From Synechococcus sp. UW140 (GTDB lineage Bacteria > Cyanobacteriota > Cyanobacteriia > PCC-6307 > Cyanobiaceae), in assembly GCF_900474295.1 (NCBI RefSeq), contig NZ_UCOB01000014.1:62001-126000 (forward strand): a stretch of 64,000 nt of DNA, read 5' to 3'. Position numbers and translations under genes: made by a program. Below the pieces are notes generated by a model. That model was not told the DNA's origin. It ran no database searches and saw only the letters and a program-made list of their open reading frames with translations. Shown in pieces: positions 1 to 64,000 of the stretch; position 1 is the first letter of the stretch, and every line of letters starts with the position of its first letter.

Positions 1-42
1 AAGAGCTCTGAACCTGAGCCAACAGCAACAGCGCAACCGGGA

Positions 43-261
43 TCACGGTTCCTCCTGGGAAAGGAAACGCCCTGAAAACCGAACAGCCATCACAACACTT
101 GCTGCGCCATACACGATGAAGGTGGTGGCCTGAGCAAAGGAACCAGTGCTGTACACCTCGCCAGCGAGCAGGAGCCAATCGATCAAAGAGGCGACGGTTC
201 CCCAGAGAACCACCCACACCGAGACGTAGATCACGCCTCTCACAACGGGATTCATCGTCAT
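43..261 (-). CDS. small two-helix membrane protein, unknown function
   Basis: This 72-residue protein is not recognised as a named family. It has two hydrophobic stretches, about residues 8-30 and 42-60, so it probably sits in a membrane with short tails. It is the last of three small minus-strand genes (with those starting at 567 and 789) that may form one transcription unit. An in-frame Met at residue 3 is an alternative start. The composition fits a real small membrane protein rather than a shadow frame, but no function can be given. Confidence 0.6.
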   Translation of the reverse strand: MTMNPVVRGVIYVSVWVVLWGTVASLIDWLLLAGEVYSTGSFAQATTFIVYGAASVVMAVRFSGRFLSQEEP

Positions 262-348
262 TACTGCAGGGATGGTGAGATTAGAGGCAACGGTTCTCGA
301 GGCTGCTGTGACGACACTGCGTTGACGACACTGCTGTGAGGATGCTGC

Positions 349-567
349 TCAGCCCCCTTCCATCGATTGCTGATGGCTGTGCTGCCGGTAAAGGTCACTG
401 ATCGGGTCGATCGGATCATCTGCCGCAGGAGCAGAGTCGCAGTCCGCTGGAGGAGACGAGGAGGGCTTCGCCTTGGACTGCTCAAGGGCCTCCTCCTCAC
501 GCTTCAGGATCCGAGCGAAGGCGGCGCTGGAATCGTCCCGCTGACTGGATGTGCGTTGAGAGGCCAT
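349..567 (-). CDS. small hydrophilic protein, unknown
   Basis: The product has 72 residues and no membrane segment. The N-terminal half is charged and helix-prone (around FARILKREEEALEQ, residues 17-30); the rest is rich in Ser, Pro, Asp and Ala and probably disordered. It lies between two other small minus-strand genes, 33 bases downstream of the upstream one. I do not recognise the family. Opposite-strand frames here are full of Arg and look like shadows, which favours this strand. Confidence 0.5.
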   Translation of the reverse strand: MASQRTSSQRDDSSAAFARILKREEEALEQSKAKPSSSPPADCDSAPAADDPIDPISDLYRQHSHQQSMEGG

Positions 568-600
568 ATACCGATCCGAGAGAACACTCTGTCGAACGCC

Positions 601-789
601 TCAGGCAGGCGGCTGCTGGGAACTGCGGCTTGAAAGCTCACAGCCAAACTCGCAGCTGTTGAGGCCCTGAGCCTTGGGGTCAGCATCCTGGAGCCGCTGA
701 AGGATGTGGCGAAGATCAGAGCCTGCGAGCTCGCCATTGGACTCCCACTTCAGGCTCGTTCCTCGACGGGGATTACCTGCGTTGGTCAT
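601..789 (-). CDS. small soluble protein, unknown
   Basis: The start is set at the ATG at 787-789, giving 62 residues. An upstream extension in the same frame is a Cys-rich run (residues FACCCCGDPECCC) that looks non-coding. The protein contains a short amphipathic part (GSDLRHILQRLQDADPKA) and two Cys near the end. It is the first of three small minus-strand genes and is divergent from the endonuclease III gene, with about 70 bases between the starts. No function can be assigned. Confidence 0.45.
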   Translation of the reverse strand: MTNAGNPRRGTSLKWESNGELAGSDLRHILQRLQDADPKAQGLNSCEFGCELSSRSSQQPPA

Positions 790-858
790 ACGTCTTCCTC
801 GGCAACAGCACTCTGGATCGCCGCAACAGCAGCACGCAAAACAGAGCGACAAGCCTTA

Positions 859-1602
859 ATGGAAGTTAAAAACAGTAGCGATTGCTACATAATCTCCCGC
901 AAGCGGCCTGCGGCCCTAGGGTCCGCCCCCTACCAAGGCGCGCAACCCTTGAGACAACGAGAACGGGCCAACCATGTACTCCAACGACTGAACGAGGCCT
1001 ACCCCGAACCACCCATCCCGCTTGACCACAGCGACCCCTTCACGCTGCTGATCGCCGTTCTACTCAGCGCCCAGTGCACCGATAAAAAAGTGAATGAGGT
1101 CACACCCGCGCTCTTCGCTGCGGGACCCACCCCGAAGGCGATGGCCGCCCTCGAGGAGGACACGATCCATCAGCACATCCGTCAACTGGGCCTGGCCAGA
1201 ACAAAAGCACGCAATGTCAAAAAGCTGGCCCAGATCCTTGTGGTCGCCCACAACAGCGAAGTGCCCGCAAGCTTTGAGGAACTCGAAGCGCTGCCCGGGG
1301 TTGGCCACAAAACAGCCAGCGTGGTGATGGCTCAGGCTTTCGGAGTTCCCGCCTTCCCTGTCGACACCCACATTCACCGCCTGGCCCAACGCTGGGGACT
1401 CAGCTCGGGCGACAGCGTTCAGCGCACCGAGCAAGACCTAAAGAGACTGTTTCCCGAAGAGGCCTGGAACCGCCTGCACCTCCAAATCATTTTCTACGGA
1501 CGAGAACACTGCACAGCCCGTGGATGCAACGGCACCACCTGCCCACTCTGCCGAGAGCTTTACCCAAACAGAAGAAGACCAGTCACGTACAAAAAGGCCT
1601 AG
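859..1602 (+). CDS. nth: endonuclease III, DNA glycosylase/AP lyase
   Basis: This base-excision repair enzyme removes oxidised pyrimidines and nicks the abasic site. With the ATG at 859 it has 247 residues, slightly longer than the usual 210-220; the frame is open further upstream but that part overlaps the divergent small gene. The helix-hairpin-helix motif LPGVGHKTA carries the expected catalytic Lys (151), and PVDTHIHR holds the catalytic Asp (169). The C-terminal Cys cluster, taken to bind Fe4S4, is C218, C223, C228 and C231. This C-x4-C-x4-C-x2-C spacing differs from the C-x6-C-x2-C-x5-C of the E. coli enzyme. Confidence 0.93.
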   Translation: MEVKNSSDCYIISRKRPAALGSAPYQGAQPLRQRERANHVLQRLNEAYPEPPIPLDHSDPFTLLIAVLLSAQCTDKKVNEVTPALFAAGPTPKAMAALEEDTIHQHIRQLGLARTKARNVKKLAQILVVAHNSEVPASFEELEALPGVGHKTASVVMAQAFGVPAFPVDTHIHRLAQRWGLSSGDSVQRTEQDLKRLFPEEAWNRLHLQIIFYGREHCTARGCNGTTCPLCRELYPNRRRPVTYKKA

Positions 1603-1629
1603 GGGAAGGAGCTGCTCCCGCAAAGATCT

Positions 1630-1647
1630 GTTACATTTGTAAATAAT
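1630..1647 (+). promoter_or_regulatory. candidate HLR1-like (RpaB) site before the hli gene
   Basis: The bases GTTACATT at 1630-1637 match one half of the published cyanobacterial HLR1 box ((G/T)TTACA(T/A)(T/A), repeated after two bases), followed by a degenerate second half TAAATAAT. The same region also reads as the perfect palindrome TTACATTTGTAA (1631-1642). It ends about 20 bases before the hli start codon, so it could lie over or beside the promoter. Assignment to RpaB is inference. Confidence 0.35.
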
Positions 1648-1660
1648 TCGACACCTCAGC

Positions 1661-1897
1661 ATGGCCAACCAGCAAGCGTCAGAGAAATGGTTCCAAGACA
1701 GTGCAGCCCGATCCATTCATACCGAGCAACTGCGCAAGGTTGAGCTTTTCAATGGCCGTGCCGCCATGCTCGGCTTCGTGATCGGAGTAATCGTGGAAGG
1801 GCTTACCGGCCAGGGGATACTCCATCAGATCGGCCTTGGAGCTCTGGTGGATGGCTATGCAGCCTGCAGCACAAAGATGCTTCCTTTCTGCTTCTGA
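1661..1897 (+). CDS. hli: high-light-inducible protein (Hli/SCP family)
   Basis: This single-helix relative of plant light-harvesting proteins binds chlorophyll and carotenoid in the thylakoid and protects photosystems and newly made chlorophyll proteins under excess light. The 78-residue product carries the chlorophyll-binding signature ELFNGRAAMLGF, with Glu28, Asn31 and Arg33 as the conserved ligand and ion-pair residues, inside a hydrophobic helix of about residues 34-52 ending in GLTGQGIL. The N-terminus is hydrophilic. The tail after that ends with a few hydrophobic and Cys residues. The gene stands alone, with an HLR1-like element just upstream, which fits light-stress control. Confidence 0.92.
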   Translation: MANQQASEKWFQDSAARSIHTEQLRKVELFNGRAAMLGFVIGVIVEGLTGQGILHQIGLGALVDGYAACSTKMLPFCF

Positions 1898-1963
1898 CCA
1901 GTCCTCTAGCACCCTGTTGTCGGGCGGGTCGGGCGTAGCCTGACCCTTCGCGACAACCCAGGG

Positions 1964-2233
1964 ATGGCCCGAAAGAGGCGCAAACTGAATAAGGAGATGG
2001 AAGCGCAGATCGCCGCTGCGCAAAAGAAGGTGGAGTTCATCTCGGCGATGATCCGCGACATCACCGAAGAAGACATCCAAAACGAATACGCCGAAGCATT
2101 TGCCCAGGTGCACCTCGCTGCCAAACACCTGGAAGAGCTCTACAAACTCGAGGGCTTTACCGAGGAAAGCGAAGGCACCTTGGCGCTTTACAACGGATTG
2201 CTGGCGAGCTTCGAAGAGGAATACGAGCTCTAA
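1964..2233 (+). CDS. conserved-looking small acidic helical protein, unknown
   Basis: The 89-residue product starts with a basic patch (MARKRRKLNKEME) and continues as an almost entirely helical, Glu-rich protein with no membrane segment. Heptad-like spacing of Leu, Ile and Ala suggests a helical bundle or a short coiled coil. It lies 66 bases after the hli gene on the same strand and could be co-transcribed with it. I do not recognise the family; coding confidence rests on ATG start, composition and lack of competing frames. Confidence 0.7.
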   Translation: MARKRRKLNKEMEAQIAAAQKKVEFISAMIRDITEEDIQNEYAEAFAQVHLAAKHLEELYKLEGFTEESEGTLALYNGLLASFEEEYEL

Positions 2234-2345
2234 GCGTTGATTTGAAATCTCGGCAAAGCTGCAACGATCAGCGCATAAACGCTGTAGAGACGGCGATGAG
2301 CCTCTAAAACCGGTCCATCACCATTGTTTGCCGCGGAGCCCAAGC

Positions 2346-2873
2346 ATGTCCGAGGTCAAGGGGACGTCAACTGCGCCGTCCGCTTCTTGGTTCACGTTGG
2401 CCATGGCCTGCCGATGGCCCCTGGCCCTGGTCCTGAGCAGCTGGGCTGTGGCTGTGGCGGCCATTCAAATTTTGCGAGAGCCCATTCCCATTGCTCTGCC
2501 ACAAGACAAACCTTTCCCGGTGCGCTTGGTCGGGGATCTCAAGATCGACTCCCTGCGCCAACCGGTCAGCATTCAAGGGTCGGAGCCTCTGCAAATCCAA
2601 GCCTCCGACACCTTGCCGGTGAAAGGGGAGGTCGATGTCAACGGGGAGGTTGATGTCAACGGGGAGGTCGACATTTCCGGCAACGTCACGGTGGATGCGG
2701 TCAAAGATCCGGTCAGCGTGCAGGGTGATGACGCAGGCCCCGTCCTCGTGGGGACGAGTCAGGATCAACCGGTTCAAGTGGATGTGGGTGGTGGCATTGA
2801 CGTCAACCAAGTGAACGGGAAGATCAATGTGCAGCTACGGAATGCAGCCAAATCGATGCTGCCGATTCCCTGA
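2346..2873 (+). CDS. membrane-anchored protein with VDVNGE repeats, unknown
   Basis: The 175-residue product has an N-terminal hydrophobic anchor at about residues 20-42. A polar, beta-rich region follows, full of short Val-x-Val and Gly-Glu units. Residues near 95-110 contain tandem copies of the hexapeptide GEVDVN, matching an 18-base DNA repeat. The downstream part keeps a similar rhythm (PVSVQG, PVLVG, PVQVDVG), as if built from diverged copies of a short beta-strand unit. The start is the ATG at 2346; an ATG at 2328 adds six residues. The gene overlaps the next kinase gene by one base (TGATG), so the two are probably translated together. Confidence 0.7.
   Translation: MSEVKGTSTAPSASWFTLAMACRWPLALVLSSWAVAVAAIQILREPIPIALPQDKPFPVRLVGDLKIDSLRQPVSIQGSEPLQIQASDTLPVKGEVDVNGEVDVNGEVDISGNVTVDAVKDPVSVQGDDAGPVLVGTSQDQPVQVDVGGGIDVNQVNGKINVQLRNAAKSMLPIP
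2625..2678 (+). repeat. three 18-base tandem units inside the coding region
   Basis: Units start at 2625, 2643 and 2661. The first two differ at one base and the third diverges over its last part. They encode repeated GEVDVN and are in frame, so unit gain or loss would not disrupt the protein. Confidence 0.85.
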
Positions 2874-3712
2874 TGGCGGCAAACCTCGCTGATCATGCGC
2901 AGAACTTGCCGCCTCTCAATCTGGCCGTCGTCGGCCATCAGGAGTGGGTGACCTTTCTGCAAGTCGACGCCTTGCCCCGACCAGGACGCGTGGGCCGTGC
3001 CCATCGATCTCTGGAGGAACCGGCGGGAGCCGGAGCAGTCGTGGCCGTCCAATTGGCGCGGCTCACGGGTCGACGGGTGCCCTTTTTTACAGCACTCGGT
3101 CGGGATGCAATCGGCGAACGCAGCATCGAACGTCTGCGCGAGCTGAGCGTCGACCCCCTCGTTGCCTGGCGGGATGCACCAAGCCGCCGCGGCATCAGCC
3201 TTGTCGAGAGGGGGGGTGATCGAGCAATCACCGTGATTGGTGAGCGCCATAGCCCGCTTGCAGCGGATGACTTGCCCTGGGAGCTTCTCTCAAGATGCGA
3301 TGGCGTGTTTGTCTCAGCTACCGATGCTGCCGGCCTGCAGCTCGCACGCCGCTGTTCCCTGCTCACCGCCACGCCGCGCCTATCGATACGCGTGCTGCAA
3401 GAAGCAGGGGTCGGGATTGATGCCCTGATCGGCAGCGCGCTCGATCCGAGCGAACAACTGCCTGAAAATGCTTTAAAGCCTGCTCCTCAGCTCACGATCG
3501 CAACCGAAGGAGACCAAGGGGGTGAGCTCAAGCCAGGCGGTCGCTATGAATCTTGCACTCCCCCCAACGACCCTATTGAGTCGTATGGATGTGGAGATAG
3601 TTTTGCCGCAGGCGTAACTGCCGGTCTGGCAGCTGGCTGGACGCCAGCTAAGGCAGCACGCCTGGGAGCATGGTGTGGAGCCGAATGCGTTACACGCTTC
3701 GGACCTTACTGA
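2873..3712 (+). CDS. PfkB-family carbohydrate kinase
   Basis: A ribokinase-like enzyme that phosphorylates a sugar or sugar-like small molecule with ATP; the substrate cannot be told from sequence. The 279-residue length is a little short for the family. The C-terminal PfkB signature is clear: ESYGCGDSFAAG near residues 238-249 contains the anion hole and catalytic Asp. An N-terminal Gly-rich nucleoside-binding part (EEPAGAGAVVAVQLARL, near residue 50) is also typical. Its ATG overlaps the stop of the preceding membrane protein by one base, and its 3' end overlaps a small opposite-strand gene. Confidence 0.88.
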   Translation: MAANLADHAQNLPPLNLAVVGHQEWVTFLQVDALPRPGRVGRAHRSLEEPAGAGAVVAVQLARLTGRRVPFFTALGRDAIGERSIERLRELSVDPLVAWRDAPSRRGISLVERGGDRAITVIGERHSPLAADDLPWELLSRCDGVFVSATDAAGLQLARRCSLLTATPRLSIRVLQEAGVGIDALIGSALDPSEQLPENALKPAPQLTIATEGDQGGELKPGGRYESCTPPNDPIESYGCGDSFAAGVTAGLAAGWTPAKAARLGAWCGAECVTRFGPY

Positions 3713-3828
3713 TCATCTTTAGGCACGAAGGCCTGCGACAAGGCCACCAGAATGCCGGCAATCAGCAGGGCGGGCAGGATCACAGTTGGGCCGCCAGGAG
3801 ACGTCTGAGAGGCAAACAGCAGAGGCAT
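3706..3828 (-). CDS. 40-residue single-helix membrane protein (candidate)
   Basis: Reading the minus strand from the ATG at 3826-3828 gives 40 residues ending at a TAA at 3706-3708. The protein has a polar start, a Gly-Gly-Pro turn, one clear transmembrane helix (TVILPALLIAGILVALSQAF, residues 15-34) and a charged tail PKDDQ. Size and layout resemble the small single-helix subunits of thylakoid complexes, but it matches none I can name. It overlaps the last seven bases of the PfkB gene in a convergent arrangement. Ribosome-binding signal is weak (GTGAG close to the start). Confidence 0.45.
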   Translation of the reverse strand: MPLLFASQTSPGGPTVILPALLIAGILVALSQAFVPKDDQ

Positions 3829-4256
3829 TACTCACAGTCTGATGAACGCTGACAGCCTGCCTGAAGCCGGTGGCAACAGCACAAGCGGCAACCTTTCGAT
3901 ATGAAATCCACCCAGCCAAGTGATGACGTGCATTGCTGCGGCTGCGATGTGCTGCTGTTGTTCTCCTGCAAGGGCGTCGGACCTCACTCGGATGCGTTCA
4001 CCGTGGTGACCAGGCCCTCAAGACGCCAGACCTAGGGACTCTCCCAGGAAGATTTCCCTCTGTTCTCACTGCTGACGCACAGACCCACTAGACACAGAAC
4101 ACTTGGCCTGAGCATTAAGGACACGATTTAGCCATTGCTTAGAGCTCAAAGAGACTGTGCCTTAATTCACATCGCTTCGTTCACGTGTCGAAATGAGCAT
4201 CGATCCCTTCCCCTCGATTTTGACGAGTTAAAACCTAGAGACTTCTCCACAGCAAC
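3829..4256. other. 428-base gap before ferredoxin gene, no supported gene
   Basis: The stretch probably holds the ferredoxin promoter in its AT-richer second half. A 44-codon frame (3901-4035) with a CCGC cysteine cluster is present but lacks a ribosome-binding site. Copies of ATTAAGG and its complement CCTTAAT lie at about 4114 and 4159. Nothing else is evident. Confidence 0.5.
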
Positions 4257-4550
4257 ATGGCCAGCTACAAGGTGACCATTCTCAGCGAAGGCCAAGAAAC
4301 AGTCTTCGACTGTCCTGATGACCAATACATCCTCGACGCAGCAGAAGAGAAAGGACTGGACCTCCCATATTCATGCCGGGCAGGTGCCTGTTCGACTTGC
4401 GCCGGCAAGGTGATGAGTGGTTCTGTCGATCAAAGTGATCAGAGCTTCCTTGACGACGACCAGATCGAAGCGGGATTTGCGCTGCTCTGTGTCGCCTATC
4501 CAACCAGCGACTGCAAAGTGAGCGCTAACGCCGAAGAACAACTCTATTGA
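4257..4550 (+). CDS. petF: plant-type 2Fe-2S ferredoxin
   Basis: This is the soluble one-electron carrier that takes electrons from photosystem I to ferredoxin-NADP reductase, nitrite reductase and thioredoxin reductase. The 97-residue product is the usual length. The cluster ligands are Cys40, Cys45 and Cys48 in [10 protein letters not shown], plus Cys78 in FALLCVAYP. The acidic surface ([13 protein letters not shown] and the C-terminal EEQLY) is typical. It stands alone behind a 428-base upstream gap. The family is certain; whether it is the main photosynthetic ferredoxin or a minor copy cannot be told from this window. Confidence 0.95.
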
Positions 4551-4953
4551 GTTGGTCGCCTGAGGCGCCAAAAGATTGGCCACCGCTGAAGCCAACCGCC
4601 TGAAACGACGCAACCAAGGCCCTCTCCAATCAGGCCTGCCTGCGATCATCCCAACCATGATTGCAGGCAGATCTCATCGCAAAAACAGCCAAGGTTTCTG
4701 ATGAACACCTTTGAAAGTGGACTGATGCGCATCAAGCCGAGGCAACCATTTTGATCATTTGAAGCAAGATCCAGAAGAAGCGCGAAAGCAGTCGGCACAT
4801 CACCAAATTGTCACGACTGATACCCATGTTTTACATCTATTCACATCAACAGGGCAAAAGGGCGCCATATCAGCATGATCCCGAAATGAATCAATGTCTT
4901 TCATGCATAGCGGCGCGATACCTCAAACCTATGCCTATCTACTGTAGAGAATC
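4551..4953. other. 403-base gap with a possible regulatory repeat
   Basis: No convincing gene is seen. The notable element is an imperfect 8-base direct repeat at 4830-4847, listed separately. A short palindrome (CTACTGTAG) lies about ten bases before the next start codon. Confidence 0.5.
4830..4847 (+). promoter_or_regulatory. candidate HLR1-like direct repeat
   Basis: TTTACATC, two spacer bases, then TTCACATC. This is the HLR1 layout with one mismatch in the second hexamer and C instead of A/T at the last place of each half. It is about 107 bases before the gene at 4954. Binding by RpaB is inference. Confidence 0.3.
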
Positions 4954-5175
4954 ATGATCCGACTTCAAAAGCTAACTCCCAGTGGCTGGGCCAACCTCGC
5001 CTTTGACCTGGAAATCCATGAAGCCGTCTCGTTAGCAAAGTACCTGTCAAAACAAAATCAATTCTCCTATCGATTGATGACCGACGAGATGGAGACGCTT
5101 TGCTTGATCCGAAGCGATTCATTGGGTGCGAGCGAAAAGGCCCTGAAAGGGTCGCTTCCCACCATCGCGCCCTGA
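4954..5175 (+). CDS. small soluble protein, unknown
   Basis: The 73-residue product starts with a beta-like part (MIRLQKLTPSGWANLAFDL), has a helix around residues 22-35 and continues with mixed strands (FSYRLMTDEMETLCLIR). This looks like a small alpha/beta domain, not a membrane protein. It has ATG start and ordinary composition. An HLR1-like repeat upstream and a good terminator about 80 bases downstream suggest a one-gene unit, perhaps light-regulated. I do not recognise the family. Confidence 0.6.
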   Translation: MIRLQKLTPSGWANLAFDLEIHEAVSLAKYLSKQNQFSYRLMTDEMETLCLIRSDSLGASEKALKGSLPTIAP

Positions 5176-5254
5176 AGCCCAGAGCCGCCGCTCACAGAAG
5201 CAGAACGGAACCGTTACATTTCTACACGCAGGGCCTCAGGGACGGGGTCACTAA

Positions 5255-5290
5255 GGCCTTAGGTGTTTGGAGCCTGGGGCCCTTTTTCTT
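5255..5290 (+). terminator. Rho-independent terminator
   Basis: A nine-pair stem (GGCCTTAGG with CCTGGGGCC, including two G-T pairs) encloses a nine-base loop and is followed by CTTTTTCTT. It lies 80 bases downstream of the small gene ending at 5175. Confidence 0.7.
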
Positions 5291-5734
5291 AGCTGGTTCG
5301 CGTTCAGGCAGGCGGAAGCCGAGCCTTCATACACCTCCCCGCCTCGCGGCGCCAACGCCAACGCACCTCAGACGTGATCCAGTCGTCCGATGTTGATCAG
5401 CATGACTAACTGGGCCGAGTCGTCACTGACCTTCTCTCTGCAAGGCCAGCTTTCACCAAAACGGTGCTTTTGAAGACGTACGCCCTCAGCAAGGCACAGC
5501 ATAATTACCTAGTCGGCCTGAGGGGGCCGAGCGTCGTGCCTGGGAGTCTTCTGAGGGGAATGCGATCAGCGACGCTAAACCCCTCTCCCATTGTCATATC
5601 TAGCTTTCCGGACGAAGCCGACAGTGCACGACATAAGTCTGAAAGCAAGTGTCGAAGCTTGCCCAACTCCAAGGGAGGTCAGGGCTTTATATCCGCTAGA
5701 GCCAGCCAAGGCTTGAAGGCTGTTCAGGGAACTC
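5291..5734. other. 444-base stretch without a supported gene
   Basis: Open frames here (for example plus-strand 5464-5814) have no ribosome-binding site and a composition unlike neighbouring genes, and I read them as chance. The stretch sits between a terminator and a decayed ferredoxin gene, so it may be the remains of older coding DNA. No repeat or mobile-element end was seen. Confidence 0.45.
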
Positions 5735-6040
5735 ATGCTGCTTCTGGTGTTCGTCCTCTCCCAGTTACAAACATGGCTACCTCTATCTCAACTCCATCGC
5801 CTGGGATGAACTAAAAGCGTTGTTCTTGAGCTGGATCTCAAAAACACGGAACGCCCTAAGGGGATTGCTCGACGCAGCAAAGTGGATTGCCTCAGGGCGT
5901 GCGAGAGAGGGCCCATTCTTGTTGTCTGGCCAGACGGTATTTGGTACGCAGATATTTCACCAGACAGAGTCAAAAGAACCATTGAGCAACACATTACAAC
6001 AAAAACTGTCAAAGGATGGACTTCAAGAAGGACAGCATTT
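5735..6040 (+). pseudogene. decayed thioredoxin-like 2Fe-2S ferredoxin
   Basis: Fragments of one protein family are spread over two frames. From about 5819 one frame reads VLELDL, then RSKVDCLRACERGPI, VVWPDGIWYADISPDRV and a tail like GWTSRRTAF. This is the conserved second half of the small (2Fe-2S) ferredoxins that look like the NuoE/thioredoxin-like domain, including their second Cys pair (DCLRAC). The preceding conserved WDELKA lies in a different frame (5799-5819), and a TGA at 5807 interrupts the downstream frame. The first Cys pair expected near the N-terminus (LLC...CC) cannot be rebuilt cleanly. The gene therefore looks frameshifted and inactive. A sequencing error could explain one frameshift but not the lost N-terminal motif. 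Confidence 0.65.
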
Positions 6041-6051
6041 GAGTTAAGACA

Positions 6052-6071
6052 CTCGCCTTCTTGCTGGCGAG
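6052..6071 (+). terminator. hairpin after the ferredoxin remnant
   Basis: CTCGCC and GGCGAG form a six-pair stem around an eight-base loop just after the conserved end of the remnant. No strong T-run follows, so it is only a possible terminator. Confidence 0.35.
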
Positions 6072-6254
6072 ACTTAATCTCTTCCCATCCAAATTACGAA
6101 TCACAAAAAAGTTCGGTCCAGAACCAAGCCTAAGCACCTCAAGAAAGGTGTCTAAATGAGCCTAAATTCTGGGCAGTGAAACCAAAAAAATTCCAGAGTC
6201 CACGCCACCACGGCCTCGACAGGCCGCGACTCAAACAATTACGGTGGAAAGCTT

Positions 6255-6276
6255 AAGCGCAGATCATTTTGCGCTT
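6255..6276 (+). promoter_or_regulatory. hairpin in the leader of the desaturase gene
   Basis: AAGCGCA and TGCGCTT form a seven-pair stem with an eight-base loop ending 16 bases before the proposed TTG start. It could affect translation of the desaturase message or end transcription from upstream. Confidence 0.35.
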
Positions 6277-6292
6277 GTCTTGAGGCTTCCGC

Positions 6293-7438
6293 TTGGCATT
6301 TGCAACATCGATCCGACCAGCAAAGACGGCACTGGAAGCCAGCACTGAACCAGCCTTCTATCCCACCAAATCTGAACTACTCAGCACCTTGCCACCTGAG
6401 CTTTCCAAGCTGAGACCGTCAAAGGCATGGGCGAGCCTGGCCATGTCCGTTGGCCTTTCTCTACTGGCAGTTGGCATTGGAACACGCATTCCGCTCTCTG
6501 CAGCTGCAGCCCCCCTCTGGCTCCTCTACGGCATGATCACTGGCACCATTGCGATGGGCTGCTGGGTGATCGCCCATGAGTGCGGACATCACGCCTTCCA
6601 CCCCAGCCGTCGGATTGAAGGAGTCGTGGGATTTGTACTGCACAGCATTTTGCTTGTGCCCTACTACAGCTGGGCCCATAGCCATGCGGTGCATCACGCT
6701 CACTGCAATCACCTGGAGCAAGGAGAAAGCCACGTCCCGGCACGGGCAACATCACCCATCGGGAAAGCCACCGAGCGGCTCAAGCGGAATATGAATCCCA
6801 CCATCTTCGGGATCATTTCTCTCTTTAATCATCTCGTTATTGGCTGGCAGCTCTATCTATTTTTGGGCGTGACTGGAGGAGAGGACTACGACTCCCCCAC
6901 ATCTCATTTTTGGAATCGCAAGCGCAAGATCAACGGGAAACGGCGACTTTTTCCTGAATCATTTGGCAAGTGGATGATGCGATCGAATCTCGGATTGCTC
7001 GCCATGGTTGCACTGTTGACCATCGCTTCAGTGCAGTTTTCCCTGCTCCGCGTGCTGTGTGTGTATGGCCTGCCTTACCTGGTGATCAACATGTGGCTGA
7101 CGACCTACACCTGGCTGCAACATACCAATACCGACATTCCTCACTACTCAAACGAAACCTGGTCTTGGTCGAAGGGAGCACTGCAGACGGTGGATCGCCC
7201 CTACGGACCGATCCTCAACCTGCTGCACCACGGAATCGGTTCAACGCACGTATGCCATCACGTCAATTCATCGATTCCGCATTACAACGCCTGGCGTGGG
7301 GCCAAGCTTCTGAGGCAAAGGTTTCCTGGGCTGGTGCGGTACGACTCCACCCCGATCCACAAAGCGCTGTGGAGGATTGCCACACGATGCGGTGGCGCTG
7401 TTTATCAAAACCCAACGGATCAAGCCTTCTACTACTGA
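6293..7438 (+). CDS. FAD2-type (omega-6-like) fatty-acid desaturase
   Basis: A membrane di-iron enzyme that adds a double bond to acyl chains of membrane lipids, probably using ferredoxin. All three histidine boxes are present: HECGHHAFH near residue 100, HSHAVHHAH near residue 128 and HVCHH near residue 323, with hydrophobic segments at about 45-95, 170-190 and 230-270. The box context (PYYSWAHSHAVHH, IPHYNAW) is closer to plant FAD2-type enzymes than to Synechocystis DesA. The 381-residue start is a TTG at 6293, eight bases after a TGAGG ribosome-binding site; an in-frame stop at 6281 rules out anything longer, and the next ATG would remove 49 residues. The position of the double bond is not certain. 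Confidence 0.88.
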   Translation: MAFATSIRPAKTALEASTEPAFYPTKSELLSTLPPELSKLRPSKAWASLAMSVGLSLLAVGIGTRIPLSAAAAPLWLLYGMITGTIAMGCWVIAHECGHHAFHPSRRIEGVVGFVLHSILLVPYYSWAHSHAVHHAHCNHLEQGESHVPARATSPIGKATERLKRNMNPTIFGIISLFNHLVIGWQLYLFLGVTGGEDYDSPTSHFWNRKRKINGKRRLFPESFGKWMMRSNLGLLAMVALLTIASVQFSLLRVLCVYGLPYLVINMWLTTYTWLQHTNTDIPHYSNETWSWSKGALQTVDRPYGPILNLLHHGIGSTHVCHHVNSSIPHYNAWRGAKLLRQRFPGLVRYDSTPIHKALWRIATRCGGAVYQNPTDQAFYY

Positions 7439-7710
7439 AAAGCGAGAGGCCTGCAAAAAGAAGGGATCACTGCTTATCCAGCATCAACATCCCTAAGCCA
7501 GGCCGCCGCCAGCTGATCGGCTTTACCCAGCGATGCTGGAGTGATCGCCGCCACCGACGGAGACGCTTGCTCTTGCCATCACTCAGCAAGGAAGAGACTC
7601 CTGCAAGCGATTCAGGCAAGGGAGTGGGATCAGCCCCATGCCTGGCTGGCGTTGCCCTCATGCTGAAGCCCTAGCTTGCAGGCAATACCCTCACCTCCAA
7701 TTCAGAGGAG

Positions 7711-8181
7711 CTAAATGCTGTTAGGCGTTCCAGCCATGAGGGCATCAGCCAACTCCCTGGCACGGGACATCCAGGATCTGAACACATCGGGATCAGCCCC
7801 AGGCCGTTGGCCACGCTCCACATCCCGATAAAGATCCGCGACGCACCAGGCCTGCGTCTGCGGGTCGCTGCCGAAGCGGGGAATCAGATGAAGGTGAAGG
7901 TGACGAGCACCCTCACCAAAGGCGATCAGATAAACCCGGTCACAACCACTCACCTGCTTCACCAACAGGGAGGCACGTTGCACCATCAGCCCCCATTCAC
8001 GCGCTTCCTCCGGCCAAAAGTCGGCGGGACCGCCAAGGTGGCGACGAGAATCCAACAGACACCACCCCGACATGGGCGCCGGCAGGGGGTGATGACGCAG
8101 GAGCCATCTCTCATTGCGCCAGATCTCGAGGAGCTCGAGTTGCGCAGAATCTCTGTGAAGGGAGCAGATGCCGCAACTCAA
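7711..8181 (-). CDS. HIT-family hydrolase/nucleotidyl transferase
   Basis: HIT proteins cleave or transfer nucleotidyl groups, for example from AMP-lysine-like adducts or diadenosine polyphosphates. The 156-residue product carries the histidine triad as HLHLHLIPRF near residue 115, and an N-terminal CGICSLH that is like the zinc-binding start of many HIT proteins. The rest (NERWLLRHHPLP, GWCLLDSRRHLGG) fits the ligand-binding fold. It lies downstream of psbA on the same strand, but a strong terminator separates the two. The physiological substrate is unknown. The 272 bases between this gene and the desaturase hold nothing I can support. Confidence 0.85.
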   Translation of the reverse strand: MSCGICSLHRDSAQLELLEIWRNERWLLRHHPLPAPMSGWCLLDSRRHLGGPADFWPEEAREWGLMVQRASLLVKQVSGCDRVYLIAFGEGARHLHLHLIPRFGSDPQTQAWCVADLYRDVERGQRPGADPDVFRSWMSRARELADALMAGTPNSI

Positions 8182-8303
8182 GTGGGCTTGGTCTCCAATG
8201 GGATTGAGACCAACAGCAGCAGCCTGACTGCTGTGTTGTTCAAGCTCACGATGGCAGAAAGAGCGATCAACAGAACACTAAGGAAGAAAGACTCATGCCC
8301 ATG

Positions 8304-8330
8304 AAAAAGCCCCCACCTTGCGGCGGGGGC
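8304..8330 (-). terminator. Rho-independent terminator of psbA
   Basis: On the minus strand a stem GCCCCC/GGGGGC, extended by two more G-C pairs around a TTGC loop, is followed by TTTTT. It begins about 57 bases after the psbA stop codon. Confidence 0.85.
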
Positions 8331-8386
8331 TTTGCGATTCAGCGCAAGCTGAATCTCTTGGAAACTTCAGCCAAAGGCTGTTCCGA

Positions 8387-9463
8387 TCAACCGATGGCAG
8401 GTGCTTGCAGAGCCACAGGAGTGGACTCAGCAGCAGCCAGGTCGAGGGGGAAGTTGTGAGCGTTGCGCTCGTGCATCACTTCCATGCCGAGGTTGGCACG
8501 GTTCAGCACATCAGCCCAGGTGTTCACAACCTTTCCTTGAGAATCAAGGATGGATTGGTTGAAGTTGAAACCGTTCAGGTTGAAGGCCATGGTGCCGATG
8601 CCCATGGAGGTGAACCAGATGCCGACCACAGGCCAAGCACCCAAGAAGAAGTGCAGGCTGCGGCTGTTGTTGAACGAGGCGTATTGGAAGATCAGGCGAC
8701 CGAAGTAACCGTGGGCAGCCACGATGTTGTAGGTCTCTTCCTCTTGGCCGAACTTGTAGCCGTAATTCTGGGACTCGCTCTCGGTGGTTTCACGCACCAG
8801 GGAGGAGGTCACCAGGGAGCCGTGCATGGCGGAGAACAGTGAACCACCGAAGACACCAGCCACACCAAGCATGTGGAAGGGGTGCATCAGGATGTTGTGC
8901 TCAGCCTGGAACACCAACATGAAGTTGAAGGTGCCAGAGATGCCCAGGGGCATGCCGTCAGAGAAGGAACCCTGACCAAAGGGGTAGATCAGGAACACCA
9001 CGAAGGCAGCAGACAGCGGAGCGCTGTAGGCAACGCAGATCCACGGACGCATGCCGAGGCGGTAGGAGAGTTCCCACTGACGCCCCATGTAGGCAGAAAT
9101 GCCAATCAGGAAGTGGAAGATGCACAGCTGGTAAGGACCGCCGTTGTACAGCCACTCATCAAGAGAAGCTGCTTCCCAAATGGGATAGAAATGCAAGCCG
9201 ATGGCATTGCTGGAAGGAATAACAGCACCAGAGATGATGTTGTTGCCATAGATGAATGAGCCGGCAACGGGCTCACGGATGCCGTCGATATCAACCGGAG
9301 GAGCGGCGATAAAGGCAATGATGAAGCAGATGGTGGCCGCCAGCAGGGTGGGGATCATCAGCACACCGAACCAACCCACATAGATGCGGTTATTGGTGGA
9401 GGTGACCCACTGACAAAAGTTTGCCCAGGTACTGGAGCGACCGCTGCGAATGGCAGTAGCCAT
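8387..9463 (-). CDS. psbA: photosystem II reaction-centre protein D1
   Basis: D1 binds most cofactors of photosystem II charge separation and the manganese cluster and is replaced constantly in the light. The start MATAIRSG at 9463 gives 358 residues; the frame is open upstream but lacks homology there. The hallmark regions [49 protein letters not shown] and the C-terminal [17 protein letters not shown] are all present. The tail after DLA is the part removed by CtpA. The residue equivalent to 130 is Gln (129 here), the low-light D1:1 type rather than Glu of the high-light type. There is no ribosome-binding site of the usual kind; the leader instead contains CCTCCTT. Confidence 0.97.
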
Positions 9464-9494
9464 GACGAAACAAGGAGGACGGGACCTGACCCAA

Positions 9495-9511
9495 ATGTCT
9501 TCAACAGACAT
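9495..9511 (-). promoter_or_regulatory. small hairpin in psbA leader
   Basis: ATGTCT and AGACAT form a six-pair stem around a five-base loop about 32 bases before the psbA start codon. In the message this could affect ribosome access or stability; psbA leaders are commonly regulated. Confidence 0.35.
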
Positions 9512-9588
9512 AAGGGCAGGGCCTAAGCCTATGGAGGGTCGATTGTTTTTTGCCAGATTTAAAAACTTCGAGTCATTGCGCAAACTTC

Positions 9589-9621
9589 CTTCATGAAGAG
9601 CTTCATGAAGAGTTCATGAAG
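9589..9621 (-). promoter_or_regulatory. three palindromic TTCATGAA boxes upstream of psbA
   Basis: The 12-base unit CTTCATGAAGAG occurs twice in tandem (9589-9600, 9601-9612), followed by a partial third copy (9613-9621). Each contains the perfect palindrome TTCATGAA at 9590-9597, 9602-9609 and 9613-9620, spaced 12 and 11 bases, about one helical turn. They lie just upstream of a possible psbA promoter (TTGCGC, 16 bases, TTTAAA on the minus strand). This is the layout of an activator or repressor array. Confidence 0.55.
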
Positions 9622-9630
9622 CAATGTTAA

Positions 9631-10980
9631 TCATGCTGTTTTTGCTGCTGTTTGGCCCTGCATCCAGCGGCCGGCCTGTTGAAGGAATCCCTGCCAATTC
9701 AGTCGCTCCTGTTCTGAAGCCTTCGCCACAAGTAAGGGAGCTTGTTGCTTCAACAGCTCCAGATCTGGCTTTGCCACACCGGCATTGAGAGCCATCCAAT
9801 CAGCCATGGAGACACCCACAACCCTGGTGAGATAGGCAGCACTGAGGCCCTGCATCATTCCAGCCGCCATCCAACTGCCACCCTCCAACTTGGCCAGACC
9901 CAGCAAAGCCTGACCACTCCACTCCACCACCCCCTGTGCAAGGGCAGCAGCCGCAAGATGCTTGGCCGCCACCTGCAGAACATCGGGCGTCCAACGGCAA
10001 CCCCAGATCGAACCCATTTCACTCAGCATCAAGCCATTTCCCACGGCCACAGCAAGCAAATCAGTGCTGGGTAAAGGTGAGGCGACAACAGCTCCTGCCA
10101 CGAGCCACTGGCTGCGTTGAAGCAACCCACGGAAGCGTTGACGCCGCAGGCTTTCCAGCTCCGCCTGCCAATCGCGATGTAGGGCCTCCAGCAACCGTTG
10201 ACGGGTCAGATCGAGACCCAGGCTGGGTTGCTGAAGCAGCTGTCGAATCGGCAGCAGAAGGGACCTGAGCTGATCGGGCGACCCATCCCAAACCAGTAAG
10301 CGTTGATGCCAACGGTCTGGCAACTGGGCCAGCAAAGCCTGGTGAGCAGCGTCCCAATCCCCCTCAAGCTCCGCACGATTCACAGCCAGCCAGGCCGGCT
10401 GGCGCAAGGGCACCTCCTGCAGACGCAAGAGATCTGCGGCACGAAGCGGCAGAGGAAGGATGAACAGCAACGCATCCTGTTGCTGAATCGTGAGAGGCCA
10501 AGCCCAGCTATCACTGACACTGGGGAGAGGGTGTCCGACACAAAGGTTGAGGGCATGGCGCCCACTCAGCGCTTGCTGGAGAGCCTTGCTCTCTGGCAAA
10601 GCCACCCCTTCCGATCCCACCACTGCAACAGTCAGAGGGCCGGAACGCTCCACGACCTGGTCAAGCGCGCGCTGACGTTGGTCACGGCTTGCAGCCGTGC
10701 CGGCAAGCTCTTCAAGAGCATCGAATTGGTCAAGCACCGCATCACAGCGCTTCAACCATCCCTGCACCGAAGCAGGGGACTGAAAGGCAGGTGCCTTTGC
10801 AGGCCGGCTCAGCCACCAGATGCCTCCACCCACTGCCAACAGCCCAAGGCCACCCCCAGGAACGTGTAAAACGTCTGCCAGAGCCCACTGCGCCACCAGA
10901 AAACCACCTCCTGCTACAGCGATGCCACGCAGGAGCCTCGGCTGTTCAAGAAAGGAGCCGATTGACGGCACCGGAAGCAT
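9631..10980 (-). CDS. DUF697/YcjF-type membrane protein
   Basis: The 449-residue product starts with two hydrophobic segments (about 18-58). A cytoplasmic domain follows that keeps the outline of a small GTPase-like fold (TVAVVGSEG, then DALLFILPLPLRAADLL and LAVNRAEL) without intact nucleotide-binding motifs. The C-terminal part (about residues 290-420) is the hydrophobic DUF697 region, with VAGAVVASPLPSTDLLAVAVG and long Ala/Gly-rich helices. Cyanobacterial members of this family have no settled function. The gene is upstream of psbA on the same strand but ends at the palindrome array, so separate transcription is likely. Confidence 0.75.
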   Translation of the reverse strand: MLPVPSIGSFLEQPRLLRGIAVAGGGFLVAQWALADVLHVPGGGLGLLAVGGGIWWLSRPAKAPAFQSPASVQGWLKRCDAVLDQFDALEELAGTAASRDQRQRALDQVVERSGPLTVAVVGSEGVALPESKALQQALSGRHALNLCVGHPLPSVSDSWAWPLTIQQQDALLFILPLPLRAADLLRLQEVPLRQPAWLAVNRAELEGDWDAAHQALLAQLPDRWHQRLLVWDGSPDQLRSLLLPIRQLLQQPSLGLDLTRQRLLEALHRDWQAELESLRRQRFRGLLQRSQWLVAGAVVASPLPSTDLLAVAVGNGLMLSEMGSIWGCRWTPDVLQVAAKHLAAAALAQGVVEWSGQALLGLAKLEGGSWMAAGMMQGLSAAYLTRVVGVSMADWMALNAGVAKPDLELLKQQAPLLVAKASEQERLNWQGFLQQAGRWMQGQTAAKTA

Positions 10981-11130
10981 GCGGAACTGGTGAGAAGTCT
11001 CGTCTTCCTAGCTCACCCTCGGCAAGGCGACCAGTGGGCGTTGCAGAAGCGAGGCAGAGCGCAATCCGCCCCCCGGCAGCAGACGCACGGCCTGGGCCTC
11101 CATAAGTTGAAGGAGTGAGTGCAGCACTCA

Positions 11131-12051
11131 ATGGCGAGCCACCCCGCCGGAACCGATCGACGCAAGGATGTGAAAAGAGTGCTGGTGACAGCACTCTTGC
11201 TCAACCTGAGCATGACCGGCCTGAAGCTCACCATTGGGGTGCTGAGTGGCTCCCTGGCCGTGGTGGCTGATGCGATGCACAGCGCCACAGATGCCCTCTC
11301 AAGCCTGATGGGCCTGATCACCAATGGCCTTTCTGATCCGAGACCAGATCGTGACCATCCCTACGGCCACGACAAATACGAAGGCATTGGAGCCCTCGCC
11401 ATTGCAGGCTTCATCCTGTTCACGGCGATCGAGATCCTGCTGAAGGCCGGCGAACGGGTCATGGAAGGCGTGCCGCCCCTCCGCCTTAGCGGCCAGGAAC
11501 TCCTGCTGCTATGCCTTGTTCTGGGCTTCAATCTCGCTCTAGCACTCTACGAGCGTCGGGAGGGCAAGCGACTGAAGAGTCCGCTGCTACTCGCCGATGC
11601 AAAGCACACCACCAGTGACATTTGGACCACAGTGATCGTCCTCGTGGGACTGACCGGTGCCTGGTGGTTCCGATTGAACTGGCTGGATGTGGCTCTAGCG
11701 GCTCCACTCGCCCTTCTATTGATCAGGGTGTGCTCGCAGGTTGTGCGGACCAACCTTCCATGGCTCGTTGATCACATTGCGATTGCGCCGGAAGCCATCC
11801 ACGAACAGGCCATGGCTGTTCCTGGAGTACTCAACTGCCATGACATCGCCAGCCGTGGCGTACTGGGACAGCGGGTGTTTATCGATATGCACATGGTGGT
11901 TGACACCGACGACCTACCCACCGCTCACGGCATCACCGAGCGGGTTGAGGAGCAATTGGAAAGGCGCTTCGGCCCAGTTCGCTGCACCATCCACTTGGAA
12001 CCGAAGGACTACGCCGAACAACAGATCACCTTTCGAGGCACCCACGGCTGA
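11131..12051 (+). CDS. cation diffusion facilitator (CDF) metal transporter
   Basis: CDF proteins export divalent metals such as Zn, Co, Fe or Mn in exchange for protons. The product has about six membrane helices. The metal-site motifs are present: HSATDALSS in helix 2 and AKHTTSDIWTT in helix 5, plus the HPYGHDKYE loop. A cytoplasmic C-terminal domain (residues about 215-300) includes HIHMVVD-like IDMHMVVDTD and CTIHLEP. ATG at 11131 is used; a GTG at 11119 is nearer to the GAAGGAG ribosome-binding site, but with only three bases between. The gene is divergent from the DUF697 gene. The metal specificity is unknown. Confidence 0.9.
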   Translation: MASHPAGTDRRKDVKRVLVTALLLNLSMTGLKLTIGVLSGSLAVVADAMHSATDALSSLMGLITNGLSDPRPDRDHPYGHDKYEGIGALAIAGFILFTAIEILLKAGERVMEGVPPLRLSGQELLLLCLVLGFNLALALYERREGKRLKSPLLLADAKHTTSDIWTTVIVLVGLTGAWWFRLNWLDVALAAPLALLLIRVCSQVVRTNLPWLVDHIAIAPEAIHEQAMAVPGVLNCHDIASRGVLGQRVFIDMHMVVDTDDLPTAHGITERVEEQLERRFGPVRCTIHLEPKDYAEQQITFRGTHG

Positions 12052-12138
12052 TTGGGCCGGTCGTCAGGGCGGCGCTCTCAGGTACTGACTCCCCCCCTGT
12101 GATGCGTCACACTTGCGCCTGACTGCAGGCCACGGGCC

Positions 12139-12732
12139 ATGACTGATTCCTACGGAGATTCCCAGCAAAATGGGGGACAGGGTGAAGGTGGCCGTGATGG
12201 CGGACGCGATGGTGGTCGCCGTCGCGGTGCCGGGAATCGCGAAGGTGGTGGCTTCCGCATCCGCCTGAGTGACAACGAGATGCGCTCCGTGCGCGCTCTT
12301 CAAGAAGCCTTCAACCTGCGCTCCACTGTCGCGGTGCTGGGCTTTGCGGTGCGGAGCCTCGCCCAGATGCTCGAAGATGGCCAGTTGGATGCCCTGATTG
12401 AACAGGAACGTTCCCGTGCCCCCCGAGGAGGCGGACGTCGCAGCGAAGGTGGCAGGGGCGGTAGCCGAGGCGACGGTGGTCATCGCGGCGAAAGCGGCAG
12501 AGGTGGCGCCGGGGGCAGAGGCGGAGATCGACCTGATCCTTTCGCCCGCCCGGCCAAACCTCAGCAGGCCCCTGTGGAGGAAAACGTAGATGCCCCAGAA
12601 CCTGAGGGTGCTGCACCCGCAAGCGAGGCGACTGAGAGCGAAGCCACGATCGAAACCAGTGTTGGCAGCACTGCCGAGATCACTGTCGACAGCGACGCCC
12701 CTACGGAAGACGCACAAGCCAACCAGGAGTAA
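12139..12732 (+). CDS. Gly/Arg-rich (RGG-like) protein with a helical core
   Basis: The 197-residue product has three parts. Residues about 10-35 are Gly/Arg/Asp-rich. Residues 36-90 form a compact, well-ordered core (FRIRLSDNEMRSVRALQEAF, then RSTVAVLGFAVRSLAQML). Residues 92-130 are a second RGG-like region with repeated GGR and RGG units, followed by an acidic Ala/Glu/Pro tail. RGG regions usually bind RNA or single-stranded nucleic acid, and the core could be a ribbon-helix-helix-like fold; both are inferences. It is three bases upstream of trpS, so it is probably co-transcribed with it. No named family is recognised. Confidence 0.8.
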   Translation: MTDSYGDSQQNGGQGEGGRDGGRDGGRRRGAGNREGGGFRIRLSDNEMRSVRALQEAFNLRSTVAVLGFAVRSLAQMLEDGQLDALIEQERSRAPRGGGRRSEGGRGGSRGDGGHRGESGRGGAGGRGGDRPDPFARPAKPQQAPVEENVDAPEPEGAAPASEATESEATIETSVGSTAEITVDSDAPTEDAQANQE

Positions 12733-12735
12733 TCA

Positions 12736-13749
12736 ATGGTCCAGTCGCGGGTTCTTTCCGGCGTCCAGCCCACCGGTGCCCTTCATTTGGGCAATTGGCT
12801 GGGCGCCATCCGCAACTGGGTGGAGCTTCAGCGCGATCACGACACGTTTTTTTGTGTCGTCGATCTGCATGCGATCACTGTTCCGCATGATCCCGACCGC
12901 CTGGCCGAGGACACCCTCAGCACCGCTGCGCTGTACCTGGCCTGTGGCATTGATCCTGAGCGCAGCACGGTGTTCGTTCAGAGCCACGTGCAGGCCCATG
13001 CCGAACTCTGTTGGCTGCTGAATTGCGTCACCCCGCTCAACTGGGTCGAGCGGATGATTCAGTTCAAGGAAAAGGCGGTGAAACAAGGGGACAACGTGTC
13101 CGTGGGTCTTCTGGACTATCCGGTTTTGATGGCCGCCGACATTCTTCTCTACGACGCCGATCTGGTGCCAGTGGGAGAAGACCAGAAACAGCATCTCGAA
13201 CTGGCCCGCGACATCGCCCAACAGCGCATTAACGCCCGCTTTGGCAGCGAAGACGCCCCAGTGCTCAAGGTGCCCAAGCCCCTGATCCTCAAGGAAGGGG
13301 CCAGGGTGATGAGCCTGAGCGATGGTCGCAGCAAAATGAGCAAAAGCGACCCCAACGAGGGCAGCCGGATCTCCTTGCTCGATGCTCCTGAGTTGATCAC
13401 CAAGAAAATCAAACGCGCCAAAACCGATCCCCAGATGGGGCTTGAGTTCAACAATCCCGAGCGCCCGGAGACGGAGAACCTGCTGGGTCTTTACGCCATT
13501 CTCAGCGGCAAGGGGCGCCAAGCCGCCGCCGAGGAATGCGCCGAGATGGGTTGGGGCAAATTCAAACCGCTGCTAGCGGAGGCTGCCGTCTCGGCCCTGG
13601 AACCGATCCAGACTCGCTACCGCGAACTCATCCAAGACCGCGGCGAACTGAATCGTGTTCTGGTCGACGGCCGCGATCGCGCCAATGCTGTGGCGGAAGC
13701 GACGGTGGCAAGAGTGCGCAGCAGTCTGGGGTTTTTGGGCACCCCCTGA
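12736..13749 (+). CDS. trpS: tryptophanyl-tRNA synthetase
   Basis: A class I synthetase that charges tRNA-Trp. The 337-residue length is normal for bacteria. The HIGH-type motif is in GALHLGNWLGA (residues about 14-24) and the KMSKS motif in GRSKMSKSDPNEG (about 197-209). The Trp-binding region LLDYPVLMAADILLY is also present. It follows the RGG-like gene closely and is followed by a long hairpin, so the pair probably forms one operon. Confidence 0.96.
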   Translation: MVQSRVLSGVQPTGALHLGNWLGAIRNWVELQRDHDTFFCVVDLHAITVPHDPDRLAEDTLSTAALYLACGIDPERSTVFVQSHVQAHAELCWLLNCVTPLNWVERMIQFKEKAVKQGDNVSVGLLDYPVLMAADILLYDADLVPVGEDQKQHLELARDIAQQRINARFGSEDAPVLKVPKPLILKEGARVMSLSDGRSKMSKSDPNEGSRISLLDAPELITKKIKRAKTDPQMGLEFNNPERPETENLLGLYAILSGKGRQAAAEECAEMGWGKFKPLLAEAAVSALEPIQTRYRELIQDRGELNRVLVDGRDRANAVAEATVARVRSSLGFLGTP

Positions 13750-13769
13750 GCACCTCGCCTCCACCGAAC

Positions 13770-13804
13770 TGCACGGATCAGACCACTGGGAGCTGATCAG
13801 TGCA
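13770..13804 (+). terminator. hairpin after trpS
   Basis: TGCAC and GATCAG pair with CTGATC and GTGCA (11 pairs with one G/A mismatch between them), enclosing an 11-base loop. No T-run follows, so termination would be imperfect or Rho-assisted. Confidence 0.45.
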
Positions 13805-14038
13805 AGAGCTTCAGAAAAGCTGCGCTAATGATTAAAACTTCCTGAGAGCTTGAAGCATTCTCAACCAGGCCATTGGAGTCGACCCCAGTGACAGCCATGG
13901 GTCCCATGGGTCCAAGCTCCTGTTTGATCTAAGAATAAGTGCTCAAACACATGCCAAGACTCCCGTCAAGACCGGTCCCAGACCACTCGCATCCGAACCC
14001 CTTGGGTCTGCATCGTGATGGGCCCTTGAACGGACTGT

Positions 14039-14737
14039 GTGCCCGAACCCTTGCAAGCATGGATGCCCAACATTCTCGGTCGCGTTTTCAACGCTGACCG
14101 TCGGATGCACCTGCTTCCCGTGGCCGGAGTGATCGGAACTGTCCTAGTCACAGGACAGGCCTTGCAAGCTGAGCGCTCCGACGGACGCCTGGCCCAAGCC
14201 GAAGCGGTCAAGGCCCATCTGCAAGCAGAAGAGGAGAACCTCAGCGCTGACCTCAGTGGTGGTCATTACCAAATCACCCCGGAACGCAGGGCTCTCCTCA
14301 ACACGATCCGTTATGCCGAAGGCACTTGGAAGGACGGCAAAGACCTCGGCTACAAAACTCTCTATGGAGGAGGCCAGTTCGCGGATCTTTCCCGCCACCC
14401 CGACCGGGTGGTCGTGAAGAGATACGCCAGTGCCGCAGCCGGTGCCTATCAGTTTCTGCCCACCACCTGGCGGATTGTTGCGACCGAGCTCAAGCTCACC
14501 AGCTTTGAACCGAAGCATCAGGATCAAGCGGCGTTGCGCTTGATTGAGCGACGCGGTGCGCTTGAGGAAGTCGACAGCAACGGCCTCACCAAAACGGCGA
14601 TGCATCGTTTAGCGCCAGAGTGGGCCTCTTTTCCCACCCATGCTGGCTCCAGCGCCTATGGCCAGCCGGTCAAGAGCCATGCGGAACTTGCGAAGTTCTA
14701 CTCCGACAATCTGCGTCAGATTCGTCTAGGGGCATGA
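14039..14737 (+). CDS. secreted or membrane-anchored lysozyme-like muramidase
   Basis: The product resembles phage-type lysozymes (glycoside hydrolase 24-like/muraminidase fold). Residues near 85-140 hold the signature RYAEGTWKDG, GYKTLYGGGQFADLSRHP and SAAAGAYQFLPTTW, the first with the likely catalytic Glu. A hydrophobic segment (HLLPVAGVIGTVLVTGQA) near residues 23-41 can serve as a signal or anchor and points to action on cell-wall peptidoglycan. The GTG at 14039 gives 232 residues; an ATG at 14063 is also possible. No phage genes surround it, so a host cell-wall role is more likely than a prophage one. Confidence 0.8.
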   Translation: MPEPLQAWMPNILGRVFNADRRMHLLPVAGVIGTVLVTGQALQAERSDGRLAQAEAVKAHLQAEEENLSADLSGGHYQITPERRALLNTIRYAEGTWKDGKDLGYKTLYGGGQFADLSRHPDRVVVKRYASAAAGAYQFLPTTWRIVATELKLTSFEPKHQDQAALRLIERRGALEEVDSNGLTKTAMHRLAPEWASFPTHAGSSAYGQPVKSHAELAKFYSDNLRQIRLGA

Positions 14738-14804
14738 AGCTGGAGGGGCGAAGGCCCCGATCAACGTTCTTCACCCTCATCGGAGTGCAACGGATGGTGC
14801 TCTC

Positions 14805-15167
14805 TCAATTCAGCTGTTGTGAGATCCGCGCCGAGAGCGACCACACCTCGGTCATCAGCTGATGCCAGGCAGACATCGCCCGCATTGAGACAGCCATCGC
14901 CTCAGGCGATGCCTCCAGAAGGGCACGGGTCGCTGTAATCGCCTTATGCCCCTCGACAAGGCGTTGGGCCATGGCCAGGCGCTGCTCAGGGTCCATCACT
15001 TGATCCGGGCAGATCGCCAACAATTGCTCCCCACGGTTGAAACAATCGCTGAAGTCTTTGAGCAACGAGTCGAGTAATGACCGAAGCAGCGCCTCTGCCT
15101 GCTCATCCCTGCGAGGCTCTCCGGAGCCAGACGAAGTCGATTCCATAGAGCTGCCTGACACGCCCAT
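14805..15167 (-). CDS. DUF2605 family protein
   Basis: The 120-residue soluble helical protein matches the cyanobacterial DUF2605 pattern: LLDSLLKDFSDCFNRGEQLL early, then QRLVEGHKAITATRALLEA and SAWHQLMTEVW near the end. Function is unknown. The frame continues upstream across the whole start of thrS, but that part is the shadow of thrS. With the ATG at 15167 the start lies only three bases from the divergent thrS start; a second ATG at 15146 is equally plausible. Confidence 0.75.
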   Translation of the reverse strand: MGVSGSSMESTSSGSGEPRRDEQAEALLRSLLDSLLKDFSDCFNRGEQLLAICPDQVMDPEQRLAMAQRLVEGHKAITATRALLEASPEAMAVSMRAMSAWHQLMTEVWSLSARISQQLN

Positions 15168-15170
15168 AAG

Positions 15171-17000
15171 ATGGCGGCTGACACGCAAGTACCGGTGAGC
15201 AGCACAGCAGTAACCGCCCTTCCCCCGAACGAAACGGTGGTGCTGCCTAAAACCAGCGAAAGCGAAACGCTGCTGCGCATCCGCCACTCCATGAGCCACG
15301 TGATGGCCATGGCGGTACAGAAACTTTTCCCCAAGGCTCAGGTCACGATCGGCCCCTGGACCGAGAGCGGCTTCTACTACGACTTCGACAATCCGGATCC
15401 ATTCACGGAGGCCGATTTGAAGGCGATCCGCAAGGAGATGATCAAGATCATCAACCGCAAGCTGCCCCTTCAGCGGCTCGAGGTGGATCGTGCCGAAGCA
15501 GAGGCCAAGATCAAGGCCCAAAACGAGCCCTACAAGCTCGAGATCCTGGCAGGGATTCAAGAGCCCATCTCCTTGTACACCCTTGGTGACGACTGGTGGG
15601 ACCTCTGCGCCGGCCCCCATGTCGCCAATACCAGCGAACTCAACCCCAAGGCATTCGAGCTCGAGAGTGTGGCCGGTGCCTACTGGCGAGGCGATGAAAC
15701 GAAAGCGCAGCTGCAACGCATCTACGGCACCGCCTGGGAAACCGCGGAACAGCTGGCTGAACATCGCCGTCGCAAAGAAGAGGCCTTGCGCCGCGATCAC
15801 CGCCGCATCGGCACCGACCTCGACCTGTTCTCAATCGAAGACGAAGCAGGGGCAGGACTTGTGTTCTGGCACCCGCGCGGCGCACGCATGCGCCTCTTGA
15901 TCGAGGACTTCTGGCGTCAGGCCCATTTCGATGGAGGCTACGAACTCCTCTACACACCCCACGTTGCAGATATCAGCCTCTGGAAGACCTCAGGTCACCT
16001 CGACTTCTACAGCGAAAGCATGTTTGGGCCGATGCAGGTTGACGAACGGGAATACCAGCTCAAACCGATGAACTGCCCGTTCCATGTGCTCACTTACGCG
16101 AGCACCCTGCGCAGTTACCGGGAGCTCCCCATTCGCTGGGCCGAGCTGGGCACTGTGTATCGCTACGAACGTCCCGGTGTCATGCACGGTTTGATGCGCG
16201 TTCGGGGCTTCACGCAAGACGACGCCCATGTGTTCTGCCTGCCAGAGCAAATCAGCGATGAAATTCTGCGCATCCTTGATCTCACCGAACGGATTCTCTC
16301 CACCTTCGATTTCTGCAATTACGAGATCAATCTCTCCACCCGCCCGGAGAAATCAATCGGCGAAGACGCCGTGTGGGAACTGGCCACCAAGGGACTGATT
16401 GAGGCACTGAACCGCAAGGGCTGGGCCTACAAGGTGGATGAAGGGGGCGGTGCCTTTTACGGACCAAAGATCGACCTCAAGATCGAGGATGCCATCGGTC
16501 GGATGTGGCAATGCTCCACCATCCAGCTCGACTTCAACCTGCCCGAGCGCTTCAAGCTTGACTACGTGGCTGCCGATGGCTCGAAGCAACGGCCGATCAT
16601 GATCCACCGCGCCATCTTCGGATCCCTGGAGAGGTTTTTCGGGATCATGACCGAAAACTATGCCGGTGACTTCCCGTTCTGGCTGGCCCCGGAACAGATC
16701 CGCCTTCTGCCCGTCACCGACGAGGTTCAGGGCTATGCCGAAGACCTCTGTCAGCAGCTCACCCGAGCTGGTGTACGTGCCTGCGTTGACCGCAGCGGCG
16801 AACGGCTGGGCAAACTCATTCGCACCGGTGAAAAAATGAAGATCCCCGTCCTGGCGGTGATTGGAGCCAAGGAAGCCGAACAGAGTGGTGCAAGCCTGCG
16901 CAGCCGCCGCGATGGTGATCTGGGCCTTGTCGATGCGGAAGCCTTGATCAAAGCGGCCTGCCAGGCCAATCAAAGCCGCAGCCAGGGACTGTCGTTATGA
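15171..17000 (+). CDS. thrS: threonyl-tRNA synthetase, without TGS domain
   Basis: A class II synthetase that charges tRNA-Thr. At 609 residues it is shorter than the usual 640 because the N-terminal TGS domain is missing: the protein starts with about 30 low-complexity residues and goes straight into the editing domain. That domain looks intact (RHSMSHVMAMAVQ and DLCAGPHV carry the zinc-like His/Cys set). The catalytic core has the motifs MNCPFH, RYERPGVMHGLMRVRGF and a zinc Cys/His set, and the anticodon-binding domain follows residue 500. It overlaps the DUF1824 gene by four bases. Confidence 0.96.
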   Translation: MAADTQVPVSSTAVTALPPNETVVLPKTSESETLLRIRHSMSHVMAMAVQKLFPKAQVTIGPWTESGFYYDFDNPDPFTEADLKAIRKEMIKIINRKLPLQRLEVDRAEAEAKIKAQNEPYKLEILAGIQEPISLYTLGDDWWDLCAGPHVANTSELNPKAFELESVAGAYWRGDETKAQLQRIYGTAWETAEQLAEHRRRKEEALRRDHRRIGTDLDLFSIEDEAGAGLVFWHPRGARMRLLIEDFWRQAHFDGGYELLYTPHVADISLWKTSGHLDFYSESMFGPMQVDEREYQLKPMNCPFHVLTYASTLRSYRELPIRWAELGTVYRYERPGVMHGLMRVRGFTQDDAHVFCLPEQISDEILRILDLTERILSTFDFCNYEINLSTRPEKSIGEDAVWELATKGLIEALNRKGWAYKVDEGGGAFYGPKIDLKIEDAIGRMWQCSTIQLDFNLPERFKLDYVAADGSKQRPIMIHRAIFGSLERFFGIMTENYAGDFPFWLAPEQIRLLPVTDEVQGYAEDLCQQLTRAGVRACVDRSGERLGKLIRTGEKMKIPVLAVIGAKEAEQSGASLRSRRDGDLGLVDAEALIKAACQANQSRSQGLSL

Positions 17001-17392
17001 CTGAGACCCCGATTCAGTGCCTCGCCGATTTCGCCACTCTGCGGACGGCACCAGAGCTCAATCCCGACCAGCGAGAGAGATTGCGACCCACACTTGCCGA
17101 TGCGATGGCGTCATTTGAGTGGTTCACCGTGGGGATCATGGCCCCATCCAAAGCAATCGCCCTCAACGCTTTGCGCAGCCTGGAGATCTCCCTCTCCTGG
17201 GAAGCGATGACGATCGAGGATGACGCCGAGGATGTTGGCCCTGTGTTTCTCAAGGCCAATCAATCCAATGGTCTGATCCGCATCCGTGTGGAACATGGAC
17301 TCGGAGAAGGCATCCTGATCTCTGGCCACAGCAACATCCCCGAGCAAACCGGGATGACTTGGGGCCCGCTTCCACTCGATTTCTTCGCTTGA
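16997..17392 (+). CDS. DUF1824 family protein
   Basis: A 131-residue soluble protein with the cyanobacterial DUF1824 outline: an N-terminal helix pair, then WFTVGIMAPSKAIALNALRSLE, GPVFLKANQSNG, RIRVEHGLGEGILISG and a C-terminal WGPLPLDFF. The function of the family is unknown. The start codon overlaps the thrS stop (ATGA), so translation is probably coupled with thrS. Confidence 0.85.
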   Translation: MTETPIQCLADFATLRTAPELNPDQRERLRPTLADAMASFEWFTVGIMAPSKAIALNALRSLEISLSWEAMTIEDDAEDVGPVFLKANQSNGLIRIRVEHGLGEGILISGHSNIPEQTGMTWGPLPLDFFA

Positions 17393-17465
17393 CCTATCCA
17401 GTGCATGCTTGCGGTTTTCATGCCCTGCAAGCAGCCTGAGGATCAATCGCATCACAGCCCTGGGG

Positions 17466-18533
17466 ATGGCGGCGAACACCTTTCTGGCAGGCGATGTGGG
17501 AGGAACCAAAACCCTTCTCGCGGTGTACGGCCAACGCGAAGGGCAGCTCCAAGCCCTCTATTCCCAGCGCTATCGCTCAGGCGAGTGGTCCTGCCTTGAA
17601 AGCATCGTCCACCGCTTCCTCTCCAGCCTGCCGGCCGACCTTCCCAGGCCAAAGACCAGCTGCCTTGCTGTCGCCGGCCCCGTGCAGAACGGCACAGCCA
17701 CACTCACCAATCTGCCTTGGGTTCTGAGCGAAACGCTGCTGTGTGATGCCACGGGACTCAAGCATCTCGAGCTGGTGAACGACTTTGCAGTGCTCATTCA
17801 CGGCCTGCCCCATCTGGATGATCAGCAACAAGTCGTTCTGCAGGGTGGTCATCCCTCTCGTTCAGCAGCCCTGCCCCAGGGGGGGGCAGTGGCGGTTGTC
17901 GGTGCCGGAACAGGACTAGGAATGGCCCGCGGAATTCCTGGCCCGCATGGTTGGCTGGCCGTGGCCAGCGAAGGTGGGCATCGAGAATTCGCTGCCCGCA
18001 CAGAGGACGAATGGCAGCTGGCTTCATGGCTCAAGGCTGACCTTGATCTCGATCGCCTGTCCGTGGAGCGCATCGTCAGTGGAACCGGCCTCGGCCATGT
18101 GATGCGTTGGCGGCTGCAACAACCGGATGGAGACGGCCACCCACTGCAGCAGGCAGCTGAGGCCTGGCGAAGCAAACCGGTGGATGCAAAGGAGTACCAA
18201 GACCTGCCGGCCCTCACCGATCAGGCTGCGCAAAGCGGTGATCCCTTGGCCCGCCATGCTCTCGACCTATGGCTCGGGGCCTATGGCTCAGTCGCCGGCG
18301 ATCTGGCCCTGCAGGAACTCTGCAGCGGCGGGCTGTGGATTGGCGGAGGCACCGCCGCCAAGCACCTGAAGGGACTGCAGTCCGCCACCTTTCTTGAACC
18401 CATGCGCCGCAAAGGACGCTTCCGCGCCTTCATCGACGGGCTCCGTGTTCATGCTGTGATCGATGCGAATGCGGGCCGATTTAGCGCAGCGTGCAGAGCT
18501 CGGGATCTCGCGGCTGAGATCGAATCCACCTAG
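17466..18533 (+). CDS. glk: glucokinase (GLK family)
   Basis: It phosphorylates glucose to glucose-6-phosphate with ATP in the cytoplasm, feeding glycogen turnover and the pentose phosphate pathway. The start MAANTFLAGDVGGTKT gives 355 residues and places the phosphate-1 motif GDVGGTKT at residues 8-15. VVGAGTGLGMARG is the phosphate-2/adenosine region, LVNDFAVLIHGL holds the catalytic Asp, and GLWIGGGTAAKHL is near the C-terminus. The open frame extends upstream without homology. A second, unrelated glucokinase-like ROK protein is at 29639-30532. Confidence 0.92.
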   Translation: MAANTFLAGDVGGTKTLLAVYGQREGQLQALYSQRYRSGEWSCLESIVHRFLSSLPADLPRPKTSCLAVAGPVQNGTATLTNLPWVLSETLLCDATGLKHLELVNDFAVLIHGLPHLDDQQQVVLQGGHPSRSAALPQGGAVAVVGAGTGLGMARGIPGPHGWLAVASEGGHREFAARTEDEWQLASWLKADLDLDRLSVERIVSGTGLGHVMRWRLQQPDGDGHPLQQAAEAWRSKPVDAKEYQDLPALTDQAAQSGDPLARHALDLWLGAYGSVAGDLALQELCSGGLWIGGGTAAKHLKGLQSATFLEPMRRKGRFRAFIDGLRVHAVIDANAGRFSAACRARDLAAEIEST

Positions 18534-18604
18534 CAACGTTGGTGGCCACGATCGTCAAGCGGCGGCCACTCAGGTGAGACACTGGCTTGAACAGAACAGC
18601 AGGG

Positions 18605-19552
18605 ATGGTGCAACCACGCATTGGCCAATCGGTGGTTGTTGATGTTCCTGCCACCTCAGCCAATATCGGCCCTGGATTTGATTGCCTCGGTGCCGCACTC
18701 GATCTCAACAACCGGTTCACGATGCGCCGGATCGAGGGAGATGGAGAACGGTTTGAGCTGATCATCGAAGGACAGGAAGGCAGTCATCTAAGGGGTGGCC
18801 CCGACAACCTCGTCTATCGCGCTGCCCAGAGGGTCTGGAAAGCTGCTGGTGAAGAACCAGTCGGACTCGAAGCGCGCGTACGTCTAGCGGTGCCGCCAGC
18901 GCGAGGGCTTGGCAGCAGTGCCACAGCGATCGTGGCAGGCCTAGTGGGGGCCAATGCACTGGTTGGCGAACCCCTGAGCCGCGAAAAGTTGCTCGAGCTG
19001 GCGATTGATATCGAAGGGCATCCCGACAATGTGGTTCCATCCCTCCTCGGTGGTCTCTGCATGACGGCGAAGGCCGCATCCCAGCGCTGGAGGGTTGTGC
19101 GCTGTGAATGGGTGCCCACGGTGAAAGCGGTGGTGGCCATCCCATCCATACGACTGAGCACCAGCGAAGCGCGCAGAGCCATGCCCAAAAACATTCCGTT
19201 GGGGGATGCCGTTGTCAATCTGGGTGCCCTGACGCTTCTCCTGCAAGGACTGCGCACCGGCAACGGCGATCTGATCGCAGACGGCATGCACGATCGACTG
19301 CATGAGCCCTACCGCTGGCGGCTGATCAAAGGCGGACAGGAGGTTCGCGAAGCCGCACTCAAAGCAGGAGCCTGGGGCTGCGCCATCAGCGGAGCGGGCC
19401 CCAGCGTTCTGGCCCTTTGCTCCGAAGAGGTCGGTGCCGCCGTTAGTCAGGCGATGGTCCGGGCGTGGGAAGCCGCGGGTGTTGCCAGTCGAGCACCACT
19501 ACTGAACCTTCAGACCACAGGCAGCCACTGGCATCCCATGGAATCTGAGTAG
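18605..19552 (+). CDS. thrB: homoserine kinase
   Basis: A GHMP-family kinase that makes O-phosphohomoserine, the step before threonine synthase. The ATG at 18605 gives 315 residues beginning with MVQPRIGQSVVVDVPATSAN. The motif PPARGLGSSATAIVAG is the ATP-binding GHMP signature, PATSANIGPGFDCLG is the N-terminal substrate motif, and AISGAGPSVLAL is the third motif. An in-frame TTG at 18587 is less likely. Next genes (ndhD, oligopeptidase, unknown) follow closely on the same strand. Confidence 0.95.
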   Translation: MVQPRIGQSVVVDVPATSANIGPGFDCLGAALDLNNRFTMRRIEGDGERFELIIEGQEGSHLRGGPDNLVYRAAQRVWKAAGEEPVGLEARVRLAVPPARGLGSSATAIVAGLVGANALVGEPLSREKLLELAIDIEGHPDNVVPSLLGGLCMTAKAASQRWRVVRCEWVPTVKAVVAIPSIRLSTSEARRAMPKNIPLGDAVVNLGALTLLLQGLRTGNGDLIADGMHDRLHEPYRWRLIKGGQEVREAALKAGAWGCAISGAGPSVLALCSEEVGAAVSQAMVRAWEAAGVASRAPLLNLQTTGSHWHPMESE

Positions 19553-19599
19553 ATTTACTCAGTTCTGGGCGAGGCCCTGATAGGTTCAACATCCATTAG

Positions 19600-21180
19600 A
19601 TGGATGCCATGGACGTCAATCTCCCGCTGATTGCCGCGTCCGATGCCACGTTTCCCTGGCTTTCGCTGATCATCCTGCTCCCGGCAGCTGCTGCCCTGGT
19701 GATGCCGCTGCTGCCGGGCGATGAGAGCAATCCCTCACCCTGGCCCCGCAACCTCGCCTTGGGTGTTCTGGCAGTCGACTTTGCCCTGATGCTGGTGGCC
19801 TTCAGCCGCCATTTCAACCCACAGGACCCCTCACTCCAATTGGTGGAGCGTCTCAACTGGGTGCCGGCCATTGGCCTGGAATGGTCAGTCGGGGCCGACG
19901 GTCTATCGATGCCTCTGGTGGTTTTGAGTGGCCTGGTGACCATGCTCTCGGTGGCAGCGAGCTGGAAGGTTGAGCACAAAGCCAAGCTCTACTTCGGCCT
20001 GCTGCTCGTTCAGGCCGCCGCCCAAGCCCTGGTCTTCCTCTCCCAGGACTTCCTCTTGTTCTTCCTGGCCTGGGAACTGGAACTGGTCCCGGTGTATCTG
20101 CTGATCGCCGTTTGGGGAGGTCAGAACCGCCAATACGCCGCCACAAAATTCATTCTCTATACAGCCCTGGCCTCACTGCTGATCTTGATCAGCGGCCTGG
20201 CACTGGCTCTTTCCGGTGACCAGTTCACGCTCAACCTGAGCGAACTGGCCCAACGCTCTCCTGGCGGCACCTTCGGGCTGCTCTGTTACTTGGGCTTCCT
20301 GGTGGGATTCGGCGTGAAATTACCGATGTTCCCTCTCCATACCTGGTTACCTGATGCCCACGGCGAAGCCAACGCTCCGGTCTCCATGCTGCTGGCTGGA
20401 GTGCTGCTCAAAATGGGCGGCTATGCCTTACTGCGCTTCAACGTGCAAATGCTGCCGGATGCCCACTTGGTCCTGGCACCTGCTCTGATCGTGCTGGGGA
20501 TTGTCAACATCATCTATGGCGCACTCAACGCCTTTGCTCAGGACAACGTCAAACGTCGGATCGCTTGTAGCTCGGTCAGCCATATGGGCTTCGTCCTAGT
20601 CGGCATTGGAGCAATCGACGCCCTCAGCATCAGCGGAGCGATGCTGCAGATGATCAGCCATGGCCTGATCGCCGCGGCAATGTTCTTTGTGACCGGCAGC
20701 TTCTACGAACGCACCAAGACCCTCTCCATTCCGAACATGGGAGGACTCGCAAAAGTGCTGCCAATCACCTTCGCGTTTTTCCTCACAAGCTCACTGGCAT
20801 CGCTGGCATTGCCTGGGATGAGTGGCTTCATCAGCGAGATCACTATCTTCCTGGGCATTACCAGCCAAACCACCTTTACGACAGGCTTCCGAGCGATCAC
20901 GATTGTGGCCGCAGCCATTGGTCTGGTGCTCACCCCCATCTATTTGCTGTCGATGTGTCGCCGCGTCTTCTTTGGGCCACGGATTCCTGCTCTGGCCTTT
21001 GTGGGCGATATGAATCCGCGTGAGCTCGTGATCGGCCTCACCCTGCTAGTGCCCACACTCACCATCGGCATCTGGCCCAGGGTGGCGATGGATGTCTACG
21101 AGGCTTCCACCGATGCTCTCGCCAGCACGCTGTCAACCCATAGCCTGATCGCGCTCCACAATCTTCTGCCCCTGGGCTGA
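19600..21180 (+). CDS. ndhD: NDH-1 subunit 4 (NdhD)
   Basis: A proton-pumping, antiporter-like membrane subunit of the photosynthetic NDH-1 complex, which takes part in cyclic electron flow, respiration or CO2 uptake depending on the NdhD variant. The 526-residue protein has about 14 hydrophobic segments. Conserved parts include [16 protein letters not shown] with its key Glu, [44 protein letters not shown] and [13 protein letters not shown]. Which NdhD variant it is cannot be decided here. The next gene starts 11 bases downstream. Confidence 0.95.
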
Positions 21181-21191
21181 AGCGATACGGC

Positions 21192-23324
21192 ATGACCAGC
21201 ACCAGCCAGCCGGCTCTCCTCACGGGCCGGGGTCTTCCTGACTACGCGGCAATCACCCCTGAAGCGGTGGGAGAACATCTACCAGGTCTGCTGCGAAGAC
21301 TGGAGGAGCAACTGGTGTCTCTGGAGACCAGCCTCAAGCACAAGCTCGGCCAGGCAGAACCGATCAGCTGGGCTGATGTGATGCCACCGATGCAGGGCAT
21401 TGGGGAGCAGCTGCGCTGGAGCTGGGGTGTGGTCACCCACCTGAATGGCGTCTGCAACTCCCCGGAATTGCGCGAAGCCCATGCACGCCAACAGCCTGAG
21501 GTGGTGCGCTTCGGCAACCGGATGGGCCAGAGCTCGATCCTGCATCAAGCTCTCGAACAATTACGCCATCATCCAGCCCAGTCGCTAGATCCCACCCAAG
21601 TGCGGATCGTCGATGCTGAGTTGCTCTCGATGCAGCAGAGGGGGGTTGGTCTTCAAGGCGACGACCAGACGGCCTTCAACCAAGCCAGCGAGCAGCTGGC
21701 CGAGTTGTCAACCCAGTTCAGCAACCACGTCCTTGATGCCACCCAAGCCTGGAGCTTGGTGCTCCACGACCTGGATGAGGTCGCCGGGCTTCCATCACGC
21801 GCTCTCGACACCCTCGCTTCTGCGGCTCGGGATGCCGATGATCGTCACCGTGACGGCAGCGAAGCAAGCGCAGAACGCGGCCCATGGAGGCTGGGCCTCG
21901 ACATGCCCCGCTACATCCCCTTTCTGACCTATGCCGATCATCGAGATCTAAGAGAAACCCTCTACAAAGCCCATGTGGGACGCGCAAGCAGTGGCGATCT
22001 CGACAACACACCCCTGATTGAATCAATCCTCAGCCTGCGGGCTGATCAGGCCCAAAGGCTGGATTATGCCCACTGGGCCGAACTCAGTCTGGCCAGCAAA
22101 ATGGCAGACAATGTCGACAGCGTTGAAGCTCTACTTGAAGAGCTGCGCGCTGCGGCCAAGCCAGCCGCCGAAAGGGAGATCGACGCCCTGCGGGACTGTG
22201 CCCATCGCCACCAGGCACCGGAAGCGGACTGCCTGGCCCCTTGGGATGTCACCTACTGGGCCGAAAAGCTGCGCCAGGAACAGTTTGATCTCAATCAAGA
22301 AGCTCTGCGCCCATGGTTCCCTCTGCCTCAGGTCCTTGAGGGGCTATTCGGACTGTGCGAGCGCCTGTTCTCAATCCGGATCGAGGCCGCTGATGGGGAG
22401 GCGCCGATCTGGCATCCGGATGTGCGTTTTTTCCGCGTCTGCGAGCAGGACGGCACAGCCTTAGCAGCCTTTTATCTCGATCCCTACAGCCGTCCATCCA
22501 GCAAACGTGGCGGTGCATGGATGGATGAATGCCTCAATCGTTCCCGCAGCGAATCAGGCGAGATGACCTTGCCAGTGGCTTATCTGATCTGCAATCAGAC
22601 CCCTCCCACGGACAACACCCCAAGCCTGATGAGCTTTGAAGAGGTGGAAACCCTCTTCCATGAGTTTGGCCATGGCCTTCAACACATGCTCACCACCGTG
22701 GAGTATCCCCAGGCCGCGGGCATCAACAACGTCGAATGGGATGCCGTGGAGCTGCCCTCCCAGTTCATGGAGAACTGGTGTCTCGACCGCGCCACCTTGA
22801 TGGGAATGGCCCGGCACTGGCAGACCGGTGAACCCCTGCCTGACTCCGACTTTCAAAAACTGCTGCAGGCGCGCACATTCATGGCAGGGTGCGCAACGCT
22901 TCGCCAGGTGCACTTCGCACTCACGGATCTACGCCTACACAGCCAATGGTCGAAGCAGCTCGGGATAAGTCCGGATCAGCTGCGCAGGCAACTTGCTGCC
23001 TCCACCACAGTGATGCCGCCGATCGCAGAGGATCACTTCCTCTGCGCCTTTGGCCACATCTTTGCCGGTGGCTATTCCTCTGGCTATTACTCCTACAAGT
23101 GGGCTGAAGTGCTCAGCGCCGATGCCTTCGCCGCCTTCGAAGAAGTTGGCCTCGACCAGGAGGAGCAAGTGCAGTCGACCGGTCAGCGTTTCCGCAACAC
23201 CGTGCTCAGCCTCGGCGGCAGCCGATCGCCCGCCGAGGTTTATGCCGAATTCCGAGGACGCGCCGCCAGCACTGATGCTCTGATCCGCCATTCAGGACTC
23301 ACCCCCTCTGCGCCAACAGCCTGA
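21192..23324 (+). CDS. prlC: M3-family oligopeptidase (oligopeptidase A-like)
   Basis: A cytoplasmic zinc metallopeptidase that degrades short peptides, including cleaved signal peptides. The 710-residue length is typical. The zinc site HEFGHGLQHML is near residue 490, with the third ligand Glu expected in the following helix (NVEWDAVELPSQFMENW). Substrate-closing residues are in GGYSSGYYSYKWAEVLSADAF near residue 625. It starts 11 bases after ndhD and ends 10 bases before the next gene, so it is probably part of the same transcript. Confidence 0.93.
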   Translation: MTSTSQPALLTGRGLPDYAAITPEAVGEHLPGLLRRLEEQLVSLETSLKHKLGQAEPISWADVMPPMQGIGEQLRWSWGVVTHLNGVCNSPELREAHARQQPEVVRFGNRMGQSSILHQALEQLRHHPAQSLDPTQVRIVDAELLSMQQRGVGLQGDDQTAFNQASEQLAELSTQFSNHVLDATQAWSLVLHDLDEVAGLPSRALDTLASAARDADDRHRDGSEASAERGPWRLGLDMPRYIPFLTYADHRDLRETLYKAHVGRASSGDLDNTPLIESILSLRADQAQRLDYAHWAELSLASKMADNVDSVEALLEELRAAAKPAAEREIDALRDCAHRHQAPEADCLAPWDVTYWAEKLRQEQFDLNQEALRPWFPLPQVLEGLFGLCERLFSIRIEAADGEAPIWHPDVRFFRVCEQDGTALAAFYLDPYSRPSSKRGGAWMDECLNRSRSESGEMTLPVAYLICNQTPPTDNTPSLMSFEEVETLFHEFGHGLQHMLTTVEYPQAAGINNVEWDAVELPSQFMENWCLDRATLMGMARHWQTGEPLPDSDFQKLLQARTFMAGCATLRQVHFALTDLRLHSQWSKQLGISPDQLRRQLAASTTVMPPIAEDHFLCAFGHIFAGGYSSGYYSYKWAEVLSADAFAAFEEVGLDQEEQVQSTGQRFRNTVLSLGGSRSPAEVYAEFRGRAASTDALIRHSGLTPSAPTA

Positions 23325-23334
23325 GCCGCCAACC

Positions 23335-24873
23335 ATGACGGAGCAGGGATCGGGATCAAACCATGACCCCCTCGCCATCTCTGATGCTTGGGGGCACCAG
23401 GCTGATGATCAGATTGAAGCGGCAGCCCTCATCAGCTTCGAGGCAGCACTGGAAACAAGCTGGCTGCGTCGAGGCATCAGCCGTGAAGCCTTCCTGTCTG
23501 AACTGCTCAGGGATCTGCATCAGCGCCACCTGATCCCCCTGCTCGCCATCCTTCCCCGCAAATGGAAGCAAACTTCAGCTGTCCTCCCAGACCATCTCCG
23601 CGGTCTGGGGGCCGTGCTTGAGGGAGGACTGATCAGCCCCCTGATGCTGGCGGCCCTGGCCGACGACCTTCAGCACCTGATCCCCGCAACAGAGGCGACC
23701 CAGCCGTCAAGAGCTGACGCCCTCCAGAAATGGTCTGCGCTCACGATCCAAGCCAGCGAGACAGCCCATCTGCTGCCAGGCTCCCTGGAGGCCTGGCGCA
23801 GGCAAGCCAAACAGTTGCCGGATTCAGCCAGGGAAGGGAACAACAGCTCATCCGATGCGCGTTCAGGACTGCGCAGCCTGGGCGCGGGGTTGGTCTGGCG
23901 AAACCACGGATTGCAGCATCGACAGACCGCCGAAAGCCGCTGGAGCAACACGCTCCTGGCCCAGGTGCTCAACGCCCTGGGATCGAACCGACTGCTCAAG
24001 AGCGCAGGCTGCTACGGCAGCCGGTCAGCCCCTTTCAGCTTCGAGGGCACGACCAGCCCCCGTGAGCTGATTGCCCTCCTGAGCGATCGTGGCTGGACCT
24101 GCAGAGCTCGCATCCGAGCCAGTGTCGCCAGCTTCGGAATGGGGGCCAGCTGTCCCAACGACCCGAAGACAGGCAGCGCCTGGAGTCAGGTGCCCCTTGG
24201 GGTGGCTTACCGCACAGGATTGCTACGCCAAGACCAAGAGCTGGAAGCGCTGCTGCCTCACTGCAGCTTCGAACTGGAGCTGATACCGCCGGATGGAACA
24301 GCCTGCACGTTGCTGCAGTACTACCAGAGCACTGAGGGGCTGAATGGCTGGGCCGCCATGAACGACTTGCATCGCCCCTGGCAGAACGATCGCGCCAATG
24401 GAACTGTCGCCTACCCGGGGCAGGTATTCAGGGCTGGGCAACTCTTGCTAGCCCTCGACCTCTGCGACCTGATGGCTGCGGTACACAACACGGCTGCCGA
24501 CCTGGGCCATCTGCACGCCGGGGGCTATGGAGCCCTGGGATTCTGCATTGATTCAACAGCTCTACTCGAGCAGGCGCTAACGGGACGCAGTCATTTGTTC
24601 CCACTCACCCTGGGCGGACTCTGGCGTGAACGCCTCCACAGACAACTCGATCAACTGCTCCAGGATGGTTTGAACCCGGGCATTGGCAACGATGCTGAGG
24701 ACTGCGTTGCCCGCTATCGGAACGCTCTTCGGGCCCTGCCCTCAGATCTGATCCTGCAAGGTGATGCCTGTGCTCCAGCGCTCGAGCGCCTGGTTGCCAG
24801 CCAACCCCGCCATAGCCCCTTCCATGTAGTCCGTCGCCTCAACGGGGAGGACAGTCTCACCCCGCCTGCGTGA
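23335..24873 (+). CDS. 512-residue soluble protein, unknown
   Basis: No named domain is recognised. The N-terminal half is helical, with RRGISREAFLSELLRDLHQRH and LRGLGAVLEGGLISPLMLA. The second half is mixed alpha/beta with conserved-looking segments: KSAGCYGSRSAPFSFEG, SDRGWTCRARIRASVASFGMG, LGVAYRTGLLRQD, HAGGYGALGFCIDS and FPLTLGGLWRERL. Several Cys and Gly-rich turns are spread through it, but no signal peptide or membrane segment. It follows the oligopeptidase gene by ten bases. Its 3' end overlaps the convergent hydrolase gene by 17 bases. Confidence 0.8.
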   Translation: MTEQGSGSNHDPLAISDAWGHQADDQIEAAALISFEAALETSWLRRGISREAFLSELLRDLHQRHLIPLLAILPRKWKQTSAVLPDHLRGLGAVLEGGLISPLMLAALADDLQHLIPATEATQPSRADALQKWSALTIQASETAHLLPGSLEAWRRQAKQLPDSAREGNNSSSDARSGLRSLGAGLVWRNHGLQHRQTAESRWSNTLLAQVLNALGSNRLLKSAGCYGSRSAPFSFEGTTSPRELIALLSDRGWTCRARIRASVASFGMGASCPNDPKTGSAWSQVPLGVAYRTGLLRQDQELEALLPHCSFELELIPPDGTACTLLQYYQSTEGLNGWAAMNDLHRPWQNDRANGTVAYPGQVFRAGQLLLALDLCDLMAAVHNTAADLGHLHAGGYGALGFCIDSTALLEQALTGRSHLFPLTLGGLWRERLHRQLDQLLQDGLNPGIGNDAEDCVARYRNALRALPSDLILQGDACAPALERLVASQPRHSPFHVVRRLNGEDSLTPPA

Positions 24874-25948
24874 GCGCCAGCTCACTGCAAATGGCTGCCA
24901 CCACCTTGTCGCGATAGTCCCGACTGAACGGCCCGGAATTGCCGTTGTGGCTCATCGCAGGAATCTCGTAACGATGCAGACGTCCATAGGTCAGCCAACG
25001 ATTCCAATTCGAGAGCGGAAGCAGAGGAAGTCTTCCCGGGTAAGCGATCCTGCCGAGGGCAGCCACAGGATCCTTGGAACCCACCACCATCGACACGTGC
25101 TCAAGCGTCTCCAGATCACCATTGCCGCTGAACACCCCGCAGACGGTGATCACATGTACAGGCACATGGCATAACTTCTGAAGCATGGCCGCCGCGCCGA
25201 TGGCCATCTCGCCTCCTCCGCTGTAGCCAACAAGAACGACGCGGCTGGCTCGACTGGGATGGAAGCCGATGGCAGCTAAACGTCTGGCGATCTTCAATGC
25301 CAATTCGTAATTCATCACCGGGCCGTAACGCCGGTCCGATGAAATCCCCACCTTGATGACGTTGTTGGCTTGCACACAGAAGGAGCAGAGAAATCGCACC
25401 CAGCCATTGGGATGGTGCTCCTGAAGTGAAAAGAGGCGTTGCCAAAACCAGTGGGCAAACGGAGTGGATTTCAGGCCAACAGGGGTAATTGTGTAGGCCT
25501 CAATCCCCTTAACCAACAAAGAATCACGGTCGATCGCCTGCTCCAGATGCTGCAGAAATTCACTCACGCGCGGCGGATGATCCTCCTCGCTCTGATGAAT
25601 GCCATCGAGATACACCAGATAGTGCCGGTGACCAGAAGTATTGGGATCCAAGGCAGGAAAAAGATCTCGGGGATCCGGCAACCCCCGCATCCAACCTTCC
25701 CAGAAGACGAAGTCCACCATCACCGAATACACCCCCACCAAGGCCACCACCACCACCACCAGAGCGCCAGCCATGATCAACAGCTCACGGATGGACTCAG
25801 GCTTGAGCAGGATTGCGGCGTCTTGGCGAACCGCACTCACCCCGAGGAACGCCAACACCGAGGTGATCAGGAGGAGGATCACCACCACTCTCCAGCCCAA
25901 GCGCAGATGGTTGCGGTGATGCTGAATGGCCGCGCTGGGCTCCATCAT
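24857..25948 (-). CDS. membrane-anchored alpha/beta-hydrolase-like protein
   Basis: The 363-residue product begins with two membrane helices (about residues 17-38 and 52-76). A soluble domain follows with the nucleophile elbow VVLVGYSGGGEMAIG near residue 235, the G-x-S-x-G of alpha/beta hydrolases. A possible later acid (SMVVGSKDPVAAL) and a His near the end (RYEIPAMSHNGN) would complete a triad. Substrate is unknown. The start ATG at 25948 overlaps the stop of the upstream membrane gene by four bases; a second Met follows at once. With 25945-26496 and 26489-27196 it forms an overlapping three-gene minus-strand operon. Confidence 0.75.
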   Translation of the reverse strand: MMEPSAAIQHHRNHLRLGWRVVVILLLITSVLAFLGVSAVRQDAAILLKPESIRELLIMAGALVVVVVALVGVYSVMVDFVFWEGWMRGLPDPRDLFPALDPNTSGHRHYLVYLDGIHQSEEDHPPRVSEFLQHLEQAIDRDSLLVKGIEAYTITPVGLKSTPFAHWFWQRLFSLQEHHPNGWVRFLCSFCVQANNVIKVGISSDRRYGPVMNYELALKIARRLAAIGFHPSRASRVVLVGYSGGGEMAIGAAAMLQKLCHVPVHVITVCGVFSGNGDLETLEHVSMVVGSKDPVAALGRIAYPGRLPLLPLSNWNRWLTYGRLHRYEIPAMSHNGNSGPFSRDYRDKVVAAICSELALTQAG

Positions 25949-26496
25949 CTGCCCACCTCGCGCGCCAGGGTGTTGTAACTGGTTCGCCAGCGCTGGGCAA
26001 ACACCAGAGCAATCAGCACCAGTGCCAACACAAAACCAGGAAGAGATACAACAAGGCCTTCCTGAAGAGGGATGCCGTAGTGGACCTGAAGCAACAGCAT
26101 CACGTTGAGGTGAATCCAAGCCAACAGCGTGACGGCGATCAAATCACTGATGTAGGGGGCCGCAACAAGCACGTAGAACAATCCGGGCCACAGGGCCGCC
26201 CCCATGCGATTGGCCATCATGATCGGCTGCGGTGGAACATGTTCCATCAACGTCAACATCAAGCTATGGCAAAGAATTCCAAGACTTAGAGCCAGGCTGA
26301 GAACAAGGGCATCAAGCACCATTTGCAGCGCGATCTGGCGAAGACAGAGTCGATTCGCCAAAAGCGAAAACAAATGCGAGGCCGACATGGAAAGGCCAAC
26401 GCCGATCACCAAACCAAGGCCCGTGTCCATGGCCAGCATGGTCTGAACCATGGACTCGAGCAAAGCGCTGAGCGGAAATCCCACAGGATCAAGCAC
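25945..26496 (-). CDS. multi-pass membrane protein, unknown
   Basis: The 183-residue product has about five hydrophobic segments, including DTGLGLVIGVGLSMSAS, a middle block with many Leu, and a conserved-looking PYISDLIAVTLLAWIHLN near residues 112-130. It overlaps its upstream neighbour (DUF6629-like) by eight bases and its downstream neighbour (hydrolase-like) by four, so the three proteins are probably made together and may act in one membrane process. No family name can be given. Confidence 0.7.
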   Translation of the reverse strand: MLDPVGFPLSALLESMVQTMLAMDTGLGLVIGVGLSMSASHLFSLLANRLCLRQIALQMVLDALVLSLALSLGILCHSLMLTLMEHVPPQPIMMANRMGAALWPGLFYVLVAAPYISDLIAVTLLAWIHLNVMLLLQVHYGIPLQEGLVVSLPGFVLALVLIALVFAQRWRTSYNTLAREVGR

Positions 26497-27196
26497 GACG
26501 CATTTCCGGACGATTCACGATCCAAATCACCATGATCGACAACACCGCACAGTAGAAACACCAAACAGAATTGAAGGTGGCGCTGTACGTCAGCCAGGTC
26601 AGAAAAATCGAGACAAAGATGAGAACACCAAACAATTTCACAGCCCTATCACTTACCGCCAAAAGGGGCAAAACGATGAAGCCCCAATAAAGCAGTTCAC
26701 CAAGAGGTGAGCGGGTGTTAACGAAGTCATGCCAGATGCTGCCAAGACCACTGAGGTCATACAGCAATCTGCCTGTACTGTGAACTGAAGGCTGCACAGC
26801 CGGCATATTGAAAAGGAACGGGGCATAAAAGATAATCCCCAGCACCGATGCAACAATCGCCACCCATTTCAAACGACTCTGCAGCCGGCGAGAGTCAGTA
26901 CTGCGGCTAATACACCATGCACTCCATGGGATCCAGATCATCCAGAAGCAATAAGCAAAGAAAAGAAAGCCCAGGGCGCCAAAGGTTGCTAGTGGTTCCA
27001 TTGGCGGAGCCGATCCATTACCGATGGCCGTCCACTCCAATCCTTCAACAAACTGTTGCACCCCGAAAAAGAAAGGAACCAGTGCAAGAGGTTTATATCC
27101 AGGGCGTTCAGCATTGGAGGCCAGATGATGGGAGTAGAGACCAAGGGGCATCAAAACCGCCGATGCCGTAAAACTGGCTGAAGCCGAAAAACACAT
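26489..27196 (-). CDS. DUF6629-like seven-helix membrane protein
   Basis: The 235-residue protein starts with MCFSASASFTASAVL, the hallmark beginning of DUF6629-type proteins, and has about seven hydrophobic helices. FGVQQFVEGLEW in the second helix and SVWCFYCAVLS near the end are further family-like parts. Function is unknown. It is the first gene of the overlapping three-gene membrane operon that ends with the hydrolase-like protein. Confidence 0.75.
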   Translation of the reverse strand: MCFSASASFTASAVLMPLGLYSHHLASNAERPGYKPLALVPFFFGVQQFVEGLEWTAIGNGSAPPMEPLATFGALGFLFFAYCFWMIWIPWSAWCISRSTDSRRLQSRLKWVAIVASVLGIIFYAPFLFNMPAVQPSVHSTGRLLYDLSGLGSIWHDFVNTRSPLGELLYWGFIVLPLLAVSDRAVKLFGVLIFVSIFLTWLTYSATFNSVWCFYCAVLSIMVIWIVNRPEMRRA

Positions 27197-27251
27197 CGGT
27201 TGCGATAGGAAAGCTTGGTTTCAGTGTGTCCACGTTGCAGCGAATTGCCAT

Positions 27252-27845
27252 TCAATCCTTCAGGATCGTTTGCATCAAGATTTCAAGCGATAAAGGGTGT
27301 GCCATCAGCTGCTGATGGGTCAGCACCGGCACCGCTTGCTGCGTTCCCATTGGCAGCACGGCCTGCCAACCAGGAACCACCATCAGATCCCAGCGGCAGA
27401 AGAAACTCGCGCATTCCACACGTTCCAAGGCCGTGAGATCGGCATTGAGGTGGTTAAGAAGGGGACTTCCTCGTTTCATATCTGCGAGACCGGCAAACAG
27501 CCAGCGCGGAATCCATTGAGCCGTCACCGTGCCTTGCTGAGGACTTCCCACGCTGATGAACCGACGGCAACGCCTGGACCCACCAAAGTCCTGAAGCCAA
27601 ACGCGACCGATGACACCACCCATCGAAAAGCCAAGGAGGTCGATCTCCTGATCACCCCAGCGAGCGCTAATGCGCTGGTCGAGCTGTCGAGCAAGATCCG
27701 CCAGGGGAACCGCCCCGAGACGATGGGGGAGGTGAGGCACCAGCAGCGAGATCTGATGCTGCTGAAGACGGTGAATCAGGCGCCGAAACAGGTGCGGCGT
27801 GTCCCACAGTCCATGCACCAGAACCAGGGGTCTGGAGTCGTTCAC
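27252..27845 (-). CDS. lipase-like alpha/beta hydrolase
   Basis: A 197-residue esterase/lipase-like enzyme. The oxyanion-hole motif LVLVHGLWDTPHLF is at residues 7-20 and the nucleophile elbow LLGFSMGGVIGRVW near residue 75. ISVGSPQQGT matches the region after the elbow in bacterial lipases. The triad Asp and His probably lie in the C-terminal third (DLMVVPGW and the later LTHQQLMAHPLS). Its ATG overlaps the folB stop by four bases, placing it in the proA-folB unit. The substrate may be an acyl lipid or ester; this is not shown by sequence. Confidence 0.85.
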   Translation of the reverse strand: MNDSRPLVLVHGLWDTPHLFRRLIHRLQQHQISLLVPHLPHRLGAVPLADLARQLDQRISARWGDQEIDLLGFSMGGVIGRVWLQDFGGSRRCRRFISVGSPQQGTVTAQWIPRWLFAGLADMKRGSPLLNHLNADLTALERVECASFFCRWDLMVVPGWQAVLPMGTQQAVPVLTHQQLMAHPLSLEILMQTILKD

Positions 27846-28207
27846 ACCGTCCAGTGGCGATGGCGTTCAACGGCAACCGTACCCCCGAATCCAGGGATCG
27901 GCGCCGAACATTTGCGCAGAAGAACGCGCATGGGCACCGGTCCGTAGAGCTCTTCGAGTAACGCCAACACCCGCTCACTGAAATGCTCAATGGTCTGACA
28001 CTGAAGCGTGGTGGCCAGCGACTGGACAGCCTGCACCGCAAGGCTGTAGTCAGCGGAACTGGCGAGATCGTCGTTGCGAGCGGCATCGCCCAAATCAAGC
28101 CTCATGCTCAGATCCAACGAAAACCATTGGCCATCGCGGCGCTCGTGATCGAGCACACCGACATGGGCCCAGACCCGCAGGTCAGAGATATGGAGGGCGT
28201 CCTTCAA
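27842..28207 (-). CDS. folB: dihydroneopterin aldolase
   Basis: It splits dihydroneopterin to 6-hydroxymethyl-dihydropterin in folate synthesis. The 121-residue length is normal. The N-terminal VWAHVGVLDHERRDGQ holds the conserved substrate Glu, and DDLASSADYSLAVQAVQSL is the usual middle segment. The C-terminal strands VRVLLRKC-like (MRVLLRKCSAPIPG) include the catalytic Lys. It lies between proA (42 bases upstream) and the lipase-like gene (four-base overlap). Confidence 0.92.
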   Translation of the reverse strand: MKDALHISDLRVWAHVGVLDHERRDGQWFSLDLSMRLDLGDAARNDDLASSADYSLAVQAVQSLATTLQCQTIEHFSERVLALLEELYGPVPMRVLLRKCSAPIPGFGGTVAVERHRHWTV

Positions 28208-28249
28208 AGCTTCAGCGGAAAAAGCGGGCAGGGATTAAGGCGGGAACCG

Positions 28250-29563
28250 TCAAACCGGCAGATCCCGATGAATGAACTGACACTCCCCTGTCGCGAAGTC
28301 TGCAGCGGTATGGCCATCGCCACGGAGGCGGTAGCGGTAGGTCACCAGGCCCTCCAGTCCGACGGGCCCGCGGGGAGGAAGGGTCTGGGTGCTGATACCC
28401 ACCTCAGCACCGAAGCCGTAACGGAAACCATCGGCAAAACGCGTGGAGCAGTTGTGATAGACCCCCGCACTGTCGACCGCGCGCAGGAAACGCTCTGCAG
28501 TCGTGCTATTCGCGGTGGCGATCGCTTCGGTGTGGCGAGAGCCATGGCGGCGGATGTGCTCCAGAGCCGTCTCCAGATCAGGCACCACCCGCACGGCAAG
28601 GATCAGATCGAGATATTCGCAATCCCAGTCGGCCTCAGCGGCGGGATGGGTCACACCCAGAGCCATGCAGGCCTGATCACCGCGCAGTTCGACCCCAACA
28701 CCCGCAAAGGCGGGAATGGCGTCCTTCAGAAAACGTTCGGCGATCGCCTCATGCACCAGAAGCGTTTCAATCGCATTGCAAGCGGCGGGGTACTGGGTCT
28801 TGCTGTCAATGGCGATGCGCAGAGCCTGGCCACAATCCGCCTCAGCATCAACGTAGAGATGGCAGACCCCATCAGCGTGGCCAAGCACGGGGATGCGGGT
28901 GTTGTCCTGAATGAAGCGCACCAGCTCATTGCTGCCGCGGGGAATGATCAGATCCACCAATCCATCCAGCCGAAGCAGGGCCAGACTTTCCTGACGCGTG
29001 GTCAGCAGAGCGAGAGCATCAGCGCTCACCACCGAGTGAGCCAGGCCCTCCTGCAAGGCTGCCATCACCGCCTGATTGGTGCGGTTGGCTTCGCTGCCTC
29101 CCTTGAGGATGGCCCCGTTACCGGAGCGGATCGCCAGGGACGCGATCTGGATGACGGCGTCGGGGCGGGCCTCAAAGATCACTCCAAGTACACCCAGAGG
29201 CACCGTGATGCGCTCCAGCACAAGTCGGTCGCTCAGCTCCCGATGCAATTGCCTGGATCCGAGTGGATCCTGCAGGTGAGCCACCTGCCTCACGCCCTCA
29301 ATAGCCCCGACGAGCTTGACCTGATCCAGCTTGAGCCTGGCCACCAATGCCGGAGCCAGACCTTCAGCCGCAGCCTGCTCAAGATCGGCGGCATTCGCAG
29401 CTGCGATCCGATCTCCATGGGCCTGAAGGGCTGCGGCCATCGCCGCAAGGGCCTCCTGACGCTGCTGATCCGTGGTCTGCCCCAGATCGATGGCGGCGCG
29501 GCGAACCCCCGTTGCCAGGCGCAGTAGCTCAGCGGACGGTTCGGGCACAGCCTGGCTGGTCAT
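28250..29563 (-). CDS. proA: gamma-glutamyl phosphate reductase
   Basis: The NADPH-dependent second step of proline synthesis, making glutamate-5-semialdehyde. The ATG at 29563 gives 437 residues, a normal length; the frame is open 13 codons further. Characteristic parts are [39 protein letters not shown] and the catalytic Cys segment [17 protein letters not shown]. It starts the proA-folB-lipase unit, 75 bases after the ROK kinase gene. Confidence 0.96.
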
Positions 29564-29638
29564 CGTCACGAGTGGGATCTGCGATGCATCATCCCGTTTC
29601 ACGGGGCAATGCCGAAGCTGAGCCCGTCGGCAGACAGC

Positions 29639-30532
29639 TCAGGCCAGTCGGTCTAAGGCCAGACGAGCAGCGCCAAGGCGGCCTGCACCGTTACCGAGAG
29701 CACAGGCCTCGATGCACAGCCCTTCACGACTGACAGCCTGCACCCTCTCCTCCACCTCGCGACGCACAGCCGGCAGGAAATGCTCCGAGGCAGCTGCCAG
29801 CCCACCACCGAGCAGCACCCGTTGCGGGGTGAAGAGGTACACCAGTGAGCTGATCCCCACCCCAAGGGTGCGGCCGTAATCCGACCACACCCCACGCGCC
29901 TCCACATCTCCGTCCGAAGCCCGACGGGCAAGCTCAGCTGGATCCCCATCCCACAGCCTGCGCAAAGCGGCGATGCTGGCGAACTGCTCAAGGCTGCCTC
30001 GATTGCCGCTGTTGCAGGACAACCCATTCGGGTCAATGCTGATCAGCCCCGGTTCCGCAGCAGCACCGTTATGGCCGGTGAACAGCGTTCCACCCAGCAT
30101 CACGCCACCCCCCACACCGGTGCCGAGAGTGAGCAAGACCACGTCTGTGCAGTCACGGGCAGCCCCAGACCAGGCTTCTCCCACCAAGGCGCAATTGCCA
30201 TCGTTGGCCAGGGTGACCCTGCGCTGGAGACGGGGCTCCAGCCAGTCCGCCAGTGGCACCTCTTCCCAGCCAGGCAGGTTGATGCACACCCGAGCCACCC
30301 GCGCCGCTGCATCCATCGGCCCTGGCAGACCGACACCCACCAGAGAGGCACAGCGATCAGGATCCAGCTGGTCAATCGCCTCGCAGAGCGCCATGCAAAT
30401 GGCCCCGGGCATGGCCGGCTGCGGAGTGGGGATCTGCTTTTGCGCCAACAACAACCCCTCACGATTGAAGCGCGCCAGCTTGATCGCCGTGCCCCCCAAA
30501 TCCACCCCGATCACCTGCTCAGCCGATGCCAT
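29639..30532 (-). CDS. ROK-family sugar kinase (glucokinase-like)
   Basis: ROK kinases phosphorylate glucose or related sugars such as N-acetylmannosamine. The 297-residue product has the phosphate motif IGVDLGGTAIKLARF at the start and LANDGNCALVGEAW with the catalytic Asp. LLTLGTGVGGGVMLGG and HNGAAAEPG (zinc-ligand His and substrate Glu) follow. The usual zinc-binding Cys motif C-x-C-G-x2-G-C is reduced to one Cys (LSCNSGNRGSLE), so structural zinc is probably absent. It begins two bases after the tamB stop codon and may be co-transcribed with it. The true sugar is unknown. Confidence 0.88.
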   Translation of the reverse strand: MASAEQVIGVDLGGTAIKLARFNREGLLLAQKQIPTPQPAMPGAICMALCEAIDQLDPDRCASLVGVGLPGPMDAAARVARVCINLPGWEEVPLADWLEPRLQRRVTLANDGNCALVGEAWSGAARDCTDVVLLTLGTGVGGGVMLGGTLFTGHNGAAAEPGLISIDPNGLSCNSGNRGSLEQFASIAALRRLWDGDPAELARRASDGDVEARGVWSDYGRTLGVGISSLVYLFTPQRVLLGGGLAAASEHFLPAVRREVEERVQAVSREGLCIEACALGNGAGRLGAARLALDRLA

Positions 30533-30534
30533 GG

Positions 30535-33500
30535 TCAGAAGCGGAAGAACACCTGGAACTGGCTCTGCCAGGTGCCCTGACTGTCAACCGAGCCTGACAA
30601 GCTGAGATTGGGATTGATCTGATAAGAGAGCGTCCCCTGGGGGGGGATGTCATTGCGATTGGGGGCTGCGAGCACCGAGAAATTGAAGCGGTCAGTGACG
30701 TCAATTCCCAGTTCGGTCACCAGAGCCAACTGAGGTGGCACCTGGCCAGACACACGCTCTTGCTCATCCTGTATCTGTGGCGTGACGTAGGTGGGATACA
30801 GAGCGAACTGAAGCCGCTGGCTGAAGGCATCCGTGAGCGTACCGATCACGGGAGTGAGCAACGACTGACCCAGCAATGCCGCCAGCGCGGTTCCCCCTCC
30901 AGCACTGGAGAGGCCAGCAAGCGAGTTGCCACCAATCAGCCCGAGGAGCTGGGCGCGGGGCATCGGAGGGGAACTACGCAGCGTGAAGTTGTCGGCGAGA
31001 CGATCTGCAGGGCCACTGGCTTCCACCATCACCTTCACAAGTCTGAGCTCACCACCAGCGCCAAGACTGCCGCTGCCATTGGTATCAAAAATGTTGGTGG
31101 ATGCGGAGTTGTTACCGGTGCCGATACTCACACTGTCTGAAACGCGGCTGGAGAGAGCCACGTCGACATAGGGGATCAGCCCCATCGAAGGAGTGAAGAT
31201 GGCCACGTTGGCCGCACGGCGATCGAGCTGAAAGCTGGTGGTAAAGAAAGAGATGCGTCCAGTCAGCATCTGCACCACACCCTGAAGCTTGAGGCTGGGA
31301 TCCAGTGCACCATTCAAGGTGAGTCGACCCTTGGTGGTGAAAGCGGCTACCGGCGCGACGGTGACCGCCAACTTCGGACCGAAGCTCACCCGCAGGTTGT
31401 TGAAACCCAATGCAGGCAGCTTGGGCATCGCAGCCTTCAGAGAGCGACTGGAGCTGGCCTCCACCTCTGGGCCCAAAAGCACCAGGGGCTTCTGAAAATC
31501 CCATTGATCCTCAAGCAAGGTGTTGAAGGCCACGGGCTGGCTTGCCGATTCCTGCCCTCCGTCAGCACGCTGCAAGCGCTTCCTTGAGAACAACGAGGGG
31601 GACGGCCGGATCGTGCCATTGCTGATCGCCAGTGCGCCACCGATCCGCGGACGCACCAGCGCACCGTTGACATTGAGATCCGCAGTGACCTCAACATCGG
31701 CAATCGGCAGATTGAGACGGGTCTTGCTGAGGGACAGAACGAGGGGCTGAGGCTCAGGCAGTGCGGTGAATAAACCAAGGCCGCCCTTGCCCTCCAAGCG
31801 TCCCTTTTTGCCAACCCGAGCTGTCAGCGACTGAACCTCAAGTCGGTTGAAATCAAAGACGACAGAGGTATTGAAGTCACTGATGTCCTGCTTTTCAAGC
31901 TGGAACCCACCCTTGTCGACCACCAGGAAACCGTTCGCCTGCGGCTGCGTGAGAGTGCCGCTCAAAATCAGACGAAGGCGGGCATCACCTTTCGTCCATA
32001 CGAGGCGATCATTGGTGAAACCCGTGAGGAAGCGAAGACCGTCGCCACGGGTAACCACGCGCACATCGAGAGCACTCGACGGTTCCAAGGGGACCTGTCC
32101 GGTCACCACGACAGCCTGCTCAGCCGACTCATCACGCAGGGCCAGATCCAGCAGCAATGCGTTCGCGGCCAAGGTGATCTGACCCTTGTCGAGGGTGAGG
32201 CGATGGGCACCGATCCGGGCATCTTCAAGAGCCAGTTCCGTCGTCAGCTCAGGAGCTCCATCACCAAGGCGATAGCGTCCCGAAAGACCTATGGCCCCGA
32301 GCAACGCAGGGGGAACCGGTGCCACGAGCGCGAGCAGAGAGAAGGGCAGATGCTCCAACGAGACGTGTCCTTCACCCGACCCAATCGGACCGCTGATCCT
32401 GGCGACGAACGGTTCGATTTGCAAAGCATGATCAACGTCATCGCCTTCCACCCAGAGGTGGCCGCTGGCCTTGAGTTCAAGATTGAGGTCAGCCAGATGG
32501 TCTCCACTCAGGCTGATGCGGGCATCGATCTGACCGCGCAGATCCTCGGGATGGAAGGCGGAGCGATTGCGGACCTTCTGCTCGTGCGCGATGAGGTCTT
32601 GCTGCACCACTTTTAAAGCCTGAAGCTGTCCATTCAGCGACCCACCAAAGGTGTTCACAAGCAGGGTGCCGAGATCCTCCGCCCTGCCCTCTTCGACAGG
32701 GCGGTCATCGGTGAGGTTCGTGAGGCTGAGCACACCGCGTGTCAGCCATCGAGCACTGAGGCCAAGGGCATCCACCTCAGCATCCAGGCCAGCACCCAAA
32801 CGACCTTCGGCCTTGAGCAGCACTTGGCCGGAATCAGGCGGAAGCAATTCACCTGTGAGTTGATACCGGCGGTTGCTGTAGGTGCCCTGAAGCTGGGCCT
32901 GACGAAGCTGAACACCGAGCAGTCCCGGACGGTCAAAGGTGAGGTTTCCCTCCATGGCAAGAGGCTGCAGTCCGAGCGTGCCCTCCCCAGACAAGCGGCC
33001 ATACAGTCCCTCGAACCGGCCCTTCGGCGGCAGGGCTACTTCCAAGCCATCCAACGGCAGACGCCGCGCCTGCCATCGATAGGACGCCGGAGTGCCAGCA
33101 AGGCTGAGCTCGCCCCCCTGACGCACCAACGTGACTGTGGTTGGAAGCCAGTTGCGCCCGAGCCTGGCCTGAAGAGATCCTCCGATCACAGCATCTGCGG
33201 CGGTCATGCTTAACCGACCACCTCCGCCGGGACCGCCCTCAAAGCGCCCCTGCCACACTTCAGCCAGGCGAAGGCGTCCAGCTTCCGGAGTCACCAGCTG
33301 AAGATCGAGATCAGGGCGCAGGGCGTTCAACGGACCGCTCAGCTCACCGAAGGCCGAGAAGCGGCCCGCCATCGAGGTGCCGACGATGGGTCCAAGCCGC
33401 GCCAGGGAGAAGTCCTTGAGTTGCAGACCCGCCTTGAGGGGGCCCAGCTGCAGACGCCTACCCGTGAGTCGCAGCGGCAGCACCGCCTGGGCCTGGAGGT

Positions 33501-34944
33501 CAGGGCTGCTGAAACGATCCAAGCGAACCAGGCCCTTGGCCACATCCCAGTCGGCCTTCAGGGACCAGTCCTGCAGCAAAGGATTGGCGCGTTGGCCAAG
33601 GGTCAGGCTGAACTGAGGCTTGGTCGTTGGCCCACTGAGGCGAACGCTGCCGCGCACAGGAGTGTTGGCGCCAAGCAGCTCGGGCACCAGCGACAGCTGA
33701 CTCCAGGCTGATCCGGCCATCTCAAGCTGCTGGCTGGCCACTCCCATGCGGGGGTAAAGCCCGCCAGCGGCCCTGAGTTTGAGCCCGGGCCCGTGAAGAT
33801 CCAGGCGATCAAGGCTGGCGGTGATTGCCTCTTGGTCACTCCAGTCGCCGCTCAGCTCCAGATCGAGCTTGAGTGGCCCCTTCAAGGCAACGGAGGGAGG
33901 CAGGCTCCAACGCCCGCCGATCCGCAGTCGAGGTTGATGCCAAGGCCCCTTGAGATCAGCACGGAGCTGACGGTCATTGCCAGGTTCCTCAAGATTCAGG
34001 TGCAGATTGAAGGACCGGTTGAGCGCCACATCGCCTTGCAAGGAGGCCTGATAAGCACCAAAGCTCCAGGGGCTTCGCGGCAGCGTCAGCCGATCGCCTT
34101 GACAACTGATCTGTAACTGAGGGCTACGAAGCGGTGCCTGCAGAGCCGGTGAGTTCATTGCGAACCCAACCAAAGAGATCCCTCCATCGCAACGGGCCTT
34201 GCCGGCCTGCCAGCCAAGCCGGAGGTCCCCCCCCAATTGCCCCTGAAGTGAGACCTCACTAGCGGGTGGGATCAACCCCTGGATGGACTGAAGACGCAGC
34301 TTCTCAATCCGAGCCTGAAGATCGAATTGAGGGTCTCGCCAGCGTCCCTTCAGGCGCATCGCCACCTTGCCCTGCTGGGGGAGAGTCAGCTGAACGGCCG
34401 AATCAGCCCAGGACTGATCCAAATGCACATCAGCACGACCCGCTGCCCGCAGCGTCAGGTCCGCAGGCTGAATCCTGATCTGGGCCGGATCCAGAAGACG
34501 GATCAAGAGATCCAGCTTCGGAGGAGGCTGATCACCGGCAGGGCCGGGCACCCAGTAGGCCCCCTCGGCATTGCGACGCAAATCAACTCGTACGCCACGC
34601 AACTTGACCACCGCCACTGGTTTCCAGCGACGCAGGCTGGCCAGTGGGGCCAAACCGACAGACACAGCGTCAACGGATGCGGTGGAGTCATCCAGCGAAC
34701 CGCGAAGGACTTCGCTGGGGCCGAGGGAGACACCCCAGAGATGCAAGCCGTTGTAAGGACCAATCCGCAGGGGATGGCCAAGGGGCTTGGCAAGCTGCTG
34801 CTCAAGGCTGGGACGCATCCGCGCGACCACCGAGGCGGCGATGCGATCCGCACCGATCCAACAGAGTCCACCGGCAACGGTGAGGAGGACTCCCCTAGTC
34901 AGGAGCAGACGCGAGAGGGTCTGCGGTGGTGACCCACTGCCCAT
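30535..34944 (-). CDS. tamB: TamB/TIC236-like envelope protein
   Basis: A very long inner-membrane-anchored protein expected to span the periplasm as a hydrophobic beta-groove and to help outer-membrane protein insertion or lipid transfer; the chloroplast relative is TIC236. The 1469-residue product has one N-terminal membrane helix (about 13-34), then more than a thousand residues of repeated amphipathic beta strands (LKL, LQGDVAL, LKADWDV style). The C-terminal DUF490/TamB domain (about 1200-1469) includes GRISFFTTSFQLDRR and ends in Phe, like a beta-barrel protein signal (FQVFFRF). The ROK kinase gene follows two bases later. The role is inferred from the family. Confidence 0.9.
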   Translation of the reverse strand: MGSGSPPQTLSRLLLTRGVLLTVAGGLCWIGADRIAASVVARMRPSLEQQLAKPLGHPLRIGPYNGLHLWGVSLGPSEVLRGSLDDSTASVDAVSVGLAPLASLRRWKPVAVVKLRGVRVDLRRNAEGAYWVPGPAGDQPPPKLDLLIRLLDPAQIRIQPADLTLRAAGRADVHLDQSWADSAVQLTLPQQGKVAMRLKGRWRDPQFDLQARIEKLRLQSIQGLIPPASEVSLQGQLGGDLRLGWQAGKARCDGGISLVGFAMNSPALQAPLRSPQLQISCQGDRLTLPRSPWSFGAYQASLQGDVALNRSFNLHLNLEEPGNDRQLRADLKGPWHQPRLRIGGRWSLPPSVALKGPLKLDLELSGDWSDQEAITASLDRLDLHGPGLKLRAAGGLYPRMGVASQQLEMAGSAWSQLSLVPELLGANTPVRGSVRLSGPTTKPQFSLTLGQRANPLLQDWSLKADWDVAKGLVRLDRFSSPDLQAQAVLPLRLTGRRLQLGPLKAGLQLKDFSLARLGPIVGTSMAGRFSAFGELSGPLNALRPDLDLQLVTPEAGRLRLAEVWQGRFEGGPGGGGRLSMTAADAVIGGSLQARLGRNWLPTTVTLVRQGGELSLAGTPASYRWQARRLPLDGLEVALPPKGRFEGLYGRLSGEGTLGLQPLAMEGNLTFDRPGLLGVQLRQAQLQGTYSNRRYQLTGELLPPDSGQVLLKAEGRLGAGLDAEVDALGLSARWLTRGVLSLTNLTDDRPVEEGRAEDLGTLLVNTFGGSLNGQLQALKVVQQDLIAHEQKVRNRSAFHPEDLRGQIDARISLSGDHLADLNLELKASGHLWVEGDDVDHALQIEPFVARISGPIGSGEGHVSLEHLPFSLLALVAPVPPALLGAIGLSGRYRLGDGAPELTTELALEDARIGAHRLTLDKGQITLAANALLLDLALRDESAEQAVVVTGQVPLEPSSALDVRVVTRGDGLRFLTGFTNDRLVWTKGDARLRLILSGTLTQPQANGFLVVDKGGFQLEKQDISDFNTSVVFDFNRLEVQSLTARVGKKGRLEGKGGLGLFTALPEPQPLVLSLSKTRLNLPIADVEVTADLNVNGALVRPRIGGALAISNGTIRPSPSLFSRKRLQRADGGQESASQPVAFNTLLEDQWDFQKPLVLLGPEVEASSSRSLKAAMPKLPALGFNNLRVSFGPKLAVTVAPVAAFTTKGRLTLNGALDPSLKLQGVVQMLTGRISFFTTSFQLDRRAANVAIFTPSMGLIPYVDVALSSRVSDSVSIGTGNNSASTNIFDTNGSGSLGAGGELRLVKVMVEASGPADRLADNFTLRSSPPMPRAQLLGLIGGNSLAGLSSAGGGTALAALLGQSLLTPVIGTLTDAFSQRLQFALYPTYVTPQIQDEQERVSGQVPPQLALVTELGIDVTDRFNFSVLAAPNRNDIPPQGTLSYQINPNLSLSGSVDSQGTWQSQFQVFFRF

Positions 34945-35008
34945 CGACCGCGTCAGTCCGTTCAGAAGTCAGCGCAATATAAGGAGCACAACCGCTGATC
35001 ACCAGCCC

Positions 35009-35470
35009 ATGAATCTGCCCCTGCTGCTTCAGAGTTCCACGGAATGGTTGGCCTGGAGCGGACTCGGCTTCGCTCTGGTCACAGCGATCGCCTTCGCAGC
35101 ACGTTGGGGACTGCGATTCCGTCTAGTGGGAGTCACCAGCTTCACGCTTCTACTCGCCGTGAGCAGCTGGGCGTTCTCAGTGAGCTACACCCCGCCCGTG
35201 GCGATCGAAGGGGCTGTTAGGGCTCCGGTGGTGTTTGACAACGGCAACGATCTGGTGGTCGCGAAGGCATCACCAGAGATGGATCCTGACTCGGTCGATC
35301 CAACCCTGAAACAGCTGGCGGGGAATTTGCGTCCAGGTGGACGCAGCAGCGACGTGGTGGTCGTGCGCTTACGCCAGCTGCAACAGGCCGGCGACGGGTT
35401 GAGCAAACCAGTGATCCTCGGCCAGACCGAAGTGAAAACAAGAGCGACGGCGAGACTGAACAAAGGATGA
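35009..35470 (+). CDS. ycf51: Ycf51 family protein (DUF2518)
   Basis: Ycf51 is conserved in cyanobacteria and some algal plastids and has no known function. The ATG at 35009 gives 153 residues with two N-terminal membrane helices (about 13-30 and 38-58) around GLRFRLVGVTSFT. The soluble part carries the family traits GAVRAPVVFDNGND, LKQLAGNLRPGG and KPVILGQTEV. It is divergent from tamB by about 64 bases, and its stop overlaps the start of the next gene (ATGA). Confidence 0.88.
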   Translation: MNLPLLLQSSTEWLAWSGLGFALVTAIAFAARWGLRFRLVGVTSFTLLLAVSSWAFSVSYTPPVAIEGAVRAPVVFDNGNDLVVAKASPEMDPDSVDPTLKQLAGNLRPGGRSSDVVVVRLRQLQQAGDGLSKPVILGQTEVKTRATARLNKG

Positions 35471-35871
35471 GCCGCGAATCTCCACTTCAGGAGCTACCCC
35501 AGAGCTTCCGTGATGAGCAGCGGGAACTGGTGGCCGCAGGAATCGACACCTGGGGAGCGCTGCAGCAGCTCAGCGACCACCAGCTCAGCCAGCTCTCTCG
35601 CCGCGGCCGTGCCAGCGCCCGGAACTTCAAGCGGCTGAGGGGCATGGCCGAGCTGGTCTGCTGCCTGGATCTCGCACCGGCCGATGCCGCCCTGCTGATG
35701 CATGCAGGCCTGGCAACAGTGGCAGCACTTTCAGCGGCCTCACCCCAGGATGTCGTCACGCGTACGGGACGACTCGAACGCCAGCTCCGCAGTGGGAGAC
35801 CACCAGTCGTGGATCTGGCAGTGGCCCAACGCTGGATCAAAGCCGCCCAAGCATGGCAACCAAGAAACTGA
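35467..35871 (+). CDS. helix-hairpin-helix (DUF4332-like) protein
   Basis: The 134-residue all-helical protein resembles DUF4332-type tandem helix-hairpin-helix proteins: AAGIDTWGALQQLSDHQLSQL in the first half and MHAGLATVAALSAASPQDV in the second. Such folds often bind DNA without sequence preference, though for this family that is inference. The start codon overlaps the ycf51 stop by four bases, so the two are co-translated. Confidence 0.8.
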   Translation: MSRESPLQELPQSFRDEQRELVAAGIDTWGALQQLSDHQLSQLSRRGRASARNFKRLRGMAELVCCLDLAPADAALLMHAGLATVAALSAASPQDVVTRTGRLERQLRSGRPPVVDLAVAQRWIKAAQAWQPRN

Positions 35872-35935
35872 CCCCAGAGCGCTGCAAAGCAGGCTGAATG
35901 CCACTTCAAATGCAGATAGTCCTTAGGGAGGGTGC

Positions 35936-36223
35936 ATGCGCCATCTCCAAGCCTCGCTGCTGTTGTGCACCTTTGCGGCTGCAGCCACTGCGGCTGCTTC
36001 CAGCGCGGTCGCTGCACAGTCTTCACTTCTGGAAAGCGTCAAACGCAACCCCAGCGAAGCCAAAGCTTTGTGCCGGCAGTTCAAGCAGCTCAATGCCCAA
36101 GGGGTCTCCGCAACATCCACTACAGCCATCGCGGCTCTGGCCTCTCGGCGGAATCTGACGTCGCAAGACGCCGAGATTTTGGCCACGTATGTGATTGGGC
36201 TTCACTGCACGGATGTGTCCTAA
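35936..36223 (+). CDS. small secreted protein, unknown
   Basis: The 95-residue product has a clear signal peptide (MRHLQASLLLCTFAAAAT..., cleavage likely near SAVAAQ, residue 27). The mature part is a short helical domain with two Cys (ALCRQFKQL and GLHCTD) that could form a disulfide in the periplasm. The overlapping longer frame on the same strand (open from 35932) is excluded here because its first 100 residues look random. The family is not recognised. Confidence 0.75.
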   Translation: MRHLQASLLLCTFAAAATAAASSAVAAQSSLLESVKRNPSEAKALCRQFKQLNAQGVSATSTTAIAALASRRNLTSQDAEILATYVIGLHCTDVS

Positions 36224-36255
36224 GCGGTCCACCTCAACCTCACAATCCGGGCCCA

Positions 36256-37932
36256 TTGATCCACGCTGATCACTCCCTGACGCTTGAAGACGGTGTCGAT
36301 CTGATCGCAAGGATCTGGCAGCCATCAGGATCTGGCCCCTGGCCAGCTCTTCTGATGCGCCAGCCCTACGGACGAGCGATCGCCTCGACACCGACCTACA
36401 CCCATCCTTCCTGGTGGGCCGAGCATGGATTTCTGGTTGTTGTTCAAGACGTACGTGGCCAGGGCGCTTCTGGGGGCTGCTTCCGTGGCTTTGAGCAAGA
36501 GGCAAGAGATACCACCGCCACCTTGAAGTGGCTGCGATCCCTGTCGCTATGCAACGGACGGATCGGGCTCTACGGCTTCTCCTACCAGGGATTCACCCAA
36601 CTGGTGGCAGAGGAAGACACCCCTCCTCCCGACTGCCTTGCCCCGGCGATGACCGGTTTAAACGAACGGGAGCACTGGAGCTGCGAGGGGGGAGCCCACT
36701 GGTGGCACCTTGGACTGGGCTGGGGTCTTCAGCTCGCCGCTCTGCAAGCCCAACGCCGGGGGGACGCAAGCGCATGGGAGGCAATCCGCTGCAGCCTTGA
36801 AGGGAACCGGTACTGCCGTGACGGACTTGATCTACTGCGTCGGTATGACCCGGAAGGGATGGCAGTGCGCTGGCTCGATCGTTCCCCGGAGGATCCTGAT
36901 GCTTGGACCTGCTATCAACCACCGACCAGCTGGCTGCGCCAGCCAATGCTGCTGATCGGTGGCTGGTGGGACCCCCATCTGCGCGGCGTCCTGGATCTGC
37001 ATCGTCTCAGCCTGGAGGCAGGTGGTCAGCCAGATCTGCACATCGGCCCTGCGACCCACCTGAGATGGTGGCCAAACGCCCAGCAACTTCACCTGGACTT
37101 CTTCCAGCGCAACCTGATCGGCCCCTCTGCGTATCCATCCATCCAAGCGGAGGGGACCGTTCGCCACCGGGGAGCTGTCATGGCCTGGGACCTCTGCGAA
37201 CAGCGCTGGTACTCCGTCACCGACGCCAGAAGCAGCAGCGGTGGACTGTGGCAACTGAGCGGCAGCTCCCTGGCCTGTCTTGATCCCAGTGCCGGTGAGT
37301 TGAGGGCCCTCTCCGCCGCCAGTCAAATCCCCGGCTCGTTGGCTGATACCAGCTCCATCGAGCAAAAGATCAACCGATCCAAGACTGTGATGTCCGAGAC
37401 TGTGGTGATCGTCCATGATCCCTGGCGTGCCGCCCCGGCAATCGGTGGCCACCTCAGCCCCACCCCAGGCCCCTGTGATCGATCCGAGCTGGATGCCCGC
37501 AGCGATGTCGCCACGTTCACCACGGCTCCGCTGAGCCTCACCTGCCATCTGCGCGGCCGACCTATTTTGTCACTGCTGGCGGCTGCAGATCAATTGGGAT
37601 TTGATCTATGCGTTGCCCTCTCCGTCTGTCCATCAGGTAGCGATCAGGTGCAGCAACTCAGCACTGGTGTTACCCGCGTGAGGGGCCTCAAGCTTGGCCA
37701 AGCGTCAAGCCAAACAGTGGCGCTGCAACCCCTCGAAGCCAGGCTGCAACAAGGAGATCGGTTGCGCATTTCGATTGCGGGAGCCTGTTGGCCTGCAATC
37801 GCGATCAACCCTGGCCATCCCGATAGTCCCTGTGGTGCCCCCAGCAGCGCATGCCGTGTCACCAGCATTGAACTGACTCTGAATCAATGCCAATTACGTT
37901 TTGAGCCACTGATCGATTCACCGGAACGCTGA
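36256..37932 (+). CDS. CocE/NonD-type (S15) hydrolase
   Basis: An alpha/beta hydrolase of the X-Pro dipeptidyl-peptidase S15 / cocaine esterase group, which cleaves peptides or esters. Conserved parts are LLMRQPYGRA, VVVQDVRGQGASGG, GLYGFSYQGFTQ (nucleophile Ser), LLIGGWWDPHLRGVLDL (Asp) and IGPATHLRWW (His). The C-terminal third is the beta-rich domain of the family. The start is uncertain: no ATG is near, the frame is open upstream over the small secreted-protein gene, and the TTG at 36256 just before homology begins is the best guess (558 residues). Confidence 0.82.
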   Translation: MIHADHSLTLEDGVDLIARIWQPSGSGPWPALLMRQPYGRAIASTPTYTHPSWWAEHGFLVVVQDVRGQGASGGCFRGFEQEARDTTATLKWLRSLSLCNGRIGLYGFSYQGFTQLVAEEDTPPPDCLAPAMTGLNEREHWSCEGGAHWWHLGLGWGLQLAALQAQRRGDASAWEAIRCSLEGNRYCRDGLDLLRRYDPEGMAVRWLDRSPEDPDAWTCYQPPTSWLRQPMLLIGGWWDPHLRGVLDLHRLSLEAGGQPDLHIGPATHLRWWPNAQQLHLDFFQRNLIGPSAYPSIQAEGTVRHRGAVMAWDLCEQRWYSVTDARSSSGGLWQLSGSSLACLDPSAGELRALSAASQIPGSLADTSSIEQKINRSKTVMSETVVIVHDPWRAAPAIGGHLSPTPGPCDRSELDARSDVATFTTAPLSLTCHLRGRPILSLLAAADQLGFDLCVALSVCPSGSDQVQQLSTGVTRVRGLKLGQASSQTVALQPLEARLQQGDRLRISIAGACWPAIAINPGHPDSPCGAPSSACRVTSIELTLNQCQLRFEPLIDSPER

Positions 37933-37956
37933 ACCTCCGGCAAACTGACGCCAAAC

Positions 37957-38718
37957 ATGCGTCGCCTTCACGCCGTGAACACCACAGCCTGCGTTCTCGC
38001 CCTCGCGCTCTGCAGCCCGATCGCATCCGTGATGCCGATGCACAGCAGTCAGGCTCTCGAGATCGCCCAGGCCGGAGCCGCTCCTACAACGACACTGACC
38101 GCCGCCCAAGCCACCCGCGCCGCGCGTGAGCTTCTGGAGGCCCTGAAAGCGCAGGATGCCGCTGGCATCTACGCCGGTTTATCAGCTCCTCTCCGCAACA
38201 CGACCAACGAGCAAGCAGTGCGGACGAGGCTGCGCAACCGCCCATCCCTCAGTGACTATCGGATCAGCGCAATCTCCCGCGGCATGGATGACACCACCGT
38301 GGAAGCGGTGGCTGTGCTTGCCGATGGAAAAAAGGAGGCACCGCTCCTGCTGGTTCTCGACAATGAAGGGAAGCTGGTGGCTTGGAAATGGGTGGGCACG
38401 ACTCTGCCCATCGAGCAGAGCGCTCTCAACTTTGTGCAGGACCTAAACGCGGAGCGATGGGTCGCCGCTCGCTCCTATCTCGATCTCGACTTTCAGAAGG
38501 AGATTGGCCCTCAAGACCTCAAGCGCAAATGGAGCAAACTTTCCCGGGTCCTGGGCGGCACGAAGCAGATCAAGAGCGCTCTCGTCGCAAGCCAAGGAGG
38601 CGAGCAACAGCTCGTGCTGGTCACGATCGAATTCGGCAAAGTGACCGACAATCTGTTTGTGATTTTCAACCGCGAAGGCCGAATCATCAACGTCGATTTC
38701 TCGGCCGATCTGGTCTGA
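37957..38718 (+). CDS. secreted protein with two DUF3887-like halves
   Basis: The 253-residue protein has a signal peptide (residues 1 to about 33, ending near SSQALE). The mature part is two similar halves of about 100 residues: a helix with LLEALKAQDAAGIYAGL in the first and FVQDLNAERWVAARSYL in the second, each followed by strands ending in LLLVLDNEGKLVAW and NLFVIFNREGRIINVDF. This is the outline of DUF3887-type (NTF2-like) domains, which sit outside the membrane and probably bind a ligand. The function is unknown. It is a single gene between the S15 hydrolase and glgB. Confidence 0.78.
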   Translation: MRRLHAVNTTACVLALALCSPIASVMPMHSSQALEIAQAGAAPTTTLTAAQATRAARELLEALKAQDAAGIYAGLSAPLRNTTNEQAVRTRLRNRPSLSDYRISAISRGMDDTTVEAVAVLADGKKEAPLLLVLDNEGKLVAWKWVGTTLPIEQSALNFVQDLNAERWVAARSYLDLDFQKEIGPQDLKRKWSKLSRVLGGTKQIKSALVASQGGEQQLVLVTIEFGKVTDNLFVIFNREGRIINVDFSADLV

Positions 38719-38796
38719 TCGGTTCAAGGGCTGGCAACCGACCGCAGGAACCAGGGCTTTTCCGCCTAAGCTCCCGGCCAATACTGCCTTTAGGTC

Positions 38797-41085
38797 ATGG
38801 CTGCTGCGGTCCTCGACTGGATGATTGAGGATGGTCTGCGGCTGGCGGAATGCCGCCACGACCATCCGCTTTCCGTTCTCGGGCCCCAGACCACAGACAG
38901 CGGCTGGACTGTGCGTGCCTGGATGCCCGAAGCCGATCGTGTCGATCTGGTGGTGGATGGCGAGGTCATCAGCACCGCCACCCCCCACCACCCCTGGCTG
39001 TTTGAAGCGGAGCTGGCTCAAGATCCAGGTCAGGCCTATCGCCTGCAGGTGAGCCGTGGCGGCATCAGCCACGAGCAGAACGATCCCTGGGCGTTCAGGG
39101 ATGAATGGATGGGCGAGATGGATCGTCATCTCTTCGCCGAAGGGAACCATCACCACATCTGGCGAAAGATGGGTGCCCATCTCACCACAATCGGCAACGT
39201 TGCCGGGGTGATGTTCTGCCTTTGGGCGCCCCACTCTCGCAGTGTGAGCGTGATCGGGGACCTCAATGGATGGGATGGGCGCCACCACCCCATGCAGCAG
39301 CGCAACGGGGGCATCTGGGAATTATTCGTTCCCGGTTTGAGCGAAGGAGCTCTCTACAAATATGAAATTCGCACCCAGGAAGGGCACTGTTATCAGAAGG
39401 CAGACCCCTATGGCTTCCGCCATGAGGTCCGTCCGGCTACCAGCTCATTGGTGTCCCGTCTCGACAACTTCCAGTGGACAGATTCCGCCTGGATGCATGA
39501 ACGGGACCGTCGAAATGCTCTCGATCAACCGATCTCGGTCTATGAGATGCACATGGGCAGCTGGATTCATGCCGCTGCCGATCAACCCTTCATCGAAGCC
39601 GACGGAACTGCTCGCCCGCCCGTTCCTGCCGCGGACCTCAAACCCGGTGCCCGCCTTCTCACCTACCCGGAACTCGCGGATCGCGTCATCCCCTACGTGA
39701 AGGCACGCGGCTTCACGCATATCGAACTGATGCCGATCACCGAGCATCCCTTCGACGGTTCCTGGGGGTATCAGGTGACCGGTTGGTACGCCCCAACCAG
39801 TCGTTTCGGCAACCCCGATGAATTCCGCGCCTTCGTCGACCGATGCCATGCCGAAGGCATCGGCGTGATCATCGACTGGGTCCCTGGTCATTTCCCAAAA
39901 GACAGTCATGGCCTGGCGTTCTTCGACGGCACACACCTGTATGAGCACGCCGATCCCCGGATCGGTGAGCACAAGGAGTGGGGCACGCTGATTTTCAATT
40001 ACAGCCGCAACGAGGTGCGGAACTTCCTTGTTGCCAACCTGGTGTTCTGGTTTGAGCAGTTCCACATCGACGGCATCCGTGTGGATGCAGTGGCCTCCAT
40101 GCTCTACCGCGACTACCTGCGCCCCGACGGCGAATGGCTGCCCAACGAACATGGCGGCCGCGAAAACACCGAAGCGGTGCGCTTCCTGCAGCAGGCCAAT
40201 CATGTGCTGTTCGAGCACTATCCCGGTGCCCTCTCAATTGCAGAGGAATCGACAACCTGGCCGATGGTGACGCAGCCCACCGACATCGGCGGGCTCGGCT
40301 TCAATCTGAAGTGGAACATGGGCTGGATGCACGACATGCTCGATTACTTCGAGCTCGATCCCTGGTTCCGCCAGTTCCACCAGAACAACATCACCTTCTC
40401 GATCTGGTACACCTACACCGAGAACTTCATGCTGGCGCTGAGCCACGATGAGGTGGTTCACGGCAAGAGCAATCTCCTGCACAAGATGCCTGGAGATGAC
40501 TGGCAGAAATACGGCAACACACGCGCGCTTCTGGCCTACATGTGGACCCACCCCGGCAAGAAGACGATCTTTATGGGGATGGAATTCGGTCAGCGGGCCG
40601 AATGGAATGTGTGGGGAGACCTGCAGTGGGATCTGTTGGGATACGAGCCGCACCAGGGCGTGCAGCGGCTGGTCGATGACCTCAACGTGCTCTACAAGGC
40701 AGAACCAGCCCTCTGGCGGGATGACTTTGATCAGTACGGCTTCCAGTGGATCGACTGCAACGACAATCGCCACTCCGTGATCAGCTTCATGCGTCGGGAG
40801 AGCACTGGCGGTACCTGGCTGGTGGTTGTGGCGAACTTCACACCCCAGAGCCATGCCCATTACCGCGTGGGCGTCCCCCTAGCCGGCTTCTACACGGAGA
40901 TCTTCAACACCGATGCAGAGCGCTACGGCGGTAGCAACCTGGGCAACATGGGTGGGAAGCATTCAGACGAGTGGGGAATCCATGGCTACGACAACTCCCT
41001 CGACCTCTGTCTGCCTCCTTTGAGTGTGATGGTGTTCAAGCACGATCCAAAGCGGAGCCTCGCCCCAGACTCCACTGCTGGCTGA
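38797..41085 (+). CDS. glgB: 1,4-alpha-glucan branching enzyme
   Basis: It introduces alpha-1,6 branches into glycogen. The 762-residue protein has the long cyanobacterial layout: two N-terminal carbohydrate-binding modules (about 20-120 and 125-230), a GH13 catalytic barrel (about 250-620) and a C-terminal beta domain. Catalytic residues are visible as DGIRVDAV (nucleophile Asp near 428), [11 protein letters not shown] (acid Glu near 482) and [11 protein letters not shown] (Asp near 551). It stands as a single gene; a hairpin follows at 41123. Confidence 0.97.
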
Positions 41086-41122
41086 GTTTGAGGCCAAAAG
41101 CGTGTGACGAAGCAGATGCTTT

Positions 41123-41160
41123 ACCTGAGAAGAGCCTCAGTTGCTCAGGTTCTCTCAGGT
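41123..41160 (+). promoter_or_regulatory. long hairpin between glgB and hemE
   Basis: ACCTGAGA (41123-41130) is complementary to TCTCAGGT (41153-41160), with a smaller GAGC/GCTC stem inside. No T-run follows. It ends 28 bases before the hemE start, so it may terminate glgB transcripts weakly or act in the hemE leader. Confidence 0.5.
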
Positions 41161-41188
41161 AGGTTGCCCGCTTGATCTCCACTTCCCG

Positions 41189-42247
41189 ATGAGCGACTCC
41201 CTGCCCCTGCTGCTGCGTGCTGCCCGCGGAGAGGCTGTTGAGCGTCCCCCGGTGTGGATGATGCGTCAGGCAGGTCGGTACATGAAGATCTACCGGGACC
41301 TGCGCGACAAATATCCCAGTTTCCGAGAACGCTCCGAGAATCCTGACCTCTCCTACGAAATCTCGATGCAGCCGTTTCGGGCCTTCAAGCCTGATGGTGT
41401 GATCTTGTTCTCAGACATCCTCACGCCGCTACCTGGAATGGGGATCGACTTCGACATCATTGAGAGCAAGGGGCCTCAGATCGGGGATCCGATTCGCAGC
41501 ATGAGCCAAGTGGACGCACTGCGGACCCTCAATCCGGCTGAGTCGATGCCGTTTGTGGGCGAAGTCTTGGGTCGCCTACGCCAGAGCGTCGGCAATGAAG
41601 CCGCAGTGCTTGGTTTCGTGGGTGCCCCCTGGACCCTGGCTGCCTATGTGGTGGAGGGCAAGAGCAGTAAGAACTACGCGGTGATCAAGGCCATGGCCTT
41701 TCAAGAGCCCGAGATGCTGCACAAGCTGCTCGATCACTTCGCCGAATCGATTGCTCATTACCTTCGCTACCAGATCGATTCGGGCGCCCAAGTGGTGCAG
41801 ATGTTCGATTCCTGGGCAGGCCAGCTCAGTCCTGCCGACTACGACACCTTCGCTGCGCCTTATCAAAAGAAGGTCGTTGATCTGGTCAAGCAAACCCACC
41901 CAGACACCCCGTTCATCCTTTACATCTCCGGCAGTGCCGGTGTGCTCGAACGCATGGGCACAACCGGTGTGGACATCGTGTCGCTCGACTGGACCGTGGA
42001 CATGGCCGAAGCCCTGGCCCGCCTACCCGAACACATCGGGGTCCAGGGCAACGTCGACCCAGGCCTGCTCTTCGGAACCCCCGAAGCGATTGAAGCCCGC
42101 ATCGATGACTGCGTCCGCAAGGCCAGGGGTCGCAGGCACATTCTCAACCTTGGCCATGGCATCCTCCCTGGCACACCCGAGGAGAATGGAGCAGCCTTCT
42201 TCCGCTCTGGCAAGAGCGTGATGGAACGTCTGGGCGCCGCGGCCTGA
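41189..42247 (+). CDS. hemE: uroporphyrinogen decarboxylase
   Basis: It converts uroporphyrinogen III to coproporphyrinogen III, shared by heme, chlorophyll and bilin synthesis. The ATG at 41189 gives 352 residues beginning [15 protein letters not shown]. The active-site signatures are present: [12 protein letters not shown] near residue 22, [12 protein letters not shown] near 145 and [13 protein letters not shown] near the end. The catalytic Asp lies in [15 protein letters not shown]. The SDR gene follows 11 bases later. Confidence 0.97.
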
Positions 42248-42258
42248 CCCACTCTCCC

Positions 42259-43299
42259 TTGCGCAAGGAATCCTTGACCACAGCACCGGCACGCATCCTG
42301 ATCACGGGCGCCAGCGGCTGCGTCGGCCAGTACACCACTGCCTGGCTGCTCGAGCATTCCAATGCTGAACTGCTGCTATGGCTTAGGGACCCAAGCAAAC
42401 TCTCGGCGATTCCCCACGATCACCCGCGCATCAAACTGCTCGTTGGTGATCTGAGGGATACCGATCGCTTTGCGACGGATCTAGGCAGCGTCAACAGGGT
42501 GATTCACACCGCCACAGCCTGGGGCGACCCTGAACGTGCTCAGCAGGTGAATGTGGTGGCAGTGAAGCGAATGCTGAGTCTGCTTGATCCCAACAAGATC
42601 GAGCAGGTGGTGTATTTCTCCACGGCCAGCATTCTCAACCGCGATCTGCAGCCGTTGCCCCAGGCCCTGGCCTACGGGACCGAATACATCCAGACCAAGG
42701 CCCAATGCCTGAAGGATCTCGAACAACATCCGCTCGCTGAACGGATCGTGGCCGTGTTCCCCACGTTGGTCTTTGGTGGACGGACTGACGGCAGCAGCCG
42801 CTTCCCGACGAGTTATCTCACCGAAGGTCTTACTGAAGCCAGCAAGTGGCTCTGGCTGGCGCGATGGCTACGGGCCGATGCCAGCTTCCACTTCATCCAT
42901 GCCGCCGACATCGCTGCCATCTGCGGGTCGTTGGCCACGACTCCCCATCAACGAAATCCCGAGCCGGGGCAGGGCCCTGTCCGCCGAATCGTGATGGGCC
43001 AGAAAGCGATCAGTGTGAATGAAGCGGTGGCCACACTCTGCCGCTGGCGTGGTGTCGCCAGAACGCCTGGAATCCCTCTATGGCCCTGGCTGATCGAAGG
43101 GCTGATCAGGGTGCTGCCCATCGAGGTGAATGACTGGGATCGTTTCAGCATCCGCCAGCGCCACTTCATTCACAACCCAGTCACCCAGCCTGAACGCTTC
43201 CAACTCACCAGTCATGGACCGGATCTTGAAGCTGTTCTTGAAGACTCGGGATTGCCTAGGCGTGGACAGGTGTCAATGCAGCTAAACTTAAGCAAGTGA
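42259..43299 (+). CDS. NAD(P)-dependent SDR/epimerase-like protein
   Basis: An extended or atypical short-chain dehydrogenase. The dinucleotide motif is [13 protein letters not shown] near residue 14 and the Tyr-x3-Lys pair is in [10 protein letters not shown] near residue 140. VVYFSTASI and [13 protein letters not shown] are further Rossmann-fold landmarks. The substrate is unknown; relatives act on sugars, flavonoids or lipids. The start is unclear: TTG at 42259 gives 346 residues, and a second TTG at 42274 follows an AAGGAA ribosome-binding site. It lies between hemE and petE on the same strand. Confidence 0.82.
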
Positions 43300-43309
43300 C
43301 TTTGACGTG

Positions 43310-43669
43310 ATGATCCATCATCTGCGTTCCCTTCTTTCCGCCTGTATCGCCCTCGTTCTGGTGATCGGCATGGGTGTGGCCTCCGCAAGCGCCGCCACTG
43401 TTGAGGTGAAGCTCGGATCCGATTCCGGCATGCTGGCGTTCGAGCCCAGCACCGTGAACATCAAGGCGGGCGACACCGTCAAATTTGTGAACAACAAGAT
43501 GGCTCCTCATAACGCCGTCTTTGATGGGCACGATGAGCTCAGCCACTCCGACCTTGCCTTCGCTCCTGGCGAATCATGGGAAGAGACGTTCTCGACAGCT
43601 GGCAGCTACGACTTCTACTGCGAGCCTCACCGTGGAGCAGGGATGGTTGGCAAGGTCATCGTTGAGTGA
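43310..43669 (+). CDS. petE: plastocyanin precursor
   Basis: A copper protein in the thylakoid lumen that carries electrons from cytochrome b6f to photosystem I. The ATG at 43310 gives a 119-residue precursor with a signal peptide to about residue 28 (VASASA). Copper ligands are His67 (APHNAV), Cys104, His107 and Met112 ([10 protein letters not shown]). A GTG three bases upstream is an alternative start. It is followed by a long hairpin and then the gene for the alternative carrier, cytochrome c6. Confidence 0.97.
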
Positions 43670-43730
43670 TCGCCCAGATCAGTAGTACCCCTCTGATCTG
43701 ACCCGTTCAAAACAAAAGCCATAACCAATG

Positions 43731-43764
43731 CCCCTCGGTGTGAATCAGTAATCACATCGAGGGG
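43731..43764 (+). terminator. long hairpin between petE and petJ
   Basis: CCCCTCGGTGTGA and TCACATCGAGGGG pair over 13 positions with one mismatch around an eight-base loop. It ends six bases before the proposed petJ ATG, and only CTTCAC follows, with no T-run. It may end petE transcripts and may also block petJ translation. Confidence 0.65.
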
Positions 43765-43770
43765 CTTCAC

Positions 43771-44187
43771 ATGAGCGTCGCCATGGATAAGGTTGAAGTC
43801 CATCATGTGCCGCGTTCGACCATGCCGCAGCCAGCAGCGATTCTCCCCTTGATTCTGGCGATGGTGATCGGCCTATTTGGGGTTCTTCCTGTTGCCGCGA
43901 CTGAATCTCAACCAGACCTTGAAAACGGCGGTCAGATCTTTTCAGCCAATTGTGCCGCCTGCCATATGGGTGGAGGCAACGTTCTCAGAGCCAGTCGCAC
44001 CCTCAGCCAACCTGATCTCCAGGCCCATCTGAACGCCTACAGCCAAGACCACCTTGAGGCGATTGAACATCAGATCGAAAACGGCAAAAATGCCATGCCT
44101 CCCTATGAAGGCAAACTGAGCGAAGCCGATATCGCGGATGTCGCGGCCTTCGTGGAAGAACAAGCCGAGCGGGGCTGGCAACGATGA
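43771..44187 (+). CDS. petJ: cytochrome c6 precursor
   Basis: A lumenal heme protein that can replace plastocyanin between cytochrome b6f and photosystem I. The 138-residue precursor has an N-terminal signal (hydrophobic part about residues 22-43). Heme attachment is CAACH (Cys61, Cys64, His65) and the sixth ligand is Met109 in NAMPPYEGKL. The N-terminal tail before the signal core is long; Met5 (43783) or Met18 (43822) could be the real start, which matters because a stable hairpin ends only six bases before the first ATG. The stop overlaps the Nif11 gene by four bases. Confidence 0.95.
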   Translation: MSVAMDKVEVHHVPRSTMPQPAAILPLILAMVIGLFGVLPVAATESQPDLENGGQIFSANCAACHMGGGNVLRASRTLSQPDLQAHLNAYSQDHLEAIEHQIENGKNAMPPYEGKLSEADIADVAAFVEEQAERGWQR

Positions 44188-44387
44188 GCCGCCAGGGTCT
44201 CAAAGATTTTGTTCATGCTGTGGAACACAGTGCAGCTCTGCGAAGGGAGTTGCACCAGCTCGATTCAATGCATGCCCTCCTAGCGATGGCCCACAAATTT
44301 GGTTTCAGCGTGAGTGAAACCGATCTCAAGGATGATGAAACCTGCGCACAGGTTGAGACATGGTTCGCAAGCAGCTGGATTTCCTGA
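44184..44387 (+). CDS. Nif11-domain protein
   Basis: The 67-residue product matches the Nif11 domain: MSRQGLKDFVHAVEHSAALR, then an Ala/Leu segment and AHKFGFSVSETDL. Nif11 domains serve as leader peptides of ribosomal natural products (prochlorosins and others) or occur as stand-alone proteins of unknown role. Here no Gly-Gly cleavage site and no Cys/Ser/Thr-rich core follow, so a lanthipeptide precursor is unlikely. The ATG overlaps the petJ stop (ATGA), so it is translated together with cytochrome c6. Confidence 0.8.
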   Translation: MSRQGLKDFVHAVEHSAALRRELHQLDSMHALLAMAHKFGFSVSETDLKDDETCAQVETWFASSWIS

Positions 44388-44442
44388 GCGCAATCACACA
44401 TTGAGGCCACACCATCAGCCAGGAAGGCTGGTCGGATACACA

Positions 44443-44907
44443 TCAAGCGGATGGCATCTGCCCAGCGCAGGCCAAGCAGCCACCGTTGATGCGATAGGGG
44501 GCCAGATGATTGCGAAGGCAACGGGTACCGCGGAAAAACAACACCTCTCCCCGCTCCCTGGCATGGGCATCGGTGAGTGGTAACGACAGCCAGCGCTCAG
44601 GCACGGTTCCCTTGAGCTCAACCCGACTGCGCTCAGCCTCTAAGCGACGACGACGCTCCTCTCGATCGTTCTTGGCGCAAACCGCCTCTACCTGGAGTTC
44701 GCGGGAGCAGGCGAGGCAGGCCATCACCACTGGTTTCTTCCGTGCTGTGTTGTGAGACAGCTTGTCGCTGGGCACTTCCCGCTCTCGTCCACAACTACAG
44801 CGACACCACCAGAACGCATTCCCACTTTTCGTACGCCGCTCGGAAGCCCTCACCACCAGCAGTTGGCCATACACCTCACCAACGCGGTTGCGGGGCTTCG
44901 ATGGCAT
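44443..44907 (-). CDS. Cys-rich zinc-ribbon-like protein, unknown
   Basis: The 154-residue product has an N-terminal module VGEVYGQLLVVRASERR followed by WWCRCSCGRER and a distant CLAC pair. This is like the small domain that accompanies AP2/HNH-type DNA-binding proteins (YGxLxV...WxCxCxCG). The rest is helical and basic with ERRRRLEAERSRVE, and a second possible zinc pair lies near the end (RCLRNHL, GCLAC). Nucleic-acid binding is likely but inferred. The ATG at 44907 is preferred over an upstream extension. The family is not certain. Confidence 0.7.
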   Translation of the reverse strand: MPSKPRNRVGEVYGQLLVVRASERRTKSGNAFWWCRCSCGREREVPSDKLSHNTARKKPVVMACLACSRELQVEAVCAKNDREERRRRLEAERSRVELKGTVPERWLSLPLTDAHARERGEVLFFRGTRCLRNHLAPYRINGGCLACAGQMPSA

Positions 44908-44945
44908 TCGATCATCAAGAGCGCTACCACCAGCATGGGATCTCA

Positions 44946-45233
44946 ATGCCGACCTCTGCCATGGATGCAACAGAGCAACTCAGAGCAGAGGCGCTGGCCA
45001 GCCTCAAGCGCAAACGAGCATTCCATAAACAACTGAAGGCATACCTGTTGGTCAGCCTCACGCTCATGCTGGTTTGGTGGGCAGACGGGATGGGTGACTT
45101 CTGGCCCATCTGGCCGATCGCGGGCTGGGGCCTGGCGTTGATTATCCAAGGGTGGACTCTGTCTCACACCGAGCAACCGATCACAGATAGGGAGATCGAG
45201 ACCGAAATGGAGCGGATGCGGGCAGAGCCCTAG
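44946..45233 (+). CDS. 2TM-domain membrane protein
   Basis: The 95-residue product has a basic helical N-terminus (LKRKRAFHKQLKAYLLV) leading into two membrane helices (about residues 32-46 and 54-70), with WPIWPIAGWGLALIIQGW in the second. This is the 2TM-domain pattern, found alone or attached to histidine kinases. It ends with an acidic tail REIETEMERMRAEP. The ATG at 44946 or the one at 44961 may be used. Its role is unknown. Confidence 0.78.
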   Translation: MPTSAMDATEQLRAEALASLKRKRAFHKQLKAYLLVSLTLMLVWWADGMGDFWPIWPIAGWGLALIIQGWTLSHTEQPITDREIETEMERMRAEP

Positions 45234-45331
45234 TCCGAGCCATCGTTGGGCCCGACTTCAAGGCCTCGTCCTGCGCCGACGGATGATCCTGCAGATGACA
45301 GCTCAGACTGAGTTTTTCGCCGCTTAACTCC

Positions 45332-45727
45332 ATGGCTGTGGTGACCCTGCTCAGCGATTTCGTCGACGGCACCTCCATGGCTCTGAGCGAAGACACCGAG
45401 GCAGAGACGCTGAATGCATACATGACTGCTGCCCCTGGACGCCTTTGGGCAGGCATTCAGCAGCGTCGCCTGGCTCGACATCTCACCCGTGAACGCCGCG
45501 GACCTGGCACCCTTTACTTCGCAACAACGGCAGAGGCTCACGCCACGGTGATGGCGTATCTACAAAGCGACACGGGGTCGTGCGAGGAGAGCAACAAGCT
45601 CAAAGCGATGCAAGCGGCAGGGGTTGAAATCGCTCCACACATCGGCAAGGCATCAGAACGAGACGTTCTGATACGAGGCCAGCAGCGTGATCTCACCGCT
45701 CAGGCCCGAGCGAAAGGATTCGGCTAA
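45332..45727 (+). CDS. soluble protein, unknown
   Basis: The 131-residue product is mostly helical and has no signal or membrane segment. Notable parts are AAPGRLWAGIQQRRLARHLTRERRGPGTLYF and FATTAEAHATVMAYL, which could be a small alpha/beta domain. The C-terminus is charged (SERDVLIRGQQRDLTAQARA). The gene is alone, with about 100 bases on the 5' side and 190 on the 3' side. I do not recognise the family. Confidence 0.55.
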   Translation: MAVVTLLSDFVDGTSMALSEDTEAETLNAYMTAAPGRLWAGIQQRRLARHLTRERRGPGTLYFATTAEAHATVMAYLQSDTGSCEESNKLKAMQAAGVEIAPHIGKASERDVLIRGQQRDLTAQARAKGFG

Positions 45728-45921
45728 ACCACTTCCACTTCGGATGCAAGCCAGAGCCACGACGCCGCAACGAGCAACGGCTCTGCGTCAGGACACGGCT
45801 CAACAAAGTCGGTGAGCAAGCTCACCAGCGCAACGACTTGCCGTCATCAGCTGCTGCCTTGATCAAAGCAAGGGTGAAGGCATCCAAGAGAGCCAACCCT
45901 CTCCACCCCCATGCATCAGCC

Positions 45922-46359
45922 ATGAATGCCTTCACCAAAACTCTCACCTGTGTTGCCCTCGCCGCAGCCAGCCTCGGCGTCAGCCAACAGGCAGCGGAAG
46001 CCCACTCCATCGCCTCTCGATCCAACTGGAATTACATCGGGCCCACCCGCTCTGGGAAGAACATCTATGCATCCATCCGGCAGGTGAGATTCAACGGTGC
46101 TCCAGTGATCACCTACGACCGATTGGCGATCAAACGCCATGGCCGACGCCGCTATCAACTGGTCCAGGCGCTGTGCGATCGCCGTGGTCTTTATCGAATC
46201 AACAACGGCTTTTTCAAGACGGCGCGCTTCGGCTCATTCCGCCACTACGAAATCCAGCGTGTCTGTGCCAATGGTCGCTTCTGGAGACGGCAGCCGTTCC
46301 GTCAAGCCGTCATGCCCTTCGCGGCCCGAGCCTTCAGTTCCGGCGGCCACTCCCATTGA
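45922..46359 (+). CDS. secreted basic protein, unknown
   Basis: The ATG at 45922 gives 145 residues with a signal peptide (residues 1 to about 26, ending QQAAEAHS). The mature protein is very basic, with many Arg and Tyr and two Cys (VQALCDRRG and IQRVCANGRF) that may form a disulfide. Segments such as NYIGPTRSGKNIYASIR and APVITYDRLAIKRHGRRRYQ look like beta strands. The frame runs 28 codons further upstream without sense. It may act in the periplasm or outside the cell. Confidence 0.7.
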   Translation: MNAFTKTLTCVALAAASLGVSQQAAEAHSIASRSNWNYIGPTRSGKNIYASIRQVRFNGAPVITYDRLAIKRHGRRRYQLVQALCDRRGLYRINNGFFKTARFGSFRHYEIQRVCANGRFWRRQPFRQAVMPFAARAFSSGGHSH

Positions 46360-46379
46360 TCCAGCGCAAAGCTGTCCAC

Positions 46380-46622
46380 TCATGAGCTCGCAGTGCCATC
46401 AACCTGGTTGGTGCCATTGCGAGCAGCGCTGAGCACAGCGAGATAAAGCTCCTCATTCACCTCACGGATGTCGTACTCCGTAGGCATGGCACCGTGATGA
46501 TGTTCATGCACCACCATCCAACACATCCGTTCCAGCTCCCTTGGAGTGGATCCATACAGCTCGTGCAATCGCTGCACCAGCACTCGCACCAGCTCCGCAT
46601 CCAACGCGCTGCTGTCGTCCAT
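46380..46622 (-). CDS. small acidic helical protein, unknown
   Basis: The 80-residue protein is soluble and helical: VRVLVQRLHELYGSTPRELER, then MVVHEHHHGAMPTEYDIREVNEELYLAVLSAARN. The HEHHH cluster might bind metal, though nothing shows that. It is divergent from clpB by about 140 bases and convergent with the secreted basic protein. The family is not recognised. Confidence 0.6.
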   Translation of the reverse strand: MDDSSALDAELVRVLVQRLHELYGSTPRELERMCWMVVHEHHHGAMPTEYDIREVNEELYLAVLSAARNGTNQVDGTASS

Positions 46623-46762
46623 CGTCCTGGCTCTGATCGGCTGACCCTACCGAGCCAGGTCGGTTTGCCGCAGTCTGGTGGGCAGACCGACCGTGGCGGA
46701 TCGGTTCTCCGCTCGAAGACTGCGAACACTCCTCATACGGTCTGAACAACAGAGCGAAGGAC

Positions 46763-49375
46763 ATGCAACCAACCGCAGAACAATTCACTGAGAAAGCCTG
46801 GGCCACGATCGTTTCCTCCCAGCAACTAGCGCAGAGTCAGCGCCACCAACAAATCGAAACCGAGCATCTGCTGCTGGCACTGCTGCAACAAAATGGATTG
46901 GCCAGCCGCATTCTCGAGAAAGCAGGTGCCTCGCCACCCGAACTTGAGGCCGCGGTTGAACAACACCTCAAACAACTGCCAGCGCTCCAGCAGCGACCGG
47001 AATCGGTCTATCTCGGCAAAGGCCTCAGCGACGGGCTCGACCGTGCAGACAGCCTCAAACAGAGCTATGGCGACAGCTACATCTCCATCGAGCACCTGCT
47101 GCTCTCCCTTGCTGACGATCAGCGCTGCGGGAAGCGGCTGCTGAACCAGGTTGGAGTGAACGCAACATCCCTGAAAACCGCTATCGATGCCGTGCGTGGC
47201 AGCCAAAACGTGACCGATCAGAACCCTGAAGGAACCTATGAATCCCTGGAGAAATACGGTCGCGATCTCACCGCAGCCGCCCGCGACGGCCAGCTCGATC
47301 CGGTCATCGGTCGCGATGAGGAGATTCGCCGCACGATTCAGATCCTCAGCCGCCGCACCAAGAACAACCCTGTCTTGATCGGTGAACCCGGGGTCGGCAA
47401 GACAGCGATCGTGGAGGGATTGGCGCAGCGCATCGTCAATGGCGATGTTCCTCAGGCTCTACAGAACCGACAGTTAATTGCTCTCGACATGGGTGCCCTG
47501 ATCGCTGGTGCCAAGTACCGAGGTGAATTTGAGGAGAGGCTCAAGGCCGTCCTCAAAGAAGTGACCTCCTCAGACGGAGGGATCGTTCTCTTCATCGATG
47601 AGATCCATACCGTTGTGGGCGCAGGAGCGACCGGCGGAGCCATGGACGCCAGCAACCTGCTCAAACCGATGCTGGCCAGGGGTGAACTGCGTTGCATCGG
47701 CGCCACCACCCTCGATGAACACCGCCAGCACATCGAGAAGGATCCGGCCCTTGAACGGCGCTTCCAACAGGTTCTGGTGGATCAGCCCACGGTGGAAGAC
47801 ACCATCTCGATCTTGCGCGGCCTGAAGGAGCGCTATGAGGTGCATCACGGCGTACGTATCGCTGACAGCGCTCTGGTGGCCGCTGCCATGCTCAGCAGCC
47901 GCTATATCGCTGATCGATTCCTGCCCGACAAAGCCATCGACCTGGTGGATGAATCCGCCGCCCGCCTCAAGATGGAGATCACCTCCAAGCCGGAGGAGAT
48001 CGACGAAATCGACCGCAAGATTTTGCAGCTCGAGATGGAGAAACTCTCCCTCGGCCGCGAATCCGATGCCGCCAGCCAGGAACGGCTGGAGCGACTGGAG
48101 CGGGAACTCGCGGAACTCTCTGAGCAACAGAGCACTCTTAATGCCCAGTGGCAACAGGAGAAAGGAGCGATCGACGCTCTCTCCACCCTCAAGGAGGAGA
48201 TCGAACGCGTGCAGTTGCAAGTGGAACAAGCCAAACGCAGCTACGACCTCAACAAAGCAGCGGAGCTTGAATACGGCACGCTTGCAGGCCTGCAAAAGCA
48301 GTTGGCCGAACAAGAAGCGGCTCTGAGCGAAGGCACTGATGGCAGCGAGAAGTCCCTACTGCGCGAAGAGGTCAGCGAAGACGACATCGCCGAGGTGATC
48401 GCCAAATGGACCGGCATCCCAGTTGCCAAGCTGGTGCAGTCGGAAATGGAAAAGCTGCTCAGCCTCGAGGCGCAGCTGCACGAACGCGTGGTGGGCCAAC
48501 AGCAAGCCGTCAGCGCCGTGGCCGATGCCATTCAGCGCTCTCGCGCAGGCCTCAGTGACCCACATCGTCCCATTGCCAGCTTCCTGTTCCTCGGCCCCAC
48601 CGGAGTCGGCAAGACTGAGCTGTCCAAAGCCCTTGCGGCGCAGCTGTTTGATAGCGAAGACGCCATGGTGCGCATCGACATGTCGGAATACATGGAGAAG
48701 CACAGCGTCAGCCGATTGATTGGCGCACCTCCTGGTTATGTGGGCTACGAGGCCGGCGGTCAGCTCACCGAAACGGTGCGCCGACGCCCCTACGCGGTGA
48801 TCCTCTTCGACGAAGTGGAAAAGGCCCACCCCGATGTGTTCAACGTGATGCTGCAGATCCTCGATGACGGTCGCGTCACCGACGGACAGGGACGCACTGT
48901 GGATTTCACCAATGCGGTGCTGATCCTTACCAGCAACATCGGCAGCCAAGCCATCCTCGACCTAGGCGGCGATGACGACCAGCATGAGGAGATGGAGCGT
49001 CGGGTCAACGACGCCTTGCGCGCCCACTTCAGGCCCGAGTTTCTGAACCGACTCGATGAAACGATCATCTTCCACAGCCTGCGACGCGAGGAACTACGCC
49101 GCATCGTGAGCCTGCAGGTGGATCGGCTGCGCAGCCGCCTGGATGAGCGCAAATTGAACCTCAGCATCAGCGATGAAGCCACCGACTGGCTGGCGAATGC
49201 CGGCTATGACCCGGTCTATGGAGCCAGGCCTCTGAAACGAGCGATTCAACGTGAGCTGGAAACACCGATTGCCAAGGCGATCCTGGCTGGGCGCTACAGC
49301 GATGGCAGTTCGGTCGACGTCACGATCGACAGCGGTAGTGGCCCCGATGGACAGCAGCGTCTGGTTCTGCGCTGA
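46763..49375 (+). CDS. clpB: ClpB disaggregase chaperone
   Basis: A hexameric AAA+ ATPase that threads aggregated proteins through its pore with DnaK help; important in heat stress. The 870-residue product has the N domain (about 1-150), the first ATPase domain with Walker A GEPGVGKT near residue 207, a coiled-coil middle domain (about 410-525), and the second ATPase domain with GPTGVGKT near residue 611. There is no ClpP-binding IGF loop, consistent with ClpB rather than ClpA/C. Which cyanobacterial paralogue this is (ClpB1 or ClpB2) cannot be told. It is transcribed alone. Confidence 0.96.
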
Positions 49376-49855
49376 TCAGCTAGCAACAGCGCTGAACCAC
49401 GCAGGCCAGTCTTCATAGCTGGCGGCATTGGCCCGATTCTCACGGGCCTCCACCTTCCAACAGCAACTGCGGCTGCCGTCCCGCGCATGCAAAAGAGCAT
49501 TGGCCCACTGCCACACCAGCCGGGCCGTGGACTCCATACCAACGTTCTCCATGACCCGTAGGTCTAAAGCCCCTTGGTCATGGAGGGCTTGCCACTGAGA
49601 GAGAAGGGGATCATCACCATTGACCAGAAACGTGTGATCAAACTGCTGGCGCAGCTGGGCTTCCAGGGGTCTGAGGCCGGAGAAATCAACGACAAAGCCA
49701 CAGGCATCCAGCTCTTTTGCCGCAAACCAGACCGTGAAACTGCGGCTATAGCCATGCACGAAACGGCAATGGCCAGGATGTCGCCACTGCCTGTGACAAC
49801 AGGGATAGCCCTCGAACTGCTTGCTGCAGGTGTAAGCGGTGGGGGGCAGAGGCAT
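49376..49855 (-). CDS. PTPS/QueD-like protein with a changed metal site
   Basis: This 159-residue protein belongs to the 6-pyruvoyl-tetrahydropterin synthase / 6-carboxy-tetrahydropterin synthase fold. The family segment is [12 protein letters not shown] (Cys30, His34, Tyr36), where the normal HGH pair is HGY, so one of the three zinc His ligands is Tyr. Other landmarks are [21 protein letters not shown] and the late E in [11 protein letters not shown]. Extra Cys and His near residues 20-29 ([11 protein letters not shown]) might supply another ligand. It could be a divergent pterin enzyme rather than true QueD. The gene is convergent with clpB, directly next to its stop codon. Confidence 0.75.
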
Positions 49856-49923
49856 CGGGCAGAGGGACGGGACGGCACTGCGGCAGGATTCTTCCTGTCT
49901 ACATCTGCAACACGCCCCGCCCG

Positions 49924-50592
49924 ATGCAGCCGCTCACCTCAGCCTTCATTGATCAGCTCCGTTTCAATGAAGCGGGCCTGATCCCAGCAATCGCCCAGGA
50001 CTGGCTGGACGGTGCCGTGCTGATGGTGGCCTGGATGAACAGGCAGTCGATTGAACTCACCTTGAGCACGGGAGAGGTGCATTACTGGAGTCGCTCACGC
50101 CAAGAGCTGTGGCACAAAGGAGCCACCAGCGGCCACACCCAGACAGTGCGGAACATCCGTTACGACTGTGATGCCGACGTGATCCTGGTTACGATCGAAC
50201 AGAGCGGCGACGTGGCTTGTCACACCGGAGCACGCAGCTGCTTCTACGAAGACAGTGACCAACGCGCGCCTGGGGGAGCTGATGCGCTGCCACCACCGGC
50301 TGATGCCTGCACAGAGCTGATGCGGGTGATCGAAGCACGCCGTGATCAACCGGAGCCAGGCAGCTACACCAACAAGCTGCTTGACGGTGGCGACAACCGC
50401 ATCCTCAAGAAAATCGGCGAGGAAAGCGCTGAGTTCGTGATGGCCTGCAAGGACAACAGCCCAGAAGAGATCGCCGGCGAGGCCGCCGACATCCTGTTCC
50501 ACATGCAAGTGGCCCTGGCCCATCACGGTGTGAGCTGGCGGCGCGTCCAGGAAGTGCTGGCGAAACGCCGGGGGGCACCTCGCCGGGAGTGA
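49924..50592 (+). CDS. hisIE: bifunctional HisI/HisE of histidine synthesis
   Basis: It carries out steps two and three of histidine synthesis: phosphoribosyl-ATP pyrophosphohydrolase (HisE) and phosphoribosyl-AMP cyclohydrolase (HisI). The 222-residue protein has HisI first (about 1-120), with [32 protein letters not shown] and zinc-binding [10 protein letters not shown] / [10 protein letters not shown]. HisE is second (about 130-222), with [15 protein letters not shown]. It is convergent with the L,D-transpeptidase gene, with no gap. Confidence 0.96.
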
Positions 50593-51246
50593 TCAGGGTG
50601 TGCAGGGCGAGTCGGAGGCGATCACCACTTCATCACCAAGCTGCACGCTGTTGAGCAGGGCCTCCATTGCCGGGCCATTCACATTGATGCAGCCACCGGT
50701 CACAGACTGACCTACCCGGCTGGGATCGTTGGTGCCGTGAATGGCAAAGCTGTACCAGCGGAATGTGCCGTCGTAGTTATTAAAACGGAATGGCTGTGGA
50801 GTGGCAGGCACAGGCGCCAGGCTGATGTAACCCTTGCCGTACTCACCGGTTTCGCCATCGCCCTTGAAATCGATGGAACTCATGTTGCGAAACAGGCTCT
50901 CGCGCAGATAGGCCTCGGTCTTGCCCGACTCTTTCACCAGCGCAGGGTCCATCTCGAAGCGGTCTTCACTGAGAATTGCATTGACACGGAAGGTCCCGAG
51001 GGGGGTCCATCCCTCCTCAAATGTCGACCCCTCGCAGGCAATACCATTTCGCCCATATCCAACCGGAAAGACCAAGGGTCCGTCTTCTCGCTGCAGCGTT
51101 GCCTCACTACTGGACGGCTGCTTGCCATCCAAGCTGATGCGGAGGTCCTGCTTCAGCTCAGGCTTGCCACCACTGACTCCATCAATCCAGCCACATCCTG
51201 TAAGCAGGGCAAGACCAAGGGGCAAAAAGGCTGAAATGGAACGCAT
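50593..51246 (-). CDS. L,D-transpeptidase (YkuD) lipoprotein
   Basis: An enzyme that remodels peptidoglycan by L,D-crosslinks or attaches proteins to it. The ATG at 51246 gives 217 residues with a lipoprotein signal: hydrophobic core then LLTGCGW, Cys near residue 18. The catalytic signature is IHGTNDPSRVGQSVTGGCIN, with His and Cys separated as in the YkuD family. The fold's early strands carry the region LVFPVGYGRNGIAC and WTPLGTFRVNAI. The protein is presumably anchored on the periplasmic face. It may be non-canonical in its short N-terminal part. Confidence 0.88.
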   Translation of the reverse strand: MRSISAFLPLGLALLTGCGWIDGVSGGKPELKQDLRISLDGKQPSSSEATLQREDGPLVFPVGYGRNGIACEGSTFEEGWTPLGTFRVNAILSEDRFEMDPALVKESGKTEAYLRESLFRNMSSIDFKGDGETGEYGKGYISLAPVPATPQPFRFNNYDGTFRWYSFAIHGTNDPSRVGQSVTGGCINVNGPAMEALLNSVQLGDEVVIASDSPCTP

Positions 51247-51385
51247 ATCAACGATGCAGCGGCGCGCATCATGACCGGTTCTCAGCCCAATGGCACGACA
51301 AGCCAAGACCCTCGACCCAGAACAAACGGTGCTGACTGAGCAGGGGACACATCGTGCGTGGTGCAACAAGGGACTATGTGCCGCT

Positions 51386-52039
51386 TCAACGCACCTCTGG
51401 CAACAGCGCATCCGACGGGCGCCGCCCGAAACGAGTGGGCTGCGCCTGCAACCAACGCACTGTCTCCCGATCTCGAGCCGTGAGCCTCAGCACAGGCAAG
51501 TGCCCCTGATGAACAGCCATCACATCACTTGGATCGTCACTGTGCCCCCAGAGCCCAAAAGCATGCCCCAGCTCGTGCAGGGCTGTGGACCGAAGCACGG
51601 ATGCCCTCAACTCAGGCGACACCAGCACGGTGACACGAGGTTCTAATGACCAGCTCCCGCCGCGACGCACGGCGAGAACCTCCAACAAACTGCGTCCATT
51701 GCTGGCACGCCAGCCGCTGGCCAATTGACGTAAAGGGGGGCGCCGACGCTCGATCCAAATCTGGGCTCGCTCCGGCTCCTTCACGCGGGTAATCGGCAGC
51801 ACTTCCTGCCAGGTTGTGAGCGCAGCATCCACAGCTGAAAGCCAGCGCTGTTCCCACCGATCGGCGGTCGCCCCCCGCGGTGGTTCCAGCCAAACGCACC
51901 AGCGAGGCAGCGTCGGCGGCCCCTGGGGAGAGGTGGCAAGTCGGTGGCCATAGCCAGGAGGATCTCCTGGCTGGGCAGCCTCAAGCGCCATATCGATGGG
52001 GCGAACGTCCTGTTGCGGCGGGCAAGGATCAGGGATCAT
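51386..52039 (-). CDS. matrixin-like zinc metallopeptidase
   Basis: The 217-residue product has the metzincin zinc site HELGHAFGLWGH near residues 155-166 and the Met-turn DPSDVM just after, the arrangement of matrixin-type peptidases. Upstream parts (WLSAVDAALTTWQEVLPI and AQIWIERRRPP) match the first half of the domain. There is no signal peptide in this reading, unusual for a matrixin. The start could be a different codon, or the protein could act inside the cell. Its substrate is unknown. Confidence 0.8.
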   Translation of the reverse strand: MIPDPCPPQQDVRPIDMALEAAQPGDPPGYGHRLATSPQGPPTLPRWCVWLEPPRGATADRWEQRWLSAVDAALTTWQEVLPITRVKEPERAQIWIERRRPPLRQLASGWRASNGRSLLEVLAVRRGGSWSLEPRVTVLVSPELRASVLRSTALHELGHAFGLWGHSDDPSDVMAVHQGHLPVLRLTARDRETVRWLQAQPTRFGRRPSDALLPEVR

Positions 52040-52060
52040 TCAACCGTCCTCTCAACAGGC

Positions 52061-52561
52061 TCAGGCTGGAGGAAGGCCAACACCACGGGCCATCAAAGTG
52101 GCCAAGAAGGGAATTAGGGCAAACCCAACCAATTCAATATTGATAATCCAAGCCAGACGCGAGGCCAACGCCTCAGAGACCTTGGGGAGTTCTCCTTTCC
52201 GCAGCGGAATCGCCCAGAGCACATAGGTGATCGTGGGATACAGCGAAAGACCACCGACGGAGAGGTAAAGGCCTACCTTCCACCAAAACAAGGGGTTGAC
52301 GGTATAGAACTCCGTGCCCTGCCCGAAGTAAAGCACTCTCAGAATGCCGCTCAGCAGCACCGCCAGCGCTGCCATCCCGTAAACGATGTCAGTAATCACC
52401 ATCACCGTGGCGGTCCGACGGTCGGGATCGGGACGAATCAGACGACGCTCAACCACAAGCGCGGCAAAACAGAGCATGAAGCTCAGGTAATGGACGTAAG
52501 CAACCCCGGCGCTTTTGGCGATTTCGGGGGTCAAGATCGTGGCCAAGGTCATGGCAATCAC
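52061..52561 (-). CDS. DUF2214 family membrane protein
   Basis: The 166-residue protein has four hydrophobic helices (about 19-35, 50-72, 92-115 and 133-157). The pattern VITDIVYGMAALAVLLSGILRVLYFG and WWKVGLYLSVGGLSLYPTITY is typical of DUF2214, a bacterial membrane family of unknown function. ATG at 52561 or at 52552 may be used. It lies 21 bases upstream of the metallopeptidase gene on the same strand. Confidence 0.82.
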   Translation of the reverse strand: MIAMTLATILTPEIAKSAGVAYVHYLSFMLCFAALVVERRLIRPDPDRRTATVMVITDIVYGMAALAVLLSGILRVLYFGQGTEFYTVNPLFWWKVGLYLSVGGLSLYPTITYVLWAIPLRKGELPKVSEALASRLAWIINIELVGFALIPFLATLMARGVGLPPA

Positions 52562-52732
52562 CGCGGAGCCGTGAGAGTAGCGACCGTCGCCACCATCCGG
52601 TCAAGCCGGAATGGGGACGAGATCACCAGCCAAGCGGAAGCAGAACTCGCCATCAAGAACCTCTAGCCGCAACGCACTAGAGGAGAAAACAGATGCGTTG
52701 ATGACATCGCAAAACATAAATAAAAAAAGAAA

Positions 52733-52762
52733 GCGGAATAACGCATCAATCATTAATTCCGC
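52733..52762 (+). promoter_or_regulatory. hairpin in the AT-rich leader of the sigma gene
   Basis: GCGGAAT pairs with ATTCCGC around a 16-base loop, in an AT-rich stretch about 70-100 bases before the sigma factor start. This is the only strongly AT-rich promoter-like region nearby. Confidence 0.4.
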
Positions 52763-52829
52763 AGTCTTTATTACACCCCTGAGTCGCAATCATTTCCGCC
52801 CTAGGTTCAAAAAAAGACAGGAGTTGAAG

Positions 52830-53762
52830 ATGGTGAGCTCCCTGAGCGCATTCCTTGGCGAAATCGGCAGACACCAGCTGCTGACCCCTGAGCAGGAGTT
52901 AACCATGGGCCGCAAGGTTCAAGCCATGGTTTCGATCACAGAACGTTGCATGCTTGCAGGGGGTACTGGCCCGGCATGCGTTTACAGCGATGACGAGAAG
53001 AGGACAATCAAGAGAGGAGAAAAAGCAAAGAATCAGATGATCACGGCCAATCTTCGTCTCGTGGTCAACCTTGCCAAGCGCTATCAGGGCAAGGGTCTTG
53101 ATCTTCTCGACCTGATCCAAGAGGGAACTCTTGGTCTCACTCGTGCGGTGGAGAAATACGACCCCACCCGCGGACATCGATTCTCAACCTATGCCTACTG
53201 GTGGATTCGCCAAGGCCTCAATCGAGCCCTATCCACCCAGAGCCGCACGATTCGAATTCCCGTCAATGTGAACGAAAAGCTCACCAAACTACGTGCCGCC
53301 AAAGCACGATTGATGCAACGTAATGGACAGGCCGCTACTCCAGATCAGCTGGCGGAGGCGATGAATCTTTCCAGAACCGAAGTGGATGACCTTCTCGGTT
53401 GTGAATTGCGCAGTGTGACCGTGAGCCTGCAAGGCATCGTGAAATCAAAATCCGACCCTTCGGAACTGGTTGATGTGCTGCCAAGCGATGAATTACCACC
53501 GATGGAACGGGCCGAAATCGCTGAACGATCTGCCTCAGCCTGGAAGCTGCTCGACAAATCCAATCTCACCCCCAAGGAACGCACGGTGGTGATGCTGCGC
53601 TTCGGACTTGATGGTTCCAACGAATGGCGCACCCTGGCCGAGGTCGCCCGCCATATGGGCTGCAGCAGGGAGTACTGCCGTCAAGTGGTGCAACGGGCCC
53701 TGCGCAAACTGAGAAAGACCGGGATTCAGAACGGCCTGATCGAGGCCCGGGCAGAGGCCTGA
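52830..53762 (+). CDS. group 2 RNA polymerase sigma factor
   Basis: A sigma-70 family protein that directs RNA polymerase to promoters for non-essential conditions such as light, nutrient or circadian change. The start MVSSLSAFLGEIGRHQLLTPEQE at 52830 follows an AGGAG site, giving 310 residues. Region 2 is clear: NLRLVVNLAKRYQGKGLDLLDLIQEG and FSTYAYWWIRQGLNRAL. Region 3 follows, and region 4 has LTPKERTVVMLRFGL and CSREYCRQVVQRALRKLRK. It lacks the acidic region 1.1 of primary sigma factors. The frame is open upstream without homology. Confidence 0.92.
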   Translation: MVSSLSAFLGEIGRHQLLTPEQELTMGRKVQAMVSITERCMLAGGTGPACVYSDDEKRTIKRGEKAKNQMITANLRLVVNLAKRYQGKGLDLLDLIQEGTLGLTRAVEKYDPTRGHRFSTYAYWWIRQGLNRALSTQSRTIRIPVNVNEKLTKLRAAKARLMQRNGQAATPDQLAEAMNLSRTEVDDLLGCELRSVTVSLQGIVKSKSDPSELVDVLPSDELPPMERAEIAERSASAWKLLDKSNLTPKERTVVMLRFGLDGSNEWRTLAEVARHMGCSREYCRQVVQRALRKLRKTGIQNGLIEARAEA

Positions 53763-53803
53763 GGGCGAGAGTGGGAGGAACGTGACACCAGGAGAGACAG
53801 GCC

Positions 53804-54178
53804 ATGGCTGAGGCTTCTTCGTTCCACGAGCCAGCTGTCGATGCCGAAGTCATTGACAGCTCCGTCATCGATGAAGGCAACCTGCGGCGTCTACTGCGCC
53901 GAGCCGGTCGCAGCGTTGCCCGACCAGCCCTGGAGGTGCTTGAACTCCTGCTGGACCAAGACACTCCACATCAGGCGCGCCTCACCCTGCTCGCGGCTCT
54001 GACCTACCTGTTGATGCCCGCCGACCTGCTGCCGGATTTTCTGCCAGTCGTGGGCTTCAGCGATGATCTCGTGGCACTCACAGCCGTGATCGGACTGTGG
54101 CGACATCACATCAGTGATGACATCCGACTCAGGGCACAGCGCAAACTGGACCGGTGGTTTCCGCCCGGTCGCCCTTGA
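53804..54178 (+). CDS. DUF1232 (YkvA-like) membrane protein
   Basis: The 124-residue product has a soluble N-terminal half and the DUF1232 motif PHQARLTLLAALTYLLMPADLLPDFLPVVGFSDDLVALTAVIGLW in pieces from about residue 58 to 102. The short conserved core is LMPADLLPDFLPVVG. The region probably forms a membrane hairpin. The function of DUF1232 proteins is unclear; some relatives are linked to membrane stress. It is followed by three more small plus-strand genes. Confidence 0.88.
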   Translation: MAEASSFHEPAVDAEVIDSSVIDEGNLRRLLRRAGRSVARPALEVLELLLDQDTPHQARLTLLAALTYLLMPADLLPDFLPVVGFSDDLVALTAVIGLWRHHISDDIRLRAQRKLDRWFPPGRP

Positions 54179-54189
54179 CCGGCTTGCCC

Positions 54190-54522
54190 ATGAGTCAGTG
54201 GAATAGGGCAATGGAGGAGGAGCTGGTCGTGCTGCTCAAGGACTGGCTCAAGCACCAGGGGCGAACACAGGCTGATTTGCGTCGCTGCCTGCGGGCAAGC
54301 TCCACGCGGATGCCAGCACTACTTGAGGTCCTCGAGCGGGAACATCGCCAGGGAGGGCTACCCAAATTGGCGGCTCGGCTTTGTGCGGTCGAGGCCGATT
54401 GGAGTCGTTCACCCTCTCCAGCACTCGGCAATGAGAGTGCTTCAGGGGAAGTGGCAGAGGTCGATCCTTTCGGGCAGTTGGATCTGCTTCTCCAGGAAAT
54501 CCGCGACGATTCCGTCAGCTGA
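54190..54522 (+). CDS. soluble helical protein, unknown
   Basis: The ATG at 54190 gives 110 residues. The N-terminal part is a set of helices with EELVVLLKDWLKHQGRTQADLRRCLRASSTRMPALLEVL, similar in shape to a helix-turn-helix or a Xis/regulatory domain, so DNA binding is possible but not established. The C-terminal half is acidic. It lies 11 bases after the DUF1232 gene, suggesting co-transcription. Confidence 0.65.
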   Translation: MSQWNRAMEEELVVLLKDWLKHQGRTQADLRRCLRASSTRMPALLEVLEREHRQGGLPKLAARLCAVEADWSRSPSPALGNESASGEVAEVDPFGQLDLLLQEIRDDSVS

Positions 54523-54532
54523 CGCCGATCCC

Positions 54533-54814
54533 ATGCAAAGTGTGGGAAGTCGACCGCAAGACGTGTCCGTTGGATCTGGCCTGATCGCCACAGCAGCCGC
54601 ACTCATCAGCCTGCAGATGGCTGCCATCTCACCCGTGATGGCTCAAAGGGAAACCTGGCTCCTTGGCCCTGACAGCCGCACCGGCCAGGAAAGCAAGGTG
54701 GTGCCCACTGACTGCGTCCAAAACAGCGACGGATCCATTACCTGCAACACCAAGATCGAGAATCCTCCCGGGGATACACCAGCACGCCCCTCCTATCAGC
54801 CCTTCACCAACTGA
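54533..54814 (+). CDS. small secreted protein, unknown
   Basis: The ATG at 54533 gives 93 residues with a signal peptide (about residues 14-37, ending SPVMAQ). The mature 55-residue part is Pro/Gly/Thr-rich with two Cys (PTDCVQNSDGSITCNTKIE), spaced to form a disulfide. It begins ten bases after the preceding stop and ends eight bases before the PsiE gene. The frame reads 70 codons further upstream, overlapping the previous gene, and that part is taken as shadow. Confidence 0.68.
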   Translation: MQSVGSRPQDVSVGSGLIATAAALISLQMAAISPVMAQRETWLLGPDSRTGQESKVVPTDCVQNSDGSITCNTKIENPPGDTPARPSYQPFTN

Positions 54815-54822
54815 GAGCATCC

Positions 54823-55287
54823 GTGACGCGATCACGACCCTCCTGGCCAACCTTTTTGAAGGTTGTTGATTCGGCCGAGCGCAAAGTAGCCAAGTTGCTC
54901 ACCGTGATCACCGGGGTGGTGATCGTGGCCGCACTGGTGCAATTGACCATCAGGGTGGGAACTGACTTGATCAGTCCACAGCCCGCCAACTGGTTGGGGG
55001 ATGGACTGATCAAAGTGCTTGGTGATCTGCTCACCGTGCTGATTGCTCTCGAAGTGCTGCAAAACGTCACCAGCTATCTGCGCCGCCATGTGGTGCAACT
55101 GGAACTGGTGCTGGTCACCGCTCTGACTGCGGTGGCAAGAAAAGTGATCGTGCTCCCCGCCAGTTCCGAAAACAAACCACAGCTACTGATCGGATTGGGC
55201 GTGGCATCCGTGTCCCTGGCTTGCGCCTACTGGTTGGTGATGCGTGCAGGAGCCGGGCGCCCCTCGCCAACGGACTCCTCCCAGTAG
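54823..55287 (+). CDS. PsiE-family (phosphate-starvation-inducible) membrane protein
   Basis: The 154-residue product has four membrane helices in the PsiE pattern: LLTVITGVVIVAALVQLTI, then LIKVLGDLLTVLIALEVLQNVTSYL, LVLVTALTAVARKVIVL and the last helix LIGLGVASVSLACAYWL. PsiE proteins respond to phosphate starvation in enterobacteria; a related role here is inference. GTG start at 54823. Its last 61 bases overlap the convergent Nif11-cupin gene. Confidence 0.85.
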   Translation: MTRSRPSWPTFLKVVDSAERKVAKLLTVITGVVIVAALVQLTIRVGTDLISPQPANWLGDGLIKVLGDLLTVLIALEVLQNVTSYLRRHVVQLELVLVTALTAVARKVIVLPASSENKPQLLIGLGVASVSLACAYWLVMRAGAGRPSPTDSSQ

Positions 55288-55838
55288 AGCGCCAACCACA
55301 AGGTTCCAGGGTCAGGGTCGGTGCGTTCCAGCCGATGACGACGATGCGGAGGCAGATAAAGACTGTCTCCAACCGAGAGATCGAGCATCTGATCAGGCTC
55401 GGTCAGGCAAAGCCGCGCACTGCCACGCAACAGGATGAGCCACTCATGTTCGGTCTGGTCGTACCAGAACTGAGGAGGACTGGAGGCCTCACAAGAATGA
55501 ATCAGATCGAGCCGCCAGTCGGAACCGCGCTGTAATTCGCGCACCCGCTCCGTTCCTGCTTCGGGCAGGGGACTGCGCAGCAGTGGCTCGGGATCGACGC
55601 AGAATGGAGATCTGCATGGGGCATTCGCCGCGGGCGCGGCGGATTCCAGCTCCGTTGAAGCCTCACCCCAACGCCTTCCGATCTCAAAGCCCCAGCCACG
55701 GGCGAGTTGAACCACCTGGTTGTGGTCGACACAGGCCGCGAAGGCTTGACGGCGCAGAGGATCCTCCTCCAGGGATGCAACCAAGGCATTGAGCTGCTCC
55801 ACTTTGCGCAAAAATCTCTGCAGATCTGCTTCCGCCAA
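55227..55838 (-). CDS. Nif11-cupin fusion protein
   Basis: Two domains are visible in the 203-residue product. Residues 1-58 match the Nif11 domain (LQRFLRKVEQLNALVASLEE, AFAACVDHNQVVQLARGWGFEIG). Residues about 100-195 are a cupin barrel with QTEHEWLILLRGSARLCL (metal-type Glu and His positions) and VGDSLYLPPHRRHRLE. A Cys-rich linker (APCRSPFCVDPEPLLRS) joins them. Small-molecule or metal binding by the cupin is likely; the role of the Nif11 part is unknown. The 3' end overlaps the convergent PsiE gene by 61 bases, and a c6-type cytochrome gene starts in the opposite direction upstream. Confidence 0.82.
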   Translation of the reverse strand: MAEADLQRFLRKVEQLNALVASLEEDPLRRQAFAACVDHNQVVQLARGWGFEIGRRWGEASTELESAAPAANAPCRSPFCVDPEPLLRSPLPEAGTERVRELQRGSDWRLDLIHSCEASSPPQFWYDQTEHEWLILLRGSARLCLTEPDQMLDLSVGDSLYLPPHRRHRLERTDPDPGTLWLALYWEESVGEGRPAPARITNQ

Positions 55839-56125
55839 TCAATCCTCCAGACCCAACACTGTGATCCTGACAAGCAACAGGGAAAGCCATGCCCCCCGGA
55901 CTTGCGCAGCAGTCTCAGGATCATCATGGCGACGGCAAAAGCCGCCGAGTCGATTGGAGCTCGAAACGACATTCCCAGGGAGTATCGATCCGCTGCAGAC
56001 CTGATGACGCACGATCAACGCTGTCTGCAACCTGTAGGAGCAGAATGCCCTGCAGCAGCCTGGCGTGAATGGCAGCCGATCTGAGCCTCACCCTATCGAT
56101 CCTTCGCCACCGATTGAGGAGGCAG

Positions 56126-56446
56126 ATGCTGATTGTGGCTGTGGTGATCGGCCTTACTTGGGTTGCTTTTCCTGCCCAAGCGCTCACAAGTAGTGGCGAG
56201 GAGTTGTTCAACAACCACTGCATCGGCTGCCATGTCAATGGAGGCAACATCATCCGCCGCGGCCGCACCCTTAAACTCGCGGCCTTAAAGCGCAACGGGA
56301 TCGATGATCCTGAAGCGGTCGCCAGAATTGCCCGGGAGGGAATCGGCCAGATGTCCGGTTATGGGGATGTTCTAGGTGAAGGCGGAGACCGTCTTGTTAG
56401 CGAATGGATCTGGGACCAGGCTCAAAATGCCTGGACCCATGGATAA
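56126..56446 (+). CDS. c6-type cytochrome (PetJ2-like), second copy
   Basis: A small secreted monoheme cytochrome. The ATG at 56126, just after GAGGAGG, gives 106 residues with a short signal (residues 1-19). Heme attachment is HCIGCH (Cys32, Cys35, His36) and the sixth ligand is Met76 (GQMSGYGDVL), not the AMP-type context of PetJ. It resembles the c6-like cytochromes of uncertain role (c6B/c6C) found beside classic c6 in cyanobacteria, so an electron-carrier job other than feeding photosystem I is plausible. It is divergent from the Nif11-cupin gene and its 3' end overlaps the YciI-like gene by 25 bases. Confidence 0.88.
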   Translation: MLIVAVVIGLTWVAFPAQALTSSGEELFNNHCIGCHVNGGNIIRRGRTLKLAALKRNGIDDPEAVARIAREGIGQMSGYGDVLGEGGDRLVSEWIWDQAQNAWTHG

Positions 56447-56691
56447 ACCTCAAGGGCCGTCCAAATCCCTTCGCGCCAATACACATCCTGCTCAAGCAGA
56501 CCACGAAGCTGCTGCTCATCTGTAGCTTCAAAGATCCCAAAAACATGAGTGCTGGCTTGAGTTGGGCCCAGTGTGATCAGTGTGCCCTGTTCCTGAAGAG
56601 TCTTCAAACGGCTGAGATGCTCATCACGAAAAGGGGTGCGCTTTTCAAGAGCATTTTCGCAGTAAGTGCCCCAAAGAACGAAACGAGCCAT
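56422..56691 (-). CDS. YciI-like family protein
   Basis: The ATG at 56691 gives 89 residues of the YciI fold, a ferredoxin-like alpha/beta barrel dimer: MARFVLWGTYCENALEKRTPFRDEHLSRL, then GTLITLGPTQ and a final EGIWTALEVYPW. Some relatives are ligand-binding or dehydrochlorinase-like, but for this one no activity can be inferred. It is convergent with the c6-like cytochrome gene, overlapping it by 25 bases. Confidence 0.82.
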   Translation of the reverse strand: MARFVLWGTYCENALEKRTPFRDEHLSRLKTLQEQGTLITLGPTQASTHVFGIFEATDEQQLRGLLEQDVYWREGIWTALEVYPWVQAF

Positions 56692-56792
56692 CGACGCTTT
56701 CTGCTCCAAACCAGGGAAAATAACCCTCTGAGAATGGCACAGTGGAATCATCAAAGGCTATGTTCATAATGGTGATCTTCTCTCAAACAATC

Positions 56793-57164
56793 ATGCTCAC
56801 AGGGAGTGACCTGCTCAACAAGGTCAAAGAGCTGGGCGATGTCAGCAAATCCGATCTCGTCAGGGCCTGCGGCTACGTATCGGGCAAGAAGGATGGTGGT
56901 GAGCGCCTCAACTTCACTGCGTTCTATGAGGCCCTTCTTGAAGCCAAGGGTGTGAACCTTGGCCTCGGTGGTGGTGGCGGTGTCGGCAAAGGCGGCCGCA
57001 AGCTTTCCTACGTCGCAACCGTTCAAGGCAACGGCAACCTGCTCATCGGTAAGGCTTACACCGCCATGCTCGATCTCAAGACCGGCGACGAATTCGAGAT
57101 CAAGCTGGGTCGCAAGCAAATCCGCCTCGTTCCCGTCGGCGGGAGTGAAGAAGACGAAGAGTGA
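56793..57164 (+). CDS. cyAbrB-type transcription regulator
   Basis: Cyanobacterial AbrB proteins bind DNA with an AbrB swapped-hairpin domain and tune carbon, nitrogen and redox genes. The start MLTGSDLLNKVKELGDVSKSD at 56793 gives 123 residues. The N-terminal part is a family-specific helical region (LVRACGYVSGKKDGGERLNFTAFYEALLEAKG) and residues about 75-115 are the AbrB domain (YVATVQGNGNLLIGKAYTAMLDLKTGDEFEIKLGRKQIRLV, in pieces). Whether this is the cyAbrB1 or cyAbrB2 type is not settled by me. It is convergent with trpA with almost no gap. Confidence 0.9.
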   Translation: MLTGSDLLNKVKELGDVSKSDLVRACGYVSGKKDGGERLNFTAFYEALLEAKGVNLGLGGGGGVGKGGRKLSYVATVQGNGNLLIGKAYTAMLDLKTGDEFEIKLGRKQIRLVPVGGSEEDEE

Positions 57165-57165
57165 T

Positions 57166-57993
57166 TCAATCGGCAGCCTGTCTCAGCTGCCGGCAAAATT
57201 CACCAGCCTGTGCGGCAGCAGAGATTGGCTCTGTTGCCGCGATTCTTTTCACTAAAGCACTGCCGACAATCGCTCCATCCGCACCCCAGGATTTCACTTG
57301 CTTGACCTGATCGGGTCCCGAAATCCCAAATCCAACAGCAACTGGAATGGGGCAGCAGCCTTTGAGATCTGCTACGAGAGATGACACACGATTCTCGAGG
57401 CTGACGCGTTCTCCAGTCACACCCGTGACGCTCACTAAATAGGTGAATCCACGACTGGCAGAGGCGATTCTTTGCATCCGATCAGCTGGAGTGGTTGGCG
57501 CCACCAGCAGCACGAGATCAAGCCCATGGGCTTGTGCCGAAGGAGACAGGCGCTCGGCCTCCTCCAGGGGGAGATCTGGAACAACAAGGCCACACACTCC
57601 AGCGGCGGCCGCATCGGCGAAAAACTCCTCGGCGCCTCGGTTCAGCAGTGGATTGCTGTAGGTGAAGAGGATCACAGGGATTGTGAGCTTGCCCTTCAGA
57701 CCGGAGAGCATCTCCAAAACGCGGCCGGGGGTTGTCCCCGCAGATAGAGCTCGATAGGCAGAGGCCTGGATCACCGGTCCATCCGCCAGTGGATCGCTAT
57801 AGGGGATCCCCAACTCCACCATGTCGGCTCCGTTCTCTTGAAGGCTGAGCAGCACGTCCGAGGTAGTGGAGAGGTCGGGGTCTCCAGCCATCAGAAATGG
57901 CATCAGGGCCATCCGCCCCTGCTCTTGCAGACCGGCGAAACGTGCCGCAATCGGTGACGGGGAGTCGGCTGCGGACACGGCAGATGGGGTCAT
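57166..57993 (-). CDS. trpA: tryptophan synthase alpha chain
   Basis: It splits indole-3-glycerol phosphate and hands indole to TrpB. The ATG at 57993 gives 275 residues. The active-site Glu and Asp are Glu60 and Asp71 in [17 protein letters not shown], and the phosphate-binding [10 protein letters not shown] and GAIVGSAL regions are clear. The chain VTGVTGERV is the flexible loop. It follows the DUF3007-ndhL pair on the minus strand, an arrangement common in cyanobacteria. Confidence 0.96.
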
Positions 57994-58039
57994 GGAAGCC
58001 AAGAACGCTGATTCAGCGCAACACAAGCACTGCGGGAGC

Positions 58040-58387
58040 CTACGAGTCGGCGGAGGTTTCAGAGGAGATCTGCTGCAGCAGAGCTTGTTGTTCCTCAGGG
58101 CTCAGAGAGTCAAAACGGTTCTGAAGCTGCTCATCGGTGATCTGGTCGTAACCCTCGCGGTAGCGACGCCGCTGCTCCATGTAGGTCATCTTTCCAGTCA
58201 CAACGCGGAACAGATAAGAACCAGTCCACACCACCACGATCACGATCAGAACAGCTTCCGCCGCGATCCCCGCAGAAGCATCCTCGAAACCTGCTGCGGA
58301 AAAAACGCCGTAACCGATGCCCCCCATCACCAGCACGAGGAGGCCAATCAACAGAACATTGAGACGGGTCAATGGATCAGACCTCAC
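58040..58387 (-). CDS. DUF3007 family membrane protein
   Basis: A 115-residue cyanobacterial protein with two membrane helices (about residues 6-30 and 38-60) and a charged C-terminal tail ([28 protein letters not shown] region). The start is a GTG at 58387, inside the end of ndhL, an 11-base overlap, so translation is probably coupled. The family has no known function, but its fixed position next to ndhL suggests a link to the NDH-1 complex; that is inference. Confidence 0.82.
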
Positions 58388-58628
58388 CCTGGCCTTGAAG
58401 CCTGAAATTGAGGAAGGGAGCAAACAAAATCATGCCCGGGAAAAAGAGAAACACCATCCCGTAGACGCCCAGTCGCTCCAGCTTGCCCATGCAGTACCAG
58501 CGTTTGTTCATCCACAAATAGAGAACAAGAGGAATCACGACCAGGTAAAGGCCCCCCAAAACCGTGTAGGTGGCAAGCACAAGCAAGGTCTCAAGGCTGA
58601 CCACACTGGTGAGGGCATCCGGCAACAC
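58377..58628 (-). CDS. ndhL: NDH-1 subunit L
   Basis: A small membrane subunit of the cyanobacterial and chloroplast NDH-1 complex, needed for CO2 uptake in some species (first described as ictA). The 83-residue protein has two membrane helices ([20 protein letters not shown] and [19 protein letters not shown]) with the typical [16 protein letters not shown] loop. The start is a GTG. It is the first gene of the ndhL-DUF3007-trpA unit. Confidence 0.93.
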
Positions 58629-58693
58629 GACAGTTCCGCTGAGTGATCGAAATCTAAGATGCCGTGCAGGGCACTGACAGGAGCCTTACCGCC

Positions 58694-58779
58694 GGGGGCA
58701 TGGCGGAATCGGTAGACGCACGCGACTTAAAATCGCTTGGGATGAAAATCCTGTGGGGGTTCAAGTCCCCCTGCCCCCA
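58694..58779 (+). tRNA. tRNA-Leu (anticodon UAA), no intron
   Basis: An 86-base tRNA. Acceptor stem GGGGGCA (58694-58700) pairs with TGCCCCC (58772-58778), with A58779 as discriminator; CCA is not encoded. The anticodon loop CTTAAAA places TAA at 58728-58730. The TTCAAGT arm and a long variable arm are present, as expected for leucine tRNA. No group I intron interrupts the anticodon loop, unlike in many other cyanobacteria. Confidence 0.97.
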
Positions 58780-58844
58780 TCAATCCTGGGCATGGCCAGA
58801 TCGTGCAGCGGGTCTTGAGGTCGAGGGCCGACGGGTCTTCATCC

Positions 58845-59945
58845 TCAGCTCGATTGCCTCTGTTCAGAGGTCACCACGCGCCAGAGCAGGGTTTCCCCGG
58901 CATGGAACAACAGGGGAGCCTGGTCAACCTCGAGAGAGGTTTCATCGCCGGGAGCGGAGAAGGGTGGATCCAGCCGTTGGGGCACGGTCTGTTCACTCCG
59001 CTCAAGGGTGACGGACTGCTCATTGAGGGGTAGCCCATAGAAACGAGGCCCGAATTCACTGGCAAAAGGTTCAAGCCGATCCAGGCATTCCTCCTGCTCG
59101 AAAATGGCGGCGTAGCTCTCTAGCGCGTGCATGGCATTAAAAATGCCAGCACATCCGCAGGCACTTTCCTTTCCAGCTCTGGGATGGGGCGCGGAATCAG
59201 TCCCAAGGAAAAAGCAGGGCTCACCACTGGTCGCAGCGCGCACCAAGGCACGGCGATGGGTTTCACGCTTCACCACTGGGAGACAGTAGAAATCGCTGCG
59301 CAGGCCACCGGCAAACATGGCGTTGCGGTTGAGATGGAGATGATGAGGCGTAATCGTGGCCGCCAGTCGCCGATCCGATCCGGACACATAATCCACGGCC
59401 TGTTCCGTGGTGATGTGTTCCAGCACAACCTTGAGACCAGGGTGACGGCGGCGCAGTGGGATGAGATGACGCTCGATAAACACCGCTTCCCGATCAAAGA
59501 TGTCGACCTCCGGATCCGTGACCTCACCATGGATCAACAGGGGCATGCCCAGACGTTCCATCGCCTCCAGCACCGGATCGATCCGTTCCAGGTCAGTCAC
59601 GCCTGCTGCTGAATTGGTGGTGGCGTTGGCGGGGTAAAGCTTGGCCGCAGTGATCACCCCTTGGCGGTGCCCCCTCTCCAGCACCTCTGGAGCCAAATCA
59701 TCGGTGAGATAGGCCGTCATCAAAGGAGTGAAGTCCAACCCCTCCGGCACTGCCGCGAGGATTCGGTCGCGATAAGCGACAGCCGCCTCAACGGTCGTAA
59801 TCGGAGGACGCAGGTTGGGCATCACGATCGCCCGAGCAAACACCCGTGCTGTGGCAGGAACCACGGCATGCAGCATCGCCCCGTCCCGAAGATGCACGTG
59901 CCAGTCGTCAGGACGGCGCAGTGTCAGACGATAGGGGGATGCCAC
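58845..59945 (-). CDS. pyrC: dihydroorotase
   Basis: A zinc enzyme of pyrimidine synthesis that closes carbamoyl aspartate to dihydroorotate. The 366-residue protein is the short single-domain type. Zinc ligands are in HVHLRDG (residue 16), the carboxylated Lys is in [15 protein letters not shown], and LIHGEV, LEHITT and GTDSAPH give the remaining metal and catalytic residues. It lies between tRNA-Leu and bicA. Confidence 0.96.
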
Positions 59946-59963
59946 AGGAGACGCAAAGAGGAG

Positions 59964-61625
59964 CTAGTTGAGGGCAGAGACTGCGCGGCGCAGGGCTTCG
60001 CAGCGATCGGAGGTGATGCACTCTTCAGGGAGCTGTTGCAACAACTTCAACTTCTCAAGCCGTTTGCGAGTCGCACCAGGCAAGAGCACAACATGCACAG
60101 TGCGTCCCACCTCAATCGCCTCCTTAATGGCATTTTCAAGCGCTAGCGAAGCGGTGACCCCGAGGTGAGAAACCTCATGCAGATCAAAGACTACGGACTC
60201 ACAATCACCAATGGCGTTGTGTTCCCTGGAGATGGCCTTCGCCACCCCAAAAATCATCGGACCTGCCAACTGGAACAACAACACCCTGCCAGCGGCCTTG
60301 TCAATGAGCTCCTGCTCCTCAGCAGAGAGTTCCACATCATCATCCGCGGTGCTAATCGTTTTCACCCGCTTGGACTGCAGGGCACTCATCCGATCAATGG
60401 TCAGCACGTTGGCCACGAACACCCCGATTCCCACCGCAGCGATCAGATCCACCAGCACGGTGAGTGCGATCACGCCATAAGTAATCAGCGCTGCCTTCAA
60501 AGAGAGGTGATGAGCTCTCTGGAGGAAATCCCAGTCGATGATATCGATACCAACCTTGAGAGCGATTCCGGCAAGCACAGCCAGAGGAATCGTTGAAGCA
60601 AGCGGCGCCGCGGCGAGGATCACCACCATCAGGATCACCGCACGAATGATCCCGGAAAGGGCCGATCGTCCACCGGCCTGAATATTGACCACGGTGCCCA
60701 TGGTGGCCCCGGCGCCGGGTAAGCCACCAAACAGTCCGGAGGTGATGTTGGCAAGCCCCTGCCCAACAAGTTCCTTATTGGAGTTGTGCTCTGTGCGGGT
60801 CAGGCTGTCGGCCACCACGGAGGTGAGCAGGGCATCGATGCAGCCCAGCATGCCCAGGACGGCACCGTCCACGAACATCAAACCGAGCTGATCACTGCTG
60901 AAGTTGGGAACGTTGAAACCAGGCAGGCTTGCTTTGAACTCAGGAATCCTGGCCAGATCAGCAGCTGCAAGGGCAGGCAGATAAAGAGACAGCAGTGTTC
61001 CGATCACAAGGGCCAACAGCTGAGGAGGGCAAAACCGCTTGATCGCTGCAGGTGTGAACCAAAGGATGGCGACGGTAATCAGCGCCAGAATCAGCTCAGG
61101 CTGATCCACATGAGTAATCAGGTAAGGAATACGCATCAGGGTTCCCTTCACCCCACCCTCCACCTGCTGCCCGAGGAAGGCCGGTAGCTGAAGGATCACC
61201 AGGATGGCGCCAATCCCAGACATAAAGCCGGAGATCACCGTGTAGGGCATCTGGGTGACATACCGCCCCAGGCGGAACACGCCAAACAGGATCTGGAACA
61301 GGCCCGCAAGAATCACCACGGTGAAGGCCATGGCCATCCCGGTCTTCAACTCCTCAGCACTGCTGGCTTGGGAGGTAAAACTCAGGAACACGGTTGCAAA
61401 CACCACAGTCATCGGACCAGTCGGTTCCGAAATCAGGGTGGGCGTTCCCCCAAAGAAAGCCGCCACGAGGCCAATAATCACGGCTCCCCAGAGACCTGGG
61501 CCAGGGTCACCACCCGTAGCCGCCACACCGAAGGCAAGTGCCATCGGCAGGGCCACAACTGCTGCCGTCAGCCCACCAAAGGCATCTCCTTTGATGTTTT
61601 GGGTGCTGATGTGGTTCAAAAACAC
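59964..61625 (-). CDS. bicA: SulP-family bicarbonate transporter (BicA-like)
   Basis: BicA is a low-affinity, high-flux, sodium-dependent HCO3- importer of the plasma membrane in the cyanobacterial CO2-concentrating mechanism. The 553-residue protein has about 12-14 helices in the first 400 residues with the SulP-type ALPMALAFGVAATGG and GLFGGLPGAGATMGT regions, then a cytoplasmic STAS domain (about 440-545) with VLLFQLAGPMIFGVAKAI and VVFDLHEVSHLGVTAS. That domain sets family and length. Sulfate transport by a paralogue cannot be excluded by sequence alone. It is divergent from a CaCA exchanger, with about 119 bases between the starts. Confidence 0.9.
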   Translation of the reverse strand: MFLNHISTQNIKGDAFGGLTAAVVALPMALAFGVAATGGDPGPGLWGAVIIGLVAAFFGGTPTLISEPTGPMTVVFATVFLSFTSQASSAEELKTGMAMAFTVVILAGLFQILFGVFRLGRYVTQMPYTVISGFMSGIGAILVILQLPAFLGQQVEGGVKGTLMRIPYLITHVDQPELILALITVAILWFTPAAIKRFCPPQLLALVIGTLLSLYLPALAAADLARIPEFKASLPGFNVPNFSSDQLGLMFVDGAVLGMLGCIDALLTSVVADSLTRTEHNSNKELVGQGLANITSGLFGGLPGAGATMGTVVNIQAGGRSALSGIIRAVILMVVILAAAPLASTIPLAVLAGIALKVGIDIIDWDFLQRAHHLSLKAALITYGVIALTVLVDLIAAVGIGVFVANVLTIDRMSALQSKRVKTISTADDDVELSAEEQELIDKAAGRVLLFQLAGPMIFGVAKAISREHNAIGDCESVVFDLHEVSHLGVTASLALENAIKEAIEVGRTVHVVLLPGATRKRLEKLKLLQQLPEECITSDRCEALRRAVSALN

Positions 61626-61744
61626 CGGCAGGCGTTGCGTAGGTCGCGGAATGCTAGGCCTCGCTGCAAATTGCGAGCATCCTGTGTGATCAGTAATGCA
61701 AATCCACCCGAGGCAGCAGAATCAGGCCACCTTCATCTGCTGTG

Positions 61745-62842
61745 ATGCCACCGTTCCTACTCGCCGCCCTGGAAGTGCTGGTGGGGATCGGCCTGCTCTT
61801 CGGTGGGGGTGAACTGTTTGTGCAGGGGGCTGTGACCCTTGCCCTGATCTTCGGCATCCCTCAGCTGGTGATCGGTCTCACGGTGGTCTCGCTAGGAACA
61901 AGCGCACCGGAGTTCTTCGTGAGCATCAGCTCGGTGCTCAATCAGTCCGATGCTCTTGCCGTGAGCAATGCGGTCGGCAGCAATATCTTCAACGTGATGG
62001 TCGTCCTGGGAAGCAGTGCCTTGGTGCTGCCTCTCAAAGTGGAGAGCCGGCTGGTACGGCGGGATGTGCCCCTCCTACTCGCCGTTTCCGCCGCCGTTTG
62101 GGGGATGGCCTCGACAGGCAAAGTCACATGGCAGTCAGGCATTGCCCTGTTGCTAGCCCTTGTGATCAACACCATCTGGGAGATCCGCACCGCCAGGGAA
62201 GAACCAGAGGAAATGGAGAATGCCGAGCCTGAGATCAATGCGGAGACCGCCGAGGGAGGCTGGATCAACGCCACGATCCGTCTTGCCGCAGGCATTGTGG
62301 TACTGGGCTTCGGCGCCAGCATCCTGGTCAAAGGGGCCAGTGCCGCCGCGCTGCAACTGGGGGTGAGCGAAGCCGTAATCGGGCTCACGATCGTTTCCGC
62401 CGGCACCTCAATGCCAGAGCTGATCACATCCTTGGTGGCCGCATTGCGGGGACGAACGGATCTTGCCATCGGCAACGTGGTGGGCAGCTGCCTGCTCAAT
62501 CTGCTGCTAGTGCTCGGCGGAGGAGCTCTCGCTGCCGGTGGCCGCGGCCTCAATGTGAGCCCGGAGCTGATCAATGAAGATCTCCCGGTGATGCTGCTTA
62601 CCTGCCTTGCCTGTTTCCCAATCTTCTGGACCAAAGGCGTGATCTCACGCCTGGAGGGTGGCCTGCTATTGGGCCTCTACATCGTTTACATCACAGACAA
62701 CGTGCTTCCCCGCACCAACCTGGCGTCCTGGTCTGATGAGTTCCGTTTGATTGTTCTCTGCTTGGTTTTGCCGGCCGTGATGGTGATCATCACGACTCAG
62801 GCCTTGGTGTACTGGCGACAGTTGCGACAACAGAGGAGCTAG
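61745..62842 (+). CDS. CaCA-family Na+/Ca2+ (or H+) exchanger
   Basis: A two-repeat membrane antiporter that moves Ca2+ or another cation against Na+ or H+. The ATG at 61745 gives 365 residues with ten hydrophobic helices. The two alpha-repeat motifs are VVSLGTSAPEFFVS near residue 50 and IVSAGTSMPELITS near residue 216, each followed by a conserved Asn-rich helix (AVGSNIFNVMVVLG and VVGSCLLNLLLVLG). A GTG at 61742 is a possible start. The acidic loop REEPEEMENAEPEINAE separates the halves. Divergent placement beside bicA suggests shared control or sodium balance, an inference. Confidence 0.92.
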   Translation: MPPFLLAALEVLVGIGLLFGGGELFVQGAVTLALIFGIPQLVIGLTVVSLGTSAPEFFVSISSVLNQSDALAVSNAVGSNIFNVMVVLGSSALVLPLKVESRLVRRDVPLLLAVSAAVWGMASTGKVTWQSGIALLLALVINTIWEIRTAREEPEEMENAEPEINAETAEGGWINATIRLAAGIVVLGFGASILVKGASAAALQLGVSEAVIGLTIVSAGTSMPELITSLVAALRGRTDLAIGNVVGSCLLNLLLVLGGGALAAGGRGLNVSPELINEDLPVMLLTCLACFPIFWTKGVISRLEGGLLLGLYIVYITDNVLPRTNLASWSDEFRLIVLCLVLPAVMVIITTQALVYWRQLRQQRS

Positions 62843-62915
62843 AGGCGAACTTGATTTGTCGACAAAAGTGATTAGGAACGATGACCATCAGCAGGATGCT
62901 GGACATCCTTGAAGA

Positions 62916-63434
62916 GTGCTGCTCGGCTTGCCGATGCTCGGGCTACTGCCCCCACTGAACGACAAGAATCTCCCCTGGCTCGACGTCATCCATCCGATCA
63001 TTGTTCACTTCGTGATCGCCATGGCACTGATCAGCGTCGTGTTCGACCTGATCGGTGTGATCACAGGCCGGCGCAATCTCTTTGAAGTGAGCTTCTGGAA
63101 TCTGCTCGTCGCCACCATGGCGATTTTCGTCGCCATCATCTTTGGGCAGATCGAAGCAGGACTGGCCAACCCCTATGGCACCGCCCGCGACATTCTCAGC
63201 CTTCACAGCACGATCGGTTGGTCCCTGGCTGGAGTACTTGGTCTGCTCACGGGCTGGCGCTTTGTTGTCAGACAGAAGGATCCCAACCGACTCCCCGTTG
63301 GCTATTTGGCTGTCGATGGTCTGCTGGCCGTGCTGGTGGTAGTGCAGGTGTACCTCGGCGACAAACTCGTCTGGGTCTATGGACTGCACACCGTGCCAGT
63401 GGTGGAGGCAGCGCGCCGCGGAGTGCTCTCATGA
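62916..63434 (+). CDS. DUF2231 membrane protein, first of a pair
   Basis: The product (172 residues from GTG at 62916; 166 from the ATG at 62934) has four membrane helices. The family hallmark is HPIIVHFVIAMALISVVFDL near residues 26-45, and LHSTIGWSLAGVLGLLTGW is the second part. DUF2231 proteins are membrane proteins of unknown function with a conserved HPxxVHF motif that might bind heme or a metal. The stop overlaps the start of the next DUF2231 gene by four bases. Confidence 0.83.
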   Translation: MLLGLPMLGLLPPLNDKNLPWLDVIHPIIVHFVIAMALISVVFDLIGVITGRRNLFEVSFWNLLVATMAIFVAIIFGQIEAGLANPYGTARDILSLHSTIGWSLAGVLGLLTGWRFVVRQKDPNRLPVGYLAVDGLLAVLVVVQVYLGDKLVWVYGLHTVPVVEAARRGVLS

Positions 63435-64000
63435 CGGCGCTCGCTTGGCCTTGGTTGATCGCGATTCCATCGCCGATCAACGAGATCATCGACCAGCTCG
63501 GGCCCAACAATCTGCCTTACGCGATTCCACTGCACCCGAATCTGGTGCACTTCACCATCGGCTTATTCGCGATTGGAATCGCATTCGATTTCGCTGGGGC
63601 GTTCTATCCCCTGGAGAAACGAATTTTCCGGTTTTTAGCGCTGCCGGTGACCCGGGTCGGCTTCCACGATGTGGGCTGGTACAACCTGCTCGCCTGCAGC
63701 GTGATCACCTTCTTCACGGTGGCGGCAGGCTTTTTCGAAATGCTTCTGGCCGTGCCCCTTCCTGGAGTGAAAAACGTTCTCGGCCAGAACGCGATCGACA
63801 CCATGCTCTGGCATGCGATCGGTGGCGTGGCCCTCTTGCTGATCATCGTGGCCATGACCATCTGGCGAGCCTATGAACGGTTTGTGTGGAGACGGGAGCT
63901 TGGCCGTCAGGTGAGCTGGCTGTACCTGGCCAGCGGCTCATTGATCCTGGTCTTGATGGGTGTGCATGGCAGTCTCGGCGCCTGGCTGGCAAGTGAGTTC
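63431..64000 (+). CDS. DUF2231 membrane protein, second of a pair, partial
   Basis: Starts with ATG at 63431, overlapping the previous stop (ATGA), and is still open at the window end after 190 codons. It has the motif HPNLVHFTIGLFAIGIAFDF and further helices, paralogous to the upstream gene: the same HPxxVHF and WHAIGGVALLLIIVAM parallel HSTIGWSLAGVLGLL. The two proteins probably form a complex, as overlapping paralogous pairs often do. The C-terminus is not seen. Confidence 0.83.
   Translation, partial: MTALAWPWLIAIPSPINEIIDQLGPNNLPYAIPLHPNLVHFTIGLFAIGIAFDFAGAFYPLEKRIFRFLALPVTRVGFHDVGWYNLLACSVITFFTVAAGFFEMLLAVPLPGVKNVLGQNAIDTMLWHAIGGVALLLIIVAMTIWRAYERFVWRRELGRQVSWLYLASGSLILVLMGVHGSLGAWLASEF

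Follow-up and report, generated by a model that had tools for sequence, protein, structure and literature searches.

A likely operator of three tandem palindromes, held in register with the promoter of D1:1-type psbA genes in marine Synechococcus

What purpose is served by three copies of a short palindrome standing side by side upstream of psbA, the gene of the photosystem II protein D1? Marine Synechococcus exchange D1 isoforms, and in doing so balance the performance of photosystem II against resistance to strong light and UV. The isoforms are told apart here by a Q (D1:1) or an E (D1:2) at about residue 130 of D1, which we take to be their distinguishing mark. According to the accessible text of one study, D1:1 is encoded by a single-copy gene and D1:2 by multiple copies in marine Synechococcus, and in strain WH7803 noon brings repression of the D1:1 gene, whose expression is highest at the light–dark transition, the D1:2 genes behaving in the opposite way (PMC3441193). 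No paper naming the regulator of this exchange in marine Synechococcus was found in the literature searched, which was covered to limited depth. The features discussed below lie in one 64-kb stretch of DNA, the whole of which is referred to as the window; psbA is read from its minus strand, with the ATG at 9463.

8387–9463, minus strand: psbA, photosystem II D1 protein of the GRQWELS (Q) type, D1:1-like (TIGR01151, 764.5 bits)
9525–9535, minus strand: conserved block TCCATAGGCTT with a putative −10 hexamer, TAGGCT, at 9531–9526, at a fixed offset from site 3
9560–9582, minus strand: middle block GCGCAATGACTCGAAGTTTTTA, recognized by alignment and moderately conserved within clades
9590–9597, minus strand: site 3, nearest psbA, TTCATGAA, centred at about −74.5 of the predicted start; exact in 13 of 45 upstream regions
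9602–9609, minus strand: site 2, TTCATGAA, centred at about −86.5 of the predicted start; exact in 37 of 45 upstream regions
9613–9620, minus strand: site 1, farthest from psbA, TTCATGAA, centred at about −97.5 of the predicted start; exact in 41 of 45 upstream regions
9631–10980, minus strand: upstream gene for a DUF697 protein; the array follows 10 nt after its stop codon
12139–12732, plus strand: gene for a ribbon–helix–helix-like protein with a Gly/Arg-rich tail and without a Pfam or NCBIfam match; a lead only

A first-pass annotation had reported three perfect palindromes spaced 12 and 11 bases apart, and exact copies of TTCATGAA indeed begin at 9590, 9602 and 9613, with no further exact copy in the window. 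Copy number alone is only mildly unusual, as 6 of 100 shuffles reach three copies across the window, and sites with a single mismatch show no enrichment (18, with 24.3 expected). What makes the array improbable is its spacing: if the base composition of the window and independence are assumed, 0.0002 exact pairs and 2.5e-9 exact triples at a pitch of 11 or 12 are expected per 2.7 Mb. The array is not a product of chance. In broad scans of genomes and viral contigs the exact pair was found at at least 239 loci, and two of those listed lie at psbA; these two, in Synechococcus single-cell genomes, are G026 and G003, and thus are not new cases. Chance triples were seen at 2 of the 239 loci, both unrelated, among the matches listed (a Methanosarcina contig and a viral contig).

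The distribution among relatives ties the array to psbA. The exact pair (two copies with 2–6 spacer bases between them) is present in 27 of 99 relatives and in 23 of 31 members of the same genus, and a reversed-pattern control was found in one genome of the 99 (G051). At 23 of the 27 loci a psbA match stands beside the array and at three a psbA start lies at the contig end, with none in G083. The first-pass annotation had named random scatter and absence from close relatives as findings that would speak against its proposal; instead, 26 of the 27 exact-pair loci in relatives adjoin psbA, and all 30 same-genus genomes with a readable psbA start keep the array with at most three mismatches in 24 letters while the flanks have diverged. 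Shuffled upstream regions give best fits of 7–13 mismatches (at least 8 in 224 of 225, 7 once). Seven of the eight same-genus genomes that lack the exact pair have a degenerate array at the same place; in the eighth, G029, no psbA was found. In a set of 300 family genomes, the pair joined to a psbA-like start was detected in 40 (18 of 24 in genus g1, 9 of 23 in g5 and 13 of 24 in g10) and in none of the remaining genera, the control giving 0. Degenerate arrays occur in two further genera, in g65 (L393) and, weakly, in g78, where the seven mismatches of L396 are within reach of shuffles.

For a closer comparison we assembled 45 upstream regions (30 from g1, 9 from g5, 4 from g10 and 1 each from g65 and g78). 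The g1 rows are complete for genomes with a readable psbA start, and 7 of the g5 and 3 of the g10 rows were chosen for an exact-pattern match and are biased. Left out were L002 (G035; a pair at pitch 14 in a long inverted repeat), L001 (G083) and G029, both without psbA, second loci of genomes already counted, and the remaining g10 exact-pattern matches without a locus. Because ten rows had been chosen by their exact pair, the 25 non-matching g5 and g10 genomes were also checked; 19 could be scored, two had no psbA match, one had no start and three had only an E-type psbA. Eighteen of these 19 regions, none picked for its array, carry the array with 0–4 mismatches of 24, and in 16 of the 19 the conserved block that contains the putative −10 lies at an offset of exactly 62 from site 3. 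The single scored region without an array (L633 of G291, a 470-contig draft) precedes a Q-type psbA, and no array was found in the three genomes with only an E-type psbA.

Conservation follows the palindromes and not the bases between them. Over 18 hand-picked representatives, sites 1, 2 and 3 show identities of 0.94, 0.91 and 0.87 and the −10-like block 0.74, as against 0.39 for the first spacer and 0.31–0.45 for the flanks; over the first 40 nt after site 3, identity between representatives is 0.41–0.45. Site 3 is the most variable, reading GTCATGAA in 15 of the 45 regions and other variants in 17. No array was detected in the Prochlorococcus-like genomes tested (L035, L400–L402) or in most of the Cyanobium-like genomes tested, both labels being our own reading of the genomes. 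Thirteen full-length D1:1-like (Q-start) matches were found outside the genus: nine are without an array (L386–L388, L390–L392, L394, L395 and L397), and the other four are a g5 row, a g10 row and the degenerate L393 and L396. Two inverted repeats were noticed by eye in this material: the psbA upstream pair of G035 (L002, 906–953) sits inside a perfect 22-bp inverted repeat with a 4-base loop, and in G014 (L034) site 2 is changed to TTTACAAA inside a long inverted repeat.

The geometry is equally constrained. When pitches of 11 or 12 are allowed, the best fit places sites 1 and 2 at 11 bp in 45 of 45 regions, so that the first spacer is always 3 nt long while taking 20 different triplets, and places sites 2 and 3 at 11 bp in 24 regions and 12 bp in 21. 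The first-pass description of a 12-base tandem repeat is thus only partly right, the pitch towards psbA being 11 bp and then 11 or 12. With pitches of 9–14 allowed, 39 of the 45 keep 11 followed by 11 or 12, five shift onto a further degenerate copy, 10 bp higher up, and L396 takes a different fit. A block resembling TCCATAGnCTT has its best-scoring offset at 62 from site 3 in 43 of 45 regions, ties being resolved towards 62; the exceptions are L396, at 63, and L012, which scores best at 81 and nevertheless has the block at the usual alignment column. No row of the 45-row alignment has a gap between site 3 and this block. The distance from block to ATG, in contrast, ranges from 49 to 104, and the spacing of site 1 from the stop codon of the preceding gene from −7 to +83; in 13 of the 45 this stop, a TGA, falls inside site 1. 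The fixed offset, set against the variable distances to ATG and stop, indicates that the array goes with the promoter rather than with the preceding gene; on this alignment evidence, it is most likely a promoter-anchored operator and not a terminator.

An alternative reading, in which the array forms an RNA hairpin or terminator that ends transcription of the DUF697 gene, can draw on the stop codons inside site 1 and on a transcript that folds more stably than its shuffled versions (z −2.17 and −2.98), although tandem palindromes fold anyway. This reading is very improbable: no terminator-like site (a G+C-rich stem followed by a T run) occurs in 9440–9800, the array-to-block distance is fixed while that from the stop codon is not, and changes within a site such as TTGATGAA are uncompensated in the partner site.

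The conserved −10-like hexamer TAGGCT starts 59 nt past the array, and no conserved −35 accompanies it. A consensus scan of 9440–9800 found no sigma-70 pair (two hexamers 16–18 nt apart), so the −35/−10 pair that the first-pass annotation had placed directly beside the array was not recovered. From the predicted −10, on which all distances between the D1:1 array and the start are based, transcription is predicted to begin near 9519, which would give a leader of 56 nt and place the array at about −101 to −71. The annotation had also asked whether the psbA start lies within reach, and the array stands at a constant distance from this putative promoter. The fixed register and the missing −35 suggest a protein that is bound over three turns and aids RNA polymerase. 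The middle block at 9560–9582 is a possible second binding site.

Among nine array-bearing psbA genes whose type was checked, eight are Q-type and one is E-type (L003, G034). In G034, the E-type D1 behind the array is the only psbA match of the genome; gene conversion or assembly may account for this arrangement. In L628 (G317) the best psbA match is E-type and has no array, and the three-site array was found in none of 26 D1:2-type upstream regions. The first-pass annotation had been written without the D1:2 genes, some of which carry a two-site version of the element. We had intended a set of 35 D1:2 promoter loci; L399 dropped out because it had no start, and 34 were scored, 29 with a readable TACANT-like −10 and five without (L398 having been wrongly cut). 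A TTCATRAA-like site lies exactly 36 nt before the −10 in 15 of the 29 readable promoters, a count that is not one of independent cases since D1:2 copies are near-identical within a genome. Fourteen of these 15 sites have at most one mismatch and one has two, and 12 of the 15 promoters show a TTCA partner 11 bp further upstream. In two further promoters a site with one mismatch stands at 35 and 38, and no site with two or fewer mismatches was found near −36 in 11 of the 29, all of which come from the 26 D1:2-type upstream regions or from the Q-start search. The draft of the window's own genome (G000, 35 contigs) has one psbA match, as against 5 to 9, psbD included, in one-contig relatives; its multi-copy psbA genes were probably lost at contig ends. 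G028 (L039) and G017 (L040) encode an additional D1 that has diverged (79% identity) and whose upstream region is unrelated and carries no array.

In the whole of the window's own genome, single copies of TTCATGAA number 39, against 11 for the reversed pattern. Of the 36 other exact single copies, 28 lie inside an open frame and eight do not, and when seven of those eight were read (L318 excepted) no clear second target emerged besides L323. There, a TTCATGAA copy stands in the psbD leader about 15 nt before the ATG (L323, about 801–830; C11:78330), as it does in G131 (L611), and the psbD leader of G128 carries ATCATGAA (L609); four other psbD upstream regions (L610, L612–L614) have no site. 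D2 may share the regulator, or the psbD sites may be due to chance. Among the listed matches to a degenerate pair, 14 places were inspected by eye, and several of them appear to resemble conserved coding sequence. Capture of the array by cyanophages was considered and rejected: paired sites were present in none of 80 viral psbA loci, the best 80 of at least 599, within up to 300 nt upstream (five regions being shorter), one of these loci had a lone exact TTCATGAA, and blastn of 9400–9700 against phage records returned nothing.

We consider it likely that the array is an operator of the D1:1-type psbA gene bound by a light-dependent regulator, probably an activator. Most likely it would serve as a docking site for the regulator that adjusts D1:1 to light in marine Synechococcus, and the protein that binds it would most likely be an activator working in dim light. 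A protein seated side by side on all three sites, along a single face of the helix (about −101 to −71), would help RNA polymerase, directly or through a partner at 9560–9582, at a promoter without a recognizable −35. The same protein could read the weaker two-site version at about half of the D1:2 promoters, some 30 bp closer to the −10, and might act differently there, as the effect of the HLR1 element depends on its position (PMC13421787).

The main rival to a dim-light activator is a noon repressor: a repressor or silencer on the array, acting by looping or by displacing an activator from the middle block, could switch D1:1 off at noon. The same conservation data fit such a protein, and D1:1 expression is low at noon in WH7803 (PMC3441193). 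The sites, however, stop at least 59 nt short of the putative −10 and leave it uncovered, and the lack of a recognizable −35 may suggest that an activator is needed; on balance we regard the repressor as unlikely.

Comparison with known systems bears on which protein might bind the array. Its layout is like that of known tandem operators, and its letters match no motif found in print; neither a description of the element nor a matching motif turned up in the literature searched, within the limited depth of that search. The Pho box bound by SphR, a member of the PhoB family, consists of three tandem 8-bp repeats with 3-bp linkers (PMC1906773). In the array, too, three such repeats stand in tandem, with a first linker of 3 bp and a second of 3 or 4 bp, but its letters, TTCATGAA, do not match the Pho box consensus CTTAACCT, each of its repeats is a palindrome, and psbA lies downstream in place of phosphate genes. 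By analogy, 8-bp repeats with 3-bp linkers would best fit a response regulator of the OmpR/PhoB kind, and a ribbon–helix–helix protein would fit too. PedR and Rre1, of the LuxR/NarL family, act in redox-linked control of transcription in cyanobacteria, as may hold for the array, but their motifs as given in the accessible text, RWWTRGGYNNYY and GTNCGGK, are unlike TTCATGAA (PMC13421787). In Synechococcus CC9605, the ncRNA Yfr103 is reported to have an imperfect palindrome at −29 to −58 (PMC5069720). The spread of candidate regulators gave no lead. Domain counts of the OmpR and LuxR types in 12 genomes, with orthologues unsorted, are lower in the Prochlorococcus-like genomes and single out no protein.

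HLR1 and the array both lie upstream of a low-light D1 gene. HLR1 reads KTTACAWW-N2-KTTACAWW, with a 10-bp pitch, and lies at −66 to −45 for activation (PMC13421787), whereas the array has three TTCATGAA sites at an 11-bp pitch with 3- or 4-bp linkers and does not fit the HLR1 consensus; counted from the predicted start, it would span about −101 to −71. Conservation and promoter register support the earlier suggestion that this is a side-by-side site distinct from HLR1 and belonging to D1 expression, as far as can be judged from sequence. That the array is a diverged HLR1 recognized by RpaB itself is improbable, even though RpaB activates the low-light D1 gene through an upstream HLR1 in PCC 7942 and 6803 (PMC13421787) and the two-site version at D1:2 promoters, at about −59 to −40, comes close to the range of activating HLR1 sites, −45 to −66. 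The two elements differ in letters and in pitch (KTTACAWW-N2 against TTCATGAA-N3). Moreover the segment DTRVVDVHISRLR, presumably the recognition helix of RpaB, does not vary among the 12 genomes compared, which include some from outside the family. An RpaB-like paralogue (L598–L603), 57–61% identical in the DNA-binding domain and with VDVYVARLR replacing VDVHISRLR, is present in five picocyanobacterial genomes (G000, G013, G033, G053 and G128) and in G070, and so also where the array is missing.

Ribbon–helix–helix proteins bind short palindromes in tandem, and the operators of Arc and MetJ are built of short palindromic tandem subsites at about one helical turn, a layout like that of the array. 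A candidate for such a reader is the product of the gene at 12139–12732. This protein is present in 58 of 61 family genomes and in none of 38 outside, its gene and the D1:1-type psbA are no more than a few kb apart in every genome compared except G033, and the structural neighbours of the model (pLDDT 87.6) mostly have the ribbon–helix–helix fold. The best Foldseek E-value, however, is 0.16, with none at 0.001 or below, and the gene's own upstream region has no exact TTCATGAA. Lineages that lack the array conserve the protein equally well, its FRIRLS strand being invariant, which leaves it as no more than a lead, and we hold it to be an improbable reader.

A broader reading, to which we give tentative credence at best, is that one undescribed regulator binds the TTCATGAA element, at its 11-bp pitch, as three distal sites at D1:1 and as two proximal sites at D1:2 promoters, and that position alone would produce their opposite light responses. 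Such a regulator would replace the HLR1/RpaB logic of freshwater psbA genes and would have been lost together with the second isoform in Prochlorococcus-like genomes. A short operator of fixed geometry can serve as bait for its regulator and allows a clear helix-phase test. Together, the array and its two-site version suggest a way for a single protein to work at psbA genes of either kind in marine Synechococcus.
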